Source: Desulfogranum japonicum DSM 18378 (GTDB taxonomy: Bacteria > Desulfobacterota > Desulfobulbia > Desulfobulbales > Desulfobulbaceae). From it: a stretch of DNA of 60,198 nt. The stretch lies in assembly GCF_000429945.1 (NCBI RefSeq), contig NZ_AUCV01000040.1:1-60198 (forward strand), read 5' to 3'. Under the pieces are notes generated by a model, which made no database searches, was not told the origin of the DNA, and saw only the letters and a list, made by a program, of their open reading frames with translations. Position numbers and translations under genes: made by a program. This document shows positions 1 through 60,198 of this stretch, one piece after another (the stretch's first letter is position 1; every line of letters starts with the position of its first letter).

Positions 1-1
1 G

Positions 2-289
2 CAGGAGATCGGCAGTTCGAAATCGCAGACTCGAAATGCTGATGCTGTAGAGAACCATCTCAACTTTTGCATGATGGCGACAACGCTGACATGGGTTTAT
101 GCGGCTCGACTGCAAAAGGCGCCCGATCGCAAATATAAAGTTCGCGGCCGTTCCGGATTTGCATTTTCAGATGTCCGAAGAATTATAGCCGAGGCCGCAT
201 TGAGTGAGGATTTTCAATCGATTTGCCCGTTACCGAGGCAAAAGACGCAAAAATCTTTTGTCAGAACACTGCTACGCATGGTCGCGTAG
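2..289 (+). CDS. Transposase, C-terminal part (gene runs off the left edge)
   Basis: The frame is open from base 2 to the stop at 287-289 and gives about 95 residues. It contains KSQTRNADAVENHLN followed by CMMATTLTWVY and ends SFVRTLLRMVA, which I recognise as the C-terminal end of a DDE transposase that usually runs to about 450 residues. The start lies outside the window. The element's right terminal repeat appears to lie at about 313-333, because its reverse complement matches a sequence at 59811-59830 upstream of the transposase start at the other end of the window. The exact IS family is not assigned. Recognition is from memory of the family, not from a search. Confidence 0.7.
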   Translation, partial: QEIGSSKSQTRNADAVENHLNFCMMATTLTWVYAARLQKAPDRKYKVRGRSGFAFSDVRRIIAEAALSEDFQSICPLPRQKTQKSFVRTLLRMVA

Positions 290-312
290 GGGAACCGGGA
301 TCGGCGATGTGA

Positions 313-333
313 TAATTTCCAGGAAACTTTAGT
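313..333. repeat. Probable right terminal inverted repeat of the IS
   Basis: The bases taatttccaggaaacttt (313-330), read as reverse complement, match aagtttcctgaaaatt at 59815-59830 with one mismatch over 16 positions. The sequence sits about 25-45 bases after the transposase stop codon, as expected for an IS end. Bases 334-760 beyond it hold no gene I can support. Confidence 0.5.
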
Positions 334-760
334 CTTGTGATATATTACCGTTTATGTGACGTTCTGATTCCACCACAGCAATAGTGTTAAGCTGAGGCCA
401 TTCTTTATTGAATCGGGAAGTGACAAATATGAGACATGCCAAGAGGAATGTCTCACAAAGTGTGATTTGCGAGATCGAGGTGCAGGAGGTTTAGAGTATG
501 ATTTTCGTTTTCCCGACAAAATGCTGCATATGACTGAATGTACAGGCATATTTAGACTCTATCCGGAATTTCGCACGAATCCAGGTGTCAATCTTGAGGC
601 TGTTCTGTTCGATCACAGTATTGAGGCGAATCCAATATTTATAGTCACTCGGTTTTTCGAGTATCAGGGCAATCCCGGCTTTCTTGCCGGTCTGAACACT
701 GTAATATAAGGATTGTCCAATGGCCTCTGCCCATTTTGAGCCGAACTCGGATCTTTTGAT

Positions 761-1165
761 TCATCTAACCCAATTTTCAACCTGGAGCTTCGGAACTCTC
801 TGGAAATGTTTGTCGTTGTTAGTGACAAGGATCATATTTTGGCTTCTGGCGTGGGCGGCAATCATCATGTCCATTGAACCGATAACTTCCCCTTTGGTTT
901 GGAGGTATGCCCTGATTTTGCCGTAATGCTCCGCAGATTCTTTGGTCCATGGGATTATGGTTAAGTGTCGGACAAAATCGTCAATCACCGCTCTGTTTAC
1001 CTTTTTTGATGAAGAATGCTCAACTCCATAAACAAGCTCGGCGTAGGTCACAACAGAGATGCAAAGCTGTTCCATTTCAACTTGTCTGAAGTGTTCAAGA
1101 ACCTGTAACGGACGTTCTCTAATGATATAGCTACAAATATCAGTATCGAGCATGTAACGAATCAT
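761..1165 (-). CDS. vapC: VapC-type PIN-domain toxin ribonuclease
   Basis: A 134-residue PIN-domain protein, the usual VapC length. PIN toxins are Mg-dependent endoribonucleases that cleave tRNA or rRNA when not bound by their antitoxin. The acidic active-site set is visible: D7 in MLDTD, E43 in TYAELVYG, D99 in SMDMMIAA and D118 in LVTNNDKHF. The start codon overlaps the stop of the upstream antitoxin gene by four bases (ATGA), so the two are translationally coupled. The pair lies beside transposase remnants. RNA target is unknown. Confidence 0.9.
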   Translation of the reverse strand: MIRYMLDTDICSYIIRERPLQVLEHFRQVEMEQLCISVVTYAELVYGVEHSSSKKVNRAVIDDFVRHLTIIPWTKESAEHYGKIRAYLQTKGEVIGSMDMMIAAHARSQNMILVTNNDKHFQRVPKLQVENWVR

Positions 1166-1392
1166 TTGAAAATGTCCCTTTCTTCTGCTTCGGGTTGTTC
1201 CCGATCCTGCATGAAATCAGGAGTAGGTTTGTTGCCGGAAAGAAAAAAATCATCCCACGAATCAGGCTTTTCAGACAAAATAACCTTTGATCCTTCTCGA
1301 TGAATGAAGACCTCTTTACCTTTGAATCTAAACTCTTTCGGCAACCTTACCGCTTGGCTTCGGCCATTCTGAAAAATCTTTGCTGTTTCCAT
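1162..1392 (-). CDS. vapB: VapB-type antitoxin (AbrB/SpoVT-like swapped-hairpin)
   Basis: A 76-residue antitoxin. The N-terminal AKIFQNGRSQAVRLPKEFRF is the swapped-hairpin DNA-binding domain typical of VapB, and the acidic C-terminus would bind the toxin. I place the start at 1392 rather than at the ATG four codons upstream, because a good GGAGG Shine-Dalgarno lies inside those four codons. It is cotranscribed with vapC. VapB family members normally repress their own promoter together with VapC, and repeated half-sites lie just upstream. Confidence 0.88.
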   Translation of the reverse strand: METAKIFQNGRSQAVRLPKEFRFKGKEVFIHREGSKVILSEKPDSWDDFFLSGNKPTPDFMQDREQPEAEERDIFK

Positions 1393-1416
1393 CAGGTCCT
1401 CCATTGATTCAGTGTT

Positions 1417-1462
1417 AACTTGATAAAGAAAATATAATATATATCAAGATATATATCAAGTT
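1417..1462 (-). promoter_or_regulatory. vapBC promoter/operator region
   Basis: A perfect 9-base inverted repeat, aacttgata at 1417-1425 and tatcaagtt at 1454-1462, is accompanied by a third half-site tatcaag at 1442-1448. The spacer is very AT-rich with TATATT-like sequences suitable for a -10 box. The position 25-70 bases upstream of vapB fits autoregulation by the VapBC complex. Binding itself is inferred. Confidence 0.5.
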
Positions 1463-1591
1463 ATCATGATAGAATTTTCCATGCTGGAGTTTTCGGGGAC
1501 AAGAACAAGTTGCATAGCGTCATGTTTTGATTCACTATTTTGTATTTTTTGAGAAACATTATCTTTTTTCCTCTGCCAGGACCGACCAAGT

Positions 1592-2116
1592 TTAAGCAAA
1601 CTTGATCATTACGTTAAATTCGGTCCACATTCTTTCAATAATACTGCTCTCTCTGTTCTCTGTTACTGATTTTTCTATCCGCTTATCTTTGCTTTCATCA
1701 TGGAAGAGATAGTAGACATAATGAAAATCATCAGTCATCGTATGGATAATCGATTGCCCAATACCCTGTTTGACTGTGGAGCCATTCGGGCTTTGTTTAT
1801 ATTCAATGGCAACCAGGTATGGGTCTGTTATGATGAAATCTGGATAATTCCTAGAACCAAATGTCATCTTTCGCTGTTTCCCGAATTTCCCTTCCTGTCC
1901 TTCCCAATAAAAGGATTTATGCGCTTTCCCTATGTAATCCTTGTAACCTTCTGTCTGGAACCAATACTCAAGATAATTCAAGATGAGTGGTCGAATTTCT
2001 GTTTGTATTTGGACCTCGCTCTTTCCAGTTGTCCTTTTTCTGAACTGCGGATGCTTCACAATATAATTGTGAAGACCATTTAGGAACCTGGTTACCTTAA
2101 CTGTCTTTTTTCGCAT
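1592..2116 (-). CDS. Hypothetical protein with PD-(D/E)XK nuclease-like motif
   Basis: A 174-residue protein I cannot name. The stretch PDFIITDPYLVAIEYKQS has the arrangement D-(x)n-E-x-K seen in PD-(D/E)XK nuclease cores, as in many restriction and repair enzymes. The N-terminal part is basic and the middle is aromatic-rich. It is a lone gene with no methyltransferase or helicase nearby. Its 5' end abuts an ISAs1 transposase fragment on the other strand, which suggests it is in a region of insertion and decay, so the gene could be a remnant. The nuclease assignment rests only on the motif. Confidence 0.45.
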   Translation of the reverse strand: MRKKTVKVTRFLNGLHNYIVKHPQFRKRTTGKSEVQIQTEIRPLILNYLEYWFQTEGYKDYIGKAHKSFYWEGQEGKFGKQRKMTFGSRNYPDFIITDPYLVAIEYKQSPNGSTVKQGIGQSIIHTMTDDFHYVYYLFHDESKDKRIEKSVTENRESSIIERMWTEFNVMIKFA

Positions 2117-2138
2117 GAGTCTTACCTTGGTTCAAGGT

Positions 2139-2290
2139 GCAGGATGTCAAGACGTTTTTACCGTTACCGATGGTCAAGTTGTGCCCATAGACGGCAAAAC
2201 TGTTCGTCGTTCTTACAAAAAGTCGATTGGCAAAAAAGCTGTTCATATGGTTAGCGCTTGGGCGGCAAAAAACAGTTTGGTGCTTGAAGT
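2139..2290 (+). pseudogene. ISAs1-family transposase fragment
   Basis: About 50 codons encode VPIDGKTVRRSYKKS and then HMVSAWAAKNSLVL, the characteristic IDGKT-RRS and H-VSA-A blocks around the first catalytic Asp of ISAs1-type transposases. Those proteins are normally around 370 residues; here the similarity stops soon after and the remaining reading frame is unrelated. This is a decayed insertion remnant. Confidence 0.7.
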
Positions 2291-2390
2291 CCTGACCACT
2301 GAAGCATTATTTCCAGCAAGACAAACCAGACGCTGCATCAACCAAATCTTATCGGGACAGGGTCAAAGACTGATTGTATGTTTTGCAAAT

Positions 2391-2520
2391 GGTGCGTGTG
2401 ACGCACCCTACCTGTCCCTGGTCGCACTTGGCCCATTTGGTTCTTCCATGAAAAATGAAATGAGGTTCATTGCAATATACTTCGGTGGTACTCCGGATGG
2501 TAGGGTGCGTCACACACACC
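2391..2520. repeat. Inverted-repeat-bounded segment, REP/MITE-like
   Basis: The segment begins ggtgcgtgtgacgcacccta and ends with the near reverse complement (tagggtgcgtcacacacacc, 2501-2520). Each arm of about 22 bases also contains a small palindrome of the ggtgcgt/acgcacc type. The ends enclose about 85 bases without a gene. It lies directly downstream of the ISAs1 fragment. Confidence 0.5.
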
Positions 2521-2548
2521 ACGCCATGTCATATCAATAGCCTGCTCT

Positions 2549-3517
2549 TCATTGAATAATGGTAATTACCAGGTAGGCGGAGTACCCCACATAAGAAGCC
2601 AGAAGTATTGCGCCTTCGAAACGGTTAATACGTCCGGGTCCGCGAAAACCATATCCAAAGAGAAACAGCGACAGGGTCAAAACGGCCATTACCAGCATAT
2701 CACGGCTGAAAACCTCAGGCTCGACAGCGGTTGGATGAATTGCACCGGCAATACCTACCACAGCCAGCGTATTGAACAGATTGGAGCCAAGCACATTCCC
2801 CAATGCCAAGTCATGCTCTCCTTTTCTGGTGGCAATGATAGACGATGCCAGTTCAGGCAAAGAAGTACCAATTGCAACAATGGTCAAGCCAATGATGAGG
2901 TCGCTGACACCATATCCATGGGCGATTTCCACAGCTCCCCAAACCAGGAGGCGGGAGCTGAAAATCAGGCACACCATCCCGACCAGCAGCCAGAAAATGG
3001 CACGATTGAGCGGTATGGATCGGATTTCCAACTCCTGTTCCATTTCACTCTGTAATGCATCCGGTTTGTTTTGCATGCCCTGCCAGATAGTCCAAATCAT
3101 TAATCCGCCAAATAGGACAAGCAGCACCACAGCATCGAACCGTGTAATCCAGCCATCCAGGATCAGCCATGCTTCCAGAGCAGTCACAACTGCAAGGATG
3201 GGCAGCTCTTTGCGCAGGACCTGCGAATGCACTGCAATTGGGCTGATGAGTGCAGTGAGGCCAAGGATCAAGGCGATGTTGGTAATATTTGAGCCATAGG
3301 CATTGCCAAGCGCAATGCCTGGATTTCCCTGTGAAGCGGCCAGGGCTGACACTACCATTTCCGGTGCAGATGTACCGAAACCGATAATCACCATACCGAT
3401 TAACAGAGCCGGCATACCAAAATGACGAGCTGTGGATGCAGCTCCTTCGACAAATCGATCAGCACTCCATACCAGCAGCGCCAACCCTATAAATACAGCT
3501 AAAAACGGCAAAATCAT
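2549..3517 (-). CDS. yrbG: Calcium/sodium antiporter, CaCA family (YrbG-like)
   Basis: A 322-residue inner-membrane protein with about ten hydrophobic segments and the two inverted alpha-repeats of cation/Ca exchangers. The first is GFGTSAPEMVVSALAAS followed by ALGNAYGSNITN, and the second is AIGTSLPELASSIIAT followed by ALGNVLGSNLFN. The conserved acidic residues in G-SxPE and the GN-xGSN motifs that form the ion site are intact. Length matches the YrbG family. It probably exports Ca2+ in exchange for Na+. A good Shine-Dalgarno (AGGGGCAGAGA) precedes the ATG. It appears monocistronic. Confidence 0.92.
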   Translation of the reverse strand: MILPFLAVFIGLALLVWSADRFVEGAASTARHFGMPALLIGMVIIGFGTSAPEMVVSALAASQGNPGIALGNAYGSNITNIALILGLTALISPIAVHSQVLRKELPILAVVTALEAWLILDGWITRFDAVVLLVLFGGLMIWTIWQGMQNKPDALQSEMEQELEIRSIPLNRAIFWLLVGMVCLIFSSRLLVWGAVEIAHGYGVSDLIIGLTIVAIGTSLPELASSIIATRKGEHDLALGNVLGSNLFNTLAVVGIAGAIHPTAVEPEVFSRDMLVMAVLTLSLFLFGYGFRGPGRINRFEGAILLASYVGYSAYLVITIIQ

Positions 3518-3627
3518 TTCTCTGCCCCTTGTTGTTTAAAAACTGAATCTCCGATGCGGGCAAACAGGTTGAGGGCCGAAGAAAAAAGACATGATCCAAT
3601 TATTCCCCACGGCCCTGACTTCTGCGT

Positions 3628-3924
3628 TCATCCCAAATGCACCGCTTCTGTGGAGAGTAAAAAGCCCATTGCCAGAACGCAGCCGCCTATTCCGCACCAA
3701 AAATCTCCCCAACTCCAATGTCCTTTACTCCACACATCAAGAGCTTCTTTGACAATGGTGACCAACAGGCCTGAAAATAACAATGGCTGCCAATACACAC
3801 CAAACAGCGTCAGCATAAAGCCCCAAAAAAAATGAAGTTGAAGATCCCACCTGAAAAAGTTGACGATCAATTCTCCGTAATACTGATATCTTTCAAGTAT
3901 TGTCATATAGAATACCATATTCAT
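3628..3924 (-). CDS. Small integral membrane protein, unknown function
   Basis: A 98-residue protein with two or three hydrophobic segments (roughly residues 29-60 and 75-95) and a short amphipathic N-terminus. The charged turn VKEALDVWSKGHWSWGDFW between membrane segments resembles small YjdF/VanZ-like membrane proteins, but I do not recognise a specific family. Several ATGs occur within the first seven codons and the true start is uncertain. It lies upstream of and in the same direction as the antiporter, 110 bases away, so the two may be cotranscribed. Confidence 0.5.
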   Translation of the reverse strand: MNMVFYMTILERYQYYGELIVNFFRWDLQLHFFWGFMLTLFGVYWQPLLFSGLLVTIVKEALDVWSKGHWSWGDFWCGIGGCVLAMGFLLSTEAVHLG

Positions 3925-4391
3925 ACTGTAGGCTAGACGCTCAATGGGCTGTTAAAAAAGCCGAGGTCTTTACATGAACAAGATGCATTCCGCAAGGTAA
4001 AGGCCAAGGAAAAAATGCATTGTTTTTCCCTCAGTCCTTATTACCTGGCAGCTGCAGATGAAAGAGGTCTCCCTCTCTATGGATAACCACGTACAATCCA
4101 GTCACATCTTTCATTTCGGCAAATTGAGTGCGCAGGAGACACCCTCGTTTCCATTCCACACCTTGAGTTACCCAATCGGCAAGAACGTTGCACATGGACC
4201 AAACAGGTGTCCCTTGCTTAACATACTGAAATCAGATAATATAGCCATCTTTTTCAAATCACATCCACGGTTGGGCCAACAAACCTGAGCTGATGTGGAA
4301 CGAATATTTGTAATACATACTATGCATTGTTGTCAGATATTCCTTGTCAAGGCTGAAAAATTTTATCGAAATCATCACACAGGTTAGAATA

Positions 4392-4601
4392 ATGGAACAT
4401 AGAAATTGGGAATGCCCCAAATGCAACTCAAGGCAGTTTGAGACAGATCAGTTTTCAGCCACAGGCGGATTTTGGACCAAGATTTTTGATATTCAAAGCA
4501 AAAAATTTACCACGATCACCTGCTCTCGCTGCACTTACACGGAAATTTATAAAACCAAGAGCAGTGCTCTGAGTAATGTACTGGATTTCTTTACAGGATA
4601 A
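4392..4601 (+). CDS. Zinc-ribbon protein
   Basis: A 69-residue protein with two Cys pairs, CPKCNSRQFE and CSRCTY, about 35 residues apart. This is the layout of zinc-ribbon nucleic-acid-binding proteins of the DUF2116/PF09855 kind. The frame is open farther upstream, but the ATG at 4392 gives the N-terminus MEHRNWECPKC that such proteins usually have. No strong Shine-Dalgarno is seen. Role unknown; it sits alone. Confidence 0.6.
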   Translation: MEHRNWECPKCNSRQFETDQFSATGGFWTKIFDIQSKKFTTITCSRCTYTEIYKTKSSALSNVLDFFTG

Positions 4602-4700
4602 TCTTTTCACTCTGCCTTTGGCAGCCGGTTAGCCCCTTCCTGCGATCTGGTCCTCTTTTTTCCAGGACTCCCCCTGGGAATCTCTCCGTGGTCTGGCGCA

Positions 4701-4746
4701 CGTGTGGCTGGTGAGCACAGATAATTGACAGCTGCCCAGCCACACG
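4701..4746. repeat. Perfect 11-bp inverted repeat in a 360-base gene-free stretch
   Basis: The sequence cgtgtggctgg (4701-4711) and its exact reverse complement ccagccacacg (4736-4746) flank a 24-base loop. No T-run follows, so a terminator is unlikely. The surrounding region 4602-4965 contains no gene; its second half holds a possible promoter for the beta-barrel gene. Confidence 0.45.
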
Positions 4747-4814
4747 AATCTCTACCAAGCGATTGCAATAATGCTTTCATTTTTTATTTCTTAACCAGCG
4801 GTTTAGTTTTAATC

Positions 4815-4843
4815 TTGACACAGACAGGCTAAACCAATACTCT
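4815..4843 (+). promoter_or_regulatory. Possible sigma-70 promoter of the beta-barrel gene
   Basis: TTGACA at 4815-4820 is followed after 17 bases by TACTCT, a weak -10. Nearby copies of ggttta/taaacc around the hexamers (4800, 4830, 4852) could bind a regulator. The start codon is about 120 bases downstream. Confidence 0.3.
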
Positions 4844-4965
4844 TACTTACCGGTTTAATTAGTAATACTTGGTGGTGGGTAAACAGCTCCCCTGTAGAGG
4901 GTTCGCTTTTACCGATATTTCAAATGCATAAAAAGGTAACATTCACGTTACAGAAAGGTGAAAAA

Positions 4966-5466
4966 ATGAAAAAACTACTCCTGATCGCAATGATAGGCAT
5001 GTATATCTTTGCCGGGAATGCCTGGGCAGGTGAACACAGATTAGGGTTTGGTATCAACTATTGGACCACACTGGATGATATTGATGTGGATGATGTGGAC
5101 GAAGATGGTTTTTCCTATATTCCCAGCTATCAATACTGGTGGAGTGAATATCTTGGCGTTGAAGCAAACCTGGAAATACTGCCTGACTGGTTTGACGAAA
5201 CAGCCTATGCTCCGCAGGCTTACATTCTCTTTGGCAAAGCCATCTACGTCGGTGCGGGTATAGGTATGGTTTACTACGATGGCGACTTCAACGATGAACC
5301 ATTTTTCGCTTTACGGGCAGGCCTCAATCTGGAAGTCTTGCCAAACACCTACCTGGATATTTCAGCAAATTATCGTTTCAACGATGATACGGATCTGAAA
5401 GACAGCGACAAAGATATCGACACGGATACGGTTTTCCTGGGAGCCGCTGTTCGCTTTGCCTTCTAA
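4966..5466 (+). CDS. Outer-membrane beta-barrel protein
   Basis: A 166-residue exported protein. A signal peptide ends at about residue 21 (NAWA before GEHRLGFG), and the rest shows alternating aromatic/glycine strands such as YIPSYQYWW, GAGIGMVYYDG and YLDISANYRF, ending in a C-terminal Phe (AVRFAF), the usual outer-membrane insertion signal. The size suggests an 8-stranded OmpW/OmpA-type barrel. The loop sequences are rich in Asp (DDIDVDDVDEDG). The start was chosen at 4966 because GAAAGGTG lies just before it and the signal peptide begins there. A strong terminator follows. Ligand unknown. Confidence 0.8.
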   Translation: MKKLLLIAMIGMYIFAGNAWAGEHRLGFGINYWTTLDDIDVDDVDEDGFSYIPSYQYWWSEYLGVEANLEILPDWFDETAYAPQAYILFGKAIYVGAGIGMVYYDGDFNDEPFFALRAGLNLEVLPNTYLDISANYRFNDDTDLKDSDKDIDTDTVFLGAAVRFAF

Positions 5467-5494
5467 TCTGTATTACGTCAAATCAGACACCCGG

Positions 5495-5522
5495 AAGCCC
5501 GGCAGATTCTTGCCGGGCTTTT
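5495..5522 (+). terminator. Rho-independent terminator
   Basis: Perfect 10-bp stem aagcccggca/tgccgggctt with a six-base loop, followed by a short T tract. It ends the beta-barrel gene and lies before the convergent TetR gene. Confidence 0.85.
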
Positions 5523-5554
5523 GCATGTTTGCAACGATCTTTTTCCATGTGAAT

Positions 5555-6166
5555 TCAATCACCAGCCTTATAGGCGGCTAAAAACACCTGCACAGCACTC
5601 CTGCTGGCCTGCCTGACCTTCTCTGCAGAAAAATCCGGAGCGACACCGATGGGGCCTCCCCAGTTGACTTCAGCCTCGTACAGGGCTAAAAGTTGCTGGG
5701 CAGCAGTCCAACAATACTCCACCTGCAAATATCCTGCTTCTGTGGCTGCGGCAAGGTAGTTGTTAATCATTGACACAGCCTGCTTGTTTCCCAACTCCCA
5801 GAATTGCCTGGCATCAGCTTCATCATTCATGGTTGCGGCAATCAAGCGTTTAAAGGCACACGCTTCAGGGGAAGCTATCATGCTGATGTAATATTCGCCC
5901 AGCTTTGTCAGTACATTCTCAGGGTCATCCCGGGTTTTATTCTCCAATTCCATGAATGCAGGTACCACATCACTACATAATCGATTAATGATAACCTCCA
6001 CAAGCAACTCGGCTTTTGAAGGAAAATAACCGTACAGTGTTGGTTTGGAACAACCAGCCTGAGTGGAGATTTCACTCATCGACGCCCGTTCATATCCCAT
6101 CTCTAAAAATATCTGTTCCGCAGTTTCCAATATAGATTTACGCCGCTCTTCGGTGCGTACTCGCAA
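5555..6166 (-). CDS. TetR/AcrR-family transcriptional regulator
   Basis: A 203-residue protein with the TetR N-terminal helix-turn-helix (residues about 8-55): RKSILETAEQIFLEMGYERASMSEISTQAGCSKPTLYGYFPSKAELL. The C-terminal 140 residues are the ligand/dimer domain, close to the AefR-like type with AAEAGYLQVE. The start is a TTG at 6166 preceded at eight bases by AGGAGG. It is convergent with the beta-barrel gene and no obvious target lies next to it. Confidence 0.9.
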   Translation of the reverse strand: MRVRTEERRKSILETAEQIFLEMGYERASMSEISTQAGCSKPTLYGYFPSKAELLVEVIINRLCSDVVPAFMELENKTRDDPENVLTKLGEYYISMIASPEACAFKRLIAATMNDEADARQFWELGNKQAVSMINNYLAAATEAGYLQVEYCWTAAQQLLALYEAEVNWGGPIGVAPDFSAEKVRQASRSAVQVFLAAYKAGD

Positions 6167-6209
6167 AAGGGAGTCCTCCTTTCTTTGTTGGTTTGTTCCA
6201 TCTTGTTCT

Positions 6210-6368
6210 GTAACTACTCACAGGGAAGACCGATAACCTTGAAAGTTTTTCGTATTTGTAACGGGTTACAGGGAACCTGAGATTTTCGCAAGCAGGCTGG
6301 TGCAACGTATTGAATCATACGTAAGCCAAGCTGATCGTGGAAAGATCAGGTGCACTGCGAGCAGTTAC
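6210..6368. repeat. Dispersed palindromic element, family 1, full copy A
   Basis: A 159-base element beginning GTAACTACTC and ending GAGCAGTTAC, giving 10-bp terminal inverted repeats with one mismatch. Inside are small hairpins, including ctgatc/gatcag around gtggaaa. A copy of the same length is at 21122. It lies upstream of the TetR gene. The rest of 6167-6600 has no gene I can support. Confidence 0.8.
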
Positions 6369-6603
6369 CTTGTGTTAACAAATTGCGACATAAATTTTCA
6401 AAGAAAAAATACAACCAATCACAGGCTGTATCATCATCCGGCTTCAAAATCTCTGACATGAGGGCTTTTGTTCGAATGCAGGTAAACGAGGAACGAGTGA
6501 ATACCGGCTAACCAAATACTGACCGTGTTATAGCACGTACCTAACAGCCTGCAGATAAGGTAACGCAGATTGATTCTGATATTCTTTTACAAGAGTGTGC
6601 CCA

Positions 6604-9009
6604 ATGCATGCACACAATCCAGCTGCGTTACCCCTTATGACAAAACATTTATCCTTGTTCGACTCCACACCCTCCACTACAAATCAGCATAAGGCTGCGG
6701 AAGCTCTGCGCCTCCATCTGAAAAGACAACAGACATGTCCTCCATTCACTGCAGGTGATGTTACTGCTGGTATGGAAAACGAATTGCAGGTTGCAGTGAG
6801 CGGTACAAGAAATCATGTGGATCTGCCGATTTCCCTCGAGGCGTCGAACTATTACAACAATCTACTGCTCAGGGCGCAAAGGGGTGAATTACCGGAGCAC
6901 AACCTGCGGGAAATCAAGGATTTTTTAGATGATCACGAGATACAGGTGTGGGAAAATTCCTGGGTACGATTTCCCAAGGTATTGCTTGGAATCTATACCA
7001 GGTCCATTCTCCAACACGATTTTTCAGCTGATAAAAACCACCCTGAAGCAGGCTCCAGGGGAGATCTCCAACGTTTTCTCTTCTTGCACCAGGGAGAAGA
7101 GTGGCTGCGAATTCCTGTCAGTTATCTGTTAAAACTTTCCCTTGGCGAAGCTGTCAGTCAGCCGAATCATGATTATCCTTTTTTTCATGCCATCGGCCAA
7201 CGGCTCATGCGTCATTTTATAAGCGACAACATTTCGCCTGAGATCACCTCCTTCACCCTGAGCCGAGGCACAAAAGATACACTACCGGGAAGCGCCCTTG
7301 CCCAGGAAGGCAGCAGAAGATTTTTCTTCATCCAGTTGCTTCTCCAATATGCTGAAAAACGATTCCAGCTTGATCGTTTCGGGCAACAGGTTCATCTGTA
7401 TTTTGCCCCCAATCCACCAGAGCGGCAGAAACAACTCAATGCCATCATTCCTGATGGTGTGTACCGTGAACTGTTTCTCAATCCCTGCCTGTCAGGTTGG
7501 CCCAGGGGAGAAGAAAAACGTGCCTACATGGCCCTCTGTCACCGGACACTTTCCCGAAGTCAACTCAACACCATTGCCAAACTGAAAGAGGCAGGTATAC
7601 TCTGCAACAACCTTATTATCCTTCCCAATACTTCTTCAACAGCCCTGGCCAACAATGGCAGCCATATTACCCTGGCAAGCAAAAGCCTGACTGCCAGCTA
7701 TGCCCGGGCAGCTGAATTCCCTCCACAGTGCAGTGAAAAATATTTTGGGGACCTGATCATCAAGCTGGTGGAACACTTTCTGCCTCTTTTTGTCGGCACC
7801 TATTCTGCTGCGCCACGTCGCATAGGTTTTGCAGATTTTCATCCTGAAAAAGTACTGGGATTCTTACCCCATGAGCTGGAATCTTCCCATCTGCGCATGA
7901 TCTGGCGACGGTGGAAGAAAAAGGCTTCCCTCCAGTTCTTTGGTCATAATTTTACTCCCATGGGCCCTCTCTGGCTGGATACCCTGCTGGCACGCTGCTG
8001 CAGACTGCAAGGCGATTACCTCCCAGATGTCAGGCTGCTCGATTATCTGGTAGCGCTACAGAGTCAGGAAACAGCGCCAGGCCTGAACGGGGTTATGCAT
8101 AATCAGGAACTGCTGAAACAGAACCTGGCAGAACTTGGTATTTTTGACCCGCGTATGGCCATGTACCTGCCTTTCCGCATGCGGGATCTCAACGCGTACG
8201 GATTTCATGGATTTGAAGGCAGGCATTATTCATTGTTTCCCGATATGCATACTTTCCTGGCCAGAGCTGCCAACATGCAGGCCATAGTTACAGCCATTGC
8301 CACCAACCTGGTTCTAGAGGGAAAGGTTACCCACCAGGATATACCGGACGACCCTTTCACAGAAAGCGAACGGCGTCAGATTTTTTTCATAAGCGCCATT
8401 GGCGTGCCAACCCTGTATGTACGGGCAAACACTGGCAACAAGGTACTTCAAAACATCCTTATCCACGCAGGATCGCGCACCAGGTCGAGCAGAAGATACA
8501 AGGGATATATCCGCGTTCCACTGGATGCCTACCGACGAGCCAGCCTGGCATACCTGCGCCAAAATGGGTCATGGTTTCTTAACCATCAAAAAATTCGTGA
8601 AGAATTTTCTTACCTTGAGTCCATTTTCAACGGAAGCGAGCCATCTGCAGCGCAACGCCTGACTGTCTCGATTACCGGCTGCCACAATTTACGTTCGGCA
8701 CCAATGAAAGAAGAAGCAGCCCTCTTTAACCGATGCGCCGAACAGTACTATAGAGGCGCCTTGTGCAGCCATCACATGCAGGAAGGACTGGAAACGTTTG
8801 TTGAAAATGCCAGGCAACTGGAAAATACCGGGAGAAGTGACCTGGTTAAACTCAAAGAAATCATCATTGGCCAGAGCCGAGCAGACCGTTTCATTGCCGC
8901 AACAGGTAAACACGTATTGCGCGGCACTGCTTCGGAAAAACAGCTTCATCAGCTCCTGCTTCTGTTTCTGCTCATCATTGAGCAGGATCTGGAACAAGGA
9001 GAAGCATAG
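6604..9009 (+). CDS. Large unrecognised protein in a PSD-like/Lgt-like cluster
   Basis: About 801 residues, no signal peptide and no long hydrophobic segment until the C-terminal LLLLFLLIIEQ, so probably cytoplasmic or membrane-associated. I cannot assign a family. Features that look conserved are LSLFDSTPSTTNQHKAAEAL near the start, GMENELQVAVSG (about residue 57), VWENSWVRFPK, a basic aromatic middle (RMIWRRWKKKASLQFFGHNFTPMGPLWLDTL) and MAMYLPFRMRDLNAYGFHGFEGRHYSLFPD. The frame also permits GTG at 6595 and ATG at 6637; 6604 was chosen for the upstream AAGAG. It is 14 bases upstream of a phosphatidylserine-decarboxylase-like gene, so the two almost certainly form one transcript and act in the same pathway. 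A role in lipid head-group metabolism is inference from that neighbour only. Confidence 0.8.
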   Translation: MHAHNPAALPLMTKHLSLFDSTPSTTNQHKAAEALRLHLKRQQTCPPFTAGDVTAGMENELQVAVSGTRNHVDLPISLEASNYYNNLLLRAQRGELPEHNLREIKDFLDDHEIQVWENSWVRFPKVLLGIYTRSILQHDFSADKNHPEAGSRGDLQRFLFLHQGEEWLRIPVSYLLKLSLGEAVSQPNHDYPFFHAIGQRLMRHFISDNISPEITSFTLSRGTKDTLPGSALAQEGSRRFFFIQLLLQYAEKRFQLDRFGQQVHLYFAPNPPERQKQLNAIIPDGVYRELFLNPCLSGWPRGEEKRAYMALCHRTLSRSQLNTIAKLKEAGILCNNLIILPNTSSTALANNGSHITLASKSLTASYARAAEFPPQCSEKYFGDLIIKLVEHFLPLFVGTYSAAPRRIGFADFHPEKVLGFLPHELESSHLRMIWRRWKKKASLQFFGHNFTPMGPLWLDTLLARCCRLQGDYLPDVRLLDYLVALQSQETAPGLNGVMHNQELLKQNLAELGIFDPRMAMYLPFRMRDLNAYGFHGFEGRHYSLFPDMHTFLARAANMQAIVTAIATNLVLEGKVTHQDIPDDPFTESERRQIFFISAIGVPTLYVRANTGNKVLQNILIHAGSRTRSSRRYKGYIRVPLDAYRRASLAYLRQNGSWFLNHQKIREEFSYLESIFNGSEPSAAQRLTVSITGCHNLRSAPMKEEAALFNRCAEQYYRGALCSHHMQEGLETFVENARQLENTGRSDLVKLKEIIIGQSRADRFIAATGKHVLRGTASEKQLHQLLLLFLLIIEQDLEQGEA

Positions 9010-9023
9010 AACCAGAGGATATC

Positions 9024-10019
9024 GTGCAAGCCCATCAATATATAATCCGTGAAACCGGGGAAATCGTAACCGAAAATCTCATAGGAGACCGCTCCATTCA
9101 ACTCCTGTACAGCAACATCCGCGAACATGCGCCTGCAATGTTCAGGGCATTGACTTCAAAACAGATGTCCGGATTTCTCGGCATGATGCATTTTGACCTG
9201 CAGAGAACGTTTGCTCAAAACAGAAAACATCAGCTCCTTCACAAGATGCATATTAACCTGGAGGAATGCGTTGCAACAGCGGATGAATTGAATACGCCAC
9301 GCAAAATATTTGAAAGACAAATCCGCTACTGGGACGTACGCCCAATGGATACTGCCCCTGAAGCCGTTGTATCTTCCGCTGATGCCAAAGTGTTGCTGGG
9401 CTCTCTCACGGAGACGCCTGACCTGTTTATCAAGGAAAAATTTTTCAGTGTGGATGAACTACTGGGGTCTCCTTCCTGGTATCAGTACTTTAAAGATGCT
9501 GATTTTGCCGTCTTTCGACTGACGCCAGACAAGTACCACTACAACCACGTACCGGTGCGGGGCAAAGTCCTGGATCACTATACCCTTTCGGGAGGTTACC
9601 ACTCCTGTAATCCGCAGGCCATTATCAGCGTTGCCTCCCTGTACACCAAAAACCGACGTACCGTGACCATCCTGGATACAGACATCCCCGGAGGGGCGAA
9701 CATCGGCAAGGTAGCCATGATTGAGTTAGTTGCCTTGATGATCGGAGACCTGGTGCAATGTTACAGCGAATATAGGTACGACAATCCACAGCCGGTTGCC
9801 AAGGGGATGATTCTAGAAAAAGGTGCACCGAAAAGCTTATACCGTCCAGGCAGCTCAACGGATATCCTCCTTTTCGAATCAGGCAGGATACAATTCAGTG
9901 AAGATCTCCTAGCAAACAGCAGACGCACTGATGTGGCAAGCCGGTTTTCTTCCGGGTTCAAGCAGCCCCTGGTGGAAACGGATATCAAGGTACGTTCGAC
10001 CATAGCGGCAGCCCTATAA
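9024..10019 (+). CDS. Phosphatidylserine decarboxylase-like pyruvoyl enzyme
   Basis: A 331-residue protein of the PSD fold. The conserved histidine block DKYHYNHVPVRGKV (about 169-182) matches the DYHRFH-P-G region, SGGYHSCNP (about 189-197) matches the substrate loop, and GSST at 276-279 is the site where PSD proenzymes self-cleave to make the pyruvoyl cofactor. Classical PSD makes phosphatidylethanolamine from phosphatidylserine. The long N-terminal extension (about 100 residues before the core) is like that of PSD-related proteins acting on other amino-carboxylates, so the real substrate is open. The GTG start has AGAGGA in front. It follows the 801-residue protein by 14 bases. Confidence 0.8.
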   Translation: MQAHQYIIRETGEIVTENLIGDRSIQLLYSNIREHAPAMFRALTSKQMSGFLGMMHFDLQRTFAQNRKHQLLHKMHINLEECVATADELNTPRKIFERQIRYWDVRPMDTAPEAVVSSADAKVLLGSLTETPDLFIKEKFFSVDELLGSPSWYQYFKDADFAVFRLTPDKYHYNHVPVRGKVLDHYTLSGGYHSCNPQAIISVASLYTKNRRTVTILDTDIPGGANIGKVAMIELVALMIGDLVQCYSEYRYDNPQPVAKGMILEKGAPKSLYRPGSSTDILLFESGRIQFSEDLLANSRRTDVASRFSSGFKQPLVETDIKVRSTIAAAL

Positions 10020-10148
10020 TACCCGGGATTCTAACGGTTTCTCCGACACACGACCTAATAATCTGAAATTATATACAATACCCTCACATGCAGTACAATA
10101 TGTACGTGAGAATTCCAGGCTAACCCCGATCATAATAACGGTCTCATC

Positions 10149-11195
10149 ATGAACATGCTTTTTCTCAGTTCCATTTTTTTGCTCTTTGCGCTTTTTATAT
10201 ATCTGGGATGTGCTTATCTCCCTGGAGAACGCTGGCAGATGCTGGCCATTATTCCCTATAAAAAAAGAGAAGATGCATCCTGGGAAGGTATTAACCTTAC
10301 CTACTACGGCTTCCTGGTAGCCACAGCCTCCATTTTTGCCTTGCTGCTCTCACTGATCCTGCTCAAAGCTGCCGGCGCTTTCCTTCCCGGTGTACTTGCT
10401 GTGGTGGGGTTACTGTTTGCCCTGTGTATACCCGCAGCCCGATTTATGGCCCGCATTGTTGAAAAAAAGCAATACACCTTTACCATAGGCGGGGCATTTT
10501 TCTGCGGCCTGCTTGCAACTCCGGTCATAGTTATGCTGGTAAATCAGGTCCTGGTAAAAACAGGTCATCCGGCCCTGCACATGTCAGTACTCCTGGCTGC
10601 CGTCAGCATCGGTTATATTCTGGGTGAAGGCCTGGGCCGGCTCGGTTGCGTCAGTTTCGGGTGCTGCTATGGTAAACCGTTAAAAACCTGTGCGCCTCTG
10701 ACTAGAAAAGTATATTCCCATCTATCTTTTATCTTTACCGGTACAACCAAAAAAGCTGTGTATGAAGGCGGCCTTGAAGGGGAAAAACTGATCCCTGTGC
10801 AAGCCATTACATGCATCCTGTATACAATAACCGCCCTTATATCCACAGGGTGTTTTTTACATCAGCAATACAGCCTGGCCTTTGTACTGGCTCTTTTTGT
10901 ATCCCAGATCTGGCGTATCTACTCTGAGACACTCCGGGCAGACTTTCGTGGCTTCGGTAAAATATCAGCGTATCAGAAGATGAGCCTGGCATCCATTCCC
11001 ATCGCCGTCTGCCTGACATTGCTTCCAGATGCACAAACCAGTGCCCCTGACATAGGCCAGGGAATCGCCATCCTCAAAGAACCTGTCCCCATGATTTTTC
11101 TCCAGGTGCTATGGGTCATACTCTTTTTTCGCTTCGGCAAAAGCATGGTAACAAGGTCGACCCTACAGTTCGATATCGTACACAAGCACATTTAA
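10149..11195 (+). CDS. Lgt-like (prolipoprotein diacylglyceryl transferase-related) membrane protein
   Basis: A 348-residue polytopic membrane protein with about eight hydrophobic segments. Residues 163-175, GRLGCVSFGCCYG, resemble the Lgt signature GRIGNFxNGCCxG that surrounds the catalytic arginine, and IPVQAIT is similar to the Lgt HPVQLY motif. True Lgt transfers diacylglycerol from phosphatidylglycerol to lipoproteins. The substitutions in the signature and the cytoplasmic loop after it (LKTCAPLTRKVYSH) suggest a paralogue with another acceptor rather than the housekeeping enzyme. It lies 129 bases after the PSD-like gene in the same direction; a separate promoter in that gap cannot be excluded. 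Confidence 0.6.
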   Translation: MNMLFLSSIFLLFALFIYLGCAYLPGERWQMLAIIPYKKREDASWEGINLTYYGFLVATASIFALLLSLILLKAAGAFLPGVLAVVGLLFALCIPAARFMARIVEKKQYTFTIGGAFFCGLLATPVIVMLVNQVLVKTGHPALHMSVLLAAVSIGYILGEGLGRLGCVSFGCCYGKPLKTCAPLTRKVYSHLSFIFTGTTKKAVYEGGLEGEKLIPVQAITCILYTITALISTGCFLHQQYSLAFVLALFVSQIWRIYSETLRADFRGFGKISAYQKMSLASIPIAVCLTLLPDAQTSAPDIGQGIAILKEPVPMIFLQVLWVILFFRFGKSMVTRSTLQFDIVHKHI

Positions 11196-11347
11196 TGGTA
11201 CCAGCAGGTGCGCCATCTTAGGGTCACGGTTCCGCATAAATAGGCTATAACTTGCCGCCCATCTCTTGAAACATGTGAAGCACTGAAAACCGCTTACAAT
11301 CATGGGGCATGTCAACATTTTCACACATCAGTGAACAGTTACGTAAA

Positions 11348-11384
11348 TCGCCCATGGTGCTTTTCTCAAAAGCATCATGGGCGA
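11348..11384. repeat. Strong 17-bp hairpin
   Basis: The arms tcgcccatggtgctttt and aaaagcatcatgggcga pair over 17 positions with one G-T, around a three-base loop. No T tract follows. It lies about 150 bases after the Lgt-like gene in a 670-base stretch (11196-11865) that has no gene; the rest of that stretch holds family-1 repeat copy B. Confidence 0.6.
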
Positions 11385-11420
11385 TTCAGCCGACACTCCA
11401 CTTTTCTTCTCCTCCAACAA

Positions 11421-11573
11421 CGTATAGGGGGAGTAGCTAAGATTGACAACTTCCCTGTATTTGTAAATGGTTACAGGGTGCCTGAGATTTTCGCAATCAG
11501 GCTGGCGCAGCGTATTGGCTCATACGTAAGCCAGGCTGGGCGCGGAACGATCAGGTACACAGCGAGCAGTTAC
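11421..11573. repeat. Dispersed palindromic element, family 1, copy B
   Basis: Matches copies A and D from about the ccctgtatttgtaa segment to the terminal GAGCAGTTAC at 11564-11573. The left terminal repeat is degenerate, so the left boundary is approximate. Confidence 0.7.
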
Positions 11574-11865
11574 CTTCTCCTTAAAAAACACAAACCAAGT
11601 TCCAATCTAAAACAAACACTTCCATGACGTCCCAAAAACACAGGGTTGGTATTCAGTCCATAAGATAAACGAACCCGAATTTTCCACAAACACATTGTGT
11701 TGCCTGAACGGATGACAATACACGGGCTCTATCCTTTCCTCTTCTCACCGTAGAATCAACGCGCTGCATGCAAGCGATTACCATGATCGCCGGGGTGACG
11801 AGAAAGAAGTTAGGTATTCATTTAAGCAGGCCAGGAAAAAACGTGCTCTAAAAAGGAGAAACCAT

Positions 11866-12681
11866 ATGTCTCAGCTCTATTTTCGATCAATCTGGATATC
11901 TGATATCCATCTGGGCACAAGAAATCTGCAGAGCAGGCAGTTACTCAATTTTCTACAGCGTACCGAGTCTGAATATCTGTATCTGGTGGGAGATATTGTC
12001 GACCTTTTACAGGCCCAGAAAAAATGGCATTGGCCTCAAATCAATGACCGCATTATTCAGGCTGTATTCGAAAAAGCCGCTGGTGGGACAAAAGTCTATT
12101 ACATACCAGGAAATCATGACCATGTACTCCGTAAATTTAGCGGTAACGTGATCAATCATATTCATATTGAAAACGAAGTTGTCCACGAAACAGCTAACGG
12201 CCAGCGTTATCTCATACTCCATGGCGACAAGTTTGATCCGGTTATCCAGAACAGTCCCTGGCTGGCAAACATTGGAGCCACTGCATACAACATGCTCCTG
12301 GTTGTCAACCGCTGGCTCAACCTGGGGCGTCGTGCAGTGGGAAAAGATTACAAATCTATCTCAGCCTGGCTGAAGCACCAGGTCAAGATTGTGGTCAATT
12401 ACATGGGCAAGTATGAAGAGGTCGTAGCCCTGGAAATTGCCAAACATGAAGTAGATGGATTGATCTGCGGACACATTCACAAAGCGGGTATTCGGGAAAT
12501 TGGCAGTGCCCTGTACAACAACTCCGGTGATTGGGTAGAGAGCTGTACAGCCTTGGCCGAAAATATGGAAGGTCGCCTGGGAATCATTGAATGGCAAAAT
12601 GAGAATCCTCTCGAAGAGTATATCTTTACGGAAGAATATGAAACTGTGTATCGCAACAGATGCCTGGCATCCTCAAATTAA
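11866..12681 (+). CDS. PlcP-type metallophosphoesterase (LpxH-related)
   Basis: A 271-residue metallophosphoesterase with all five metal-binding motifs: SDIHLG, GDIVD, GNHDH, LHGDKFD and GHIHKAG. The family includes LpxH2-like UDP-diacylglucosamine hydrolases and PlcP, the phospholipase C that removes phosphate head groups during phosphate-starvation lipid remodelling. The next gene overlaps it by 44 bases and encodes an Agt-like glycosyltransferase. PlcP with Agt is the known arrangement for converting phospholipids to diacylglycerol and then glycolipid, which favours PlcP over LpxH here. A clear aaggag Shine-Dalgarno precedes the ATG. I did not find a convincing pair of Pho-box repeats upstream. 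Confidence 0.8.
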   Translation: MSQLYFRSIWISDIHLGTRNLQSRQLLNFLQRTESEYLYLVGDIVDLLQAQKKWHWPQINDRIIQAVFEKAAGGTKVYYIPGNHDHVLRKFSGNVINHIHIENEVVHETANGQRYLILHGDKFDPVIQNSPWLANIGATAYNMLLVVNRWLNLGRRAVGKDYKSISAWLKHQVKIVVNYMGKYEEVVALEIAKHEVDGLICGHIHKAGIREIGSALYNNSGDWVESCTALAENMEGRLGIIEWQNENPLEEYIFTEEYETVYRNRCLASSN

Positions 12682-13630
12682 TGGAGTGGTAACGACCCTG
12701 ACGCAGACCGTGGAAACCCTTCGTGCCTGGGGACACAGTGTGCAGACATTGACACCGGACAAATTTGCAACGGTCCCCTGTCCCACCTATCCGGAGATCC
12801 GCCTGAGTCTGGTCCTGAAACGGACCATATATGCCTCCTTGAAACAGTTCCAGCCCAATGCAGTGCATATAGCGACAGAAGGTCCCATTGGCTGGACAAC
12901 CAGGGCGGCCTGCCGCAAGGCTGGAATCCCGTTCACCACATCATACCACACCAGGTTCCCGGAATATGTCCGTCTGCGGCTCCCGGTTCCGCTTCGTCTC
13001 TCGTATTCCCTGATCAAACGTTTCCATGGAGCAGCCCGACAAACCATGGTTGCGCCCACTTTGATTGACGAATTGCACGACAAATCATTCAGGAACCTGG
13101 TTCCCTGGTCACGTGGGGTAAATATACAACTGTTCAGACCCAGGGAAAAAAAAATACTCTCAGGAGATGGACCGATTTTTTTGTATGTGGGAAGGGTCGC
13201 TGTGGAAAAAAATCTGCCCGCATTTCTTGACCTGGATTTACCGGGAACCAAATATGTCATTGGAGATGGTCCTGCACTGGCAGAGTATCGCAAGAAATAC
13301 CCTGCAGTATGTTTTACAGGCGCTAAAAAAGGCGAGGATCTGGCCAGGCATGTTGCCGCAGCCAATGTCTTTGTCTTCCCAAGTCTGACTGACACGTTTG
13401 GTGTTGTACTGCTGGAAGCCATGGCTTCAGGCGTTCCGGTGGCGGCATTTCCGGTAACCGGCCCCAAATACCTGGTAAAGAACGGCATCAACGGATGGCT
13501 CAGCAACGACCTGCAGGAAGCAGCCACCAAAGCCCTGGAAGTTGATGCAACGACCTGTAGAAAAAGTGCGGAAGATTTTTCCTGGGATGCCTGCACCACG
13601 CAATTCTATAATAACCTCATCATACAATAA
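12638..13630 (+). CDS. GT4-family glycosyltransferase, Agt-like
   Basis: A 330-residue GT-B glycosyltransferase of family 4. The N-terminal acceptor domain begins MKLCIATDAWHPQINGVVTTL, and the donor domain holds YVGRVAVEKNLPAFL and the E-x7-E signature FGVVLLEAMASGVPVAAF. The start was set at the ATG at 12638 because the typical N-terminus begins there and GGAAGAA precedes it; it overlaps the end of the phosphoesterase gene. In plcP-agt systems this enzyme glycosylates diacylglycerol to form a phosphorus-free glycolipid. A lipid or mannosyl acceptor is inferred from context, not visible in the sequence. Confidence 0.85.
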   Translation: MKLCIATDAWHPQINGVVTTLTQTVETLRAWGHSVQTLTPDKFATVPCPTYPEIRLSLVLKRTIYASLKQFQPNAVHIATEGPIGWTTRAACRKAGIPFTTSYHTRFPEYVRLRLPVPLRLSYSLIKRFHGAARQTMVAPTLIDELHDKSFRNLVPWSRGVNIQLFRPREKKILSGDGPIFLYVGRVAVEKNLPAFLDLDLPGTKYVIGDGPALAEYRKKYPAVCFTGAKKGEDLARHVAAANVFVFPSLTDTFGVVLLEAMASGVPVAAFPVTGPKYLVKNGINGWLSNDLQEAATKALEVDATTCRKSAEDFSWDACTTQFYNNLIIQ

Positions 13631-13658
13631 CAAGGCTGATCACAGATACTATAGTACG

Positions 13659-13693
13659 CCGGGCCTTGGATTTCCTGTATTGCCAAAGCCCGG
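13659..13693. terminator. Hairpin between convergent genes
   Basis: An 11-bp stem ccgggccttgg/ccaaagcccgg with one mismatch and a 13-base loop lies between the ends of the glycosyltransferase and the minus-strand exported protein. There is no good T tract on either side, so termination is likely but not certain. Confidence 0.45.
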
Positions 13694-13712
13694 TTCTGGC
13701 CCTGAATCCGAA

Positions 13713-14402
13713 TTAGTGAAGTTCTTCAACCAGCTGAATAACTGTTTCCGGTGTCCCTGGAGCACCGTGCACCGCCTCATAGCGGACAAACTGCTTGTCG
13801 TTCTGCCGAAACCAGTAAGATGCATGCCAGAATGAGGCGAAGAGACCTTCCTTACGAATTTCCACTTCACATGCAGGTACCGCACCCTGATTAACTTCCA
13901 CGGTACCGCACTTCTTTTTTTCTGCAGTCAACGAGACGACCTCAAGGGTATCCGGACGGATCATCCAGAATGAAGAGACAGCAGGCTCGCCCTCGGCCAC
14001 AGCCCGCAAACTGTATGAAAGCGGCTGATACCAGGGGCGTTCATCCAGTGTTTCCGTACTTTCTTCTTTTTGGCCTTTTCCATTGCGCTCTACAATCAGT
14101 TTGTCTCCATGTCGGCGAGCAATAACCCTGGAGCCGTCATTCCCTTTGAATTCCCAGCTCAGTGTTGAGCCATCAGGCGCGCAGGTGGTCTGAAAAAATT
14201 TTCCAGGTTCCCTGGAGGTTATCACGACCTGATCTCCCAGGTGTTTCAGCTGCCACACATATTCGTGTACAGTATCACCTGTCTGCTCCCGATACACAAA
14301 ACTGCCTGCCTGGGAAAGCAATCCGGCAAACACTGTTCCAGCTGCCACCATCCCCAGCACGGCTGCGAATAGATACACAGTTGTTTTAATGATTGTTTTC
14401 AT
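13713..14402 (-). CDS. Exported hypothetical protein in the PhoH operon
   Basis: A 229-residue protein with an N-terminal signal or anchor (residues 5-27) followed by a soluble, beta-rich domain containing WSYxL-like strands (YEYVWQLKHLGDQVVITS-type) and two Cys that could form a disulphide (CGTVEVNQGAVPAC). I do not recognise the family. Its ATG overlaps the stop codon of the PIN-PhoH gene by four bases, so the two are cotranslated. It probably functions in the periplasm or is anchored in the inner membrane. Confidence 0.7.
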   Translation of the reverse strand: MKTIIKTTVYLFAAVLGMVAAGTVFAGLLSQAGSFVYREQTGDTVHEYVWQLKHLGDQVVITSREPGKFFQTTCAPDGSTLSWEFKGNDGSRVIARRHGDKLIVERNGKGQKEESTETLDERPWYQPLSYSLRAVAEGEPAVSSFWMIRPDTLEVVSLTAEKKKCGTVEVNQGAVPACEVEIRKEGLFASFWHASYWFRQNDKQFVRYEAVHGAPGTPETVIQLVEELH

Positions 14403-15742
14403 AACAGTTCACTCGCAAGCATGGAAAGTTCTGATCGCTCTCCTTTTTCCAAATTGACATGGGCGTACAGGGATTGCCCCTGCATTTTTTCAATAAGATA
14501 GCTCAATCCGTTGGACTGACTGTCCAGGTATGGGTGATCAATCTGATAAATATCTCCTGTAAACACGATTTTTGCGTTCTCGCCAGCTCTGGTAATAATG
14601 GTCTTGACTTCATGGGGCGTCAGGTTTTGGGCTTCATCCACAATCATGAAAATCTTGACCAGGCTCCGCCCACGAATGTATGCCAACGGTTCGATAATCA
14701 ATTTCTTTTCTTCCAGCATACGATCAAGTCGGTTATTCATGTCAGAATTTTCAGGAAACTGATTACGAATAACCGAGAGATTATCATAGAGCGGCTGCAT
14801 GTAGGGGTTAAGTTTGGACTGGATATCGCCGGGAAGATACCCGATATCCTTATTGGATAACGGCACAATTGGCCGGGCCAGCATTATTTGCCGATACAGG
14901 TTTCGCTGCTCCAGTGCTGCCGCAAGGGCAAGCAAGGTCTTACCGGTGCCTGCTTTTCCTGTGAGCGATGCCAGGGGCACATCCATGCGGTTCAAGGCAT
15001 GCACGGCAAAACACTGTTCAGCATTCCTTGGAGTTATTCCGTACACGGTATTTTTTTGAACAGTATGCACGCTTCTGTCGTGGCCGTCATAGTATGCCAG
15101 GGCTGACTGCCTGCCATTTCGTATAATCATATACTCATTGGCAGTGGGCTGTGGTTCCAATGCAAACTGATCAACGGATACCCCTTCTTCCTGACTGCGA
15201 TATAACCGCTCAATCAGTTCCGATCCCTGGCCATTCAGGTCAACAATCCTCCTGCCCGAGTACAGATGGTTCACATCTTTCACGTGGTCAGTGGTATAGT
15301 CCTCGGCCATCAACCCCACTGCCTTTGCCTTCATGCGCAGGTTGATATCCTTGGTGACCAGAATATACTTTCGTTCAGGGTGCTCTTTGGAAAGATGATA
15401 ACCGATATTTAAAATCTGATGATCAGGTTTGCTTGCCGCCGGAAAATGATTCTGCAGATCGGGGTGAAGTGGAAACTCTAGCTTTATGGATACACGTCCT
15501 TTATTTGCTCCAATCTCGACACCCCCATTGAACAGTTTGTTGGCACTGAGAGAATCAAGTAACCGGGCAAATTCGCGTGCATGATAATTCAGCATCTGGT
15601 TTCCCTTTTTGAACTGGTCCAATTCCTCCAGCACAGTTATAGGAATGACGATATCATGTTCTTGAAAGTGCGTAATACAGGATGAATCATGAAGTATGAC
15701 GTTGGTATCGAGGATAAAAGTTTTCTTTTGTAGCTGGTTCAT
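14399..15742 (-). CDS. PIN-PhoH fusion protein (PhoH2 type)
   Basis: A 447-residue protein with an N-terminal PIN nuclease domain (residues about 8-140: FILDTNVILHD, VLEELDQFKKG and VTKDINLRMKA) fused to a PhoH ATPase domain (from about 240). The ATPase part has Walker A GKAGTGKT and Walker B FMIVDEAQN, plus the PhoH hallmark ARPIVPLSNKDIGYLPGD. Proteins of this architecture unwind and cleave RNA. The start at 15742 matches the family N-terminus and overlaps the end of the DUF1045 gene by 56 bases. A longer frame begins upstream but would add only non-family sequence. It is the middle gene of a three-gene operon. Confidence 0.9.
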   Translation of the reverse strand: MNQLQKKTFILDTNVILHDSSCITHFQEHDIVIPITVLEELDQFKKGNQMLNYHAREFARLLDSLSANKLFNGGVEIGANKGRVSIKLEFPLHPDLQNHFPAASKPDHQILNIGYHLSKEHPERKYILVTKDINLRMKAKAVGLMAEDYTTDHVKDVNHLYSGRRIVDLNGQGSELIERLYRSQEEGVSVDQFALEPQPTANEYMIIRNGRQSALAYYDGHDRSVHTVQKNTVYGITPRNAEQCFAVHALNRMDVPLASLTGKAGTGKTLLALAAALEQRNLYRQIMLARPIVPLSNKDIGYLPGDIQSKLNPYMQPLYDNLSVIRNQFPENSDMNNRLDRMLEEKKLIIEPLAYIRGRSLVKIFMIVDEAQNLTPHEVKTIITRAGENAKIVFTGDIYQIDHPYLDSQSNGLSYLIEKMQGQSLYAHVNLEKGERSELSMLASELL

Positions 15743-16460
15743 ATGGGGTTTGGTCCTTGACGCCTGTTGATTGGCCGGAGAACGGAAAACGTTCAACACA
15801 TTGTATGGTTTGATCAGTGCCCACCTCCACGGAGAGGCAGAGTGCATCAATCACAACAGGCGCTGTACAGACAGATGCAAAATGTCGGCTGAGCGCAGAA
15901 ATGATCACCTCCTTTTCAGCAGTATTCGTTATCCTGTTGGTGAGAAGAATCTGAAATCTGTATTGATGAAACACATAGGGATTACCCCATACTTCAAGAT
16001 TATGCCTCTCCTCCGGGGTTAAAATAGCTGCTTTCTTCTGAGCATACTCACTGGGACTCAAGGGTGCTGTAAATCGATCTGAAAGGCGCGTTATAGAGGC
16101 GGCCAGGGCTATCAACTCAGAAGAATGCGACGTGGGTTCCAGCTGGAATCGGTCATTTCGTACAGAAAGACACAATTCTGGAATCACCAGAGGAGGCTGC
16201 CTGCTCACTAACCCCTGGACAAAGGTACGCAACTCTTTTTCGCTTTTTCCCTCTGCAAGCCGAAAAAACGGTTTAACCACAGCCCTGAATCCATATTTTC
16301 TCGGCTGCCTGGTGAGTTCCCACAAGCGGGCCTTTTCTATACCCTGTATAACAGGCTGTTCAACTTCTTTCTTACGGACAATATCGTTTCCCAGCCAGAG
16401 ACACCCCGCATTCCAGAGTTCGGTTTCTGAAGAAGGAGCCAGCATTAAAGAATAACGCAT
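15687..16460 (-). CDS. DUF1045-family protein lacking both 2H catalytic motifs
   Basis: A 257-residue member of the DUF1045 family, a branch of the 2H phosphoesterase superfamily often found in phosphonate operons. The family N-terminus MRYSLMLAPSSETELWNAGCLWLG, then RKYGF-x-K-FRLAEG, TAPLSPSEYAQKK and WGNPYV are all present. However the first H-x-T motif (normally YGFHATLK) reads YGFRAVVK at residues 56-63, and the second (normally FRFHLTLT) reads YRFQILLT at 167-174. The protein therefore lacks all four catalytic residues and is probably not an enzyme. It heads an operon with PIN-PhoH. No phosphonate genes are nearby. Confidence 0.8.
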   Translation of the reverse strand: MRYSLMLAPSSETELWNAGCLWLGNDIVRKKEVEQPVIQGIEKARLWELTRQPRKYGFRAVVKPFFRLAEGKSEKELRTFVQGLVSRQPPLVIPELCLSVRNDRFQLEPTSHSSELIALAASITRLSDRFTAPLSPSEYAQKKAAILTPEERHNLEVWGNPYVFHQYRFQILLTNRITNTAEKEVIISALSRHFASVCTAPVVIDALCLSVEVGTDQTIQCVERFPFSGQSTGVKDQTPYEPATKENFYPRYQRHTS

Positions 16461-16793
16461 ACACGTACCATTGTCAGGTCTGATAATATTTTTTTAGCAT
16501 TTAGCCCGGGTTTCCCACAACATCTTTTGCAGTGGAGAACAGTGCACTTTGCAGTGAAATCCGACAAGTAACATACCTGCAACCGGTTAAACGGTTCTTG
16601 GGGTGACTGATGGAAAATACGGGATGGATATTGCCTGAATACTGCAAATCAACTGAATAAATAATGGCGCAATTCTATTAATGAAACGTTACAGCCGTAT
16701 TAGAAAATTATCAATATGTTGAATCAATGACTACCCAGCCAATAAAGCGTCAATGCAGCGACTCGCTGAAAAAGCGGACAAAACTGAAATTTT

Positions 16794-16909
16794 CGAGTAT
16801 TCGCAACAGATTGCAGGGAGCATGAGCCTTTTTACAGGCAGGCTGAACGTATTGGACCATGCGTAAACCAGACAGATCTCGGAAAGATCAGATACGCTGT
16901 GGGCAGTTT
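16794..16909. repeat. Dispersed palindromic element, family 1, degenerate copy C
   Basis: Aligns with copies A and D over their right two-thirds (aggcaggctg, cgtattg, cggaaagatcag, gctgtgggcagttt). The left end is lost. It is the only thing I recognise in the 739-base divergent gap 16461-17199, which must also hold promoters for both flanking operons. Confidence 0.6.
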
Positions 16910-17199
16910 CATGTCAATAATTCAAAATATTGACTTATTCCATTGTAAAAACAGTGAGCATGTAATGTCAGGATTATCATGAATCACTCGCTAAAAAAAG
17001 TGTAATTGCACTGCCCATCATTATCAAATCATAATCACAGATTAACCCCATCATAATCGGCTATCTGTAGAGTCTCCCCAAACTGGACAACAGAAGTTCT
17101 ACATACAGTTATCAGGTTTTACCAGTTTTTCCATATCTCGATGAACTGTCACAGAACAACATCATATGCGAGAGTACCCTCGATATACAAGGAGGCAAC

Positions 17200-18081
17200 A
17201 TGACGAAAGTGGTGTGCGTAGTTATCGACGGATTACGGCAGGAGGCATTGCAATGCGCCCATGCTCACTGCCTGGACAACATGATTTCCAAAGGAACATA
17301 CGCAAATACGCTATATCATTACGGACCGGATCTAACCTTACCGGCATTTGCCACTCTCTTCACCTCCATGCCTGTTTCCGAGCATGGCATCCTCACCAAC
17401 AGCAGTGCTGTCGGACTTTCCCCACATACCTCATCCATTACCAGCCTTTCCCGTTACCATAATAAAACGACCTCAATATTTTTCTCCAAAGAGCAGATCC
17501 GTTCCCTGTTTCCACAGGATAGCCTGCATACAAGTCTGTTCATAAACTCAGGGGGGATAAAAAACGTCGATAACCAACTGGCTGATCAGGCAGCCCGGCA
17601 TATTCAGAAAGAGAAGCCCGATGTCTGCTGGCTATATCTTCAGGGAACAGATATTGCAGGTACTCATTTCGGTTACCTTTCTGAACCATATCTGGAAAGT
17701 GTCGAGCGAGCAGACCAATCCATAGGTCTGCTCATGGAACAAATGGCAGTGGTTGGCCTGCAAAACGAATACGTGCTCATGGTTTTGGCCAGTCACAGTG
17801 GATCCTGGAATCATCAATCCACGTTTATGCCCTCCAATGAACCCCTACCCTGGATCGTCTGCGGTCCCGGCATTGCTGAAGGATGCTGTATTGAGAGAAA
17901 GCTTTCTCTCATGGATCTTACCCCTACTCTTGCCCAGATACTTGGTTTTGAATCACATCCCTGCTGGCAGGGAAGAATTGTTCAAGAACTCTTTTCCTCC
18001 CAGGATGAAGAGGTTAACCGCCAAGAGAAAAGAGGTCATGTTCACCTGTTTACCCAGCGTAAGATTCCTACTGCCGCCTAA
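17200..18081 (+). CDS. Alkaline-phosphatase-superfamily hydrolase
   Basis: A 293-residue protein of the type I phosphodiesterase/nucleotide pyrophosphatase group. VVCVVIDGLRQEAL gives the first metal-binding Asp, DLTLPAFATLFTSMPVSEHGI contains the Thr nucleophile loop and EHG, and GTDIAGTHFG gives the D-x3-H pair. The usual SDHG motif appears as ASHSG (residues about 200-204), so one metal ligand Asp seems to be replaced by Ser. It may be a reduced-activity or altered enzyme. AAGGAGG precedes the ATG. It is cotranscribed with the following EEP-like gene, 34 bases downstream. Confidence 0.75.
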   Translation: MTKVVCVVIDGLRQEALQCAHAHCLDNMISKGTYANTLYHYGPDLTLPAFATLFTSMPVSEHGILTNSSAVGLSPHTSSITSLSRYHNKTTSIFFSKEQIRSLFPQDSLHTSLFINSGGIKNVDNQLADQAARHIQKEKPDVCWLYLQGTDIAGTHFGYLSEPYLESVERADQSIGLLMEQMAVVGLQNEYVLMVLASHSGSWNHQSTFMPSNEPLPWIVCGPGIAEGCCIERKLSLMDLTPTLAQILGFESHPCWQGRIVQELFSSQDEEVNRQEKRGHVHLFTQRKIPTAA

Positions 18082-18115
18082 GCTGCAGTCTTACGCAACT
18101 ATGGAGATTGAAGCC

Positions 18116-18934
18116 ATGATACGAATTGCCACCATACACCATAACTGCTGTACGGAGTCTGGGCAGAATCTTGCCGATATGGCCCGGGATACCAGTCAGC
18201 ACAGCCCTGACATCCTATGCTTCCAAAACACCGCCTCATCTCCAAATGTGGATCACTATGATGTAATCCGCAAATTTTCCACATCCGTGGCCATGAATTA
18301 TGCCTTCACCCAGATATCTGTCGAGCCTTCGGACACGACATCGGCAGATTCCGTTCCAATCGGCCTTTGCATCCTGACTGGAGGCGGAACGTGGATGTTA
18401 AACAGTGGCAGCCTTTCGGTTACGGAAAACGAGAAAAAAATTCGCCTGGCCCAGTTTGGTGTTATCAGGAAGGATGGTGATTCTGTATTGGTCATCAACG
18501 GACATTTCCATGGATCGCTGCCGAACCAGAAGAATCAGCTTCTCTATCTGCTGCGCCTGCCCCTGCTCAGGCAGCAATTTGGAGCCATTGCCCTTTGTAC
18601 AAATCTGGATACCGATCTTTGTTCAGAGCTTATTCGGGGATCAGCCAATATTCTGAAATTACACAGACACACCATACAAAAGCCATGCAGCCAACATAAT
18701 GTCCCTGTAATTCTTACCTCAAAGGAACATTCGCCAACAACGGTTGAAGTTGCCACCGAAGAGTCATTGTTCAATCACCGGGGTATGTACCATTACCACA
18801 CCGCGTCAGCTGGAACCATGACCGCGTTTTCAATGCAAAGAATCACTCAAAAACGCAGACGCTATACCCCCCTCTCCTTTCGGGAAAGGTGGCTCGGTTC
18901 ACGGGACGGCGACCGTCTGTTTGCCCTGACCTGA
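18116..18934 (+). CDS. Protein resembling the endonuclease/exonuclease/phosphatase fold, degenerate
   Basis: A 272-residue protein. MIRIATIHHNCCTE then LADMARDTSQHSPDILCFQNT echoes the EEP-superfamily start (R-A-T-x-N then DIxxLQE), and VLVINGHFHGS echoes the strand that ends in NTHL. The catalytic Glu after LQ is Asn here, and no terminal SDH is present. I regard EEP membership as tentative and enzymatic activity as unlikely. The ATG at 18116 has GGAG nine bases upstream; longer starts would overlap the preceding gene in another frame. It follows the phosphatase-superfamily gene. Confidence 0.5.
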   Translation: MIRIATIHHNCCTESGQNLADMARDTSQHSPDILCFQNTASSPNVDHYDVIRKFSTSVAMNYAFTQISVEPSDTTSADSVPIGLCILTGGGTWMLNSGSLSVTENEKKIRLAQFGVIRKDGDSVLVINGHFHGSLPNQKNQLLYLLRLPLLRQQFGAIALCTNLDTDLCSELIRGSANILKLHRHTIQKPCSQHNVPVILTSKEHSPTTVEVATEESLFNHRGMYHYHTASAGTMTAFSMQRITQKRRRYTPLSFRERWLGSRDGDRLFALT

Positions 18935-19070
18935 TTTTTTATCCCTGTACTCCTGACCATTTTCTCTACTGTCGTCACATATGCCAGAATCGGTGACAAT
19001 GAAGCATCGGTGTCTGCTCTGACACCAAGAGCCGGGCGGATTGACATCAAGGCTGATACACCATAAAAAA

Positions 19071-19105
19071 AGGCACCCCATGGAATAGGGGTGCCTGAGT
19101 TTTTT
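19071..19105 (+). terminator. Rho-independent terminator
   Basis: Perfect 9-bp stem aggcacccc/ggggtgcct with an eight-base loop followed by gagttttttg. It lies 136 bases after the EEP-like gene and is preceded by an A tract, so it may also act for the convergent minus-strand barrel gene. Confidence 0.85.
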
Positions 19106-19198
19106 GCAAGCGTGATTTTTTTGCAGGCAGGCGCAGACTCCGTTAGCCTACCTATGCATGAGTTCGCGATCGTTCTAAAAAAAACTGCCCAGGATTAT

Positions 19199-19768
19199 TC
19201 AGAAACGATACATAATCCCGGCGTTTACGCTTAATCCGTCCTGATCGAAGTCTTCTGAATATGTCCCGTAAAAGCCATCATCATACTCAATGGTTCCATT
19301 GGTTGCCCGGTACATACCTTCAATAAAACCACGAATGTGCTCACCGCCAAATGACCAGCCGAGCAGCCCGTACAGTCCCCATTCACCATCTATATTGTCA
19401 AGTTCGTGATCAAAATCGTAGTAGGAGGCACCTGCACCGACATAAATCTCCGCAGGAAAGGTATAGCGGAAACCAAGATCAAATACATTGGCCTCAATGC
19501 CGCCAAAACGAATTTCATCGTCATTGTCCAGGGTGCGAAAATGTACGTCATCTCCTTCACCGTAATAGGTGTACCCCAGATCAAGAGCCCATTGGGAACC
19601 AATGCTTCCACGTATCCCCAAACCGTAGGTTGGCCCAGAATCACCTGCATCCCACCAGCTGCCCAGGGCCTGAAGTGATCCATCCAGGGCATAGGCACTA
19701 CTCAATATCATACAGGAACAGACCACTGCACATGTACTGAACACACAACAACGAAACACTTTTCTCAT
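19199..19768 (-). CDS. Outer-membrane beta-barrel protein
   Basis: A 189-residue exported protein. The signal peptide ends near SSAYA before LDGSLQALG. The mature part has alternating strands (YGLGIRGSIG, WALDLGYTYYG, FDLGFRYTF, YVGAGASYYDF) and ends GIMYRF with a C-terminal Phe, typical of an 8-stranded outer-membrane barrel. Loops are Asp/Glu-rich. The second ATG was chosen because AAGGGG sits directly against the first. It is similar in plan, but not evidently in sequence, to the barrel protein at 4966. Confidence 0.8.
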   Translation of the reverse strand: MRKVFRCCVFSTCAVVCSCMILSSAYALDGSLQALGSWWDAGDSGPTYGLGIRGSIGSQWALDLGYTYYGEGDDVHFRTLDNDDEIRFGGIEANVFDLGFRYTFPAEIYVGAGASYYDFDHELDNIDGEWGLYGLLGWSFGGEHIRGFIEGMYRATNGTIEYDDGFYGTYSEDFDQDGLSVNAGIMYRF

Positions 19769-20007
19769 ATTCATCCCCTTATACGTTCAAACTGAATTCA
19801 AAATCTCGACACAATATGTAATTGATCAATTATACGTATCTTTACAAGAAAACGCCTGAGTGATCTTCAGAGTTTCCTGCCAGACAAAATATTCATGCCA
19901 ATCCCGTGCCAATACCTAACGATGCATCCCGTTAAGCATGGATGAATATTACAAAAAGCTCCCTTGAAAAACATCGGTCGCAGGCCCTCAATGCCTGCAA
20001 AACACAA

Positions 20008-20031
20008 AAGCCGGGGAATAGTCCCCGGCTT
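20008..20031 (-). terminator. Rho-independent terminator of the CinA-like gene
   Basis: Perfect 9-bp GC-rich stem aagccgggg/ccccggctt with a six-base loop. Read on the minus strand it is followed by ttttgtg, 65 bases after the stop codon of the minus-strand gene at 20097. Confidence 0.75.
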
Positions 20032-20096
20032 GATTATCTGAAAATACCTTAATCTGAGAAAAAAGAGCAATTCTTCGCCAGATTACTCGCACTGAT

Positions 20097-20930
20097 TTAC
20101 AGAGCCGTTTCACCTTTTTCGTGAAGTTTAAAACCAAGCTGGGTCAATCCGCTGCAAAGATCGTGGCAAGCCGCTTCAACAATATCATGCTGTTCCTGCG
20201 GGGTACCGCTTGTCATGGTCATCATGATATCAATGGCCGGATATTCACCCAAGGTTGTTGCCAGTGACTTGGTATAAACGTCCGGGTAATCATTAACCAC
20301 TTTGGTGAGAACCGGTTCCATCAGGGACTCATCATTACAATACACAGTAATGACCTTGGTCGTTGAAGTGCCGTCTCCAAACCACTCCTCAAACTCATCC
20401 CGCAAGGATTGACTGACAATGGTGCGCAATTCAGAGGGAACACCGGGAAGGCTTATTATGGTGGTTTCCCCATGCACCAGTTTCACCCCGGGAGCCGTGC
20501 CTCCAGCATTGAAAAGCGGTTCAGCGCCCTCAGGCAGCCAGGCCATCTTTTCTCTGGCATCATTAAGACCCGGAATAGATATAATGCCTTTTTCGTAAAA
20601 GTAATCATACTGCTGGGCAACCATGTTTTTGGCTTCTTCATGAAGTACCAGCTCCCGACCTGTTCCCTGGGCTACCGCAGCCAGGGTCAGATCATCAGCC
20701 GTGGGCCCGAGCCCCCCGGAGGTAAACAGAATGGGAACCTCACGCTCCACTGCCTGTTGTATGGTTTCTGCTATGTCTTCCAGGGTGTCGGGTAATACCG
20801 TCACCCGGTTGACTACACCGCCACGCTCATGGATGAGGTTACACAGCCATGAGGTGTTGGTATCCTGTATATCCCCAATCAGTATTTCGTTGCCAACAAC
20901 AAGTATTTCAACGCTAGAGGGATTTGTCAT
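20097..20930 (-). CDS. CinA/MoaB-type molybdopterin-binding domain protein
   Basis: A 277-residue protein with the competence/damage-inducible protein A N-terminal domain. VEILVVGNEILIGDIQDTNTSWL and LFTSGGLGPTADDLT are the MoaB/CinA core motifs, and GTAPGV and SLPGVPSEL follow. The C-terminal nicotinamide-nucleotide amidase domain of full CinA is absent, so this is the stand-alone form. Such proteins may hydrolyse ADP-ribose or bind molybdopterin-like ligands. The ATG has CGGAGAA upstream. It is monocistronic with its own terminator. Confidence 0.88.
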   Translation of the reverse strand: MTNPSSVEILVVGNEILIGDIQDTNTSWLCNLIHERGGVVNRVTVLPDTLEDIAETIQQAVEREVPILFTSGGLGPTADDLTLAAVAQGTGRELVLHEEAKNMVAQQYDYFYEKGIISIPGLNDAREKMAWLPEGAEPLFNAGGTAPGVKLVHGETTIISLPGVPSELRTIVSQSLRDEFEEWFGDGTSTTKVITVYCNDESLMEPVLTKVVNDYPDVYTKSLATTLGEYPAIDIMMTMTSGTPQEQHDIVEAACHDLCSGLTQLGFKLHEKGETAL

Positions 20931-21121
20931 TTTTTCTCCGTCCGTATCAGGCTATACATAAAGTATTGTTACTTCTCAATCACTGACCAGAATCTTCCAA
21001 CCACTGAAAATTCCTGATCTCATTTATAGGTTCCACACTGCCAAGGCGACCTTGCCGCACAATGGCGGGACAAAGGTGGACTATTGAGGGAAGGCAGCAG
21101 CCCTCAATACAACCATTTATT

Positions 21122-21280
21122 GTAACGACTCACAGGGGAGACGGACAAGCTTAGACATCCCCCATATTTACAACCGGTCACAGAGCGCCTGAGGTTTTCG
21201 TAAGCAGGCTGGTGCAGCGTATTGAGTCATACGTAAGCCAGGCTGATCGCGGAAAGATCAGGTGCGCTGTGAGCAGTTTC
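21122..21280. repeat. Dispersed palindromic element, family 1, full copy D
   Basis: A 159-base copy, the same length as copy A, from GTAACGACTC to GAGCAGTTTC. It ends four bases before the stop codon of the DUF748 gene, so on the minus strand it would be transcribed as that gene's 3' end. The hairpin ctgatc-gcggaaa-gatcag is intact. Confidence 0.8.
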
Positions 21281-21283
21281 CAT

Positions 21284-24200
21284 TTATTTTTTAAACTCAA
21301 TCACCGATCGACCATTTTTCTCAAAGTTAATACCAGGATCACACAGCAGCAACTTGTCTCCATCAATGGAAAAGTTGTTCACGAGATATTCTTTCACATG
21401 TGATGCCCTGGTGTCACCGAGTTCCCGTAACTGCTTTCGAATGATTTCATCCTGCATTGCAGCATATATCTTATCACTTTTCACAGTTCCGTCACCTAAC
21501 TCCGTCAAGGCGACTCTGGGACAGATACTGTACTCATTATCACCCTGCTTTTCCAGCTTCTTGCCAATTTTGTCTAAAATCTCTTTGTGTGCATCTGTCA
21601 ACTCTAATTGTTGTGCTTCAAAAGAAAGAGCAGGCAAGTCCGTGTTCAGTAGAGAACTTCCGAACTCTACGCCCATATAGACCAAAGCCCCTGTCGGTCC
21701 AAGTACCGTATACGCAAGATACGGCACAACCGCCACAGTAATGGCCTTGCCCACCGCCGTAACCAGGATATCTGTAATGCCGACATTCAAATCTGAAAGG
21801 TTGCCGGAAAGAGGAATATCCAGCTCAATGTTATTGTCGCCATCACGTAACAATGTCAAAGCTAAATCCAATGGCACAGGGAGCTGATTGTTCAGTTCCG
21901 CAGCCAATTCATCATCCACAGTTCGTGTTTGCAACTCCTTGAGCAGGACGGTGTTATCCAGTCGGATACGATCTCCCTTCAATTTCAAGACAGACTTCAA
22001 ATCAGCCCTGCCGGTATCAAAATAGGTACCTATGGCCTGCACAACATAAGGGGAGACACTGGGAAGCGGATAGTTACGCAAGGTCAGCGTCTGCTCAACC
22101 GACATTGGCACCGCCATGGGCCGGGAAATTCCGTTGACCTTTAATGACGCATGTTTATCAAAAGTTCCTTTTAAAACATACTCCACGGTCTGTTCCGGCG
22201 TATTCAAATCAAGCCCTTTCACCTCTGCCATATCTAGTTGAAACAGAGTTTTAAAAGGTATTTTCATAGTTGAATCGGTAAAACTGAAACCCGACTCTCC
22301 GTCAACCGTTATCAGATCTATTTTTACAGGTATGCCTGTGCCCGAAGGTTGCTTATCTTCCTCAGAAACTGTTGGAGTCGTTGGTTTTTCCTCTTCGGCC
22401 TGCTGAACACCTGCCTGCGCATCGCCCCCATCTTCAGGCAAACGAAGAACCCGGGCATACAGGCTATGAACATTGATCTTCTCACACTCAACGCCCTTCT
22501 CCCCTGACCAATGCACCGGGCTGGTTGTAATATTTCCCAGGGTAGCAAGGGGATCTGCGGCCTCTTTAAGATCCTGCAGGAACTGCCCATCTTCCACCTG
22601 AATGGACTGCGCAGTCATAGCTTTCTGTTCATCCAGGTCCAATTCTTTGACTTCGAGTTTTCCTACTGCAGCGAGCAAGGTGTCACCGGCACCGTCATGC
22701 ACCTGAATGTTTCCTGCCTGTATCGCTTCCACCTGCAGCGTCTTCAAATCATCACTGGTGATTTTTCCACTGGCAATGGAATCAATAGATACCCCCACAG
22801 GAACGGCCTGTGAAACGGGAATATCCACCCCTCGAACATGAAGGCCACCGGCTTCCACCCCTTTGGATTCTGTTCCAGCTATCTCTTTTACACCAATTTC
22901 TGCGACCTTGACCACCGGTTCCATGGCCATTTCCAGGAGCAAATTTTCTCCCTGCACAGTTGTTTTCCCCACAAGCAGAGGTTGCGCAGCCAGAGTCACC
23001 TCAAGGTCATTATCCATCTTCAGGCTCTGCTGGGATACGTGTATCTGGGAAGCTGGTAAATCCAGATTGAATTTCTCGCCTCCCAAGGTTCCTTTCAACT
23101 GCAGGGTACTGTTGCCATTTTTCAGGTGATAGCCGGTGTGTCCCTGCAGACTGAAGCTGGCAAGGTCCGTCTGCATCGAGTCCATGTCCAGACCCGTCTC
23201 CTGCAGGCCAAGAAGCCCGTCAAAAGTAACATGGAGTTCCTGGCCAAGTTCAACCATGGTTTTCCCCTCAAGGAGGCCTTCTTGCTGAGAAAAATTCATG
23301 GTTTCCGGGAGATTGACCGCAATGTGTGAAGCAGTCAGCTTTCCATCGGTTGCAATCAACGTATTGGCTGCGGTTCCGCCGGCATACGAAACAGCACCGT
23401 CATACACCAGCGTCGCTGCTGTCTCCCAGCCCATATTGCCGACTTTCCCATCAGCAATCAGGATATGCCCCTGATACTCGCTCTTCATACCGGCATCTTC
23501 AGCCATGCTATAAGAAAACTGACCGTCAATGGTCACCTCGCCATCAAATGGATTCAAAAACGGCTGAAGAAGATTATCCAGATTATCCAGGACAAAACGA
23601 TCGAGCCGTATTGATCCTTCCAGGGCCAAAGCAGGAACTATTTTACATTTTTGCAGATCGATTTCCACCGGGGAGTCATTCAGGGTACCCTTGAGATACA
23701 GGGTGCCCCCGTCAGTGGTATCGGCAGTGGTAAAATTTCGTATTCTACCTTCTTCAATGAATAATCGTACATCAAGATTCGGCTGTTTATAATGAAGGGT
23801 CACATTGGAGATATCCACCTCTTCGGCTGCAACAATCCAGCTGTTGCCATTCTCCAGAGATTGTTCGGCCTCAAGTGTTTCCTCATTCCGGTCAGGCGTA
23901 TCTGCTGTCGCAGGAATATTTACCGAAGCTATGCGAAGGTTGCCGTCTTCGCCCTGCTCAATATCCAGGACCAGGTCAGCCAGTCGTGCCTTCTGTACAG
24001 TTGCGCTGCGCTTAAAGAGCATCCCAAGACCAATATCGACATGAACAGTGGAATCAGCAAAAACAACAGTTCCTCCCCGCTGTACATCAGCATCGTGAAG
24101 AGTCAATGACCCGATGAAGGGATTAAAACCAATCCTGCCTATCTCAGCCTTGTCCGCCCCATTTTCTAGTAACCATTTCTGCACATACAGCTTGACGCCA

Positions 24201-24319
24201 TAGGGTGCCAAAAAAATAAGAGCTGCAAAAAAAAGTACTACCAGAAAACCGGCTCTGAAAATTTTGCGCCCGAAACTTCGGCGAGGGATTGATGTATCAG
24301 AAGGTTTGGGAGAGGACAT
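21284..24319 (-). CDS. DUF748 (AsmA-like) envelope protein
   Basis: A 1011-residue protein with one N-terminal membrane anchor (about residues 18-38, FLVVLFFAALIFLAPYGV) followed by a very long periplasmic beta-rich domain typical of DUF748/AsmA-like proteins. Repeated strand-turn units such as LHDADVQRGG and LTLRNYPLPSVSPYVVQAIG are visible; the latter, with YFDTGRADLKSVLKL, matches the family core. A Pro/Glu-rich linker (EEEKPTTPTVSEEDKQP) splits it near residue 640. The C-terminal 120 residues (TDAHKEILDKIGKKL to EFKK) resemble an OmpA-type peptidoglycan-binding segment. Related proteins help phospholipid transport to the outer membrane. Single gene. Confidence 0.85.
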   Translation of the reverse strand: MSSPKPSDTSIPRRSFGRKIFRAGFLVVLFFAALIFLAPYGVKLYVQKWLLENGADKAEIGRIGFNPFIGSLTLHDADVQRGGTVVFADSTVHVDIGLGMLFKRSATVQKARLADLVLDIEQGEDGNLRIASVNIPATADTPDRNEETLEAEQSLENGNSWIVAAEEVDISNVTLHYKQPNLDVRLFIEEGRIRNFTTADTTDGGTLYLKGTLNDSPVEIDLQKCKIVPALALEGSIRLDRFVLDNLDNLLQPFLNPFDGEVTIDGQFSYSMAEDAGMKSEYQGHILIADGKVGNMGWETAATLVYDGAVSYAGGTAANTLIATDGKLTASHIAVNLPETMNFSQQEGLLEGKTMVELGQELHVTFDGLLGLQETGLDMDSMQTDLASFSLQGHTGYHLKNGNSTLQLKGTLGGEKFNLDLPASQIHVSQQSLKMDNDLEVTLAAQPLLVGKTTVQGENLLLEMAMEPVVKVAEIGVKEIAGTESKGVEAGGLHVRGVDIPVSQAVPVGVSIDSIASGKITSDDLKTLQVEAIQAGNIQVHDGAGDTLLAAVGKLEVKELDLDEQKAMTAQSIQVEDGQFLQDLKEAADPLATLGNITTSPVHWSGEKGVECEKINVHSLYARVLRLPEDGGDAQAGVQQAEEEKPTTPTVSEEDKQPSGTGIPVKIDLITVDGESGFSFTDSTMKIPFKTLFQLDMAEVKGLDLNTPEQTVEYVLKGTFDKHASLKVNGISRPMAVPMSVEQTLTLRNYPLPSVSPYVVQAIGTYFDTGRADLKSVLKLKGDRIRLDNTVLLKELQTRTVDDELAAELNNQLPVPLDLALTLLRDGDNNIELDIPLSGNLSDLNVGITDILVTAVGKAITVAVVPYLAYTVLGPTGALVYMGVEFGSSLLNTDLPALSFEAQQLELTDAHKEILDKIGKKLEKQGDNEYSICPRVALTELGDGTVKSDKIYAAMQDEIIRKQLRELGDTRASHVKEYLVNNFSIDGDKLLLCDPGINFEKNGRSVIEFKK

Positions 24320-24447
24320 GATTTCAAGTACCTATGTCAAAGGGATGGGAAACGAAAAGTGTCAGGGAAGTGTAAACAAGATTTGTCCTTTGCTCAAGTC
24401 TCTTACTCTTCTCAGAAAGAATACTTGCAAAGTTTACAGACTCTTTC

Positions 24448-24478
24448 TAGTGTTACGATATATTTTTTAGTAACACTA
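24448..24478. promoter_or_regulatory. Perfect 9-bp palindrome, candidate metal-regulator operator
   Basis: tagtgttac (24448-24456) and gtaacacta (24470-24478) are exact reverse complements separated by 13 AT-rich bases, 17 bases before the zinc-ribbon gene. Its place upstream of a zinc-ribbon gene and a ZnuA-like gene suggests a zinc-sensing repressor such as Zur, but the sequence does not match the enterobacterial Zur box well. Confidence 0.4.
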
Positions 24479-24494
24479 ACCAAGGAGATTTGCC

Positions 24495-24737
24495 ATGAAA
24501 AGAGCCGGTATTCAGGTCCGGGCGGTCTGTCCAAGTTGCGCAGGGGCGAGCATAGGTCACATGACCATTGACGAAATGATAGAACGAAGCCTGGACCAGC
24601 CATGTAACCTGGCCTGCCCTGTATGCGGGATGTTTCACTTGAGCAGAGAAGAAGTCAAGCAGATAGAAAATTCAAAAATAACGGAAACAAAACAATATTT
24701 AGAACTACGCAAACAAGTGGAAGCAATTGGTGGCTAA
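24495..24737 (+). CDS. Small zinc-ribbon-like protein next to ZnuA
   Basis: An 80-residue protein with CPSC near residue 12 and CNLACPVC near residue 38, giving a four-Cys zinc-binding arrangement, and a charged helical C-terminus. I do not recognise a named family. AAGGAG lies just before the ATG. It is 152 bases upstream of a zinc-binding transport protein gene in the same direction and downstream of a perfect palindrome, which suggests a shared role in zinc balance. Confidence 0.65.
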   Translation: MKRAGIQVRAVCPSCAGASIGHMTIDEMIERSLDQPCNLACPVCGMFHLSREEVKQIENSKITETKQYLELRKQVEAIGG

Positions 24738-24802
24738 GGGGCATTTTGCATAATTAATCAATGCATTATTTGCAGTTATATAACATATTCACTATGTATG
24801 TA

Positions 24803-24822
24803 TATCACTCACAGGGGAACCG
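24803..24822. repeat. Family 1 element fragment
   Basis: The segment atcactcacaggggaac matches the left end of copies at 48294 and 21122. Only about 20 bases remain, 70 bases upstream of the ZnuA-like start codon. Confidence 0.4.
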
Positions 24823-24889
24823 GGGCCGCGGAAAAAAATCATCCAAGGTCTGTATAAACTCAAAGCTAAGTGACCGAGAGGAAATAACA

Positions 24890-25798
24890 ATGCAACGCAC
24901 AATGCACCTTACTGTCCGTATCCTGCTGTTCTGCTGCATTCTACTGTTTACGGCACACGCCAAGGCTGAAACGGGTACGGTCTATGTTACCATTGCCCCT
25001 CAAAAATGGCTTATGGATCGTCTTGGGGGGGATTTAATCCAGACAAAGGTTCTCATCGCTGCCAACCAGAACGCGCACACCTTTGAACCAACACCAAATC
25101 AAATTGCCGACCTTCTCTCGTCACAACTCTACCTGTACCTCGACCTGCCCTTTGAGCAGCATGTCGTTTCCATTCTCAAAAAAAATCCACGTAACGTACA
25201 ACTGGTCAATATGGCGAAGGATATTCAGCCAGTGCAGGCCGAGCACCACCATGATGCTGCACATACCCATGGTGAGGTTGACGAGCATCATGACCATGAC
25301 CAGGAAGGCATGGATCCGCACATCTGGTTGAATCCGCAGAACCTTATACGCATGGCACGGGCAGGGGCGGAAGCACTTCAGAAAATTGATCCCGCCAATG
25401 CTTCCACCTATCAAAGCCACCTCCAGGAGGTGGTTTCACAACTCGAAGCATTGCACAGGGACCTGGAAACCCTTCTCACACCCTACAAAGGTAAAACCTT
25501 TTACGTGTTCCACCCTGCATTCGGCTATTTTGCCCAGGCTTACGGCTTGCACCAAAAAGCCGTTGAGGTTGAAGGGAAACGTCCTACCCCCAAACAACTG
25601 GGGACACTGATTGAAAATGCTAAAAAGGACAACGTGCATGTTATTTTCGTGCAACCACAATTTGATCCCAGAAGCGCTGCAGTGGTAGCACAGGCCATTG
25701 ATGGACGGGTTCTCCCACTCAACCCCCTGGCAGAGCAGGTGGCTGAGAACCTGAAACATATGGGTGAGGCCATTGCGGAAGCACTGCAGGCAAAGTAA
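24890..25798 (+). CDS. znuA: Zinc ABC transporter substrate-binding protein (ZnuA-like)
   Basis: A 302-residue periplasmic protein of the cluster A-I (ZnuA/TroA) group. The signal peptide ends at about AHAKA. It has the first metal His in NAHTFEPTPNQ, a His/Asp-rich loop (EHHHDAAHTHGEVDEHHDHDQEG) characteristic of zinc binders, DPHIWLNPQN, and the third His in FHPAFGYF. It delivers Zn2+ to a ZnuBC permease, but no znuB or znuC gene is adjacent. The start at 24890 has GAGAGGA upstream and begins the signal peptide; the upstream open frame is non-coding. Likely regulated with the small zinc-ribbon gene before it. Confidence 0.9.
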   Translation: MQRTMHLTVRILLFCCILLFTAHAKAETGTVYVTIAPQKWLMDRLGGDLIQTKVLIAANQNAHTFEPTPNQIADLLSSQLYLYLDLPFEQHVVSILKKNPRNVQLVNMAKDIQPVQAEHHHDAAHTHGEVDEHHDHDQEGMDPHIWLNPQNLIRMARAGAEALQKIDPANASTYQSHLQEVVSQLEALHRDLETLLTPYKGKTFYVFHPAFGYFAQAYGLHQKAVEVEGKRPTPKQLGTLIENAKKDNVHVIFVQPQFDPRSAAVVAQAIDGRVLPLNPLAEQVAENLKHMGEAIAEALQAK

Positions 25799-25873
25799 AC
25801 GGACTGGATTTCAGAAATCCCACATGATATACTTTTATAGAGGCGTAATAATGGCTACATCCGGATTAAGACG

Positions 25874-27187
25874 ATGCACGACACCGACACTTCAAGCACC
25901 AGAAAATATAGTACTGCATTGAAAGACGCACTGCTGATGATTGTTGTCTTTGGTATCATCGTCATCTTATCCATTCAGTTCGATCTCTATGAATATTTGC
26001 TCCTGAAGTTGAAAGACTGGGAGGAATATGAAGCAGATGAGATCATACTTACTCTGTCCCTGTTCTCCTTTCTGCTGGCAGTATTTTCACTGCGCCGCTG
26101 GGGAGAGCAAAAATCCTATCTGCAGCAACGTGCTGCAGACGCCTTCCTGCTGGAGGAAGCCAACCTGCAGCTTGCCAGGAAAGCCAAAGAACTGGAGGAA
26201 CACAAATCCAGAAGTGATAGACTTGCTCAAATGGTGAACTATCTCCAGGTCTGTCAGAGCAGAGAAGAAGCATACGATTTCATCAGGGAAACCGCCGGCA
26301 AAATATTTTTGAACAGTTCCGGTGCGCTCTACATTATGAAAAGATCACGGAACCAGCTCTTTCGGGTCTCCCAATGGGGGGCCAGACAATACGTGGAATT
26401 CTTTTCCCCTGAGGAATGCTGGGGACTCCGCATCGGCAAACAGTTTATCAGCCACCCTGACAAGGACAGCCCTTCATGCAGCCACTACCATGACAGGCAA
26501 GGATTTGCCACCTGCATTCCACTCTCTGCCCATGGTGAAATCACCGGTCTGGTGCACATTTGTTTTAAAGATGCCTGGGAAACCGAAGATGCCAACAAGC
26601 TCCCTGACTACATTCAACAATCGCTGGCACTGTTCTCAGAGCAGGTCAGTCTGGCGTTGTCCAACCTTGATCTTGCTGAAAAGCTGAAGCATCTGGCGGT
26701 CCATGATCCCCTCACTGGCCTGCACAACCGCTTGTATGTGCAGGAAGCCTTTGAACGGGAAATCAATCGTGCAACCCGTAGTAATTCTCAACTTGGCGTC
26801 ATACTCTTTGACCTGGACCATTTCAAAAACATCAACGACACCTTCGGCCATGCAGCCGGAGATCTCCTGCTGAAAGAAATCGGCCGATTATTGACACAGT
26901 TCTTCAGGGCCGAGGACTTCTGTTGCCGTTTCGGCGGGGAAGAATTTCTTATACTGTGCTCGGAAATTAAACCAGAAGAGTTCAGCAAGCGCTGCGAGAC
27001 CCTGCGAAAAGCCATAGAAGACATGAGAGTGCAATACCAGGGAAAGGCTCTCAAGAAAATCACTGCTTCCTTCGGTATTGCCACATTTCCCGAAAACGGC
27101 AACACCTTCTCCCTGCTCACAGGAGCTGCCGACAAAGCTCTCTACAGGGCAAAACATGAAGGCCGCAACCGGGTGTGTTTCGCCTGA
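25874..27187 (+). CDS. Membrane diguanylate cyclase (GGDEF)
   Basis: A 437-residue protein. Two N-terminal membrane segments (residues about 16-36 and 55-72) are followed by a coiled-coil region, a GAF-like sensory domain (about 115-265), and a GGDEF domain (about 275-437). The active-site motif is GGEEF at about 354-358, an active variant, and the inhibitory I-site R-x-x-D reads RAED at about 345-348. It should make cyclic di-GMP from GTP with product inhibition. A c-di-GMP riboswitch lies 3 kb downstream, so this second messenger is used in the cell. The start lacks a strong Shine-Dalgarno. Confidence 0.92.
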   Translation: MHDTDTSSTRKYSTALKDALLMIVVFGIIVILSIQFDLYEYLLLKLKDWEEYEADEIILTLSLFSFLLAVFSLRRWGEQKSYLQQRAADAFLLEEANLQLARKAKELEEHKSRSDRLAQMVNYLQVCQSREEAYDFIRETAGKIFLNSSGALYIMKRSRNQLFRVSQWGARQYVEFFSPEECWGLRIGKQFISHPDKDSPSCSHYHDRQGFATCIPLSAHGEITGLVHICFKDAWETEDANKLPDYIQQSLALFSEQVSLALSNLDLAEKLKHLAVHDPLTGLHNRLYVQEAFEREINRATRSNSQLGVILFDLDHFKNINDTFGHAAGDLLLKEIGRLLTQFFRAEDFCCRFGGEEFLILCSEIKPEEFSKRCETLRKAIEDMRVQYQGKALKKITASFGIATFPENGNTFSLLTGAADKALYRAKHEGRNRVCFA

Positions 27188-27298
27188 CCTGTCGCGACCA
27201 CAAACAAAAAAACTTCTCCTGCTACGTGTAAACCATAGCGCACCCAGTATGAGTTACATACCACTTTAAAATTTTTGCTCAAATCGATATAAACCTAG

Positions 27299-27322
27299 CC
27301 TCCGAGGCATGCGATAAATTTC
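27299..27322. repeat. Short fragment shared with the family 3 (MITE-like) repeats
   Basis: The run tccgaggcatgcgataaatt occurs here and again at 37030-37049 inside a family-3 element. The rest of the 310-base gap 27188-27497 has nothing else I can recognise apart from an upstream region for the TPR gene. Confidence 0.5.
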
Positions 27323-27497
27323 AGGGTCGCGTTAAGAGGTGAAGAAAATTCAAGCTAAAACACCAGGCAAAGACTCAACGCATTGCCAAACTCCCGCACA
27401 TGCTTACAAGTATCCACAGGAAACAAGAATAATTCCCAAACAGCAAAAGAGTTGTTTCCTCTCTTTTGCGTGCATTCATTTTGGGAGGCCATAATAA

Positions 27498-28025
27498 ATG
27501 ACGACCAATAAAGACTTTCTTCGCGGACAACGCCATTTTCTAAGGGGTGAATACGCCCGAAGTATCCTGGGATTCGGTTCAGCCCTGGAAAGCGGCATGG
27601 ATCCTGGCAAGGTCCACTTGCCCATGGGATTGGCATATCTGAAAAACTCAGATTTTGCCGAAGCTCTCATTTCCTTCAGCTATGCCCTTGAAGAAGATCC
27701 GACCAATGACCATATCCTGTTTTTACGAGGTATGGCACACTTCAATCGTGGTGACCTTCGTGAAGCTATGGAGGATTTCAGTACAGCTCTGCGCTTTAAT
27801 CCCCATCGCAGTGTGGTCTATGTCGCACGCAGCCTGCTCCATCAAGCGTTAAAAAAGAAAAGTGAAGCAGAACTTGATATGCAGGTTGCTGTCAACCTGG
27901 GCGGTGTAGAGGCAGAACTCTTTATCCGAGAGTATTGCCTGAGCCAGGAACTGCAAAAACTGGCTACCTCACTCTTTGAAGTATATGATGCACCGTGGGG
28001 TCAGGATACCGGCGTGACGCACTGA
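27498..28025 (+). CDS. TPR-repeat protein
   Basis: A 175-residue soluble protein with about three tetratricopeptide repeats, for example GEYARSILGFGSALESGMDPGKVHLPMGLAYLKNSDFAEALISFSYALEEDP and GDLREAMEDFSTALRFNP. No signal peptide. TPR proteins act as scaffolds; no partner is indicated. GGGAGG lies ten bases before the ATG. Confidence 0.8.
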   Translation: MTTNKDFLRGQRHFLRGEYARSILGFGSALESGMDPGKVHLPMGLAYLKNSDFAEALISFSYALEEDPTNDHILFLRGMAHFNRGDLREAMEDFSTALRFNPHRSVVYVARSLLHQALKKKSEAELDMQVAVNLGGVEAELFIREYCLSQELQKLATSLFEVYDAPWGQDTGVTH

Positions 28026-28049
28026 CGACTCCTTTCTCCGTTTTTCTAC

Positions 28050-28074
28050 GCAAGGCTCTTTCGAGGAGCCTTGC
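28050..28074. terminator. Hairpin after the TPR gene
   Basis: gcaaggctc/gagccttgc forms a perfect 9-bp stem with a seven-base loop, 25 bases after the stop codon. No T tract follows, so its role in termination is uncertain. Confidence 0.45.
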
Positions 28075-28103
28075 GCTATGAAAGCCCCCGTAAAAATAGA
28101 CCT

Positions 28104-28251
28104 GTAACTGATCACAGACTCCACGGAGTCTCCCGCTGGTCGCTTAGCTCCTTGCACGGTCGCGGTTTATCGCATAGATAGCCTAACGGAGTCTACGCTT
28201 ACCTGCGAAAAACCGCGCTTGCACAAATCTGAAGCACCTGCGACCAGTTAC
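28104..28251. repeat. Dispersed palindromic element, family 2, full copy
   Basis: A 148-base element with ends GTAACTGATC and GACCAGTTAC, 10-bp inverted repeats with one mismatch. Inside are actccacggagt and further nested inverted repeats such as cgcggttt/aaaccgcg. The terminal repeats resemble those of family 1. It occupies a 520-base gap with no gene (28026-28547). Partial copies are at 39254 and inside the element at 43737. Confidence 0.7.
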
Positions 28252-28547
28252 GACTCAGAAACAATTGAAATATGAGTATTGTTAACCCCGTGATCAGTTA
28301 CATAAACCTGCATCTGCTCCCATTATAGCAGTCTCCACACGCACCTCCATTCCCTCTTGAGCAGAAAATGAATACACAGTTGCTTCCAGACCTCATGGAA
28401 CGAACAGACTAACCACTTCTTAACCCATTACAATCACCACTTTAACATAGACGAGTTACCAACCTGTGATATTTGTCAGACAGCCCCGTCTATGCAAAAC
28501 ATGCACGGTTCTGCACAATATCCACCTTCAACCACATTGGAACTCAT

Positions 28548-29807
28548 ATGAAAAAAAGCATTCGATCCCTGGCACTCTCGCTTACCACTTTCATGCTCGC
28601 AGCATCTCCCCTCTGTGCTGCAAATGTACAGCAGTTAACCTCTGTCAACGAGCCTCTGGATACTGTAAACCTGGAAAACAGCACCACCTTGCATCTCTCA
28701 GTGGGAATTGGATCAGGAGCATTTCGACTTGCATCTGACCCAGAAGGCGTCTTCTACACCATTACCGATCGCGGCCCTAATATTGATGCGAAGGTTACCG
28801 AAGACCTTCTTGGTAAAAAGTACGATTTTAAAAGCGGTAAAATCTTTCCAACACCAAATTTTGCTCCCACCATCTATCGCTGCAAACTTGTTGACGACAT
28901 TGCTGTGGTTGAGCAGAAGATTCAGTTAAAAACAACTGATGGCATGCCAATATCAGGCATTTCCAACCCAGAAACAGAAGTGGCGTATTCCCTGGCTGGA
29001 AATCGCCTCCAGGATGACCCAGCAGGCGTTGACGCAGAAGCGATTATCAAACTTGCTGACGGAACGTTCTGGATCGGTGAAGAGTATGGTCCTTCTCTGC
29101 TGCATATTGCGGCTGACGGACGTGTAATAAACAGACTGGTTCCCAAAGGAGTTGCAGCCTCACTGCAAGATGCGGGCTATCCGGTTGTTGAAGCTTTACC
29201 GGAAATCATCCGTCACCGCCCACTCAACCGGGGGATCGAATCCATAGCGGTTTCTCCAGACGAAAAGTTCCTCTACTTTGCCCTGCAAAGCCCTTTGGCC
29301 CTGCCGGATAAAGCCGCATACAAAGCTGGTAAAAATGTTCGGCTTTTTACACTTGATCGTGAAAAAGAACAGGTTGTTGCGGAGTACGTTTACCAACTGG
29401 ACGATCCTGACACCTTTGTCGTTGATAACAGCAAAAAGAAACAGAAACAGAATGCTGTAAAAGTATCTGAGATGACTGCAGTGGGAATGGATACCCTCGT
29501 TGTTCTGGAAAGGATCTCAAAAACAACCAAATTCTATAAAGTGGATCTTTCCCAGGCCACATCCATTCTTAACAGCAAATGGGACAGCGTTGCCACCAGC
29601 CCGTCGCTGGAACAACAGACGGAGATACAAGAAGGAACATTGCACAAACATTTGCTCCTTAACAGTGATGACAACAAAGGCATAATGAAAAAGATAGAAG
29701 GTCTTGCCTGGTTTGGAGGTAACCAATGGCTCATGGTCAATGACAATGATTTTGGCATTGCCGGTGATGCAACCAAGATGGTGAAAGTGTCCATGGAGAT
29801 AGAATAA
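28548..29807 (+). CDS. Exported phytase-like esterase (PF13449 type)
   Basis: A 419-residue exported protein. The signal peptide ends near SPLCAA. The mature part is the beta-propeller-like esterase-like phytase domain: SGAFRLASDPEGVFYTITDRGPN near the start, AEAIIKLADGTFWIGEEYGPSLLHIAADGRVINRLVPKG in the middle, and KKIEGLAWFGGNQWLMVNDNDFG near the end. The family name reflects distant similarity to phytases; the natural substrate is unknown. The start at 28548 begins the signal peptide; the open frame upstream is not convincing. Confidence 0.82.
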   Translation: MKKSIRSLALSLTTFMLAASPLCAANVQQLTSVNEPLDTVNLENSTTLHLSVGIGSGAFRLASDPEGVFYTITDRGPNIDAKVTEDLLGKKYDFKSGKIFPTPNFAPTIYRCKLVDDIAVVEQKIQLKTTDGMPISGISNPETEVAYSLAGNRLQDDPAGVDAEAIIKLADGTFWIGEEYGPSLLHIAADGRVINRLVPKGVAASLQDAGYPVVEALPEIIRHRPLNRGIESIAVSPDEKFLYFALQSPLALPDKAAYKAGKNVRLFTLDREKEQVVAEYVYQLDDPDTFVVDNSKKKQKQNAVKVSEMTAVGMDTLVVLERISKTTKFYKVDLSQATSILNSKWDSVATSPSLEQQTEIQEGTLHKHLLLNSDDNKGIMKKIEGLAWFGGNQWLMVNDNDFGIAGDATKMVKVSMEIE

Positions 29808-29934
29808 CCTGCATGTTGCAGAGCGATCCAGAATACCGGAATCATCCAGTTGACCCGCTATTTTTTTCAACCAGTCAACTGTTCGAATTTGTAAGATATG
29901 ATCAGAATTACGCTCATTTCACGTAAAATTTGAT

Positions 29935-29964
29935 TTGACAGCCAAAGCTTTTCGCCTCTATGCT
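29935..29964 (+). promoter_or_regulatory. Candidate promoter of the riboswitch-peptidase transcript
   Basis: TTGACA at 29935-29940 and TATGCT at 29959-29964 with 18-base spacing; TATACT directly follows. This would start a leader of about 390 bases that contains the riboswitch. Confidence 0.45.
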
Positions 29965-30100
29965 TATACTATAAACGATCACAGACAAGCACAGCGCACC
30001 AATCTAACTATAAAAAAACAAACAGTTAGAAGAAAAGCCAGTTGCAGTGACACTTTACAGAGACACCTGTAAGTTCTTCGTCTGTGACAAATTGCATAGA

Positions 30101-30197
30101 AAAGTAAAAGCCAAACCTGCCGAGAGGCAGGGACGGAAAGCTACGGGTCTTAAGAGATAGCCGAGCTACCTTACAACAAGGTGGTTCGGCTTTTTTT
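30101..30197 (+). promoter_or_regulatory. Cyclic di-GMP-I (GEMM-I) riboswitch with terminator
   Basis: The aptamer at about 30103-30174 carries the GEMM-I core: AGCCAAACC, a tetraloop hairpin cctgc-cgaga-ggcagg, then GGACGGAAAGC, ACGGGTCT, and AGCCGAGCTACC. The closing stem is gtaa/ttac. A second structure pairs agccgagctacc (30159-30170) with ggtggttcggct (30180-30191), fully paired allowing two G-U, followed by seven Ts, a classic terminator. It uses the aptamer's 3' strand, so the two folds exclude each other and ligand binding should allow read-through (an ON switch; inferred). By hand alignment, the base at the position of Vc2 G20 is G, favouring c-di-GMP over cGAMP. Confidence 0.85.
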
Positions 30198-30358
30198 ATG
30201 TTCTATAAGGCACTGACTGATCACGGGCATGCAGCGCCTCGCTTTCATATACAGTGCATTACGAGTAATTACATATCTAAAGGAGGAGAAACAAACAGAG
30301 AATAATATACATGGAGAGGGTGGTCTGACATATTACGAAGTGCAGTGAGGAGGGGCTT

Positions 30359-33300
30359 ATGCGAAACTATTTTTTATCAACATATTTTACTCTTCTGTTT
30401 TCCGGAGTACTACTTTTCTTTGCGGGAGGTTCCCCTGCTGCATATGGTGCAGTTGGTAAATATACTCCAGATACAGAGATCCTGGCAGAATTCGATGCAC
30501 TCCAGCTATACATAGGAAACCTTTCCAACGCAGAGTTGAAAAAAGGTCTTAAAAACAGTCTAAGCAAGCAACTCAACGCAGCTGAAGCAGCATACCAGAG
30601 GGGAAAAGGTTGCACAGCTGTAAATATTCTTGGGGCGTACCTGAATCACTCGGCCGCCATCATGAAAGGCCAAAAAGGGAAATATGCTGCCGTTGCCGAG
30701 GACCTTCGCAACCGAGGGACGATTCTCCAAAACAATGTACTGCTCAACATTTCAGAAAGTATGCAGTGTCGTGGATTTGAGGACTTCAATCAGGAACCTG
30801 CCATTCACATAGCCGCTTCTGACAATACCCGGTTTGATGCTGCAGTCTCATTCGGTCTGCCGTTTTTAACGAGTGAAACCGGGGATGGAGAAACCTGGAC
30901 GAAAATGCATATCCCAGGGTTGCAATCCGAGGCTGGAGAGGTCGGATTGCCTGCAGTTCCTGCATGGAATACCCTTGTTGCCGTACCGCAGGGGGCATCG
31001 GTTCATGTAAAGACACTTCCTCCTGTCATCCGCAATGAAATCCTGGTAAATCTCTACCCTTTTCAGGATGAGGTTGCCGATCATGTTGATCTGAAATATT
31101 TTAAGCCCCCTTTTGCAAAAGACCAGAAAGTCTATCAGACAAATGCCTTTTTCCCTGCAGAGCCATGCACAATAGCTCTTATCGGTAACATACGAGGACT
31201 CAATATTGCCCAACTGACATGTACCAGCGCGCAATATAATCCAGTAAGCAAAGTTCTTCGGTTATATGATGAAGTTGATTTTGAGGTTACCTTTGATGGA
31301 GGCGATGGGGCTTTTATTACAAGCCGAAATCTGAGTCCATTTGAACCAACAAGTGAAAGCAGCAAAGAAAGCGTTATCAACAAGGCTGTCATACAAAAAT
31401 ATGTTCTTCCCGTGGACATTTCACACCTGACTGTTTACGGAGAAGAACTGCTGATTCTGACCCATCCGGATTTTCGTGATGCTGCAGATGATCTTGCCCA
31501 ATGGAAAGAAGACAAAGGCATTATTACTTCGGTATTTGAAGTCGGACAAGGCACACCTTATGATACCGGTGCAAAGATTGATGATCTCATTGAATACCGT
31601 TACGAAAATTGTGCTGTACGCCCTTCTTACGTGCTACTCCTTGGGGATTCTGAATTCGTTCCACCGGCACGGACAGACTATGACTCAGATCCTACCTGCA
31701 GCACATGCGGAGATTCTACAACCGGCTCTGATTACGGATATGCGATGTATCCCGAGTTTTTTTTCGATATTCTTCCAGACTTTGGAGTTGGCAGAATTCC
31801 GGTGGACACGCTGGCCGAAGCCCAGACCGTTGTCGATAAAATTATCAACTATGAATCAGATCCGCCTTTCATAGACTGGTTCGATGGAGCCCCCTATTAC
31901 ACGACGGCTGCCAATGCCGCCGAGTTTCAAGGATACCTGATGAATGCGGACGGAAGTCCTTTCGGAGGCCTTGATGGTCGGGCTCAACGTTCTTTCACAG
32001 AGGTTTCTGAATTTGTGCGGGCTCATATGATGCTGTGGGGCCATACTGTAGAACGTATATATGACGCCACAGAAGACACAGGTGGGTACTGTCTTGATGA
32101 AGAAGACCCATGTACCATCCAGCAACCTTATACAGGTATTGCCACTCCAAACCGTTATCGCAATGGTACCCTGCTGCCAACTGATATTCGAGCGTCAAGC
32201 GGATATGCCTGGGACGGAGATACTGATGCTGTCGTTGATGCCTTTAACGAGGGGCGCTTTCTTATCCTGCATCGTGACCATGGCGCATCCAATGGATGGG
32301 GAACTCCAAGTTTCAGGACATGGGATTTCGGGGATCTGAGTAACGACGAGTTGCTGCCCGTTGTATACAGTGTGAACTGTTCCAGCGGTTTCTGGGACAG
32401 AGAAACAGACCATGGATCATCTTCTGAATCCTTTATGGAACTTCTCCTCATGGAGGAAGATGGCGGAATGGTCAGCGGCCTTGGCGATAACCGCAATAGC
32501 CCGACATGGGCCAACAGTGCTCTGACAAGAGGTTTCTATGATGCGACCTGGCCAACGGTTGCACCTGAATTTGGCGACAATGAGAGAATTTACCGTCTAG
32601 GTGATATTCTTAACCATGGAAAAGTATATCTTCTTTCCCAGGTTGGAGTCGCGCAAACAGCCGGAAGCATAAGCCTGGAGAAGACACTGGGCGAATTTGT
32701 CATGTGGCATGTTTACGGTGATCCTACCTTGGAGATGTGGACCAAAAATCCATACAAAATGATTCTGGGTCTCGATCATTGGGCATATCTCGGCTACGAA
32801 CACCTTGAGGTCGGCTATGCAGTCAACGGTGCTGTTATAACAGCCTACCAGATTACCAAGGAAGGAACGGTACCCATTGGCCGTGCAGTTGTTGAAGAAG
32901 AGGTTGCGGAAATCCCATTTTTCCGTGCCCCTGTAGAAGGCATTCCCATCATGCTTTCCGCCAGCTACAAAAATGCTGTCAGCGTCCTGCTGACCCCTCC
33001 CGAAGCTTCCCCGGATCTCAGAATTAACCAGCTGATAAATACACCGGCCGGGGTCGCCACCATGTTTCATCCAGGTGAAGATATTTCCAGCCGCCTGGCA
33101 ATCGAAGTGGAAAACCTTGGACAAGGGAACGCTCCAGGTACAATCATGGTCAATCCGGATGGAAGTATATCAACACAAGATGGGTATATGATTGACCTGA
33201 TGTTATCCACTGACGAGATTGTGCCAATGGGATGGGCCTCACCACCGTCCACCATATTTTCAGAAGATGCTCTTCTGCAGGGCGGACGTGTCAGTCGAAC

Positions 33301-33526
33301 TCCTGATGTGGCAGGCGGCAGCACCCTGTTACTGTCTACTGCCCCGCCGGTTATGAGTGATATCGGCGGCATAATCCCATCACAAATACAAACAGGCAGC
33401 TATTTCTTATGTGGACGTATTGATCCGGGAGAAATGGTGGAAGAAACAGATGAAAGCAACAACGTCACTTGCATGGAGGTACAAGTACAGCCCATGATTA
33501 TGAAAGGGATTGCACAAAAACAGTAG
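30359..33526 (+). CDS. Secreted C25-family (gingipain-like) cysteine peptidase
   Basis: A 1055-residue secreted protein. The signal peptide ends near AAYGA. A long N-terminal region (to about 360) includes the C25 pro-domain. The peptidase domain (about 365-810) has SYVLLLGDSEFVPP, the catalytic His in HRDHGASNGW (His641) and the catalytic Cys in VVYSVNCSSGFWD (Cys674), then DGGMVSGLGDNRNSP. A C-terminal CARDB-like domain (about 880-1045) ends with VEETDESNNVTC. No obvious type IX secretion tag is present. GAGGAGGGG lies before the ATG. Expression is predicted to depend on the upstream c-di-GMP riboswitch, linking the protease to surface or biofilm behaviour. Arg/Lys specificity cannot be read from sequence. 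Confidence 0.9.
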   Translation: MRNYFLSTYFTLLFSGVLLFFAGGSPAAYGAVGKYTPDTEILAEFDALQLYIGNLSNAELKKGLKNSLSKQLNAAEAAYQRGKGCTAVNILGAYLNHSAAIMKGQKGKYAAVAEDLRNRGTILQNNVLLNISESMQCRGFEDFNQEPAIHIAASDNTRFDAAVSFGLPFLTSETGDGETWTKMHIPGLQSEAGEVGLPAVPAWNTLVAVPQGASVHVKTLPPVIRNEILVNLYPFQDEVADHVDLKYFKPPFAKDQKVYQTNAFFPAEPCTIALIGNIRGLNIAQLTCTSAQYNPVSKVLRLYDEVDFEVTFDGGDGAFITSRNLSPFEPTSESSKESVINKAVIQKYVLPVDISHLTVYGEELLILTHPDFRDAADDLAQWKEDKGIITSVFEVGQGTPYDTGAKIDDLIEYRYENCAVRPSYVLLLGDSEFVPPARTDYDSDPTCSTCGDSTTGSDYGYAMYPEFFFDILPDFGVGRIPVDTLAEAQTVVDKIINYESDPPFIDWFDGAPYYTTAANAAEFQGYLMNADGSPFGGLDGRAQRSFTEVSEFVRAHMMLWGHTVERIYDATEDTGGYCLDEEDPCTIQQPYTGIATPNRYRNGTLLPTDIRASSGYAWDGDTDAVVDAFNEGRFLILHRDHGASNGWGTPSFRTWDFGDLSNDELLPVVYSVNCSSGFWDRETDHGSSSESFMELLLMEEDGGMVSGLGDNRNSPTWANSALTRGFYDATWPTVAPEFGDNERIYRLGDILNHGKVYLLSQVGVAQTAGSISLEKTLGEFVMWHVYGDPTLEMWTKNPYKMILGLDHWAYLGYEHLEVGYAVNGAVITAYQITKEGTVPIGRAVVEEEVAEIPFFRAPVEGIPIMLSASYKNAVSVLLTPPEASPDLRINQLINTPAGVATMFHPGEDISSRLAIEVENLGQGNAPGTIMVNPDGSISTQDGYMIDLMLSTDEIVPMGWASPPSTIFSEDALLQGGRVSRTPDVAGGSTLLLSTAPPVMSDIGGIIPSQIQTGSYFLCGRIDPGEMVEETDESNNVTCMEVQVQPMIMKGIAQKQ

Positions 33527-33566
33527 CATTATACAGCTACCGATACGCTCTTGCCAAAACAGCCAA

Positions 33567-33593
33567 TACAGCCCGACAACACTGCGGGCTGTA
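33567..33593. terminator. Hairpin between convergent peptidase and phosphatase genes
   Basis: Perfect 9-bp stem tacagcccg/cgggctgta with a nine-base loop, 40 bases after the peptidase stop. No T run; termination is plausible. Confidence 0.5.
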
Positions 33594-33650
33594 TTGACTC
33601 AAATACGGGGAGTTTCTAGTTTATCTATTTCCCTTATGGGTCGTTACTGT

Positions 33651-34916
33651 TTATCTTGTTTTTTTCAATACATCTTTCATCACATAAAAAAGATCAGTAT
33701 TATCCATAGCCCCGCTGAGTTTCTCACTGCCTGGCCCCTGACTGTAGATAATGGTGTCCACCGCAGTATGATTTCCACTGGTCCAGCCTTCCTCTACAAT
33801 ATCTCCAGCTTTAGAAAGACTTCCATAAGGTCCATTTACCGCAAATCCACCGGTCTCGTGATCTGCCACAACGATAAGCAGGGTTTGCTCTTTTCTTCTC
33901 TGGCTTGCATTGATCCAGTCCAGAACCACTTTCACAGCTTCATCAAACCCCAAAGATTCAGCAATTTGCCCTTTAACATCCTGGGCATGGTCCTCCCAGT
34001 CAACCTGCGACCCTTCAATCATCAGAAACATTCCGTTTCTATCATGCTCCAGAATATCCAAAGCAGCGTCTGTCATTTCAGCAAGGGTGGGCTCGCCTTC
34101 CGGGTACGTTTCTGTGGCATCAACACGGAACATTTCAGGGGTTTTACCTCCACCGATACCATTCTGTTCAAACATACCAAGTACTTTGGCCACTGTTCCC
34201 CTTTTTCCCAGTGAGGGTGCAATCGCCTCCAGTTCAGATTTGTCTGAAACAAATGAATAGTCATATGTTCCCTGAGCCTGATCTATAATGTACTGCCGTC
34301 CGTCGGTCACCCCTGGAAAATTACCACTATAGGCATCACAGATACTGTTGGCATGATAAATCCCGCCCCCCATAATGACATCTACTTTTGTTTCCATGAT
34401 ATATTACCGGGCTATTTCCAACCCACAATTTCGGCTGTAGGTATGGGCTCCAAAGGCTGCCGGAGTGGCGTGAGAAATTTGAGAAGTAGCAACCAGACCA
34501 GTAGCAAGGCCTCTTTTTTTGGCTATTTCCAGAATGGTTGGCAGCTCATTGGTGCAGCTGTAATTTGCATCACCATGGCAGGAAATTTCACCATTATTAA
34601 ATTTCTCACCCATGGCCCAGGCAGAAGCAGCGGCAGCAGAGTCCGTAACCAGGCTGTTCGCAGAATGGGTGCGCTGATATCCCATGTTGTCCAGAGTTTC
34701 CTGGTGAAGAGGTGCCCCGTTGGGACCATTTTTAAAAACCCGTGCCGCCACGACATTAGACAGGCCCTGACCGTCAGGAACCATGAATATGATATTTCTG
34801 GCTTTACTGGCATGGTGGTGTCCACGTTTCCAGAATGAAGCCTGTGCAGCTGTAGCGGCCACGGTACAGCTGATGGCCAGCGCAATTCCGGTAGACAAAA
34901 CTTTTTTGCTGTTCAT
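33651..34916 (-). pseudogene. Alkaline phosphatase gene with an in-frame TAA
   Basis: Two reading frames in the same phase (34916-34404 and 34397-33651) together give a full PhoA-type alkaline phosphatase of about 420 codons. The first has a signal peptide, RNIIFMVPDGQG and the phosphorylated-Ser motif LVTDSAAAASAWAMG; the second has VDVIMGGG, MIEGSQVDWEDHAQD, VVADHETGG and GNHTAVD. All main metal ligands survive. They are separated only by the codon TAA at 34406-34404 in ...EIAR-stop-YIMETKVDV. A C-to-T change from CAA (Gln) would explain it. Unless the stop is suppressed or a sequencing error, no full protein is made. GGGAGA precedes the ATG. Confidence 0.85.
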
Positions 34917-35144
34917 TCAATGATCTCCCTTTTTTAGCGACGTGAGGGCAAAAGCGCTGAACAGTCATGGTTCACCTGCTAACACACCTACAAACCATTA
35001 TATTTTCAGGTTCCGCCCATTGGTTGGCACCGGGAGATCTACCTGTTTGGTATTGGAAAAAGATCTTGAAATGTTTAAAAAAGCATAAGGATCACGTAAG
35101 AATTCAGTTTGCGTATTCTGCCAAGACGGTTGCCGCCATCACGG

Positions 35145-35444
35145 CTACTCCAACTGTTTCTCCACACTGTTTACCTTGTCAGCCATGGTCTGCTCCCTGT
35201 CGGTTCGGGTTCCCAGCTTGATGGTTGTGGTAATTCGGGGAGCCCCCATGGCATGAACAGCCTCATGGCATTTTTTCACAGCAGCCATCACGTCATCCCA
35301 CTCCCCTTCAATATTGGTTCCATACGCATGAAGGCTGGTTTGCAATCCTGTCTCTTCCAAAACTTTATGACAGACAACCACATACTTGGAAACAGAAACA
35401 CCAACCCCCAAAGGGACAAGACATAAATCCAAAATTACATGCAT
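35145..35444 (-). CDS. MTH1187-family thiamine-binding protein (UPF0045/YqgV)
   Basis: A 99-residue ferredoxin-like protein: MHVILDLCLVPLGVGVSVSKYV, then LQTSLHAYGTNIEGEWDDVM and RITTTIKLGTRTDREQTM. These match the MTH1187/YkoF-like family that binds thiamine or HMP. Length is typical. It stands alone; no thiamine genes or TPP riboswitch are beside it, since a MITE-like element lies immediately upstream. Confidence 0.88.
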   Translation of the reverse strand: MHVILDLCLVPLGVGVSVSKYVVVCHKVLEETGLQTSLHAYGTNIEGEWDDVMAAVKKCHEAVHAMGAPRITTTIKLGTRTDREQTMADKVNSVEKQLE

Positions 35445-35467
35445 GGCATACTCCTCGTTGAGTTATG

Positions 35468-35640
35468 GCCTGTCCACAAATAGTCTTTTTGCCCATTTTT
35501 TGCGTTATGCTCAAAATTTTATCCTCAAAGGTAAGCGTAGACTCCGATATCAAGTATATGTCTGTGATAAAATTTATCGTATGACTCGGAGTCAACGCTT
35601 ACCTAAACTTGAACAAAAATTCTCATTTATGGACAGACAC
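35468..35640. mobile_element. MITE-like element, family 3, copy 1
   Basis: A 173-base element with ends gcctgtccacaaat and catttatggacagac, forming imperfect terminal inverted repeats. Its centre has an inverted repeat aggtaagcgtagactccga/tcggagtcaacgcttacct. The same sequence recurs in opposite orientation at 36981-37151, and a diverged copy is at 43737. It encodes no protein. Its right part supplies the last codons of the truncated kinase-like frame. Confidence 0.75.
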
Positions 35641-36014
35641 TGGTTATGCAACCCCACGAAACGCCAGCATAAGACATCTGACAATTCCGTTTCATACAGA
35701 TCATTATTTTCAATAATCACAGCATCCAGGTACGTTGTACTCAGCCTTAGCAGAAAAGTTTCTATCCTTTCAGATCTTGCACCATCCTGTTCCATATAGC
35801 GATCAAAATGATCTACCTGGCCATTCCTGGATCTTTTGGCGATTCGCTTTATGCAGATCTCATCATCAATGTCCAAAATAATGGTTCTCGCACCCGTCAC
35901 AGGTACAATGGATTGCAATGTTTTTTCAAGAAAAAATGAAAGCCGTATCTCTTTGTTTTTTGCTCCCCCCAAACTACGGCTTGACAAATTTGCTCTTTTC
36001 GTTAACTCTTGCAA
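35592..36014 (-). pseudogene. Truncated nucleotide-kinase-like fragment
   Basis: A 140-residue frame. ARTIILDIDDEICIKRIAKRSRNGQVDHFDRYMEQD resembles the C-terminal LID region of thymidylate-kinase-like enzymes (P-x-TI-LD-x-A-x-R-R-DRFE). No P-loop is present, and the frame starts only 45 bases from the divergent birA start, so the N-terminal half is missing. The last 16 or so codons come from the MITE-like element. I treat it as a gene remnant. The kinase assignment is tentative. Confidence 0.4.
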
Positions 36015-36032
36015 AGAATCCGGTTAACGAAA
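35981..36032 (+). promoter_or_regulatory. birA promoter with BirA box
   Basis: TTTCGTTAAC (35997-36006) and GTTAACGAAA (36023-36032) are exact inverted repeats separated by 16 bases, the layout of known BirA operators (GTTAAC-N15/16-GTTAAC). A consensus -35 TTGACA is at 35981-35986, so the left half of the box overlaps the -10 area. This predicts that biotinyl-AMP-bound BirA represses its own gene, and possibly the biotin transporter genes downstream by read-through. Confidence 0.75.
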
Positions 36033-36058
36033 ATAAAATCTGCAACGCTGGAAGGATG

Positions 36059-36979
36059 ATGAAAGCACGACTTTTACAGTATTTACGGGCAACAGACACC
36101 TATCTCTCCGGAGAAGAACTGAGTGTTGAGCTCGGTGTTTCCAGAGTTACTGTATGGAAACATATACAGGCCCTGCAGGAGCTTGGCTACGATATCCAGG
36201 CTGGCCCCAAAGGCTATCTGTACAGGGGGGGCAATGACTTTCTCTACCCCTGGGAGTTCGGAGAGCGGGAAAGCCTGATTCACCATTTTCCATCTATAGG
36301 CTCCACCATGGAGAAGGCCAGGGAACTGGGCCGTACAGGAGCACCTGATCAAACCCTGGTCATAAGTGAAAAACAGACTAAAGGCAGGGGAAGAATGGAC
36401 CGGGTCTGGGCATCTGCAAAAGGTGGCCTCTATTTTACCCTGCTTCTCAGACCGCTGCTTCCAGCTGTATCCGGATTTCTTGTAAATTTTATCACATCTG
36501 TGGCCCTTACCCGGGCAATTCGAGAGGAAACCGGTATCGAGGCTCAGGTCAAATGGCCCAACGACATTCTGGTGGATGAAAAAAAACTCTCCGGCATGCT
36601 CTCTGAAATGGAAACCAGAGGTGAAATGGTATCCTTCATCTGTATCGGCATCGGCCTTAACGTCAATAACGATCCCCAGCACAGAGAGCCGGGAGCGGTC
36701 TCACTCAAAAAACTACTGGGCCATGAGGTGAATCGTCGGCAACTGTTACTGCGCTTTCTCGACAATATTTCAGAAAGCATGGCAAATCCGGACTATGACA
36801 ATGCTGTTGCCAACTGGAAACAATATACAATGACCATAGGAAGACAGGTACGCATTGTCACCACCCAAAACACACACTACGGCAAAGCTCTGGACGTGGA
36901 CGAGACCGGAGCCCTGCTTCTGGAACAACCAGACCACACTGTAAAGAAAGTATATTACGGCGATTGTTTTCATAACTAG
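36059..36979 (+). CDS. birA: Bifunctional biotin-[acetyl-CoA-carboxylase] ligase / biotin repressor
   Basis: A 306-residue protein. The N-terminal winged helix-turn-helix (about 1-60: LSGEELSVELGVSRVTVWKHIQAL) binds DNA, and the ligase domain follows with SIGSTMEKARELG, the biotin loop GRGRMDRVWAS (Asp in place of the usual second Gly), and KWPNDIL with the catalytic Lys. The C-terminal SH3-like cap ends the protein. It attaches biotin to carboxylase subunits and represses biotin genes. ATGs occur at 36056 and 36059; the second has better spacing to GGAAGG. It is followed after one MITE-like element by bioY. Confidence 0.93.
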   Translation: MKARLLQYLRATDTYLSGEELSVELGVSRVTVWKHIQALQELGYDIQAGPKGYLYRGGNDFLYPWEFGERESLIHHFPSIGSTMEKARELGRTGAPDQTLVISEKQTKGRGRMDRVWASAKGGLYFTLLLRPLLPAVSGFLVNFITSVALTRAIREETGIEAQVKWPNDILVDEKKLSGMLSEMETRGEMVSFICIGIGLNVNNDPQHREPGAVSLKKLLGHEVNRRQLLLRFLDNISESMANPDYDNAVANWKQYTMTIGRQVRIVTTQNTHYGKALDVDETGALLLEQPDHTVKKVYYGDCFHN

Positions 36980-36980
36980 G

Positions 36981-37151
36981 GCCTGTTCATAAATGAGGAT
37001 TTTTGTTCAAGTTTAGGTAAGCGTAGACTCCGAGGCATGCGATAAATTTTACCACAGACATATATTTGATATCGGAGTCTACGCTTACCTTCGAGGATAA
37101 AATTTTGAGCATAACGCAGAAATTGGGCAAAAAGACTATTTATGGACAGGC
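36981..37151. mobile_element. MITE-like element, family 3, copy 2 (inverted)
   Basis: A 171-base copy in the opposite orientation to that at 35468, with ends gcctgttcataaatg and atttatggacaggc. It begins two bases after the birA stop codon and ends 20 bases before the bioY start, so it would be carried inside a birA-bioY transcript. Together the two copies enclose birA. Confidence 0.78.
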
Positions 37152-37171
37152 ATTACTGACAGGAGATACCC

Positions 37172-37741
37172 ATGCCTATTCCAATCGAACAAAAGAGCGA
37201 ATTGAACGTATCCCACCAGCTGTTGATGATGGTGTACAGCGGTATGATGGCGGCGCTTATTTCTGTGGGCGCCTATATTGCCGTCCCGGTTGGTCCGGTT
37301 CCCATTATTCTGCAGAATATGTTTGTGATGCTTGCCGGTCTTCTTCTTGGCAGCCGCTGGGGGCTGGCCAGTGTGGGAGTATATCTGCTGGCAGGGATCT
37401 GCGGATTACCGGTTTTCTCCGGCGGCGGCGCAGGACTTGGCCACCTTCTCGGGCCCACCGGAGGCTACCTGGTCAGCTACCTGCCCGCAGTATTTCTGAT
37501 TGGATTCATATCAGAGAAATCCGGACATATTCTCCTGCGGCTGCTCGCTCTGCTTCTCGGCAGCACCCTTGTCTATCTATTTGGAGTAGGCTGGTTACAA
37601 GTTGCCACGGGGATGACTGTTCAAAAGGCCATCGCCCTGGGAATGCTGCCATTTCTTGTTGGGGATGCGATAAAAATTGCGGCAGCATTGGCTGTTTCAA
37701 AAGCCCTTTTACCAATTATACAAGCAAAAGCGGCAAGGTAA
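37172..37741 (+). CDS. bioY: Biotin ECF transporter substrate-binding component BioY
   Basis: A 189-residue membrane protein with six hydrophobic segments. AALISVGAYIAVPVGPVPIILQNMFVMLAGLLLGSRWGLASVGVYLLAGICGLPVFSGGGAGLGHLLGPTGGYLVSY is the typical BioY region, containing PVP-x-LQ and the GG-AG-GPTGGYL motif. It captures biotin in the membrane and works with the ATPase and T component encoded next. ACAGGAGATA lies before the ATG. Confidence 0.95.
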   Translation: MPIPIEQKSELNVSHQLLMMVYSGMMAALISVGAYIAVPVGPVPIILQNMFVMLAGLLLGSRWGLASVGVYLLAGICGLPVFSGGGAGLGHLLGPTGGYLVSYLPAVFLIGFISEKSGHILLRLLALLLGSTLVYLFGVGWLQVATGMTVQKAIALGMLPFLVGDAIKIAAALAVSKALLPIIQAKAAR

Positions 37742-37749
37742 GCTAATCC

Positions 37750-38502
37750 GTGACTGCAATAATTGAGATACAAGACCTCTGTCATTTTTTTACCGATGGT
37801 ACCTGTGGCCTGGATCACATCAATCTGCGCATTGAACAGGGCAGTTTTGTAGTGATCGGGGGATGTAACGGATCAGGTAAAACCACTCTACTGCGACATT
37901 TCAACGGCCTTCTCCTGCCCACATCGGGTCAGGTGATAATTGACGGCATTCCTGTGGAAAGAGATTTACAGGCAATACGACAGAAGGTCGGCATGGTTTT
38001 CCAGGACAGCGACAACCAAATCGTGGGGGAGACGGTTCACGATGACGTGGCATTTGGTCCCGAGAACCTGGGACTTGAACGCCAGGAAATCGGCCGCCGT
38101 GTTGAAGAAGCCCTGCAAATAGTGTCCCTCTCAAAGCAACGGGATCTTCATCCGCACCTCCTCTCAGGAGGCCAGAAAAGAAGGTTGACCATTGCTTCCG
38201 TCCTGGCTATGCAACCACAGGTTCTGGTTTTTGACGAACCTTTTTCCAACCTTGATTACCCAAGCACCAAACAGGTTCTGCAACACATTGTTTCCCTACA
38301 GGACAAGGGGCATACCATAGTCCTGACCACCCATGAACTGGAAAAGGTCATCGCCCACTGTCAGCGGCTAATCATCATGCACCAGGGAAGAGTGGCCAGG
38401 GATGCCACCCCCGCATCACTCTTCAATGAGCTGGAACAATTCGGAATCCGCGAGCCCTGCTGCAGCCGGCATGGCATCCCCCAGGAATCATGGCTCAGCT
38501 GA
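37750..38502 (+). CDS. bioM: Biotin ECF transporter ATPase (BioM/EcfA)
   Basis: A 250-residue ABC ATPase with Walker A GGCNGSGKTTLL, Q-loop MVFQDSDNQIVGETVHDDVAFGPENLGL typical of ECF/CbiO ATPases, signature LLSGGQKRRLTIA, and Walker B VLVFDEPFSNLD. It starts with GTG at 37750, eight bases after bioY, and overlaps the next gene by 13 bases. It powers biotin uptake. Confidence 0.92.
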   Translation: MTAIIEIQDLCHFFTDGTCGLDHINLRIEQGSFVVIGGCNGSGKTTLLRHFNGLLLPTSGQVIIDGIPVERDLQAIRQKVGMVFQDSDNQIVGETVHDDVAFGPENLGLERQEIGRRVEEALQIVSLSKQRDLHPHLLSGGQKRRLTIASVLAMQPQVLVFDEPFSNLDYPSTKQVLQHIVSLQDKGHTIVLTTHELEKVIAHCQRLIIMHQGRVARDATPASLFNELEQFGIREPCCSRHGIPQESWLS

Positions 38503-39245
38503 CCAGTTTTTCCTATAGGCATGGCGCCTCCCTTCTGCATCAGCTTGATACCCGGTTCAAGCTGTTGTTTATGGTACTTCTCAGCCTGGCCGCCATCGAT
38601 ACCTCTTTTCTCTGGCTTTCCTTTGTAACGCTAAGTGTCATCCTTCTGCTTAGAGATGCCGGGGTAAACCTGCGACAGACAGCAAAGGAATTGAGATTCT
38701 TCTCTTTCTTTCTCCTCTTCGTTTTAGCCTCCAGAAGTCTGACAACAGATGGCACCACACTCTTTTCCTGGTGGATTTTTGCACCTACCATGCAGGGCCT
38801 GGAAGAAGGAGTACGGTTTTGCTGGCGAATCCTGCTGGTAATCCTGCTGAGCCTTGGGTTCATAGTATCCAGCAGGACCGGCGAAATCAAGGCCTCCATT
38901 GAGTTCTACCTTGCCAAGGTGCCGTTTATTCCGGAAAAAAAGGTCTCCACCATGCTCAGCCTGCTTCTCAGATTTATTCCTCTTATTTTTACTCGAATAC
39001 AGCAGACCATCGATGCCCAGAAGGCACGGTGCATTGAGGCACGTAAAAATCCCTATTACAGGTTGGTAAAACTCACCCTGCCGACAATGAGGCGAATTTT
39101 TCGTGACGGTGAACTGCTAGCCGTGGCCATGACATCCAGATGCTACAACGACAATCGAACGGGTTTAACGCTACAGTCATCAACGTTGGATTACATCGCC
39201 TGGCTGGTCGTGGGTACCGTAGTCATCTTACGCTGGTTCATCTGA
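38490..39245 (+). CDS. bioN: Biotin ECF transporter transmembrane component (BioN/EcfT)
   Basis: A 251-residue membrane protein of the CbiQ/EcfT family with about five membrane segments. It contains LLHQLDTRFKLLFMVLLSLAAI at the N-terminus and the coupling helices with A-R-G-type motifs (TIDAQKARCIEARKNPYYRLVKLTLPTMRRIF and AVAMTSRCYN). It links BioY to the ATPase. It overlaps the ATPase gene by 13 bases and ends the operon. Confidence 0.9.
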   Translation: MAQLTSFSYRHGASLLHQLDTRFKLLFMVLLSLAAIDTSFLWLSFVTLSVILLLRDAGVNLRQTAKELRFFSFFLLFVLASRSLTTDGTTLFSWWIFAPTMQGLEEGVRFCWRILLVILLSLGFIVSSRTGEIKASIEFYLAKVPFIPEKKVSTMLSLLLRFIPLIFTRIQQTIDAQKARCIEARKNPYYRLVKLTLPTMRRIFRDGELLAVAMTSRCYNDNRTGLTLQSSTLDYIAWLVVGTVVILRWFI

Positions 39246-39253
39246 ATACAACC

Positions 39254-39345
39254 CGTAACTGATCACAGACACTCCACCTAGTCTACCGCTGGTCGCTTAT
39301 CTCTTTGGATGATCAGTATTTCACGCATAGATAAGCTACAGCCAA
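39254..39345. repeat. Dispersed palindromic element, family 2, partial copy
   Basis: Begins GTAACTGATCACAGAC like the copy at 28104 and continues with ctggtcgctta and gcatagataagcta. The right end is lost. It lies nine bases after the stop codon of the biotin operon. Confidence 0.6.
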
Positions 39346-39476
39346 TATTATGCTTGACTACATAGCTGATAAGCATATTTAATACCTGCCAAATATAGAG
39401 CCCTATGGAAATTTCTTCCTAAAATGTTGGGAAAAAACCAAAATTATTCAAAAGATGGTCATATGGAGATCAGTGA

Positions 39477-41120
39477 ATGTCGTTTGTTGATAAAATAGTG
39501 GACAGCAGAACCTCTGTCGATGGAATATATGTGGAAAACTTTGACGGATTGCGCGCTGTAGCTGCTTTAATGGTTATGTGTATGCATGCCAAAACCATTC
39601 CGACTTTAGCTGGTGGAGCACCTGGTGTCTGGATATTTTTTGCTCTGAGTGGGTATCTTTTGTATTCTGGTTTTATTAAATATTCTGAGTCAATTTCTGT
39701 GAAATATATCTTTTCGTATTTGACCCGCAGAATTTTCAGAATATTCCCTCTCTACATATTTTTTGCATATGTCTACGCTTTTCTCTTCAAGGGATGGACG
39801 TATGATCAGCAAAAATCCTTTTTTCTTGTTCAGTTCTTCTTTCTTAAAGACATGTTGCATCTCTGGACTGTCAGGACAGAGATGGTGCTGTATCTGCTTC
39901 TGCCTCTTATCATGTTACTCTTATTTTTTATTAAAAATAAGACGTTAAAATGGGTGATTCTTATTCTCCTGGCTTTGGCCAATATAATACTTTTTAAAAA
40001 TTACCAGATATCCATACTGGGGACACGAAATCACCTTGCTATATTTCTGCTGGGTATGGCGGCAGTACATCTCAATGTGTACATTCCCCGACGTCTCGCC
40101 CCATGGTTTGCCTATGGGGCCCTTGCACTCATCCTGCTTCTCAGTACTTTTTCACCATGGACCGCACCCCTTCGAGAAATACTGGGAGTAGTGGAGAGGC
40201 CTTTGATGTATAAATATGTCTGGGTATTTTACCCTTTGTGCCTCCTCCTTCTTCTCTCGCTGAGTCGTTTCAAGAGCAGGTTTTGGTCCAACAGATGGCT
40301 GCGGCTCATTGGTGTCTGCGGTTACGGCTTTTACCTCTGGCACCCCATGGTAATTGAACTGGTCCGAGGATGGGGATTGGACAGTTTTTTTTGGTACCAG
40401 GTCGCCTGTTATTCGCTGAATACTATACTTTCCATAACCACCTATATTTTGATAGAAAAGCCAGGAATAGCTTTTGGCAGACTGCTTTCCCGCTGGGTAC
40501 AAAGGGATAAATCAATATTGTTTGGCTTGCGGCCCTGGGCTGTCTGCCTCCTTGTAATAGTACTTTTCTGTTCGTATCGGCAGGATTTTCTTCTCGAGAA
40601 AAGAAACCACATTGAACTGACCATTTACTCACCAAGTGATACGGTAACAAAGTTTTTCTTTGCAGACGAGACAGGCTTCAGAGAAGAAAAATCAGCGGCG
40701 GTCCATATCAAGGGCGGAGCATGGCAGACTGTAAGAACTTCTTTCCCTGAATTTTCTTTTAATAAAATCAGATTCGACCCAGGTGGAGAAGCAGGCATAT
40801 ACCGAGTTAAAAATATCACAATGCACTATCCCAATAATGACAAAGAAGTCGTGTTCGATTTGAATGCATTTTCTGTCGGACAACAGATTGACATGCTTCA
40901 TGTCGATAAAAACACATTAATCATTGAGACAAGCAAAAAGTCAGATGATCCAATACTATACTACGAGGGGCACATCCCTTCTAACCTCATGAATTCGCGT
41001 AATATTATCAGCTTTATATTTATCATGGGGTTTGCTGGAATATTCGCAGGGTGTATTGTAATGGATAAAATTTTCGCTTGGGATCTGGGCAGAAGAAGTG
41101 GTGAGTTAACTTGCAGCTAA
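39477..41120 (+). CDS. Acyltransferase 3 family membrane protein (OafA/YrhL-like)
   Basis: A 547-residue protein. The N-terminal acyltransferase-3 domain starts VENFDGLRAVAALMVMCMHAKT, with the conserved Arg and His, and has about ten membrane segments up to residue 350 (CGYGFYLWHPMVIELV is the typical WH-P motif). A C-terminal soluble region of about 160 residues (about 365-525) with a final membrane segment is probably periplasmic. Such enzymes O-acylate surface polysaccharides or lipids. The local sequence is more AT-rich than its neighbours in the first 700 bases, which hints at acquisition. A good GGAGAT lies upstream. Confidence 0.82.
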   Translation: MSFVDKIVDSRTSVDGIYVENFDGLRAVAALMVMCMHAKTIPTLAGGAPGVWIFFALSGYLLYSGFIKYSESISVKYIFSYLTRRIFRIFPLYIFFAYVYAFLFKGWTYDQQKSFFLVQFFFLKDMLHLWTVRTEMVLYLLLPLIMLLLFFIKNKTLKWVILILLALANIILFKNYQISILGTRNHLAIFLLGMAAVHLNVYIPRRLAPWFAYGALALILLLSTFSPWTAPLREILGVVERPLMYKYVWVFYPLCLLLLLSLSRFKSRFWSNRWLRLIGVCGYGFYLWHPMVIELVRGWGLDSFFWYQVACYSLNTILSITTYILIEKPGIAFGRLLSRWVQRDKSILFGLRPWAVCLLVIVLFCSYRQDFLLEKRNHIELTIYSPSDTVTKFFFADETGFREEKSAAVHIKGGAWQTVRTSFPEFSFNKIRFDPGGEAGIYRVKNITMHYPNNDKEVVFDLNAFSVGQQIDMLHVDKNTLIIETSKKSDDPILYYEGHIPSNLMNSRNIISFIFIMGFAGIFAGCIVMDKIFAWDLGRRSGELTCS

Positions 41121-41299
41121 CAACGGAGATTGTACAATCTCCCAAAAGGCTGTCCGGCAATCCGGCAATAGGCATTTTAGAAAAATAAACGCAGCCACAT
41201 AGTTAATATGACCAGTAGTATTTTTCTGAAGCAACAGCGAGCTGAGAAAAAAGGGCGTTCCCGGACAGCCTCCAGATAGAGAGTTCTCCCCTTACCAGA

Positions 41300-41695
41300 T
41301 TACTCCTTGTGGTACTGCTTGAATTCCTCTGCCGGTTCTCTATCGGAATATATGTAGAGAGAATTCCCGATGGGATCTACTACTGAAAACCCTCTGTCTC
41401 CCCAAGGGTGATCTTCCAGCGGCATGGCAACCTGCAGGCCAGCTGTGGTTAACCTGTTGTGTTCCGTATCAACATCATCAACTTTAAAATTAAGAGTAAT
41501 ACCCGCCCCAGCATATGTCGGCATATTCTCCTGCGGTTGCATGAACTGAATGGTGGGGCCTTGTTCACCAATTCTCAAATTGACATACCAACCACAATCA
41601 AAAATAACTTTTGCTGCAAAATATTGACTATAAAACTCGCGACAGGCATCAACCTCATTTGTGCAAAAGCATGTAGACAGCTCATTCGTTTTCAT
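41300..41695 (-). CDS. VOC-family (glyoxalase/bleomycin-resistance-like) protein
   Basis: A 131-residue protein with the two beta-alpha-beta-beta-beta units of the vicinal-oxygen-chelate fold: CTNEVDACREFYSQYFAAKV and LNFKVDDVDTEHNRLTTAGL, then PLEDHPWGDRGFSVVDPIGNSLYIY. Substrate unknown. The start at 41695 was chosen because AAGGAG lies six bases before it and the family N-terminus begins there. Confidence 0.85.
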   Translation of the reverse strand: MKTNELSTCFCTNEVDACREFYSQYFAAKVIFDCGWYVNLRIGEQGPTIQFMQPQENMPTYAGAGITLNFKVDDVDTEHNRLTTAGLQVAMPLEDHPWGDRGFSVVDPIGNSLYIYSDREPAEEFKQYHKE

Positions 41696-41780
41696 TGCAT
41701 CTCCTTGTACAATCATTTTTTGTTTCTTTTCAATGCAGGTCAGTTATCCCCGTGGCCATAAAAAGCTATTGTGCAAGAAT

Positions 41781-42437
41781 TCATTGTTTATAGATCTCAT
41801 CAGCCCTCAGGTACGTATTTTTACAATTCAAAACGTCTATCAGTTGAGACCAGGCAATAAAGCCTTTGAGTATCGCAGGTCTTTTGGGACTAATGAGAAC
41901 CTTGCCAACCCCTTTTTCCATTAAAAATGATGGCGATGCAAAATATTTTGCTGATGCAAGAATAATTAAATGAACTTTTGGACAATCACGGTTAATTTCA
42001 GAAAATAATTCTTGAATATAATCTTCTTCCTTCTCAAATTCATAACATTGCTGTGACCCGAGTCCTTGTTGCGATTTTGCTTCTACAATTACAATATCTT
42101 TATCAGAAAAAAGACATAGGTCAAAGGTTCGCTTTTGCGGCAAGGCATCCTTTCCGTTTTGTATTCTTTCTTTATTAACCTCCTTTATTCTTCTATTATT
42201 TTGATACAATACATCTCTGTATAAACACACTTCATATCCAACCTCCCAACACAGAGATTCGTTCAAATGTATTTCATTGACAAACCCAGGTACTAGCGAA
42301 GTAACGCCATTCAAAAAACGTATAAATTTGGTTATTTTTTCAGTTTCATTCAGCTCATGAAACAGTTCAGAGCAAAAATACCTTTCTTCCCTGCTTATTG
42401 ATTCCCATTTTTCGTTTCCCAAATATTGAATAGTCAA
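41781..42437 (-). CDS. Hypothetical protein with PD-(D/E)XK-like motif
   Basis: A 218-residue AT-rich gene. RTFDLCLFSDKDIVIVEAKSQQG has the D-(x)n-E-x-K arrangement of PD-(D/E)XK nucleases, and the preceding helix-rich part is family-unknown. It has no restriction partner nearby. Low GC content relative to neighbours suggests horizontal origin. It may be a stand-alone defence or repair nuclease, but this is inference from one motif. The gap 42438-42654 upstream holds nothing I recognise. Confidence 0.5.
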   Translation of the reverse strand: MTIQYLGNEKWESISREERYFCSELFHELNETEKITKFIRFLNGVTSLVPGFVNEIHLNESLCWEVGYEVCLYRDVLYQNNRRIKEVNKERIQNGKDALPQKRTFDLCLFSDKDIVIVEAKSQQGLGSQQCYEFEKEEDYIQELFSEINRDCPKVHLIILASAKYFASPSFLMEKGVGKVLISPKRPAILKGFIAWSQLIDVLNCKNTYLRADEIYKQ

Positions 42438-42654
42438 ATTATACCCTTTAAACAGAAGGACAGGAGTAATCTAAGGACAAAAGCGTGGTGAGGCGAAAGG
42501 GTTAGCTTTGGACGGTCACGTGTAGCTGGTCACTGAATTAAAAATACTGGTTTTTCAACAAATTACATCCACGTTGACCTGTTGGTGTACACACACTTTT
42601 TTCATTTATTGTTGGACACGCTCGTTAATACTTCGTCTTTCTTTCGCTCTACAT

Positions 42655-43002
42655 TTACCCTGCCGTATAGAATTTTGTCCAACACACCAGTAGAATGCAT
42701 GCGAAAATCACCCAAATAACGGTTGCCAGCGATAATGTCCAGGCTAAATTATACTTCAAGCTCAAAGTATAAACTGCAATCAAATACGCCGCATAAGGGA
42801 TGAGAGAATACAGGCCAAATAAAGCGGTGACTCTTAAATCACCCATTACTCTTTCAGTTCCCACGATATAGTGTGCAATGAGTGCAAACGTTGGAAATAA
42901 TGGAACTAACCCCGACACAAAAAAGCTTCGACTTTTAGAAAGCAAAGCAATCAGTAACACGGCAATCGCACCTAGCAAGCATTTTAAAAACAAGGAAATC
43001 AT
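42655..43002 (-). CDS. glpM: GlpM-family membrane protein
   Basis: A 115-residue inner-membrane protein with four hydrophobic segments. LVPLFPTFALIAHYIVGTERVM and LFGLYSLIPYAAYL match the GlpM family very closely in length and pattern. GlpM is named for its genetic link with the glycerol-3-phosphate regulon in Pseudomonas; its molecular role is not settled. No glp genes are nearby. The gap 43003-43318 holds nothing I can support. Confidence 0.88.
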   Translation of the reverse strand: MISLFLKCLLGAIAVLLIALLSKSRSFFVSGLVPLFPTFALIAHYIVGTERVMGDLRVTALFGLYSLIPYAAYLIAVYTLSLKYNLAWTLSLATVIWVIFACILLVCWTKFYTAG

Positions 43003-43318
43003 CTAATTATCTTCCTTTTAATACTCAAAGCCCATTTTCTTATGAAAATGTACCATAGCTTAATCTATTATTGGCAGTGCTCTCGCATTAGTATTCTTTG
43101 CAATATAGCTTTGTTTTGTTGGCTTCATATGTAATCCCAGCAGAACTGCCGGCCATCACCATTCCTCATAATCCACTGTTATTACACACAAATCAAAAGA
43201 ATCTCTGATATCTGGCAGCCGTTACTCCAATGAGAAACGACTTGTATATATCTGTACAGATGACATGTGTTTCAATGTCAGCATAGCAAGGTGAACACAA
43301 ACTCAATCCGTCCACTTT

Positions 43319-43708
43319 TTATTTTACAAGATTTAGCTTCACCGCAACCTCTCCCCCTGATTTGTCAAAACCTCCTGAAGGCTCAACGTGTAAAAGTTTA
43401 TGTGAATTGACCCATAGTTTGCCATCAAGGCTTGCCCAATATTTGTACAAATAGATATCTTCTTTGAGGCTTACCATGACTTCTGAAGAGGCTTCTTCAG
43501 TAAAGATATTCCCTGTCACAGCGAATTTTATGGGAAACTTGGTACTTGCTGGAATAAAGACGATATGATCCTCGGCAGCATTGCCAGGCTCACCGATTGT
43601 AACGACAGGCTTTGTTTCAATAAGAGAAGCTGACGGAGTATTCATTGATGCGCAGCCGGATAATACTAAAAACGAAAAGCTGAAACAAAGGAAGCTGATT
43701 AAACGCAT
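43319..43708 (-). CDS. Putative lipoprotein
   Basis: A 129-residue exported protein with a type II signal peptide ending in the lipobox LSGC (residues about 16-19), followed by a short Ser-rich linker and a small beta-rich domain of about 90 residues. Function unknown. Confidence 0.7.
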   Translation of the reverse strand: MRLISFLCFSFSFLVLSGCASMNTPSASLIETKPVVTIGEPGNAAEDHIVFIPASTKFPIKFAVTGNIFTEEASSEVMVSLKEDIYLYKYWASLDGKLWVNSHKLLHVEPSGGFDKSGGEVAVKLNLVK

Positions 43709-43736
43709 GGTATCACCTTGTAAAAGAGTTCAGTGA

Positions 43737-43909
43737 GTGTTTGTCCATAAATAACCTTTTCGCTCGATAGCTTTGTTATTTTCAAAACTTGATCATCGGA
43801 GGTAAGCGACCAGCGGTGAGAGTTCGTGGAGTACCTGGGATCAGTTACCTGTGGGAAATATTGAGTATGCTTTACTCACAATCGAAAACCCTCATTTCTG
43901 GACAGACAC
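43737..43909. mobile_element. MITE-like element, family 3, copy 3, with family 2 core
   Basis: Ends tgtttgtccataaat and catttctggacagacac match family 3, but the centre (ggtaagcgaccagcggtgag to gggatcagttac) matches the reverse complement of family 2 (28104 copy). It is therefore a composite of two repeat families in one element. Confidence 0.65.
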
Positions 43910-43933
43910 GAGTTTCAGTTACAAAATGCCAGT

Positions 43934-44659
43934 TCAGGCCAGGTCTTTTACCTCGCGGGAGGCTATATCAACCCATTTTTTATGAAATTTTTTATATTGT
44001 TTTGGATACAATCTGGCATTCTTCAGAATTTCTTCGAATATAGATTTGGCTTTCTCGTTTTGGCCCTGTTTTTTCAACAATACGGCATATCGGCATTTTG
44101 CCTCTTCATCAGCAGCATCGATAAATGCTTCGTATGCGGCTAACGCCCCAACAATATTCCCTGTATTTTCAAGCAATTTTGCTTTTGCAAACTGCAGGTC
44201 CTTTGAAAGTTTATTACCTGAAACTTTGATTATTTCATTGAGATAGCCTGATGCTTTTTCATTCTGGTTCAGATAGAGGTGCGAGTAGAAAAGACCTTCG
44301 AGAATATATTGGTCGTTTTTATGGGCACCGACACGGCATTCTTCAAGCAGGGAAATTGATTCATGATATTGCTGGTTTTCGAAGTATGCCCCTGCTAAAT
44401 TGATTTTATTTTGAATAGTATCTGCAATATCGAGATTTCTCTGCAGTTGTTTAATTCTTTTCCTGGGGCTGGCGTATCTCACTTTTTGTATTTTTGCACT
44501 TTGTTGTGCTTCTGGCAGGTATTCGACAAAAAAATAAACGATTGAACCTACAAGCGGAAAAAATATGATTAAAAATATCCAACCATACCTCCCTGTTCTG
44601 CCAGCGTGAACAGCAAAGTAGATTTGTATTATCAGCTCAAAAACTCCTAAAATATGCAT
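43934..44659 (-). CDS. Membrane-anchored TPR protein
   Basis: A 241-residue protein. The N-terminus MHILGVFELIIQIYFAVHAGRTGRYGWIFLIIFFPLVGSIVYFFVEYLPE has two membrane segments like those in phospholipase D N-terminal (PLDc_N) anchors. It is followed by cytosolic TPR-like helices (about 80-240) such as NLAGAYFENQQYHESISLLEECR and ALAAYEAFIDAADEEAKCRYAVLLKKQGQNEKAKSIFEEIL. The start at 44659 has CAGGAG upstream. Similar proteins occur alone in many Gram-negative genomes; function unknown. The 461-base gap 44660-45120 upstream holds no gene I can support. Confidence 0.75.
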   Translation of the reverse strand: MHILGVFELIIQIYFAVHAGRTGRYGWIFLIIFFPLVGSIVYFFVEYLPEAQQSAKIQKVRYASPRKRIKQLQRNLDIADTIQNKINLAGAYFENQQYHESISLLEECRVGAHKNDQYILEGLFYSHLYLNQNEKASGYLNEIIKVSGNKLSKDLQFAKAKLLENTGNIVGALAAYEAFIDAADEEAKCRYAVLLKKQGQNEKAKSIFEEILKNARLYPKQYKKFHKKWVDIASREVKDLA

Positions 44660-45120
44660 TACATGCTCCTGTTCGTGCCTAACGGGTACGTGACCCCATG
44701 ATTGCAACCTGTTCCCTATGTCTCAGATGTGGGCAGGTACCAATTTTTTATTAGCGCTTAACCAAATATCCGATAAAAAGCAAATTTTTATTACCATCCC
44801 ATAGACAAAAGCCCTTTGGGTATGATGTAATAAACTATCGCATTATTTCATACATATCTGACTCAATATCAACGAGTTGAGCATAACCCGGCCCGGAATT
44901 CCCACTCGTATAGTATACTGCAGTGGATGCGAGGCACCAGAGATGCAGCCGCCTCAAACCAGTGGAACCGCAAGTGGTCACAGTTTTCGCGGTCATGACT
45001 GCCCGTACAGGCTGGCTAACCTGAGTCTACATTTACCAGCAAGTGTTCGTAAACAAAACAGATTCTCCAAAATCTGCTCGCCCCGCAGGTGACCTTTTTA
45101 AAGGAAGGACTGAACCAAAT

Positions 45121-46185
45121 ATGGCCCGATTCATAAAGAGTAATGAACCAAGCGCCGGGAAGGCGCCAGGATCGCTTGTATTTATCGGAAATCAGAAGCT
45201 TGACCAAAGTATCATAAAGATATCGGCATTTGACGCGCATGAACTGAATGAGTACACAATTGAGGACGTGGATGAATGTACCAGATACCTGACACCTGAT
45301 TCCGTTACCTGGGTGTCGGTGTATGGGCTTCACGATACAGACAACATCAAACGCCTCGGTGAATTATTCTCCATTCACCCTCTTGTGCTCGAAGATATTC
45401 TCAACACCGGGCAACGGCCAAAATTCGAGGAATATGATGAGTATATCTTTCTGGTTTTGAAAATCCTCAGATTTGACACCGAATCAATGTTAGTTCAGGG
45501 CGACCAGCTGTCTATCGTACTGGGAGATAACTATCTTATCTCATTTCACGAACAACCGGTTGACATTTTTCAGCCGGTACGTGAGAGAATACGTAAACAT
45601 CGAGGCAGAATCAGACAGGGTAAATCCGACTATCTGGCCTATGCCCTTTTAGATACAGTGGTTGATAATTACATTATCTGCATAGAGAAGATTGGCTGCA
45701 ATGTTGAAGAGCTGGAGGAGGCGGTACTTGAAGATCCCTCACCCGACATTCTCAGCCAGATCACAAACTATAAAAGGGAAGTGAACTATCTACGAAAAAC
45801 CATCAGGCCTGCCCGGGAACTGATAATCAGCCTGGCCCACTGCGACAATGAGATACTCAGGGAATCGACGACACCATACCTCAAAGATCTCAAGGATCTC
45901 ATTTCTCATGCTGTCGAAGCAACTGATAATTACCGAGAAATGCTTTCTGATCAACTGGGCATCTACAACACGGCGATAGGAAACAGGCTCAATGAAATCA
46001 TGAAGATCCTGACCATATTTGCCGCGATTTTTATTCCACTTACCTTTATAGCCGGGATATATGGTACCAATTTTGAAAATGTTCCGGAGTTGAAATACAA
46101 ATACAGTTATTATTTCTTTTGGGGGATCATGGCCACAGTTGCCATATTGATGATACGTTTTTTCAAGAAAAAAGGATGGATGTAA
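45121..46185 (+). CDS. corA: CorA-family divalent cation transporter
   Basis: A 354-residue protein with a large N-terminal cytoplasmic domain (VTWVSVYGLHDTDNIKRLGELFSIHPLVLEDILNTGQRPKFEEYDEYIFLVLKIL), a long coiled helix and two C-terminal membrane segments. The selectivity loop normally YGMNF reads YGTNFENVPEL, so the invariant GMN Met is Thr. This may alter ion choice (Mg, Co or efflux); function by homology is divalent metal transport. The ATG at 45121 has AAGGAAGG upstream; an upstream ATG in frame lacks family sequence. Confidence 0.87.
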   Translation: MARFIKSNEPSAGKAPGSLVFIGNQKLDQSIIKISAFDAHELNEYTIEDVDECTRYLTPDSVTWVSVYGLHDTDNIKRLGELFSIHPLVLEDILNTGQRPKFEEYDEYIFLVLKILRFDTESMLVQGDQLSIVLGDNYLISFHEQPVDIFQPVRERIRKHRGRIRQGKSDYLAYALLDTVVDNYIICIEKIGCNVEELEEAVLEDPSPDILSQITNYKREVNYLRKTIRPARELIISLAHCDNEILRESTTPYLKDLKDLISHAVEATDNYREMLSDQLGIYNTAIGNRLNEIMKILTIFAAIFIPLTFIAGIYGTNFENVPELKYKYSYYFFWGIMATVAILMIRFFKKKGWM

Positions 46186-46186
46186 C

Positions 46187-46311
46187 GTAACTACTCATAG
46201 ATCAAGCGACTAAACTTGGAGACTTTCCTGCATTTGTAACTACTTACAGGGTACCTGAGTTTTTCGCAGGCAAGCTGATTGCGGAAAAATCAAGTACGCT
46301 GTGAGCAGTTA
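46187..46311. repeat. Dispersed palindromic element, family 1, copy E (internally deleted)
   Basis: A 125-base copy from GTAACTACTC to GAGCAGTTAG, starting two bases after the corA stop codon. It lacks about 34 internal bases. Its hairpin reads ctgatt-gcggaaa-aatcaa in place of ctgatc-gcggaaa-gatcag: the C-G pair has become T-A, a compensated change that preserves the stem. Confidence 0.78.
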
Positions 46312-46474
46312 GGGTCGCGGAAAATAATACATATCCAAAAATTGCGTAGGATATCGGTTTGGTAACGTCGTCGCGTCAATGGTTCCATACTGGCCGTATT
46401 GAGCCATTGACGCGACGACGTTACCGAGTTGAGAGACAAGCAAGATTGGATAATGTATTTTTTCCGTGACCCTT
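46311..46474. mobile_element. Long palindromic element upstream of the receiver-pyruvate kinase gene
   Basis: An element of about 163 bases with ends agggtcgcggaaaa and ttttttccgtgaccctt that are inverted repeats, and an inner perfect 22-base inverted repeat (46361-46382 with 46404-46425, starting ggtaacgtcg) around a 21-base loop. It encodes nothing. It starts exactly where repeat copy E stops and ends 33 bases before the gene at 46507, so it could affect that gene's transcription. Probably a non-autonomous mobile element or a large cruciform/attenuator. Confidence 0.65.
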
Positions 46475-46506
46475 ACTTCTCATTAACTTCTGATTGAGGT
46501 TTCCAT

Positions 46507-48291
46507 ATGCGTATCCTTCTACTTGAAGACTCCGGCCCCATCCTGCACCTCATTCGTGCCCGTCTGCTCAATGCAGGATTTGAAGTCGAAACTGCAACCA
46601 ATGGTCACCAGGGCTTTCAAATGGCCACCTCCAATGCATATGATGCCATTGTCAGTGATCTGCAGATGCCCCACTGGGATGGCTTTAAATTCATCGATGC
46701 CATTCAGGTCATCTGCCCGCAATTACCCATAATCCTGGTTACCGCGACCCATGAAGACGAAGCAACCTTTTCCCGTTTGAAAAGCTACCCCAATGTACAG
46801 GCCATACTTCGCAAACCTGTTGATTTTAATTTATTGTTCAACCATTTACAGACAATAAGCCCGCAAACTCATACCAGCGTGAATAAAATGGCGCGGATCG
46901 TGTGCACCATAGGCCCAAGTTGTGATACCACTGCGCCTCTGGGCAAAATGATACTTGCTGGCATGGATGTGGCTCGTTTGAATTTCTCCCATGGCAGCCA
47001 TGAACAACACCATAAAGCTCTCTGTGCTATCAGGCAGGCAGAAAAAATATGGGATAAGCCCATCGCCGTTCTACAGGATCTCAGCGGACCGAAAATTCGG
47101 ACAGGTGACATGCGGAATGGGGCGATCATTCTGACAAAGGGTGAACAGGTGATTATCCAGGCAGAACCTCTTATAGGCAATGGGGAGAGGATCTCCACCG
47201 TTGTTCCATCCATCCTCAAAGATTTGCGTAAAGGAGACCCTGTTCTACTGGATGACGGTCTTCTTGAATTGCGTGTCCTGAAATCGGGGGCAGAAGAAGT
47301 CGTGTGCGAAATTTTGGTAGGCGGTGTGCTCAAATCAAACAAAGGCATCAATCTGCCTTCCACACATCTCAGCCTGACAAGTATTACTGAAAAAGACTGG
47401 CAGGATCTGGATTGGGCACTGGAACACTCCATTGATTATGTAGCCCTTTCTTTTGTGCGCAGTGCCAGTGATATCCACAAAGTGCAGGATTATATCCGGG
47501 ATGCAGGGAAGAAGCCTTTAAAGGTCGTTGCTAAGATAGAAAAACCGGAAGCTGTGCAAAATATCCACGAAATCATCCAGGCCAGCGATGCGATAATGAT
47601 TGCCAGAGGCGATATGGGAGTGGAACTGCCGGCTGCGAAAGTACCCCGCATTCAGGAACGAATCATCCGTCTGTGCAGAGAACAAAATACCCCGGTGATC
47701 ATTGCCACCCAGATGCTGGATTCCATGACCACCAACTCCAGGCCCTCCCGTGCTGAAGTTACTGACGTCAGCATGGCTATCAAGCAAGGTACGGATGCCG
47801 TCATGCTCAGCCAGGAAACTGCAACAGGCATAGACCCGGTCAATGTGGTACGGACCATGTCGTCCATCATCTGCGAAGAAGAACGGTATACGGAAACCTC
47901 GACCATACAGCTTAACGAACTGCAGCAGGACAGCTCTGTCAATCCGGCACTGTCTGCCATTGCCGGTCTTATGAATATCTCTGTGGCCCTTTTACTTGAT
48001 CCTGATGGAATTCTTTACCCTTCCCTCTCTAAATGGAACAGACGGGTTCCCACACTACTGGTTACCAAATCTCTGCGCATCGCACGCCTTTCATGTCTCT
48101 ACAACAATATTTTCCCGCTCATCATACGAGAAGAGCTGGACCGTGTGGACATGGTACATGCCTCTCTAAGCAAAGCCAAGGAATGGGGCTATATCAGGGT
48201 GGGCGATCAGGTTGCCTTTGTGGAAGGATTCCGGGTCACCAGAACGGGGTTTCATCAGATAGGTGCAGTGCAGGTGGTAACAGTACAATAA
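46507..48291 (+). CDS. Response-regulator receiver domain fused to pyruvate kinase
   Basis: A 594-residue protein. Residues 1-118 are a receiver domain: MRILLLEDSG (E7, D8), phosphoacceptor D51 in VSDLQMPHWDG, T79 in ILVTAT and K103 in LRKPVD. Residues 128-594 are a full pyruvate kinase: ARIVCTIGPSC, MDVARLNFSHGSHEQH, VVAKIEKPEAV with the catalytic Lys, MIARGDMGVELP, VIIATQMLDSM, AVMLSQETATG and the C-terminal regulatory domain. No stop or Shine-Dalgarno interrupts the joint; the ATG at 46888 lacks a ribosome site. Pyruvate kinase makes ATP and pyruvate from phosphoenolpyruvate. Control of its activity by phosphorylation of the receiver is an inference. No histidine kinase is adjacent. Confidence 0.93.
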   Translation: MRILLLEDSGPILHLIRARLLNAGFEVETATNGHQGFQMATSNAYDAIVSDLQMPHWDGFKFIDAIQVICPQLPIILVTATHEDEATFSRLKSYPNVQAILRKPVDFNLLFNHLQTISPQTHTSVNKMARIVCTIGPSCDTTAPLGKMILAGMDVARLNFSHGSHEQHHKALCAIRQAEKIWDKPIAVLQDLSGPKIRTGDMRNGAIILTKGEQVIIQAEPLIGNGERISTVVPSILKDLRKGDPVLLDDGLLELRVLKSGAEEVVCEILVGGVLKSNKGINLPSTHLSLTSITEKDWQDLDWALEHSIDYVALSFVRSASDIHKVQDYIRDAGKKPLKVVAKIEKPEAVQNIHEIIQASDAIMIARGDMGVELPAAKVPRIQERIIRLCREQNTPVIIATQMLDSMTTNSRPSRAEVTDVSMAIKQGTDAVMLSQETATGIDPVNVVRTMSSIICEEERYTETSTIQLNELQQDSSVNPALSAIAGLMNISVALLLDPDGILYPSLSKWNRRVPTLLVTKSLRIARLSCLYNNIFPLIIREELDRVDMVHASLSKAKEWGYIRVGDQVAFVEGFRVTRTGFHQIGAVQVVTVQ

Positions 48292-48293
48292 TC

Positions 48294-48353
48294 GTAATCA
48301 CTCACAGGGGAAACGAATAAACTTGAAACTCCCCTGTATTTGTAACTGGTTAC
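48294..48353. repeat. Dispersed palindromic element, family 1, half copy F
   Basis: Sixty bases from GTAATCACTC to TGGTTAC that equal only the left third of the family 1 element, including the acagggga/tcccctgt stem. It starts two bases after the receiver-pyruvate kinase stop codon. Confidence 0.65.
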
Positions 48354-48368
48354 AAATAATCGGACGAT

Positions 48369-49085
48369 TTATTCTCCCAGATAGGCTTTGACAATGCTCT
48401 CATCCTTACGGAGTTGCTCTGCTTCCCCTTTCACCACAATGGAGCCTGTTTCCAGTACATACCCGTAATTGGCGAATTTGAGCGCAGCCTTGGCGTTCTG
48501 TTCCACCAGGAGAATGGTTACCCCCTCGGCATTGAGCCGTTTGATAATTTTCATGATGGACTGCACCATGGTGGGAGCAAGTCCCATGGATGGTTCATCC
48601 AGAAGCAGCACCTTGGTATCCGCCATCAGAGCACGTCCCATGGCAAGCATCTGTTGCTCTCCACCCGACAGCAGAGCTGCATCCCTCTGTCTGCGTTCAT
48701 ACAGTACAGGGAACATCTCAAAGACATGATCCATGCGTCTCCGACGTTCTGTGTCATCATTCAAGGTAAAGGATCCCAATTCCAGGTTCTCCTTTATGGT
48801 CATGCCTTTGAATACACGCCGACCTTCAGGGACATGAATGAGCCCCATGGCAACGATATCGTGGGGCGGCATTCTGGTTATATCCTGCCCCATAAAAGTG
48901 ATGCTTCCCCTGGCTGCCCTGTTGAGGCCGGAAATGGTGCGCAGTGTCGTACTCTTGCCAGCGCCGTTGGCACCAAGCAAGGTTACGATTTCCCCAGCCT
49001 GAACGGAAAAGGAAATGCCTCGCAGGGCATGAATTTTTCCATAATAGGTTTCTACATCTTGTATTTCCAGAATGGTTTCGCTCAT
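48369..49085 (-). CDS. livF: Branched-chain amino acid ABC transporter ATPase LivF
   Basis: A 238-residue ABC ATPase with Walker A LLGANGAGKSTTLR, signature LSGGEQQMLAMGRALM, Walker B VLLLDEPSMGLAP and the LivF-type EGRRVFKGMTIKENL. It overlaps livG by four bases and is the last gene of the liv operon. It energises uptake of branched-chain or related amino acids. Confidence 0.93.
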   Translation of the reverse strand: MSETILEIQDVETYYGKIHALRGISFSVQAGEIVTLLGANGAGKSTTLRTISGLNRAARGSITFMGQDITRMPPHDIVAMGLIHVPEGRRVFKGMTIKENLELGSFTLNDDTERRRRMDHVFEMFPVLYERRQRDAALLSGGEQQMLAMGRALMADTKVLLLDEPSMGLAPTMVQSIMKIIKRLNAEGVTILLVEQNAKAALKFANYGYVLETGSIVVKGEAEQLRKDESIVKAYLGE

Positions 49086-49870
49086 TCCTCTTCCTCATCC
49101 TCACGACCGAGGTATGCCTCTATTACCCTGGGATCGTTCTGAATATCTTCTGCTTGTCCCTCGGCTATCTTCTGTCCGTAGTCAATGACCGTTATCTTTT
49201 CCGAAATCTGCATGACCAATCCCATGTCATGCTCAATGAGGAGAATGGTGATCCCCAATTCATCGCGAATACGACGGATCAAGCGTATCAGCTCTTTCTT
49301 TTCAGTATGATTGAGACCAGCTGCAGGCTCATCAAGTAACAGGAGCCGGGGTTTGGTGGCAAGGGCTCTGGCCCATTCCACCCGCCGCTGATCACCGTAG
49401 GGCAGGTTTGAAGCAATCCAGTCTGTCTTATCCTGAATACCTACAAATTCAAGACATTGTTCGCAGAATTCTCGAATTTCCCTTTCTTCCTTTCTCTGTC
49501 CAGGGGTATGTAAAATGGCTGAAAGGGCACCGGCTGAGCTGCGGCAATGCATGCCGCTCATCACATTTTCCAGCACAGTCATGGACTTGAACAGTCGCAG
49601 ATTCTGAAAGGTTCTGGCCATGCCCCTGCGGGTAATGCGATGGGGTTTGAGCCGCATGATGGAACGATCGTTAAAAACTATCTTTCCGCTATCCGGCCGA
49701 TAAAAACCGGTCAGACAGTTGAAAATAGAGGTTTTCCCCGCACCATTGGGGCCGATAAGGCTGGCAATGCTCCCTTGAGCAACAGAAAAACTAAGTCCCT
49801 GAATAACATGCAGCCCGGAAAAACTCAGCACAAGGTCTTTAACCTGAAGTAATGAAGTATTCGTACTCAT
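49082..49870 (-). CDS. livG: Branched-chain amino acid ABC transporter ATPase LivG
   Basis: A 262-residue ABC ATPase with Walker A IGPNGAGKTSIFN, RTFQNLRLFKSMTVLENVM, the degenerate signature LPYGDQRRVEWARAL typical of LivG, and Walker B LLLLDEPAAGLNHTE. It lies 11 bases after livM and overlaps livF. Confidence 0.93.
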   Translation of the reverse strand: MSTNTSLLQVKDLVLSFSGLHVIQGLSFSVAQGSIASLIGPNGAGKTSIFNCLTGFYRPDSGKIVFNDRSIMRLKPHRITRRGMARTFQNLRLFKSMTVLENVMSGMHCRSSAGALSAILHTPGQRKEEREIREFCEQCLEFVGIQDKTDWIASNLPYGDQRRVEWARALATKPRLLLLDEPAAGLNHTEKKELIRLIRRIRDELGITILLIEHDMGLVMQISEKITVIDYGQKIAEGQAEDIQNDPRVIEAYLGREDEEEE

Positions 49871-49881
49871 GACAATACGGC

Positions 49882-50862
49882 TCAGCTCCGTTTTGCAGGC
49901 CAGATTCCTTCAGGCCGATAAAGAATAATGACCAGCATGACTACGGCAAAGACCAGCATGCGCATGGAGCCGATCTCGCGAAAGACCTCTGGAAAAAGAA
50001 CAAGGGCAAAAGCGCCGATAATAACACCGGGAATTTTTCCCATCCCGCCTAAAACAACCCCAACCAGGATGAGCACAGACTGCTGAAACATAAAGGTTTC
50101 CGGTGAGATTGCCGTCATCTTGGCAGCAAAAAAACACCCAGCGACGCCTCCGAACACAGCGCCGATCACATAGGCATAGAGTTTTGCCCCGACACGGTTA
50201 ATTCCCATGGCCTCAGCAGCGTCTTCATCTTCCCGTACATACTGCCAGGCCCGTCCGAGACGCGAATGCTGCAGCCTGTAACTGCAGAAGCAGGCCAGCA
50301 CGGCAAGAGCCAGAAAAACATAATAGAAATGAATGGCCTGGTTGAGATGCAGTCCAAACAGATGCGGGCGTTCAATGCCAATCAGTCCACCTGCACCACC
50401 GGTTATCTCCAGGTTACGGGCACAGATGCGAACAATTTCTCCAAAACCAAGGGTGACGATGGCCAGATAATCACTGCGAAGTCGAAGGGTCGGACCACCG
50501 ATGATGATACCGGCAGCCATGGAACAAACCACAGCCACTGGAATGGTCAACCAGAAATTCACCCCGAACTGGGAGGTCAGAATACCAGTGGTGTATGCTC
50601 CCACAGCGAAAAAGGCGGCATAGCCCAGATCAAGTAGACCTGCATAGCCGACCACAATGTTAAGTCCGAGACACAGGACCACATAAAACCAGGCATTGGA
50701 CAGCACTTCGAGCATGTAATTATTAGCCGCAAGGGGCAACACCATGGCCACGACAGCCAAAACGGCAAGAACGATGATGCGATTTCGCTGCGGCGCCAGC
50801 CAGCGGGCCACGCTCTGTACAATGGGTTTTGATCCCCTGGGGGATTGAGTTTGCTCAGCCAT
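49882..50862 (-). CDS. livM: Branched-chain amino acid ABC transporter permease LivM
   Basis: A 326-residue inner-membrane permease with about nine membrane segments and the hallmark LNIVVGYAGLLDLGYAAFFAVGAYTTGIL near residue 65. The conserved cytoplasmic loop RVGAKLYAYVIGAVFGGVAGCFFA contacts the ATPases. Five bases separate it from livH. Confidence 0.93.
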   Translation of the reverse strand: MAEQTQSPRGSKPIVQSVARWLAPQRNRIIVLAVLAVVAMVLPLAANNYMLEVLSNAWFYVVLCLGLNIVVGYAGLLDLGYAAFFAVGAYTTGILTSQFGVNFWLTIPVAVVCSMAAGIIIGGPTLRLRSDYLAIVTLGFGEIVRICARNLEITGGAGGLIGIERPHLFGLHLNQAIHFYYVFLALAVLACFCSYRLQHSRLGRAWQYVREDEDAAEAMGINRVGAKLYAYVIGAVFGGVAGCFFAAKMTAISPETFMFQQSVLILVGVVLGGMGKIPGVIIGAFALVLFPEVFREIGSMRMLVFAVVMLVIILYRPEGIWPAKRS

Positions 50863-50867
50863 GGCGT

Positions 50868-51782
50868 CTACATCCTCTCTATTTCTGTTTTTCCCAGTAA
50901 CCCTGTTGGCTTAAAAACCAGCAACAGGATGAGGATACCGAAGGAAAAAACATCCTTCCACTCTGAACCGACAAAGGGTATCTGGGTTCCGAACGCCTCC
51001 AGCAGGCCCAGGGCAAGTCCACCCAGCATGGCTCCACGGATGGAACCGATACCACCAATAACAGCGGCAGTAAAAGCCTTCAGCCCAATGACGAATCCCA
51101 TGAAAAAATGGATGGACCCATAATAGACGCCGGCCATCACACCAGCAGCACCTGCCAGCGCCGAACCAATGAAAAAGGTCAGGGCAATAACGCGGTTGAC
51201 ATTGATCCCCATTAATCGACAGGCATCCTGGTCAATGGCTATGGCCCGCATGGCCTTGCCATACATGGTGCGATTAATGAAGAAAAACAGGGTCAGCATC
51301 AGCAGGGCGGCAGAGACCACCAGTACTATCTGGGTATAGGTGATGAAGACATTTCCCATCTCCAGGCCTTCAAAGCCAAGATCTGTATTAAAGGCTTCAT
51401 AATCGCCGTCAGTGAGCGCCATCACCCCATTGGATAACACCATGGACACGGCCAGGGCTGTAATGAGAATGGAGAGCCTGGGTGCTGACAGCATGGGACG
51501 ATAGGCAACTCGCTGAATAAGTACACCCAGCAGCCCGATAGTCAGCATACTGAGGACCATGGAACAAAGAATACCTGTCCAGCTTTCCCCAAGAAGCCCG
51601 CTTACCAGAGAAAGGAAAAGAAAGCCCACAAAAGCGCCGCACATGTAGAGGTCTCCATGTGCAAAATTGAGCAGCTTGATGATACCGTACACCATGGTAT
51701 ATCCCAAAGCCACAAGCGCGTAAAAAGAGCCAAGTATCAAGCCATTGGCTAACTGTTGAAAAAAAATGTCAAGAGAGGACAT
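50868..51782 (-). CDS. livH: Branched-chain amino acid ABC transporter permease LivH
   Basis: A 304-residue permease with LANGLILGSFYALVALGYTMVYGIIKLLNFAHGDLYM at the N-terminus, typical of LivH, and MRAIAIDQDACRLMGINVNRVIALTFFIGSALAGAAG as the coupling loop. It follows livK after a gap that contains a hairpin. Confidence 0.93.
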   Translation of the reverse strand: MSSLDIFFQQLANGLILGSFYALVALGYTMVYGIIKLLNFAHGDLYMCGAFVGFLFLSLVSGLLGESWTGILCSMVLSMLTIGLLGVLIQRVAYRPMLSAPRLSILITALAVSMVLSNGVMALTDGDYEAFNTDLGFEGLEMGNVFITYTQIVLVVSAALLMLTLFFFINRTMYGKAMRAIAIDQDACRLMGINVNRVIALTFFIGSALAGAAGVMAGVYYGSIHFFMGFVIGLKAFTAAVIGGIGSIRGAMLGGLALGLLEAFGTQIPFVGSEWKDVFSFGILILLLVFKPTGLLGKTEIERM

Positions 51783-51816
51783 TGGATGTAATCACTGCAG
51801 GGGAGAGAGAACACTC

Positions 51817-51841
51817 GCCCGGCCCCATATGGAGGCCGGGC
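51817..51841. repeat. Hairpin between livK and livH
   Basis: Perfect 8-bp GC-rich stem gcccggcc/ggccgggc with a nine-base loop in the 192-base gap after livK. No T tract on the minus strand. Such intergenic hairpins can partly stop transcription or protect the upstream mRNA, which would give more binding protein than permease. Confidence 0.55.
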
Positions 51842-51974
51842 AGATTCTCAGTTCAAAGGATAGGCAGCTTAAGCAATGTCTGTCCGAAAATGAGCATCCT
51901 GAAGCAAGGCACAGCCTGAATAAACTTTTCAACATAGCCCAGCATCGCTCCAAAAAAACATTTTCGGATGGTCA

Positions 51975-53090
51975 CTACTCAGCCAACACCCACTTACCAC
52001 CTTTGGCAATCAGAACAACAAAGTTACTATGCCCCAGGGTGTTCTGTTCAGTAAAAGAAACCGGTCCGGAAATACCTTTAAAATCCTTGGTTTCAGACAA
52101 CGCTTTGATCACAGCAGCTTTTTCTGTGCTTCCTGCCCGCGTAATGGCATCAGCCATAAGCATCATGGAATCATAGGCCAGGGTTGAGTAGGCATCCGGA
52201 GCCTGGTTGTATTTGTTCTTGTAGGCATCGGTAAAAGCTTTGGCAGTTGGCAGGTAATCAACGCTGGGATTGGAAAAACAATACACGCCTTCAGTAGCCT
52301 TACCACCTATCTCAAGCAGTTTTGGAGAATTGGAGCCATCCCCCACAGCAATCAGGCCGCGATAGCCGGAACGACGAAGCTGTTTGATAACCAGGCCGCC
52401 ATCGGCATAGTATGCAGTCCAGAAGATGGCATCAGGTGCCTTGGATTTAATGCGGGTCACCAGGGAAGAATGATCCTGCTCCCCTTTATTGACCACCTCG
52501 TAGGCAACAACTTCCTTGCCATCGCCTGCCCATTTTTCACGGGTTAACTTGGCCAGGTCTTCAGAATATCCGTCGCCCTGATGGATGACGGCCAGTCTTT
52601 TTGCACCCTTGGCAGCAAATAATTCAACAGCAGTGTTTACCTGGTCATAGCCTGTGGAGTTGACCAGAAAGGCATTGCCCTGGTTGGCGTCGATGAGTTT
52701 GGTTGAATTGGCTGCGGCAATTGCAAAGGGCAGTCCCGCGTCACCATAAATTTTCAGGGTGGGTAAAGTTGCACCGGAGCAATATCCGCCGACAATGGCG
52801 GTCACATCGGAGGAAACCAGTTTACTGGCTGCTGCAGTTGCCTGCTGGGGATCACAGGCATCGTCACCGGTCATGGTGGTAACCTGCATACCAAGAACGC
52901 CGCCTGCCTGATTAATCTCATCAACTGCAAGGAGGATGGCATTTTCCATATCTTTACCAGCGGTAGCTTCAGACCCGGTGGTTGGTACCATGATACCAAT
53001 CTTCAAATCAGCGGCCCATGCGGATTGCCCCAAAAAGAGTAATCCGGCCAAGGCACTGCCCAACGCAGCAGTCAATATCCTTTTTTTCAC
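51975..53090 (-). CDS. livK: Branched-chain amino acid ABC transporter substrate-binding protein LivK
   Basis: A 371-residue periplasmic type I binding protein. Signal peptide ends AWA before ADLKIGIMVPTTGSEATAGKDMENAILLAVDEINQAGGVLG, and MTGDDACDPQQATAAASKLVSSDVTAIVGGYCSGATL matches Leu/Ile/Val-type receptors. It starts with GTG at 53090 with AAGGAGG five bases upstream. Substrate is likely an aliphatic amino acid; the divergent putA suggests proline or related amino acids are possible. Confidence 0.92.
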   Translation of the reverse strand: MKKRILTAALGSALAGLLFLGQSAWAADLKIGIMVPTTGSEATAGKDMENAILLAVDEINQAGGVLGMQVTTMTGDDACDPQQATAAASKLVSSDVTAIVGGYCSGATLPTLKIYGDAGLPFAIAAANSTKLIDANQGNAFLVNSTGYDQVNTAVELFAAKGAKRLAVIHQGDGYSEDLAKLTREKWAGDGKEVVAYEVVNKGEQDHSSLVTRIKSKAPDAIFWTAYYADGGLVIKQLRRSGYRGLIAVGDGSNSPKLLEIGGKATEGVYCFSNPSVDYLPTAKAFTDAYKNKYNQAPDAYSTLAYDSMMLMADAITRAGSTEKAAVIKALSETKDFKGISGPVSFTEQNTLGHSNFVVLIAKGGKWVLAE

Positions 53091-53122
53091 AGCGACCTCC
53101 TTATTGACGATATTGTTTGTTG

Positions 53123-53252
53123 GTAACTACTCCCAGTGTACCTGAATTTTCTACGATCAGCCTGGATTACGTATGTCACAACATACTATTGCCAGCCTGC
53201 CGGCATCCATCCCAGATATCCTGCAACCAGTTACAAATACAGGGGGATTGTC
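53123..53252. repeat. Family 1 element, rearranged copy G
   Basis: Starts with ggtaactactcccag and cctgaattttc as in copy E, then continues with unrelated sequence, and ends with aaccagttacaaatacaggg, the inverted left end found at 48310-48353. It occupies part of the 509-base divergent gap between livK and the GntR gene. Confidence 0.55.
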
Positions 53253-53540
53253 AAACGCAACTGCCTCCGCCAAGAGCATTACGTTTGTTATTACAACGCA
53301 GACATACATTCTGTTAACAGGGGCACAGCCCCCGGTATTGCTGAGATAACAGCACATGAGACACTAACTTCCACTATTTCGTCAAGGAAAATCAGGCGTT
53401 GAAAAATATTGCCAGGAAAAAGCCGAAAGCCACAACCCTTGCATGAAAAGTTGCTCAAATATCTTCTTAAACAAAAATAGGGAGTTAGCGTTCAGCAACT
53501 GTTTCCGCACAAAAACAGAACAAGTTTGTAAGACTTTCCA

Positions 53541-53568
53541 TTGACACTAATGGTCTAACCATTATAAT
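53541..53568 (+). promoter_or_regulatory. Consensus promoter with GntR/FadR-type operator in the spacer
   Basis: TTGACA (53541-53546) and TATAAT (53563-53568) are both perfect, spaced 16 bases. Within the spacer lies aatggtctaaccatt (53549-53563), whose TGGTCTAACCA core fits the T-GT-N3-AC-A operator of FCD-type GntR regulators. The regulator gene starts 32 bases downstream, so autorepression is predicted. Bases 53568-53599 hold no strong Shine-Dalgarno. Confidence 0.8.
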
Positions 53569-53599
53569 GTTATAAAAAATCATATCTGTCAAAACAACA

Positions 53600-54340
53600 A
53601 TGAACACTCTGTTTCACAAAGCAAAACAAAACCGGGTATATGAGGATGTGGTCAACCAGATCCAGACGGCCATACTTAATGGCGACATAGAGCCTGGAAG
53701 CAGGCTGCCAGCCGAGAGAACCCTATGCGAAATGTTTCAAACAAGCCGGGGAACCCTGCGCGAAGCCCTGCGTATCCTTGAACAGAAAAGCCTTATTGAA
53801 ATCAGGCTGGGGGCCAGTGGTGGAGCATACGTCAAAAATGCCAACAGTGAACTCATGGCAGAAAATCTTGCCATGCTGATCCAGTCTGACTCAGTATCCC
53901 TGGAACATCTGGCAGAGTTCAGGGAAACCCTTGAAAGTACTGTCAGCAGACTGGCTGCGGAACGAGCATCGGCAGTGGATTGTGAAGAACTGCAGATTTT
54001 GCTGGATCAGGCAAAGCATTACAGGGATAAAGGTATATCTTCATGGAATGACTTTGTCAGGGTGGATGAACAAATACACATGACCATTGCCCGCATCTCA
54101 GGGAACCCTCTCTATAATTTCATCCTCCGTTCCATTCATGACAACATCCACCGGTATTATGATCGTTTTCTGGAAGTCAGCAATATTGAACTTGAAGAAA
54201 ATTACCAGGATCTGGTCAACATCACTGCTGCCATAGCAGACCACGACAAAAACCGGGCTGAACGACTTGCCAGAGAACACGTAAGACGTTTTTCAGCATA
54301 TATGGAGACAAAGAAAAGAGATCATATTTCCATGCTATAA
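53600..54340 (+). CDS. GntR-family regulator, FadR/FCD subfamily
   Basis: A 246-residue protein with an N-terminal winged helix-turn-helix (about 8-75: NRVYEDVVNQIQTAILNGDIEPGSRLPAERTLCEMFQTSRGTLREALRILEQKSLIEI) and a C-terminal FCD helical domain (about 95-235). FCD ligands are usually organic acids or amino-acid-derived molecules. It lies 68 bases upstream of putA in the same direction and divergent from liv, so it likely controls both in response to a proline- or amino-acid-related signal (inference). Confidence 0.92.
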   Translation: MNTLFHKAKQNRVYEDVVNQIQTAILNGDIEPGSRLPAERTLCEMFQTSRGTLREALRILEQKSLIEIRLGASGGAYVKNANSELMAENLAMLIQSDSVSLEHLAEFRETLESTVSRLAAERASAVDCEELQILLDQAKHYRDKGISSWNDFVRVDEQIHMTIARISGNPLYNFILRSIHDNIHRYYDRFLEVSNIELEENYQDLVNITAAIADHDKNRAERLAREHVRRFSAYMETKKRDHISML

Positions 54341-54408
54341 ACCGCTCAACACCGGCAGCTTTATGGCAGGATATGTACGCACCCATAACTTTCACAGGAG
54401 CACATGGC

Positions 54409-57400
54409 ATGGCTGGACAAGATTACGAACTGTACACCCAGGCGATAGAGCTTGCCGAAAGATGGCAGAACAAGGCAAATGAACTGCTCACCAAAGATGA
54501 AAAAAAACTCCAGAAGCAGCTCAAGCGTCTTCTGACTCACCCTCAGGATAAAGTCCTGTTCAGCAAGCTCATTGACCAGAGTTTTCGCTCCCATATACCC
54601 AGGCGGGTTGCTGACCAGATTACTGACCTGCTCTCTAAAGAGGGTGTTCCATCCTTTCTCTCCCCCGTGGAAAAGGCCTTTATCAGAATCTTCCAACAGG
54701 CTGGCAGACAGCTTGCCTCTGTTGCCGTTCCAACAATGATCAGCCAGATGCGCCAGGGATCAAGCCGGGCCATCATTCCGGGAGAATCAGATAAGCTCAA
54801 GGCCCATCTGGAAAAACGAAAACAGGAAAAAGTGCGAATGAACATCAATCACCTTGGAGAAGCTGTCCTGGGTGAGGATGAGGCGGAGAAACGGCTGGAA
54901 ACCTATGTGAAGGATATGCGCGATCCTGCCATCGAGTGCATTTCCATCAAGATATCTACCATCTACTCTCAGATCAGTTCCCTGGCAATGCCAGACACCA
55001 TACAGGAACTGAAGAAACGGTTAACCTCCATATACACCGAAGCACAACACAATTGTTTTACCCGTGCAGACGGCTCCCGGGTTCCCAAATTTGTCAACCT
55101 GGACATGGAAGAATACCGTGACCTGGAGATAACCTACCATGCCTTTGTGGAAACACTGGATCAACCGGAGCTGCTGCAATACTCGGGCGGTATTGTCCTT
55201 CAGGCCTACCTGCCGGACAGTTTTGCCATGCAGCAGAAATTAACACAATGGGCACGGGCACGCCTGACAAAGGGCGGAGCTCCGGTGCAATTGCGTATTG
55301 TCAAAGGCGCCAACATGGAAATGGAAAAACTGGAATCAGCCCTGTTCAACTGGCCGCTGGCACCCTATGACAACAAACTGGAGGTGGATGCCAACTACAA
55401 ACGCATGGTCACCTTCGGTATGAAAGAGGAAAATATCAAGGCTGTGCGCCTCGGTATTGCCTCACACAACCTCTTTGAGTTGGCCTACGCCTACACCCTG
55501 GCCAGAGCCAATGGGGTTACCGATTATTTTCACTTTGAAATGCTTGAAGGCATGGCTGACCATGTGCGCCGTGCCCTGCAGGAAATCTCAGGGGAGGTAC
55601 TGCTCTATGCGCCGGTGGCATCCAGGGATGAGTTTATTAATGCCATCGCCTACCTGATACGGCGATTGGATGAAAACACAGCTCCAGAAAATTTCCTCCG
55701 CTATTCACCGGACCTGCATGTGGGATCCAATGAGTGGGATTACCTGAAACAGCAGTTCCTTGACTCCTGTCTATACCAGGCCCGGGCACAAGATCATCCC
55801 AACAGAATACAGGATAGAGAGAACGAAACATTCATACCAGAAGAGGTCTCCGCGTATCACACAGGCCGCTTTGTCAATGAACCTGATACTGACTGGTCCC
55901 TGCCTGCCAACAGGAACTGGGCTGAAAATATACGCGCCACATGGTGTAAACAGCAGAAAGATGAGCCTTTCAAGATTCCCCTTGTCATTGGCGGAAAGCA
56001 AATCTTCACAGACAGGGATACCAGAGATGTAATTGATCCAAACAGGGTCCAGGAAAAGATCTTGGTTGCCAGTCATGCCCAGGCCAATGCACAAGATGCC
56101 GAAACAGCCATACAGGTTGCGCGCCAGGACCCAGACGGTTGGCGGCAGATGAGCTATGGTGAACGCCACAGGATACTGGCCGGCGTGGCCATGGAGATTC
56201 GCCATGCCCGTGGTGACCTCATTGGTGCGGCAGCCGCTGACACAGGCAAAGTTTTCAGCGAAGCGGATGTGGAAGTCTCAGAGGCCATTGACTTTGCGGA
56301 ATATTATCCATTCACAGCTTCAAAATTTGCTGATCTGGAGCACATGGAAGCAAAGGGAAAAGGTGTGGGCCTGGTAATTTCTCCCTGGAATTTTCCCATA
56401 GCTATTCCCTGTGGCGGCATTGTCACTGCTCTTGCAGCCGGAAATACGGTAATCTTTAAACCTGCTTCCGATGCTGTCATGACTGCCTGGATGCTCTGTC
56501 AGTGCTTCTGGAGGGCCGGTGTGTCAAAAAATGTACTTCAATTTATTCCCTGTTCCGGAGCCAAGGTAGGTCCTCTGTTGACCGGTTCCCCGGATATTGA
56601 TTGTATCATTCTGACAGGAGGAACAGATACAGGGCTGCAGATTCTCAAGCAGACACCCGGTGTTTATCTGGCTGCAGAGACAGGTGGAAAAAATGCGACC
56701 ATTGTCACAGACATGGCTGATCGCGACCAGGCCATCAAGAACGTCATCCATTCTGCATTCAGCAACTGTGGCCAGAAATGCAGCGCCACCAGCCTGCTCA
56801 TTCTTGAAAAAACCATTTATGACGATCCCCATTTCAGGCAGCAGCTCGTTGACGCGAGCCGCAGCATGAAAGTTGGTTCAGCCTGGGATTTTGGCAGCAA
56901 ACTCGGTCCGCTAATCAAAGCCCCGGCCAATGATCTGAAACAGGCCCTGACAACATTGGAGCCTGGTGAAGAGTGGGCTCTTGAACCCCGAATGGTTGAT
57001 GACAATCCCGCCATATGGGCTCCGTGCATCAAATATGGAGTACAGCCGGGCAGCTACACCCATATGACCGAATTCTTCGGCCCTTTACTGGGTGTTATGC
57101 GAGCGGAAAACCTGGAACACGCCATCCAGCTGGTAAATCAGACCGGCTATGGCCTTACAAGCGGCATCGAAACGCTGGATGAACGCGAACAGGAAGTATG
57201 GAAAGAGCATATTTTTGCAGGCAACCTGTATATTAACCGGGGCACCACCGGGGCCATCGTCCTGCGTCAGCCCTTTGGCGGTATGGGCAAGTCGGCCCTG
57301 GGGCCGGGCATCAAGGCCGGCAGCCCGGACTACGTTGCGCAGTTCATGGACTTCACTGAAACCGGATACCCGGCCACCGGAGCCCTTAAAAAGGATTCCA

Positions 57401-58011
57401 GACTGATACAACTCGCCCAGGAATGGAAAAAACTACTCCAGTGGAACAAACTCCAGGAGCACAAGGAAGATATTCACAAACTCATCAGTACCATTTACAG
57501 CTATACCTCCAATATGGACAATTTCTTTGGCCTGGAGCAGGATTTCTTCCACCTTCGCGGCCAGGATAACATCCTGCGCTATCTACCAATCACACCAATG
57601 GTAATACGCGCACACCACTCGGACAGCCTGTTTGAAATTTTGGCAAGGCTGGCAGCGGCCGCCATTGCCGGATGTGTCGCAGAATTAAGTATTCCAGAGG
57701 AGTTGGACACACAAGCCAACAGCTTCCTGGGCACCATCCATGGAAAGCAGTTCCTGGCGGATACGCTTGTTGTCAGGGAGAGTGATGCAACCCTTGCAGC
57801 CCGTCTACATACCGTCGGCCGAGTACGATACGCTGCAACAGATCGTGTTCCGGAGACGATTTTCGCCCAGGCAGCAAAAACCGGCTTGTATATTTCCCGT
57901 ACCCCGGTATATATGGAAGGTCGCCTTGAACTGCTCCAGTATTTTCAGCAGCAGGCCATCTGCAACAACTACCACCGCTACGGTAATCTGGGTAACCGCT
58001 CATTTGACTGA
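54409..58011 (+). CDS. putA: Bifunctional proline dehydrogenase / P5C dehydrogenase (PutA)
   Basis: A 1200-residue protein that oxidises proline to glutamate in two steps. The proline dehydrogenase half (about 80-480) has the FAD-binding barrel sequences IVKGANMEMEKLESALFNWP and EMLEGMADHVRRAL. The aldehyde dehydrogenase half (about 520-1010) has ISPWNFPIAI, LAAETGGKN with the Glu base and NCGQKCSATS with catalytic Cys791. A C-terminal extension of about 190 residues follows. No ribbon-helix-helix DNA-binding domain is present, so regulation must come from elsewhere, most likely the GntR gene before it. The start at 54409 has AGGAG eight bases upstream. Confidence 0.94.
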   Translation: MAGQDYELYTQAIELAERWQNKANELLTKDEKKLQKQLKRLLTHPQDKVLFSKLIDQSFRSHIPRRVADQITDLLSKEGVPSFLSPVEKAFIRIFQQAGRQLASVAVPTMISQMRQGSSRAIIPGESDKLKAHLEKRKQEKVRMNINHLGEAVLGEDEAEKRLETYVKDMRDPAIECISIKISTIYSQISSLAMPDTIQELKKRLTSIYTEAQHNCFTRADGSRVPKFVNLDMEEYRDLEITYHAFVETLDQPELLQYSGGIVLQAYLPDSFAMQQKLTQWARARLTKGGAPVQLRIVKGANMEMEKLESALFNWPLAPYDNKLEVDANYKRMVTFGMKEENIKAVRLGIASHNLFELAYAYTLARANGVTDYFHFEMLEGMADHVRRALQEISGEVLLYAPVASRDEFINAIAYLIRRLDENTAPENFLRYSPDLHVGSNEWDYLKQQFLDSCLYQARAQDHPNRIQDRENETFIPEEVSAYHTGRFVNEPDTDWSLPANRNWAENIRATWCKQQKDEPFKIPLVIGGKQIFTDRDTRDVIDPNRVQEKILVASHAQANAQDAETAIQVARQDPDGWRQMSYGERHRILAGVAMEIRHARGDLIGAAAADTGKVFSEADVEVSEAIDFAEYYPFTASKFADLEHMEAKGKGVGLVISPWNFPIAIPCGGIVTALAAGNTVIFKPASDAVMTAWMLCQCFWRAGVSKNVLQFIPCSGAKVGPLLTGSPDIDCIILTGGTDTGLQILKQTPGVYLAAETGGKNATIVTDMADRDQAIKNVIHSAFSNCGQKCSATSLLILEKTIYDDPHFRQQLVDASRSMKVGSAWDFGSKLGPLIKAPANDLKQALTTLEPGEEWALEPRMVDDNPAIWAPCIKYGVQPGSYTHMTEFFGPLLGVMRAENLEHAIQLVNQTGYGLTSGIETLDEREQEVWKEHIFAGNLYINRGTTGAIVLRQPFGGMGKSALGPGIKAGSPDYVAQFMDFTETGYPATGALKKDSRLIQLAQEWKKLLQWNKLQEHKEDIHKLISTIYSYTSNMDNFFGLEQDFFHLRGQDNILRYLPITPMVIRAHHSDSLFEILARLAAAAIAGCVAELSIPEELDTQANSFLGTIHGKQFLADTLVVRESDATLAARLHTVGRVRYAATDRVPETIFAQAAKTGLYISRTPVYMEGRLELLQYFQQQAICNNYHRYGNLGNRSFD

Positions 58012-58066
58012 GTAATACTATCACAACATGTTGCAGGTGGCTGCAGGGCAAAAAGTGTCTACCTCT

Positions 58067-58099
58067 ACCCCCACTGACACAGTGGGGGTGTAAGCTTTT
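58067..58099 (+). terminator. Rho-independent terminator after putA
   Basis: Perfect 9-bp stem acccccact/agtgggggt with a five-base loop and gtaagctttttcg after it. It separates putA from the DMT transporter gene. Confidence 0.8.
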
Positions 58100-58124
58100 T
58101 CGTATAACTGCAGCCCTCTACACC

Positions 58125-59015
58125 ATGCGCAATCAAACCAAAGCCTACCTGCTCACCATCTGCACCGTCACCTTCTGGGGAACAGCTGCTTCAGCCTTTA
58201 AAATCGCCCTGAAGTATGTTCCCCCATATACCCTGCTGTTTTACTCCTGCCTCTTTTCAACCATTGCCCTGCTCTGCATCCTTACCCTGCAAAACAAGCT
58301 GGGCGAGCTTGCAACAGTTCCTGCCAGGGTATGGCAAAGAATGGCCCTGCTGGGATTTTTAAATCCCTTTCTCTATTATGTGGTCCTATTCAAAGCCTAC
58401 GCAATTCTGCCCGGTCAGATCGCCATGTCGCTCAACTACGGATGGCCATTTGCCCTGACCCTGCTCTCGGTTCCCATACTGCGTCAAACTCTATCAAGAC
58501 AACAATTCATTGCCGTTCTGATCAGTTTTCTTGGTGCCATCATCATTGCCACCAAAGGTCAATTCACCAGTTTTGGTGATGTTGATAGGTTTGGTGTTCT
58601 CCTGGCAGCCTGTTCCACCTTTATCTGGGCATCCTTCTGGCTGTTCAATGCCAAAGACGGTCTGGATCCTGTTTTGAAACTTTTTATCGGTTTCTGTTTT
58701 GGTTTACTGTATACAACCTTGTGCAGTCCGCTGTTTGAACCGCTGCACCTTGTAACCGGCAAGGCTTTACTGCCGCTTATATATATAGGCCTTTTTGAAA
58801 TGGGTATAACCTTTGTTCTCTGGCTTACCGCCTTGCAGCTGACAACCAGTGCGGCCAAGATAGGGAACATGATCTACATTTCACCCTTTCTGTCACTGGT
58901 TTTTCTGCATTTCATCATTGGAGAACAGATCCACCCAGCTACCTTTATCGGCTTGTCCATGATTGTTGCATCCATTATTTTTCAGGAATTACGGAGAAAA
59001 AAAACGTCACCATAA
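58125..59015 (+). CDS. EamA/DMT-family transporter
   Basis: A 296-residue membrane protein with ten hydrophobic segments in two repeats, beginning ILTICTVTFWGTAASAFKIALKYVPPYTLLFY as in drug/metabolite transporters. Substrate unknown; amino-acid or metabolite efflux is common in the family. Confidence 0.9.
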   Translation: MRNQTKAYLLTICTVTFWGTAASAFKIALKYVPPYTLLFYSCLFSTIALLCILTLQNKLGELATVPARVWQRMALLGFLNPFLYYVVLFKAYAILPGQIAMSLNYGWPFALTLLSVPILRQTLSRQQFIAVLISFLGAIIIATKGQFTSFGDVDRFGVLLAACSTFIWASFWLFNAKDGLDPVLKLFIGFCFGLLYTTLCSPLFEPLHLVTGKALLPLIYIGLFEMGITFVLWLTALQLTTSAAKIGNMIYISPFLSLVFLHFIIGEQIHPATFIGLSMIVASIIFQELRRKKTSP

Positions 59016-59079
59016 ATGGCTCGTCTGTCACTGACAGGATAAGAAATACAACCTGTAAAAATCTTCTGACAATCACACA

Positions 59080-59676
59080 ATGCACACCAAAAAAAGAATT
59101 GCCATTCTCCTCTTTGACGATGTCGAAGTACTCGATTTTACAGGGCCATTTGAGGTGTTCTCTGTCACAAACGAGCTTGCCGACTATACCTTGATGGATA
59201 TTTACACAGTGGCAGCCAGGAAGGGTTCCATCACAGCGAAAAACGGATTAACCGTAATCCCTGACTATGAAATCAGCCAGGCTCCCGAGCCTGACCTGCT
59301 TATCATTCCCGGAGGCGACGGAACCAGACCAATCCTGCAACAGGACCGCATCATTACATGGATCATAACCACCTCCCGTAAAGCAGAGAAAATCCTTTCT
59401 GTCTGCACAGGTTCTCTTGTCCTGGCTCAATGCGGGCTGCTCAACGGCTTGCAGGCCACAACACATCACCAGGCATTCAATGAACTGCAAAGATTGGCTC
59501 CGGAGACTGAAATCGTTACAGAGTCTCGCTTTGTAGATAACGGTAAAATACTCACTTCAGGTGGAATCAGCGCAGGTATAGACATGAGCCTGTACACTAT
59601 CGAACACTTTTACGGAAAAGAAACAGCTGCCAGGACAGCTGCCTACATGGAATATCCATATACATCATCTTCATGA
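59080..59676 (+). CDS. DJ-1/PfpI-family protein
   Basis: A 198-residue protein of the class I glutamine-amidotransferase-like fold. AILLFDDVEVLDFTGPFEVFSV, DLLIIPGGDGTRP and the nucleophile elbow SVCTGSLVLAQCGLLNG (Cys about 109) match the isonitrile-hydratase-like branch; TTHHQAFNEL and TSGGISAGIDMSLYTIE follow. Substrate unknown. It may act with the DMT transporter upstream, 64 bases away. Confidence 0.88.
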   Translation: MHTKKRIAILLFDDVEVLDFTGPFEVFSVTNELADYTLMDIYTVAARKGSITAKNGLTVIPDYEISQAPEPDLLIIPGGDGTRPILQQDRIITWIITTSRKAEKILSVCTGSLVLAQCGLLNGLQATTHHQAFNELQRLAPETEIVTESRFVDNGKILTSGGISAGIDMSLYTIEHFYGKETAARTAAYMEYPYTSSS

Positions 59677-59810
59677 TTCAACACAGCCCAACCAGCTTGC
59701 GATATCTTACGTAATAGTTCACCGACTTCTCCCTAAAAGAAAAATCAGTCGCCATTGTTACAATTCATTTCAACAAGCTCTTAACGGTTTGAGTGTGGAT
59801 AACTTTGTTA

Positions 59811-59830
59811 ACTGAAGTTTCCTGAAAATT
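59811..59830. repeat. Probable left terminal inverted repeat of the IS
   Basis: actgaagtttcctgaaaatt matches the reverse complement of the sequence after the transposase stop at the left edge (313-333). It lies 215 bases before the transposase start. The gap 59677-60044 contains only this end and the IS leader. Confidence 0.5.
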
Positions 59831-60044
59831 GTGCAGCAAGATTAAAAGCTGGGTAAGAAGAATGAGAAGATATCCCAAATGAGAATGACTATTAAAAAAC
59901 GGTTCATTTTCTGTGCCTATCTTGAGTCGGAAATATAAATATATTACGCAATATCAACAGGATAAGAGGTGAAAGGTGAGCGCCACTATGGTATAGTTCA
60001 ATTAGTACTAAGTAACTGAAAATATACCAAAAGGAGCAACTCAC

Positions 60045-60198
60045 CATGTTCATATTAAAGGATTTACTTTCTCCTCTGCAAGCACAATTTTCAAACACCA
60101 AGCAGGGGCAAAAGAGAAAGGTTTGGTTTGCATATACATTGCTGGCGGTAGTGATACCATTCACCTCCTCAATCACCTCCAATTTGCTACGTGCATTG
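60045..60198 (+). CDS. Transposase, N-terminal part (runs off the right edge)
   Basis: Fifty-one codons, MFILKDLLSPLQAQFSNTKQGQ to PFTSSITSNLLRAL, match the N-terminus of the DDE transposase family whose C-terminal part lies at the left edge. AAGGAG lies just upstream of the ATG. The gene continues beyond the window. Confidence 0.7.

Follow-up and report, generated by a model that had tools for sequence, protein, structure and literature searches.

The betaine-lipid (BtaAB) and ornithine-lipid (OlsBA/OlsF) pathways make amino-acid-derived lipids using enzymes different from those described here. Members of the glutamate-cysteine ligase/PafA superfamily use ATP to couple a carboxylate to an amine and are not lipid enzymes; PafA and Dop act on a protein. 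Enzymes of the phosphatidylserine decarboxylase (PSD) family take lipids or small amino acids as substrates. Lipoprotein diacylglyceryl transferase (Lgt) acts on proteins, and PMC4728403 assigns roles to its residues, among them an R143/R239 network and an essential H103. Here we analyse a cluster of three genes, the trio, in a 60,198-nucleotide stretch of DNA from Desulfogranum japonicum DSM 18378, the whole of which we call the window. In the window the trio is followed by a metallophosphoesterase gene and a GT4 gene, which by gene type are like the plcP-agt pairs of the phosphorus-saving lipid remodelling described in PMC4796936; the parts of that paper cited here do not mention the trio.

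Gene organization of the locus

The three-gene cluster of the original prediction is present in the window, with all its genes on the + strand and a gap of 14 bases between the first, which encodes a large protein that we call BIG, and the second, which is PSD-like. The BIG gene starts with GTG and encodes 804 aa; an alternative ATG at 6604, the start used in the original prediction, would give 801 aa. The trio and its neighbours are as follows.

6595..9009, + strand: BIG, predicted ATP-dependent carboxylate-amine ligase with a glutamate-cysteine ligase / YbdK / PafA fold, probably a new family
9024..10019, + strand: PSD-like pyruvoyl-dependent decarboxylase, by sequence a distinct subfamily (331 aa; PF02666, 1.5e-32)
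10149..11195, + strand: Lgt-like membrane protein, predicted diacylglyceryl transferase (348 aa; PF01790, 8.2e-10)
11866..12681, + strand: metallophosphoesterase (LpxH/PlcP-like), possible accessory partner (PF00149)
12587..13630, + strand: GT4 glycosyltransferase, possible accessory partner (PF13692/PF00534)
5555..6166, - strand: TetR/AefR-type regulator, divergent, candidate regulator (PF14246, PF00440)

The trio had no match in the plasmid collection, and a defence-system reading was rejected as PADLOC gave no match.

Conservation of the three genes as a unit

Among 296 genomes sampled from the phylum of the window, BIG was found in 36, and in all 36 carriers both partners lay with it on one contig in the same order and on the same strand, as judged by comparing coordinates by eye. 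None of the three genes was detected in 259 of the sampled genomes at the thresholds used, and one genome had the PSD-like and Lgt-like genes without BIG, at a locus cut by a contig end. The trio therefore co-occurs far beyond chance, which bears out its conservation across genomes. All three genes were also found in 71 of 80 further loci, with identical order and strand in every one of the 71, and the distance matrices of BIG and its two partners agree closely, with correlations of 0.875-0.893 across 65 loci (permutation maximum 0.285). Records of the cultured Desulfogranum marinum, Desulfobacter vibrioformis, Desulfatibacillum alkenivorans, Dethiosulfatarculus sandiegensis and Desulfocarbo indianensis hold the whole trio. 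Desulforhopalus singaporensis counts against the unit reading: it has BIG alone, with no PSD-like match in its genome. The trio is a real unit, and its members are nearly always found side by side across many sulfate reducers and their relatives. Among the papers listed by searches of the open-licence literature, none was on the trio.

Predicted functions of the three proteins

Like the conservation of the unit, the predicted folds and kept active-site residues described here were obtained by computation. BIG had been described as a protein of no recognised family, and indeed it had no sequence match in Pfam, NCBIfam or the PDB; when 58 relatives were compared with Pfam, no family was matched by more than one of them. 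The AF2 model of BIG (pLDDT 90.2) resembled 3ln7 (VIA Z 18.0, 394 aligned, rmsd 4.3), 1v4g (VIA Z 17.6) and YbdK 1r8g (VIA Z 15.9, 339 aligned of 358), as well as PafA and Dop (Z 14.7 and 14.6). The best 16 structure-search matches all belong to the glutamate-cysteine ligase/PafA superfamily (Z 18.0 to 10.1), and the next, unrelated chain scored Z 3.5; matches below Z 5 in the BIG and Lgt-like searches (PIEZO, GPCRs and similar) were taken as chance. Foldseek alone gave an E of only 0.039 for the model, and hhalign of BIG against six YbdK-type sequences returned a probability of 2.8%, with no significant profile similarity. G59, E61, E63, Q65, H357, E541 and R543 are invariant in all 58 relatives. 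They lie in three motifs that follow the order of the superfamily, with G-x-E-x-E on the first strand, then a strand carrying the His and then one with E-x-R, a correspondence to the ligase motifs taken from a low-confidence profile alignment. At 804 aa BIG is about twice the size of YbdK, with very roughly 180 additional residues between motifs 1 and 2 in the same low-confidence alignment, and it differs from the superfamily in its gene company.

Given this lack of significant sequence-profile similarity, the ligase assignment rests on the predicted fold and short motifs, which point to BIG probably being a new family of ATP-dependent carboxylate-amine ligases. The original prediction had offered the large protein as a possible lipid synthase; its simplest version is weakened, because the predicted superfamily is unrelated to lipids, and a ligase role fits a pathway that builds a lipid head group.

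The second protein was correctly recognized as PSD-like: it matches Pfam PS_Dcarbxylase (PF02666) with 113.4 bits (1.5e-32), and D120, H172, H175, S277 and S278 are invariant in 32 of 32 relatives. It thus shares with phosphatidylserine decarboxylase the catalytic Asp and His and the G-S-S region; the putative autocleaving G-S site, which lies outside the comparison alignment, was placed from the sequence and known motifs. Unlike phosphatidylserine decarboxylase, it falls below the cut-offs of the curated PSD model (140.3 bits, cut-off 371) and of a second curated model (72.4 bits, cut-off 111.75) and is linked to a predicted ligase gene. Its matches include L-tryptophan decarboxylase chains, and the host genome has two other PF02666 matches. 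Judged from its sequence, the protein belongs to a distinct subfamily that keeps the catalytic residues.

The third protein is Lgt-like with a deviating signature, as had been noted. It matches Pfam LGT (PF01790) with 38.8 bits (8.2e-10), as do 35 of its 36 relatives; hhalign of the family against Lgt gave 98.1% over 229 columns, and in fold comparison it matched E. coli Lgt 5azb with a VIA Z of 13.4 (next match 4.9). Equivalents of Lgt Y26, R239, E243 and R246 are kept in 36/36 relatives and that of R143 in 35/36. In contrast, the signature G-R-L-G-N-F-I-N-G-E of Lgt is replaced by G-R-L-x-C-x-S-F-G-C(-C-Y-G), a region with three invariant cysteines in which Cys replaces N146 and E151 in all 36 relatives, and H103 is lost, with V, I, C, T or A in its place in most of them. 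Because of these changes we did not file the protein as Lgt, for which the host genome encodes a separate strong match (273.7 bits). In Lgt the signature region helps to select phosphatidylglycerol; since it is altered here, the donor or the acceptor is probably different. From the residue pattern and the modelled fold we predict a diacylglyceryl transferase whose donor or acceptor differs from that of Lgt.

Genomic context of the trio

Neighbours were counted, as raw totals, at 42 loci, window included, with more than 6 kb on either side. Of these loci, 13 have a PHP-GT4 or related GT4 gene near the trio, 10 a Zn-dependent phospholipase C cluster, 6 radical SAM genes and one, the window itself, GT4 plus metallophosphoesterase; 22 loci have any such partner and 20 have none. 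Genes related to the GT4 gene of the window are near the trio in L022, L023, L026, L028 and L056, with longer GT4 proteins elsewhere. Members of the metallophosphoesterase cluster lie close to the trio at L022 and L026, and at L109 one sits upstream of BIG. This metallophosphoesterase is the only match in the genome to the LpxH model; an identity as LpxH was rejected at 48.6 bits against a cut-off of 190.35. The TetR/AefR-type regulator is not conserved with the trio, with a match in L066 only (51.6 bits) among 80 loci.

Sites resembling the Pho box were scored upstream of BIG at 86 loci, some genomes being included twice, with a simple E. coli-type consensus. The mean best score was 9.35 against 9.12 for shuffled sequences, with no enrichment, which speaks against Pho regulation of the trio. 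With this consensus no Pho box was found upstream of BIG, a difference from PlcP-Agt and a point against the lipid pathway proposed below.

A proposed pathway and its alternatives

We infer the reactions of the trio, their order, their substrates and their product as follows. BIG would use ATP to activate a carboxylate as an acyl phosphate and join it to an amine; by superfamily precedent, the acid would be the side-chain carboxylate of glutamate or similar. The PSD-like pyruvoyl enzyme would remove the alpha-carboxyl from the amino-acid part, free or lipid-attached, leaving an amine, and the Lgt-like enzyme would transfer a diacylglyceryl unit from a phospholipid to the acceptor. These steps would yield a diacylglycerol lipid that is not a protein and may be free of phosphorus, amino-acid-derived like betaine and ornithine lipids; the trio proteins matched no betaine- or ornithine-lipid enzyme family in Pfam or NCBIfam. 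In some lineages neighbouring glycosyltransferases and phospholipases might work the product further, and the variation of the partner genes between lineages, together with the 20 of 42 loci that lack them, counts against the proposal. Overall, we see about an even chance that the trio is one undescribed biosynthetic unit that builds a head group containing an amide and an amine and attaches it to diacylglycerol. The unusual-lipid pathway of the original prediction thus stands in part: unit conservation, two lipid-enzyme families and frequent phospholipase-C-type and glycosyltransferase neighbours speak for it, and the large protein is not a lipid synthase by its predicted family.

Remodelling or salvage of ordinary phospholipids is improbable, even if the closest of the alternatives. 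In this reading the PSD-like protein would be a second phosphatidylserine decarboxylase, with PE or PG head groups modified by BIG and the Lgt-like protein. The 140 bits against the PSD model and the phospholipase-C-type and GT4 genes close to the trio would suit it, as would the lipidome of D. alkenivorans, which carries the trio (L076) and, according to PMC11150832, has PE, PG and cardiolipins when grown on a C16 alkene; this composition counts against our proposal, and the word "aminolipid" is absent from that paper. However, 140.3 bits is far under the cut-off of 371, PF02666 has two other matches in the host genome, and PE synthesis does not need strict linkage to a ligase.

We think it quite unlikely that the trio lipidates a protein or peptide, with a PafA-like BIG and the Lgt-like protein modifying it and a terminal carboxylate removed by the PSD-like enzyme, even with PafA and Dop among the structural matches of BIG (Z 14.7 and 14.6) and proteins being the substrates of Lgt (PMC4728403). 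A comparison in which 2370 short ORFs from 174 flank and gap stretches were matched all against all speaks against it: no protein or peptide substrate beside the trio was apparent among the 12 largest families, which are the BIG N-terminus, fragments of phospholipase C (a downstream gene) or apparent shadow frames of neighbours, though a substrate could be encoded elsewhere. The Lgt-like protein, moreover, lacks the H103 that is essential in Lgt and has a changed signature, and the lipids or small amino acids used by PSD-family enzymes, together with the tryptophan-decarboxylase matches, point the same way. Similarly unlikely is a non-lipid small molecule, such as an amine/thiol cofactor or osmolyte, with the Lgt-like protein as a membrane transporter or sensor. 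Glutathione-type ligases do share the predicted fold of BIG, and PSD homologues for free amino acids exist (the L-tryptophan decarboxylase chains), but the diacylglycerol-binding and activating residues of Lgt are kept in 35-36 of 36 relatives, which is hard to explain without diacylglyceryl chemistry.

The head-group lipid pathway that we prefer has a more specific form, which we offer tentatively and rate below its general statement: a diacylglycerol whose head group, an amide-linked amino acid that has been decarboxylated, is attached by an ether or thioether in place of the phosphodiester. This would be a wholly undescribed class of bacterial membrane lipid, which a new ligase family, acting with a PSD and an Lgt that have both been repurposed, may make in a wide range of anaerobic bacteria from sediments. 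If the proposal is true, the Lgt fold, best known from lipoprotein maturation, would have been recruited, alongside a new family of amide ligases, into a pathway for a small-molecule lipid. The trio would then serve as a defined genetic marker of that lipid, which could be sought at once among the lipids that are still unassigned in sulfate reducers and sediments.

Conserved three-gene operon

The trio comprises genes for a large protein (BIG), a PSD-like protein (PSD) and an Lgt-like protein (LGT):

6595-9009 (+): BIG, 804 aa, nothing found in Pfam or NCBIfam
9024-10019 (+): PSD-like ORF, 331 aa, PS_Dcarbxylase match (1.5e-32)
10149-11195 (+): Lgt-like ORF, 348 aa, LGT match (8.2e-10)

The length of 801 aa initially assigned to BIG is correct when counted from the ATG at 6604, as is the 14-base gap between BIG and the PSD-like gene. 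BIG relatives were sought in 84,980 species genomes with short peptide patterns, and the best 80 of 99 stretches were kept. Most came from records titled as Deltaproteobacteria or as taxa of Desulfo- or Geobacter type; the labels Nitrospirae, Nitrospinae, Planctomycetota, Brocadia or Victivallales appear on a few, and some of these may be mis-binned. Among the best 80 of 99, 77 loci had a PSD-like ORF of the trio family and 71 had an Lgt-like ORF, and complete trios had identical order and strand (71/71), with PSD starting at most 216 bases from the end of BIG in every one. PSD and LGT were more than 500 bases apart in four of these 71 (maximum 4,315). A partner was missing from 9 of the 80 loci, and in 8 of these the contig ends no more than 753 bases beyond the locus. 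The clear exception was L043, a Desulforhopalus singaporensis locus, where full-length BIG (L043:7833-10253) is followed by unrelated genes and a search of the genome revealed no PSD-like match. This lone BIG, with no PSD or LGT neighbours, adjoins genes whose translations read as xanthine-dehydrogenase-like. At locus L108 the BIG ORF is shortened and the PSD-like gene lies on a separate contig; for L109, the genome searched yielded no PSD-like match.

The original prediction had proposed conservation of the trio across genomes as a check, which was borne out in an unbiased sample of 296 genomes (completeness at least 90%) drawn evenly from the window's phylum: BIG was found in 36, and in all of these PSD and then LGT follow it on one contig and strand (coordinates compared by eye). 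At subfamily cut-offs of E <1e-100 (PSD-like) and E <1e-70 (Lgt-like), each partner occurred in 37 genomes. Weaker PSD matches were present in 8 further genomes (best 2.1e-28) and weak Lgt-like matches alone in 34 (best 3.6e-7), the latter probably representing ordinary Lgt. In the 37th genome, G194, PSD and LGT sit where a 12,777-base contig runs out, so that BIG would lie past its end. BIG was present in 14 of 96 relatives, and several same-genus or same-family genomes were without it. Pairwise distances of the three proteins, computed for those loci (65 of 81) whose copies are near full length, correlated at 0.875, 0.893 and 0.883 (permutation maxima at most 0.285). The trio operon is thus inherited as a single unit, the distance correlation alone fitting joint transfer or shared descent alike.

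BIG as a predicted ligase

The BIG model, predicted from a 58-sequence alignment, had a pLDDT of 90.2 and a pTM of 0.92. Best Foldseek matches were bifunctional glutathione synthetase, glutamate-cysteine ligases and PafA, with weak E-values (at least 0.039). Structural re-alignment to the Foldseek candidates gave Z scores of 18.0 (3ln7), 17.6 (1v4g), 15.9 (YbdK), 14.7 (PafA) and 14.6 (Dop), down to 10.1 (yeast ligase), followed by a gap to 3.5. BIG sequence profiles scored below significance against the ligase superfamily; low-confidence profile alignments matched three BIG motifs to ligase motifs in the correct order. Residues G59-x-E61-x-E63-x-Q65, H357 and E541-x-R543 are invariant (58/58). 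In the ligase superfamily, residues of such motifs bind metal, ATP phosphates and acyl phosphate. Guided by this precedent, we read the modelled fold and motifs of BIG as those of a new family of predicted ATP-dependent carboxylate-amine ligase.

PSD-like and Lgt-like partners

The PSD-like family profile aligns to PSD chains of solved structure (1.5e-19), with the catalytic-set Asp and His inside the aligned region, and D120, H172, H175, S277 and S278 are invariant (32/32). The window's protein scores far under the phosphatidylserine decarboxylase equivalog cut-offs. The host has two more PF02666 matches (162 and 125 bits).

The Lgt-like protein is clearly homologous to Lgt (hhalign, 98.1%; Z 13.4 to 5azb, next chain 4.9). 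For E. coli Lgt, excerpts of PMC4728403 describe a transfer centre of R143 and R239, with E243 and R246, an essential H103, and E151 as binding phosphatidylglycerol at the first site and acting as a proposed selection filter. Mapping of these positions from alignments and motif spacing revealed that the R143 counterpart is retained in 35/36 Lgt-like proteins and R239, E243, R246 and Y26 in 36/36, whereas H103 is not retained and N146 and E151 are both replaced by Cys in 36/36, with a third invariant Cys after them, in agreement with the deviating Lgt signature of the original prediction. A separate Lgt match (273.7 bits) is found elsewhere in the host genome. The Lgt-like protein thus probably still moves diacylglyceryl, with a different donor or acceptor.

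Neighbouring genes

Downstream of the trio in the window lie a metallophosphoesterase gene and a GT4 gene, whose clusters also have members near the trio in two other sampled genomes (L022 and L026). Other loci encode longer GT4 proteins (about 820-950 aa) with an N-terminal part resembling PHP phosphoesterase. The resemblance is weak: in L098 a metallohydrolase match stays below its cut-off, and in L028 the PHP match is marginal. Also near the trio are radical SAM proteins and a Zn-dependent phospholipase C cluster, the latter chiefly in records labelled Geobacter or Desulfuromonas and with one member checked against Pfam. Among the 42 loci (window included) with more than 6 kb on both sides, as raw counts with close relatives entered separately, the PHP-GT4 family or related GT4 (some weakly) occurred in 13, the phospholipase cluster in 10 and a radical SAM protein in 6; 22 loci had at least one sought family and 20 had none. 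A pair of genes recurs beside the trio, encoding a long GT4 protein of about 820 aa with a PHP-like N-terminus and, after it, a radical SAM protein of about 430 aa:

L098:12553-16314
L047:13141-16951
L049:6612-10455, between PSD and LGT

PlcP and Agt pairs are described in part of PMC4796936 as serving phosphorus-saving lipid remodelling in marine bacteria, and the window's metallophosphoesterase and GT4 pair is set beside them as a putative counterpart only. A phosphate-starved Desulfovibrio, according to PMC5193443, produces glycolipids and ornithine lipids. A simple E. coli-type consensus found no Pho box upstream of BIG in 86 loci.

Elsewhere, the window encodes:

21284-24319 (-): DUF748 protein, 1011 aa
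30359-33526 (+): gingipain-type C25 peptidase with propeptide, 1055 aa
46507-48291 (+): pyruvate kinase (PF00224, residues 127-448) preceded at its N-terminus by a response-regulator receiver domain (PF00072, residues 3-114), so that a glycolytic enzyme and a signalling receiver share one protein
54373-58011 (+): PutA-type bifunctional proline dehydrogenase/aldehyde dehydrogenase

Proposed pathway

The most economical reading of the trio is a head-group pathway, for which we infer step order and product; its steps would be amide formation, decarboxylation giving an amine, and diacylglyceryl transfer. D. alkenivorans carries the trio at species level (L076, DSM 16219, which we take to be strain PF2803T). 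Excerpts of PMC11150832 give its alkene-grown lipidome as PE, PG and cardiolipins, which counts against a bulk, constitutive trio lipid; the trio product may be made in small amounts or under certain conditions, or may fall beyond the range of that lipidome analysis. No description of the trio was found in the literature searched. The trio is a real, strictly conserved three-enzyme unit and a strong candidate for an undescribed lipid pathway, as the original prediction had suggested, and its chemistry is directly testable.
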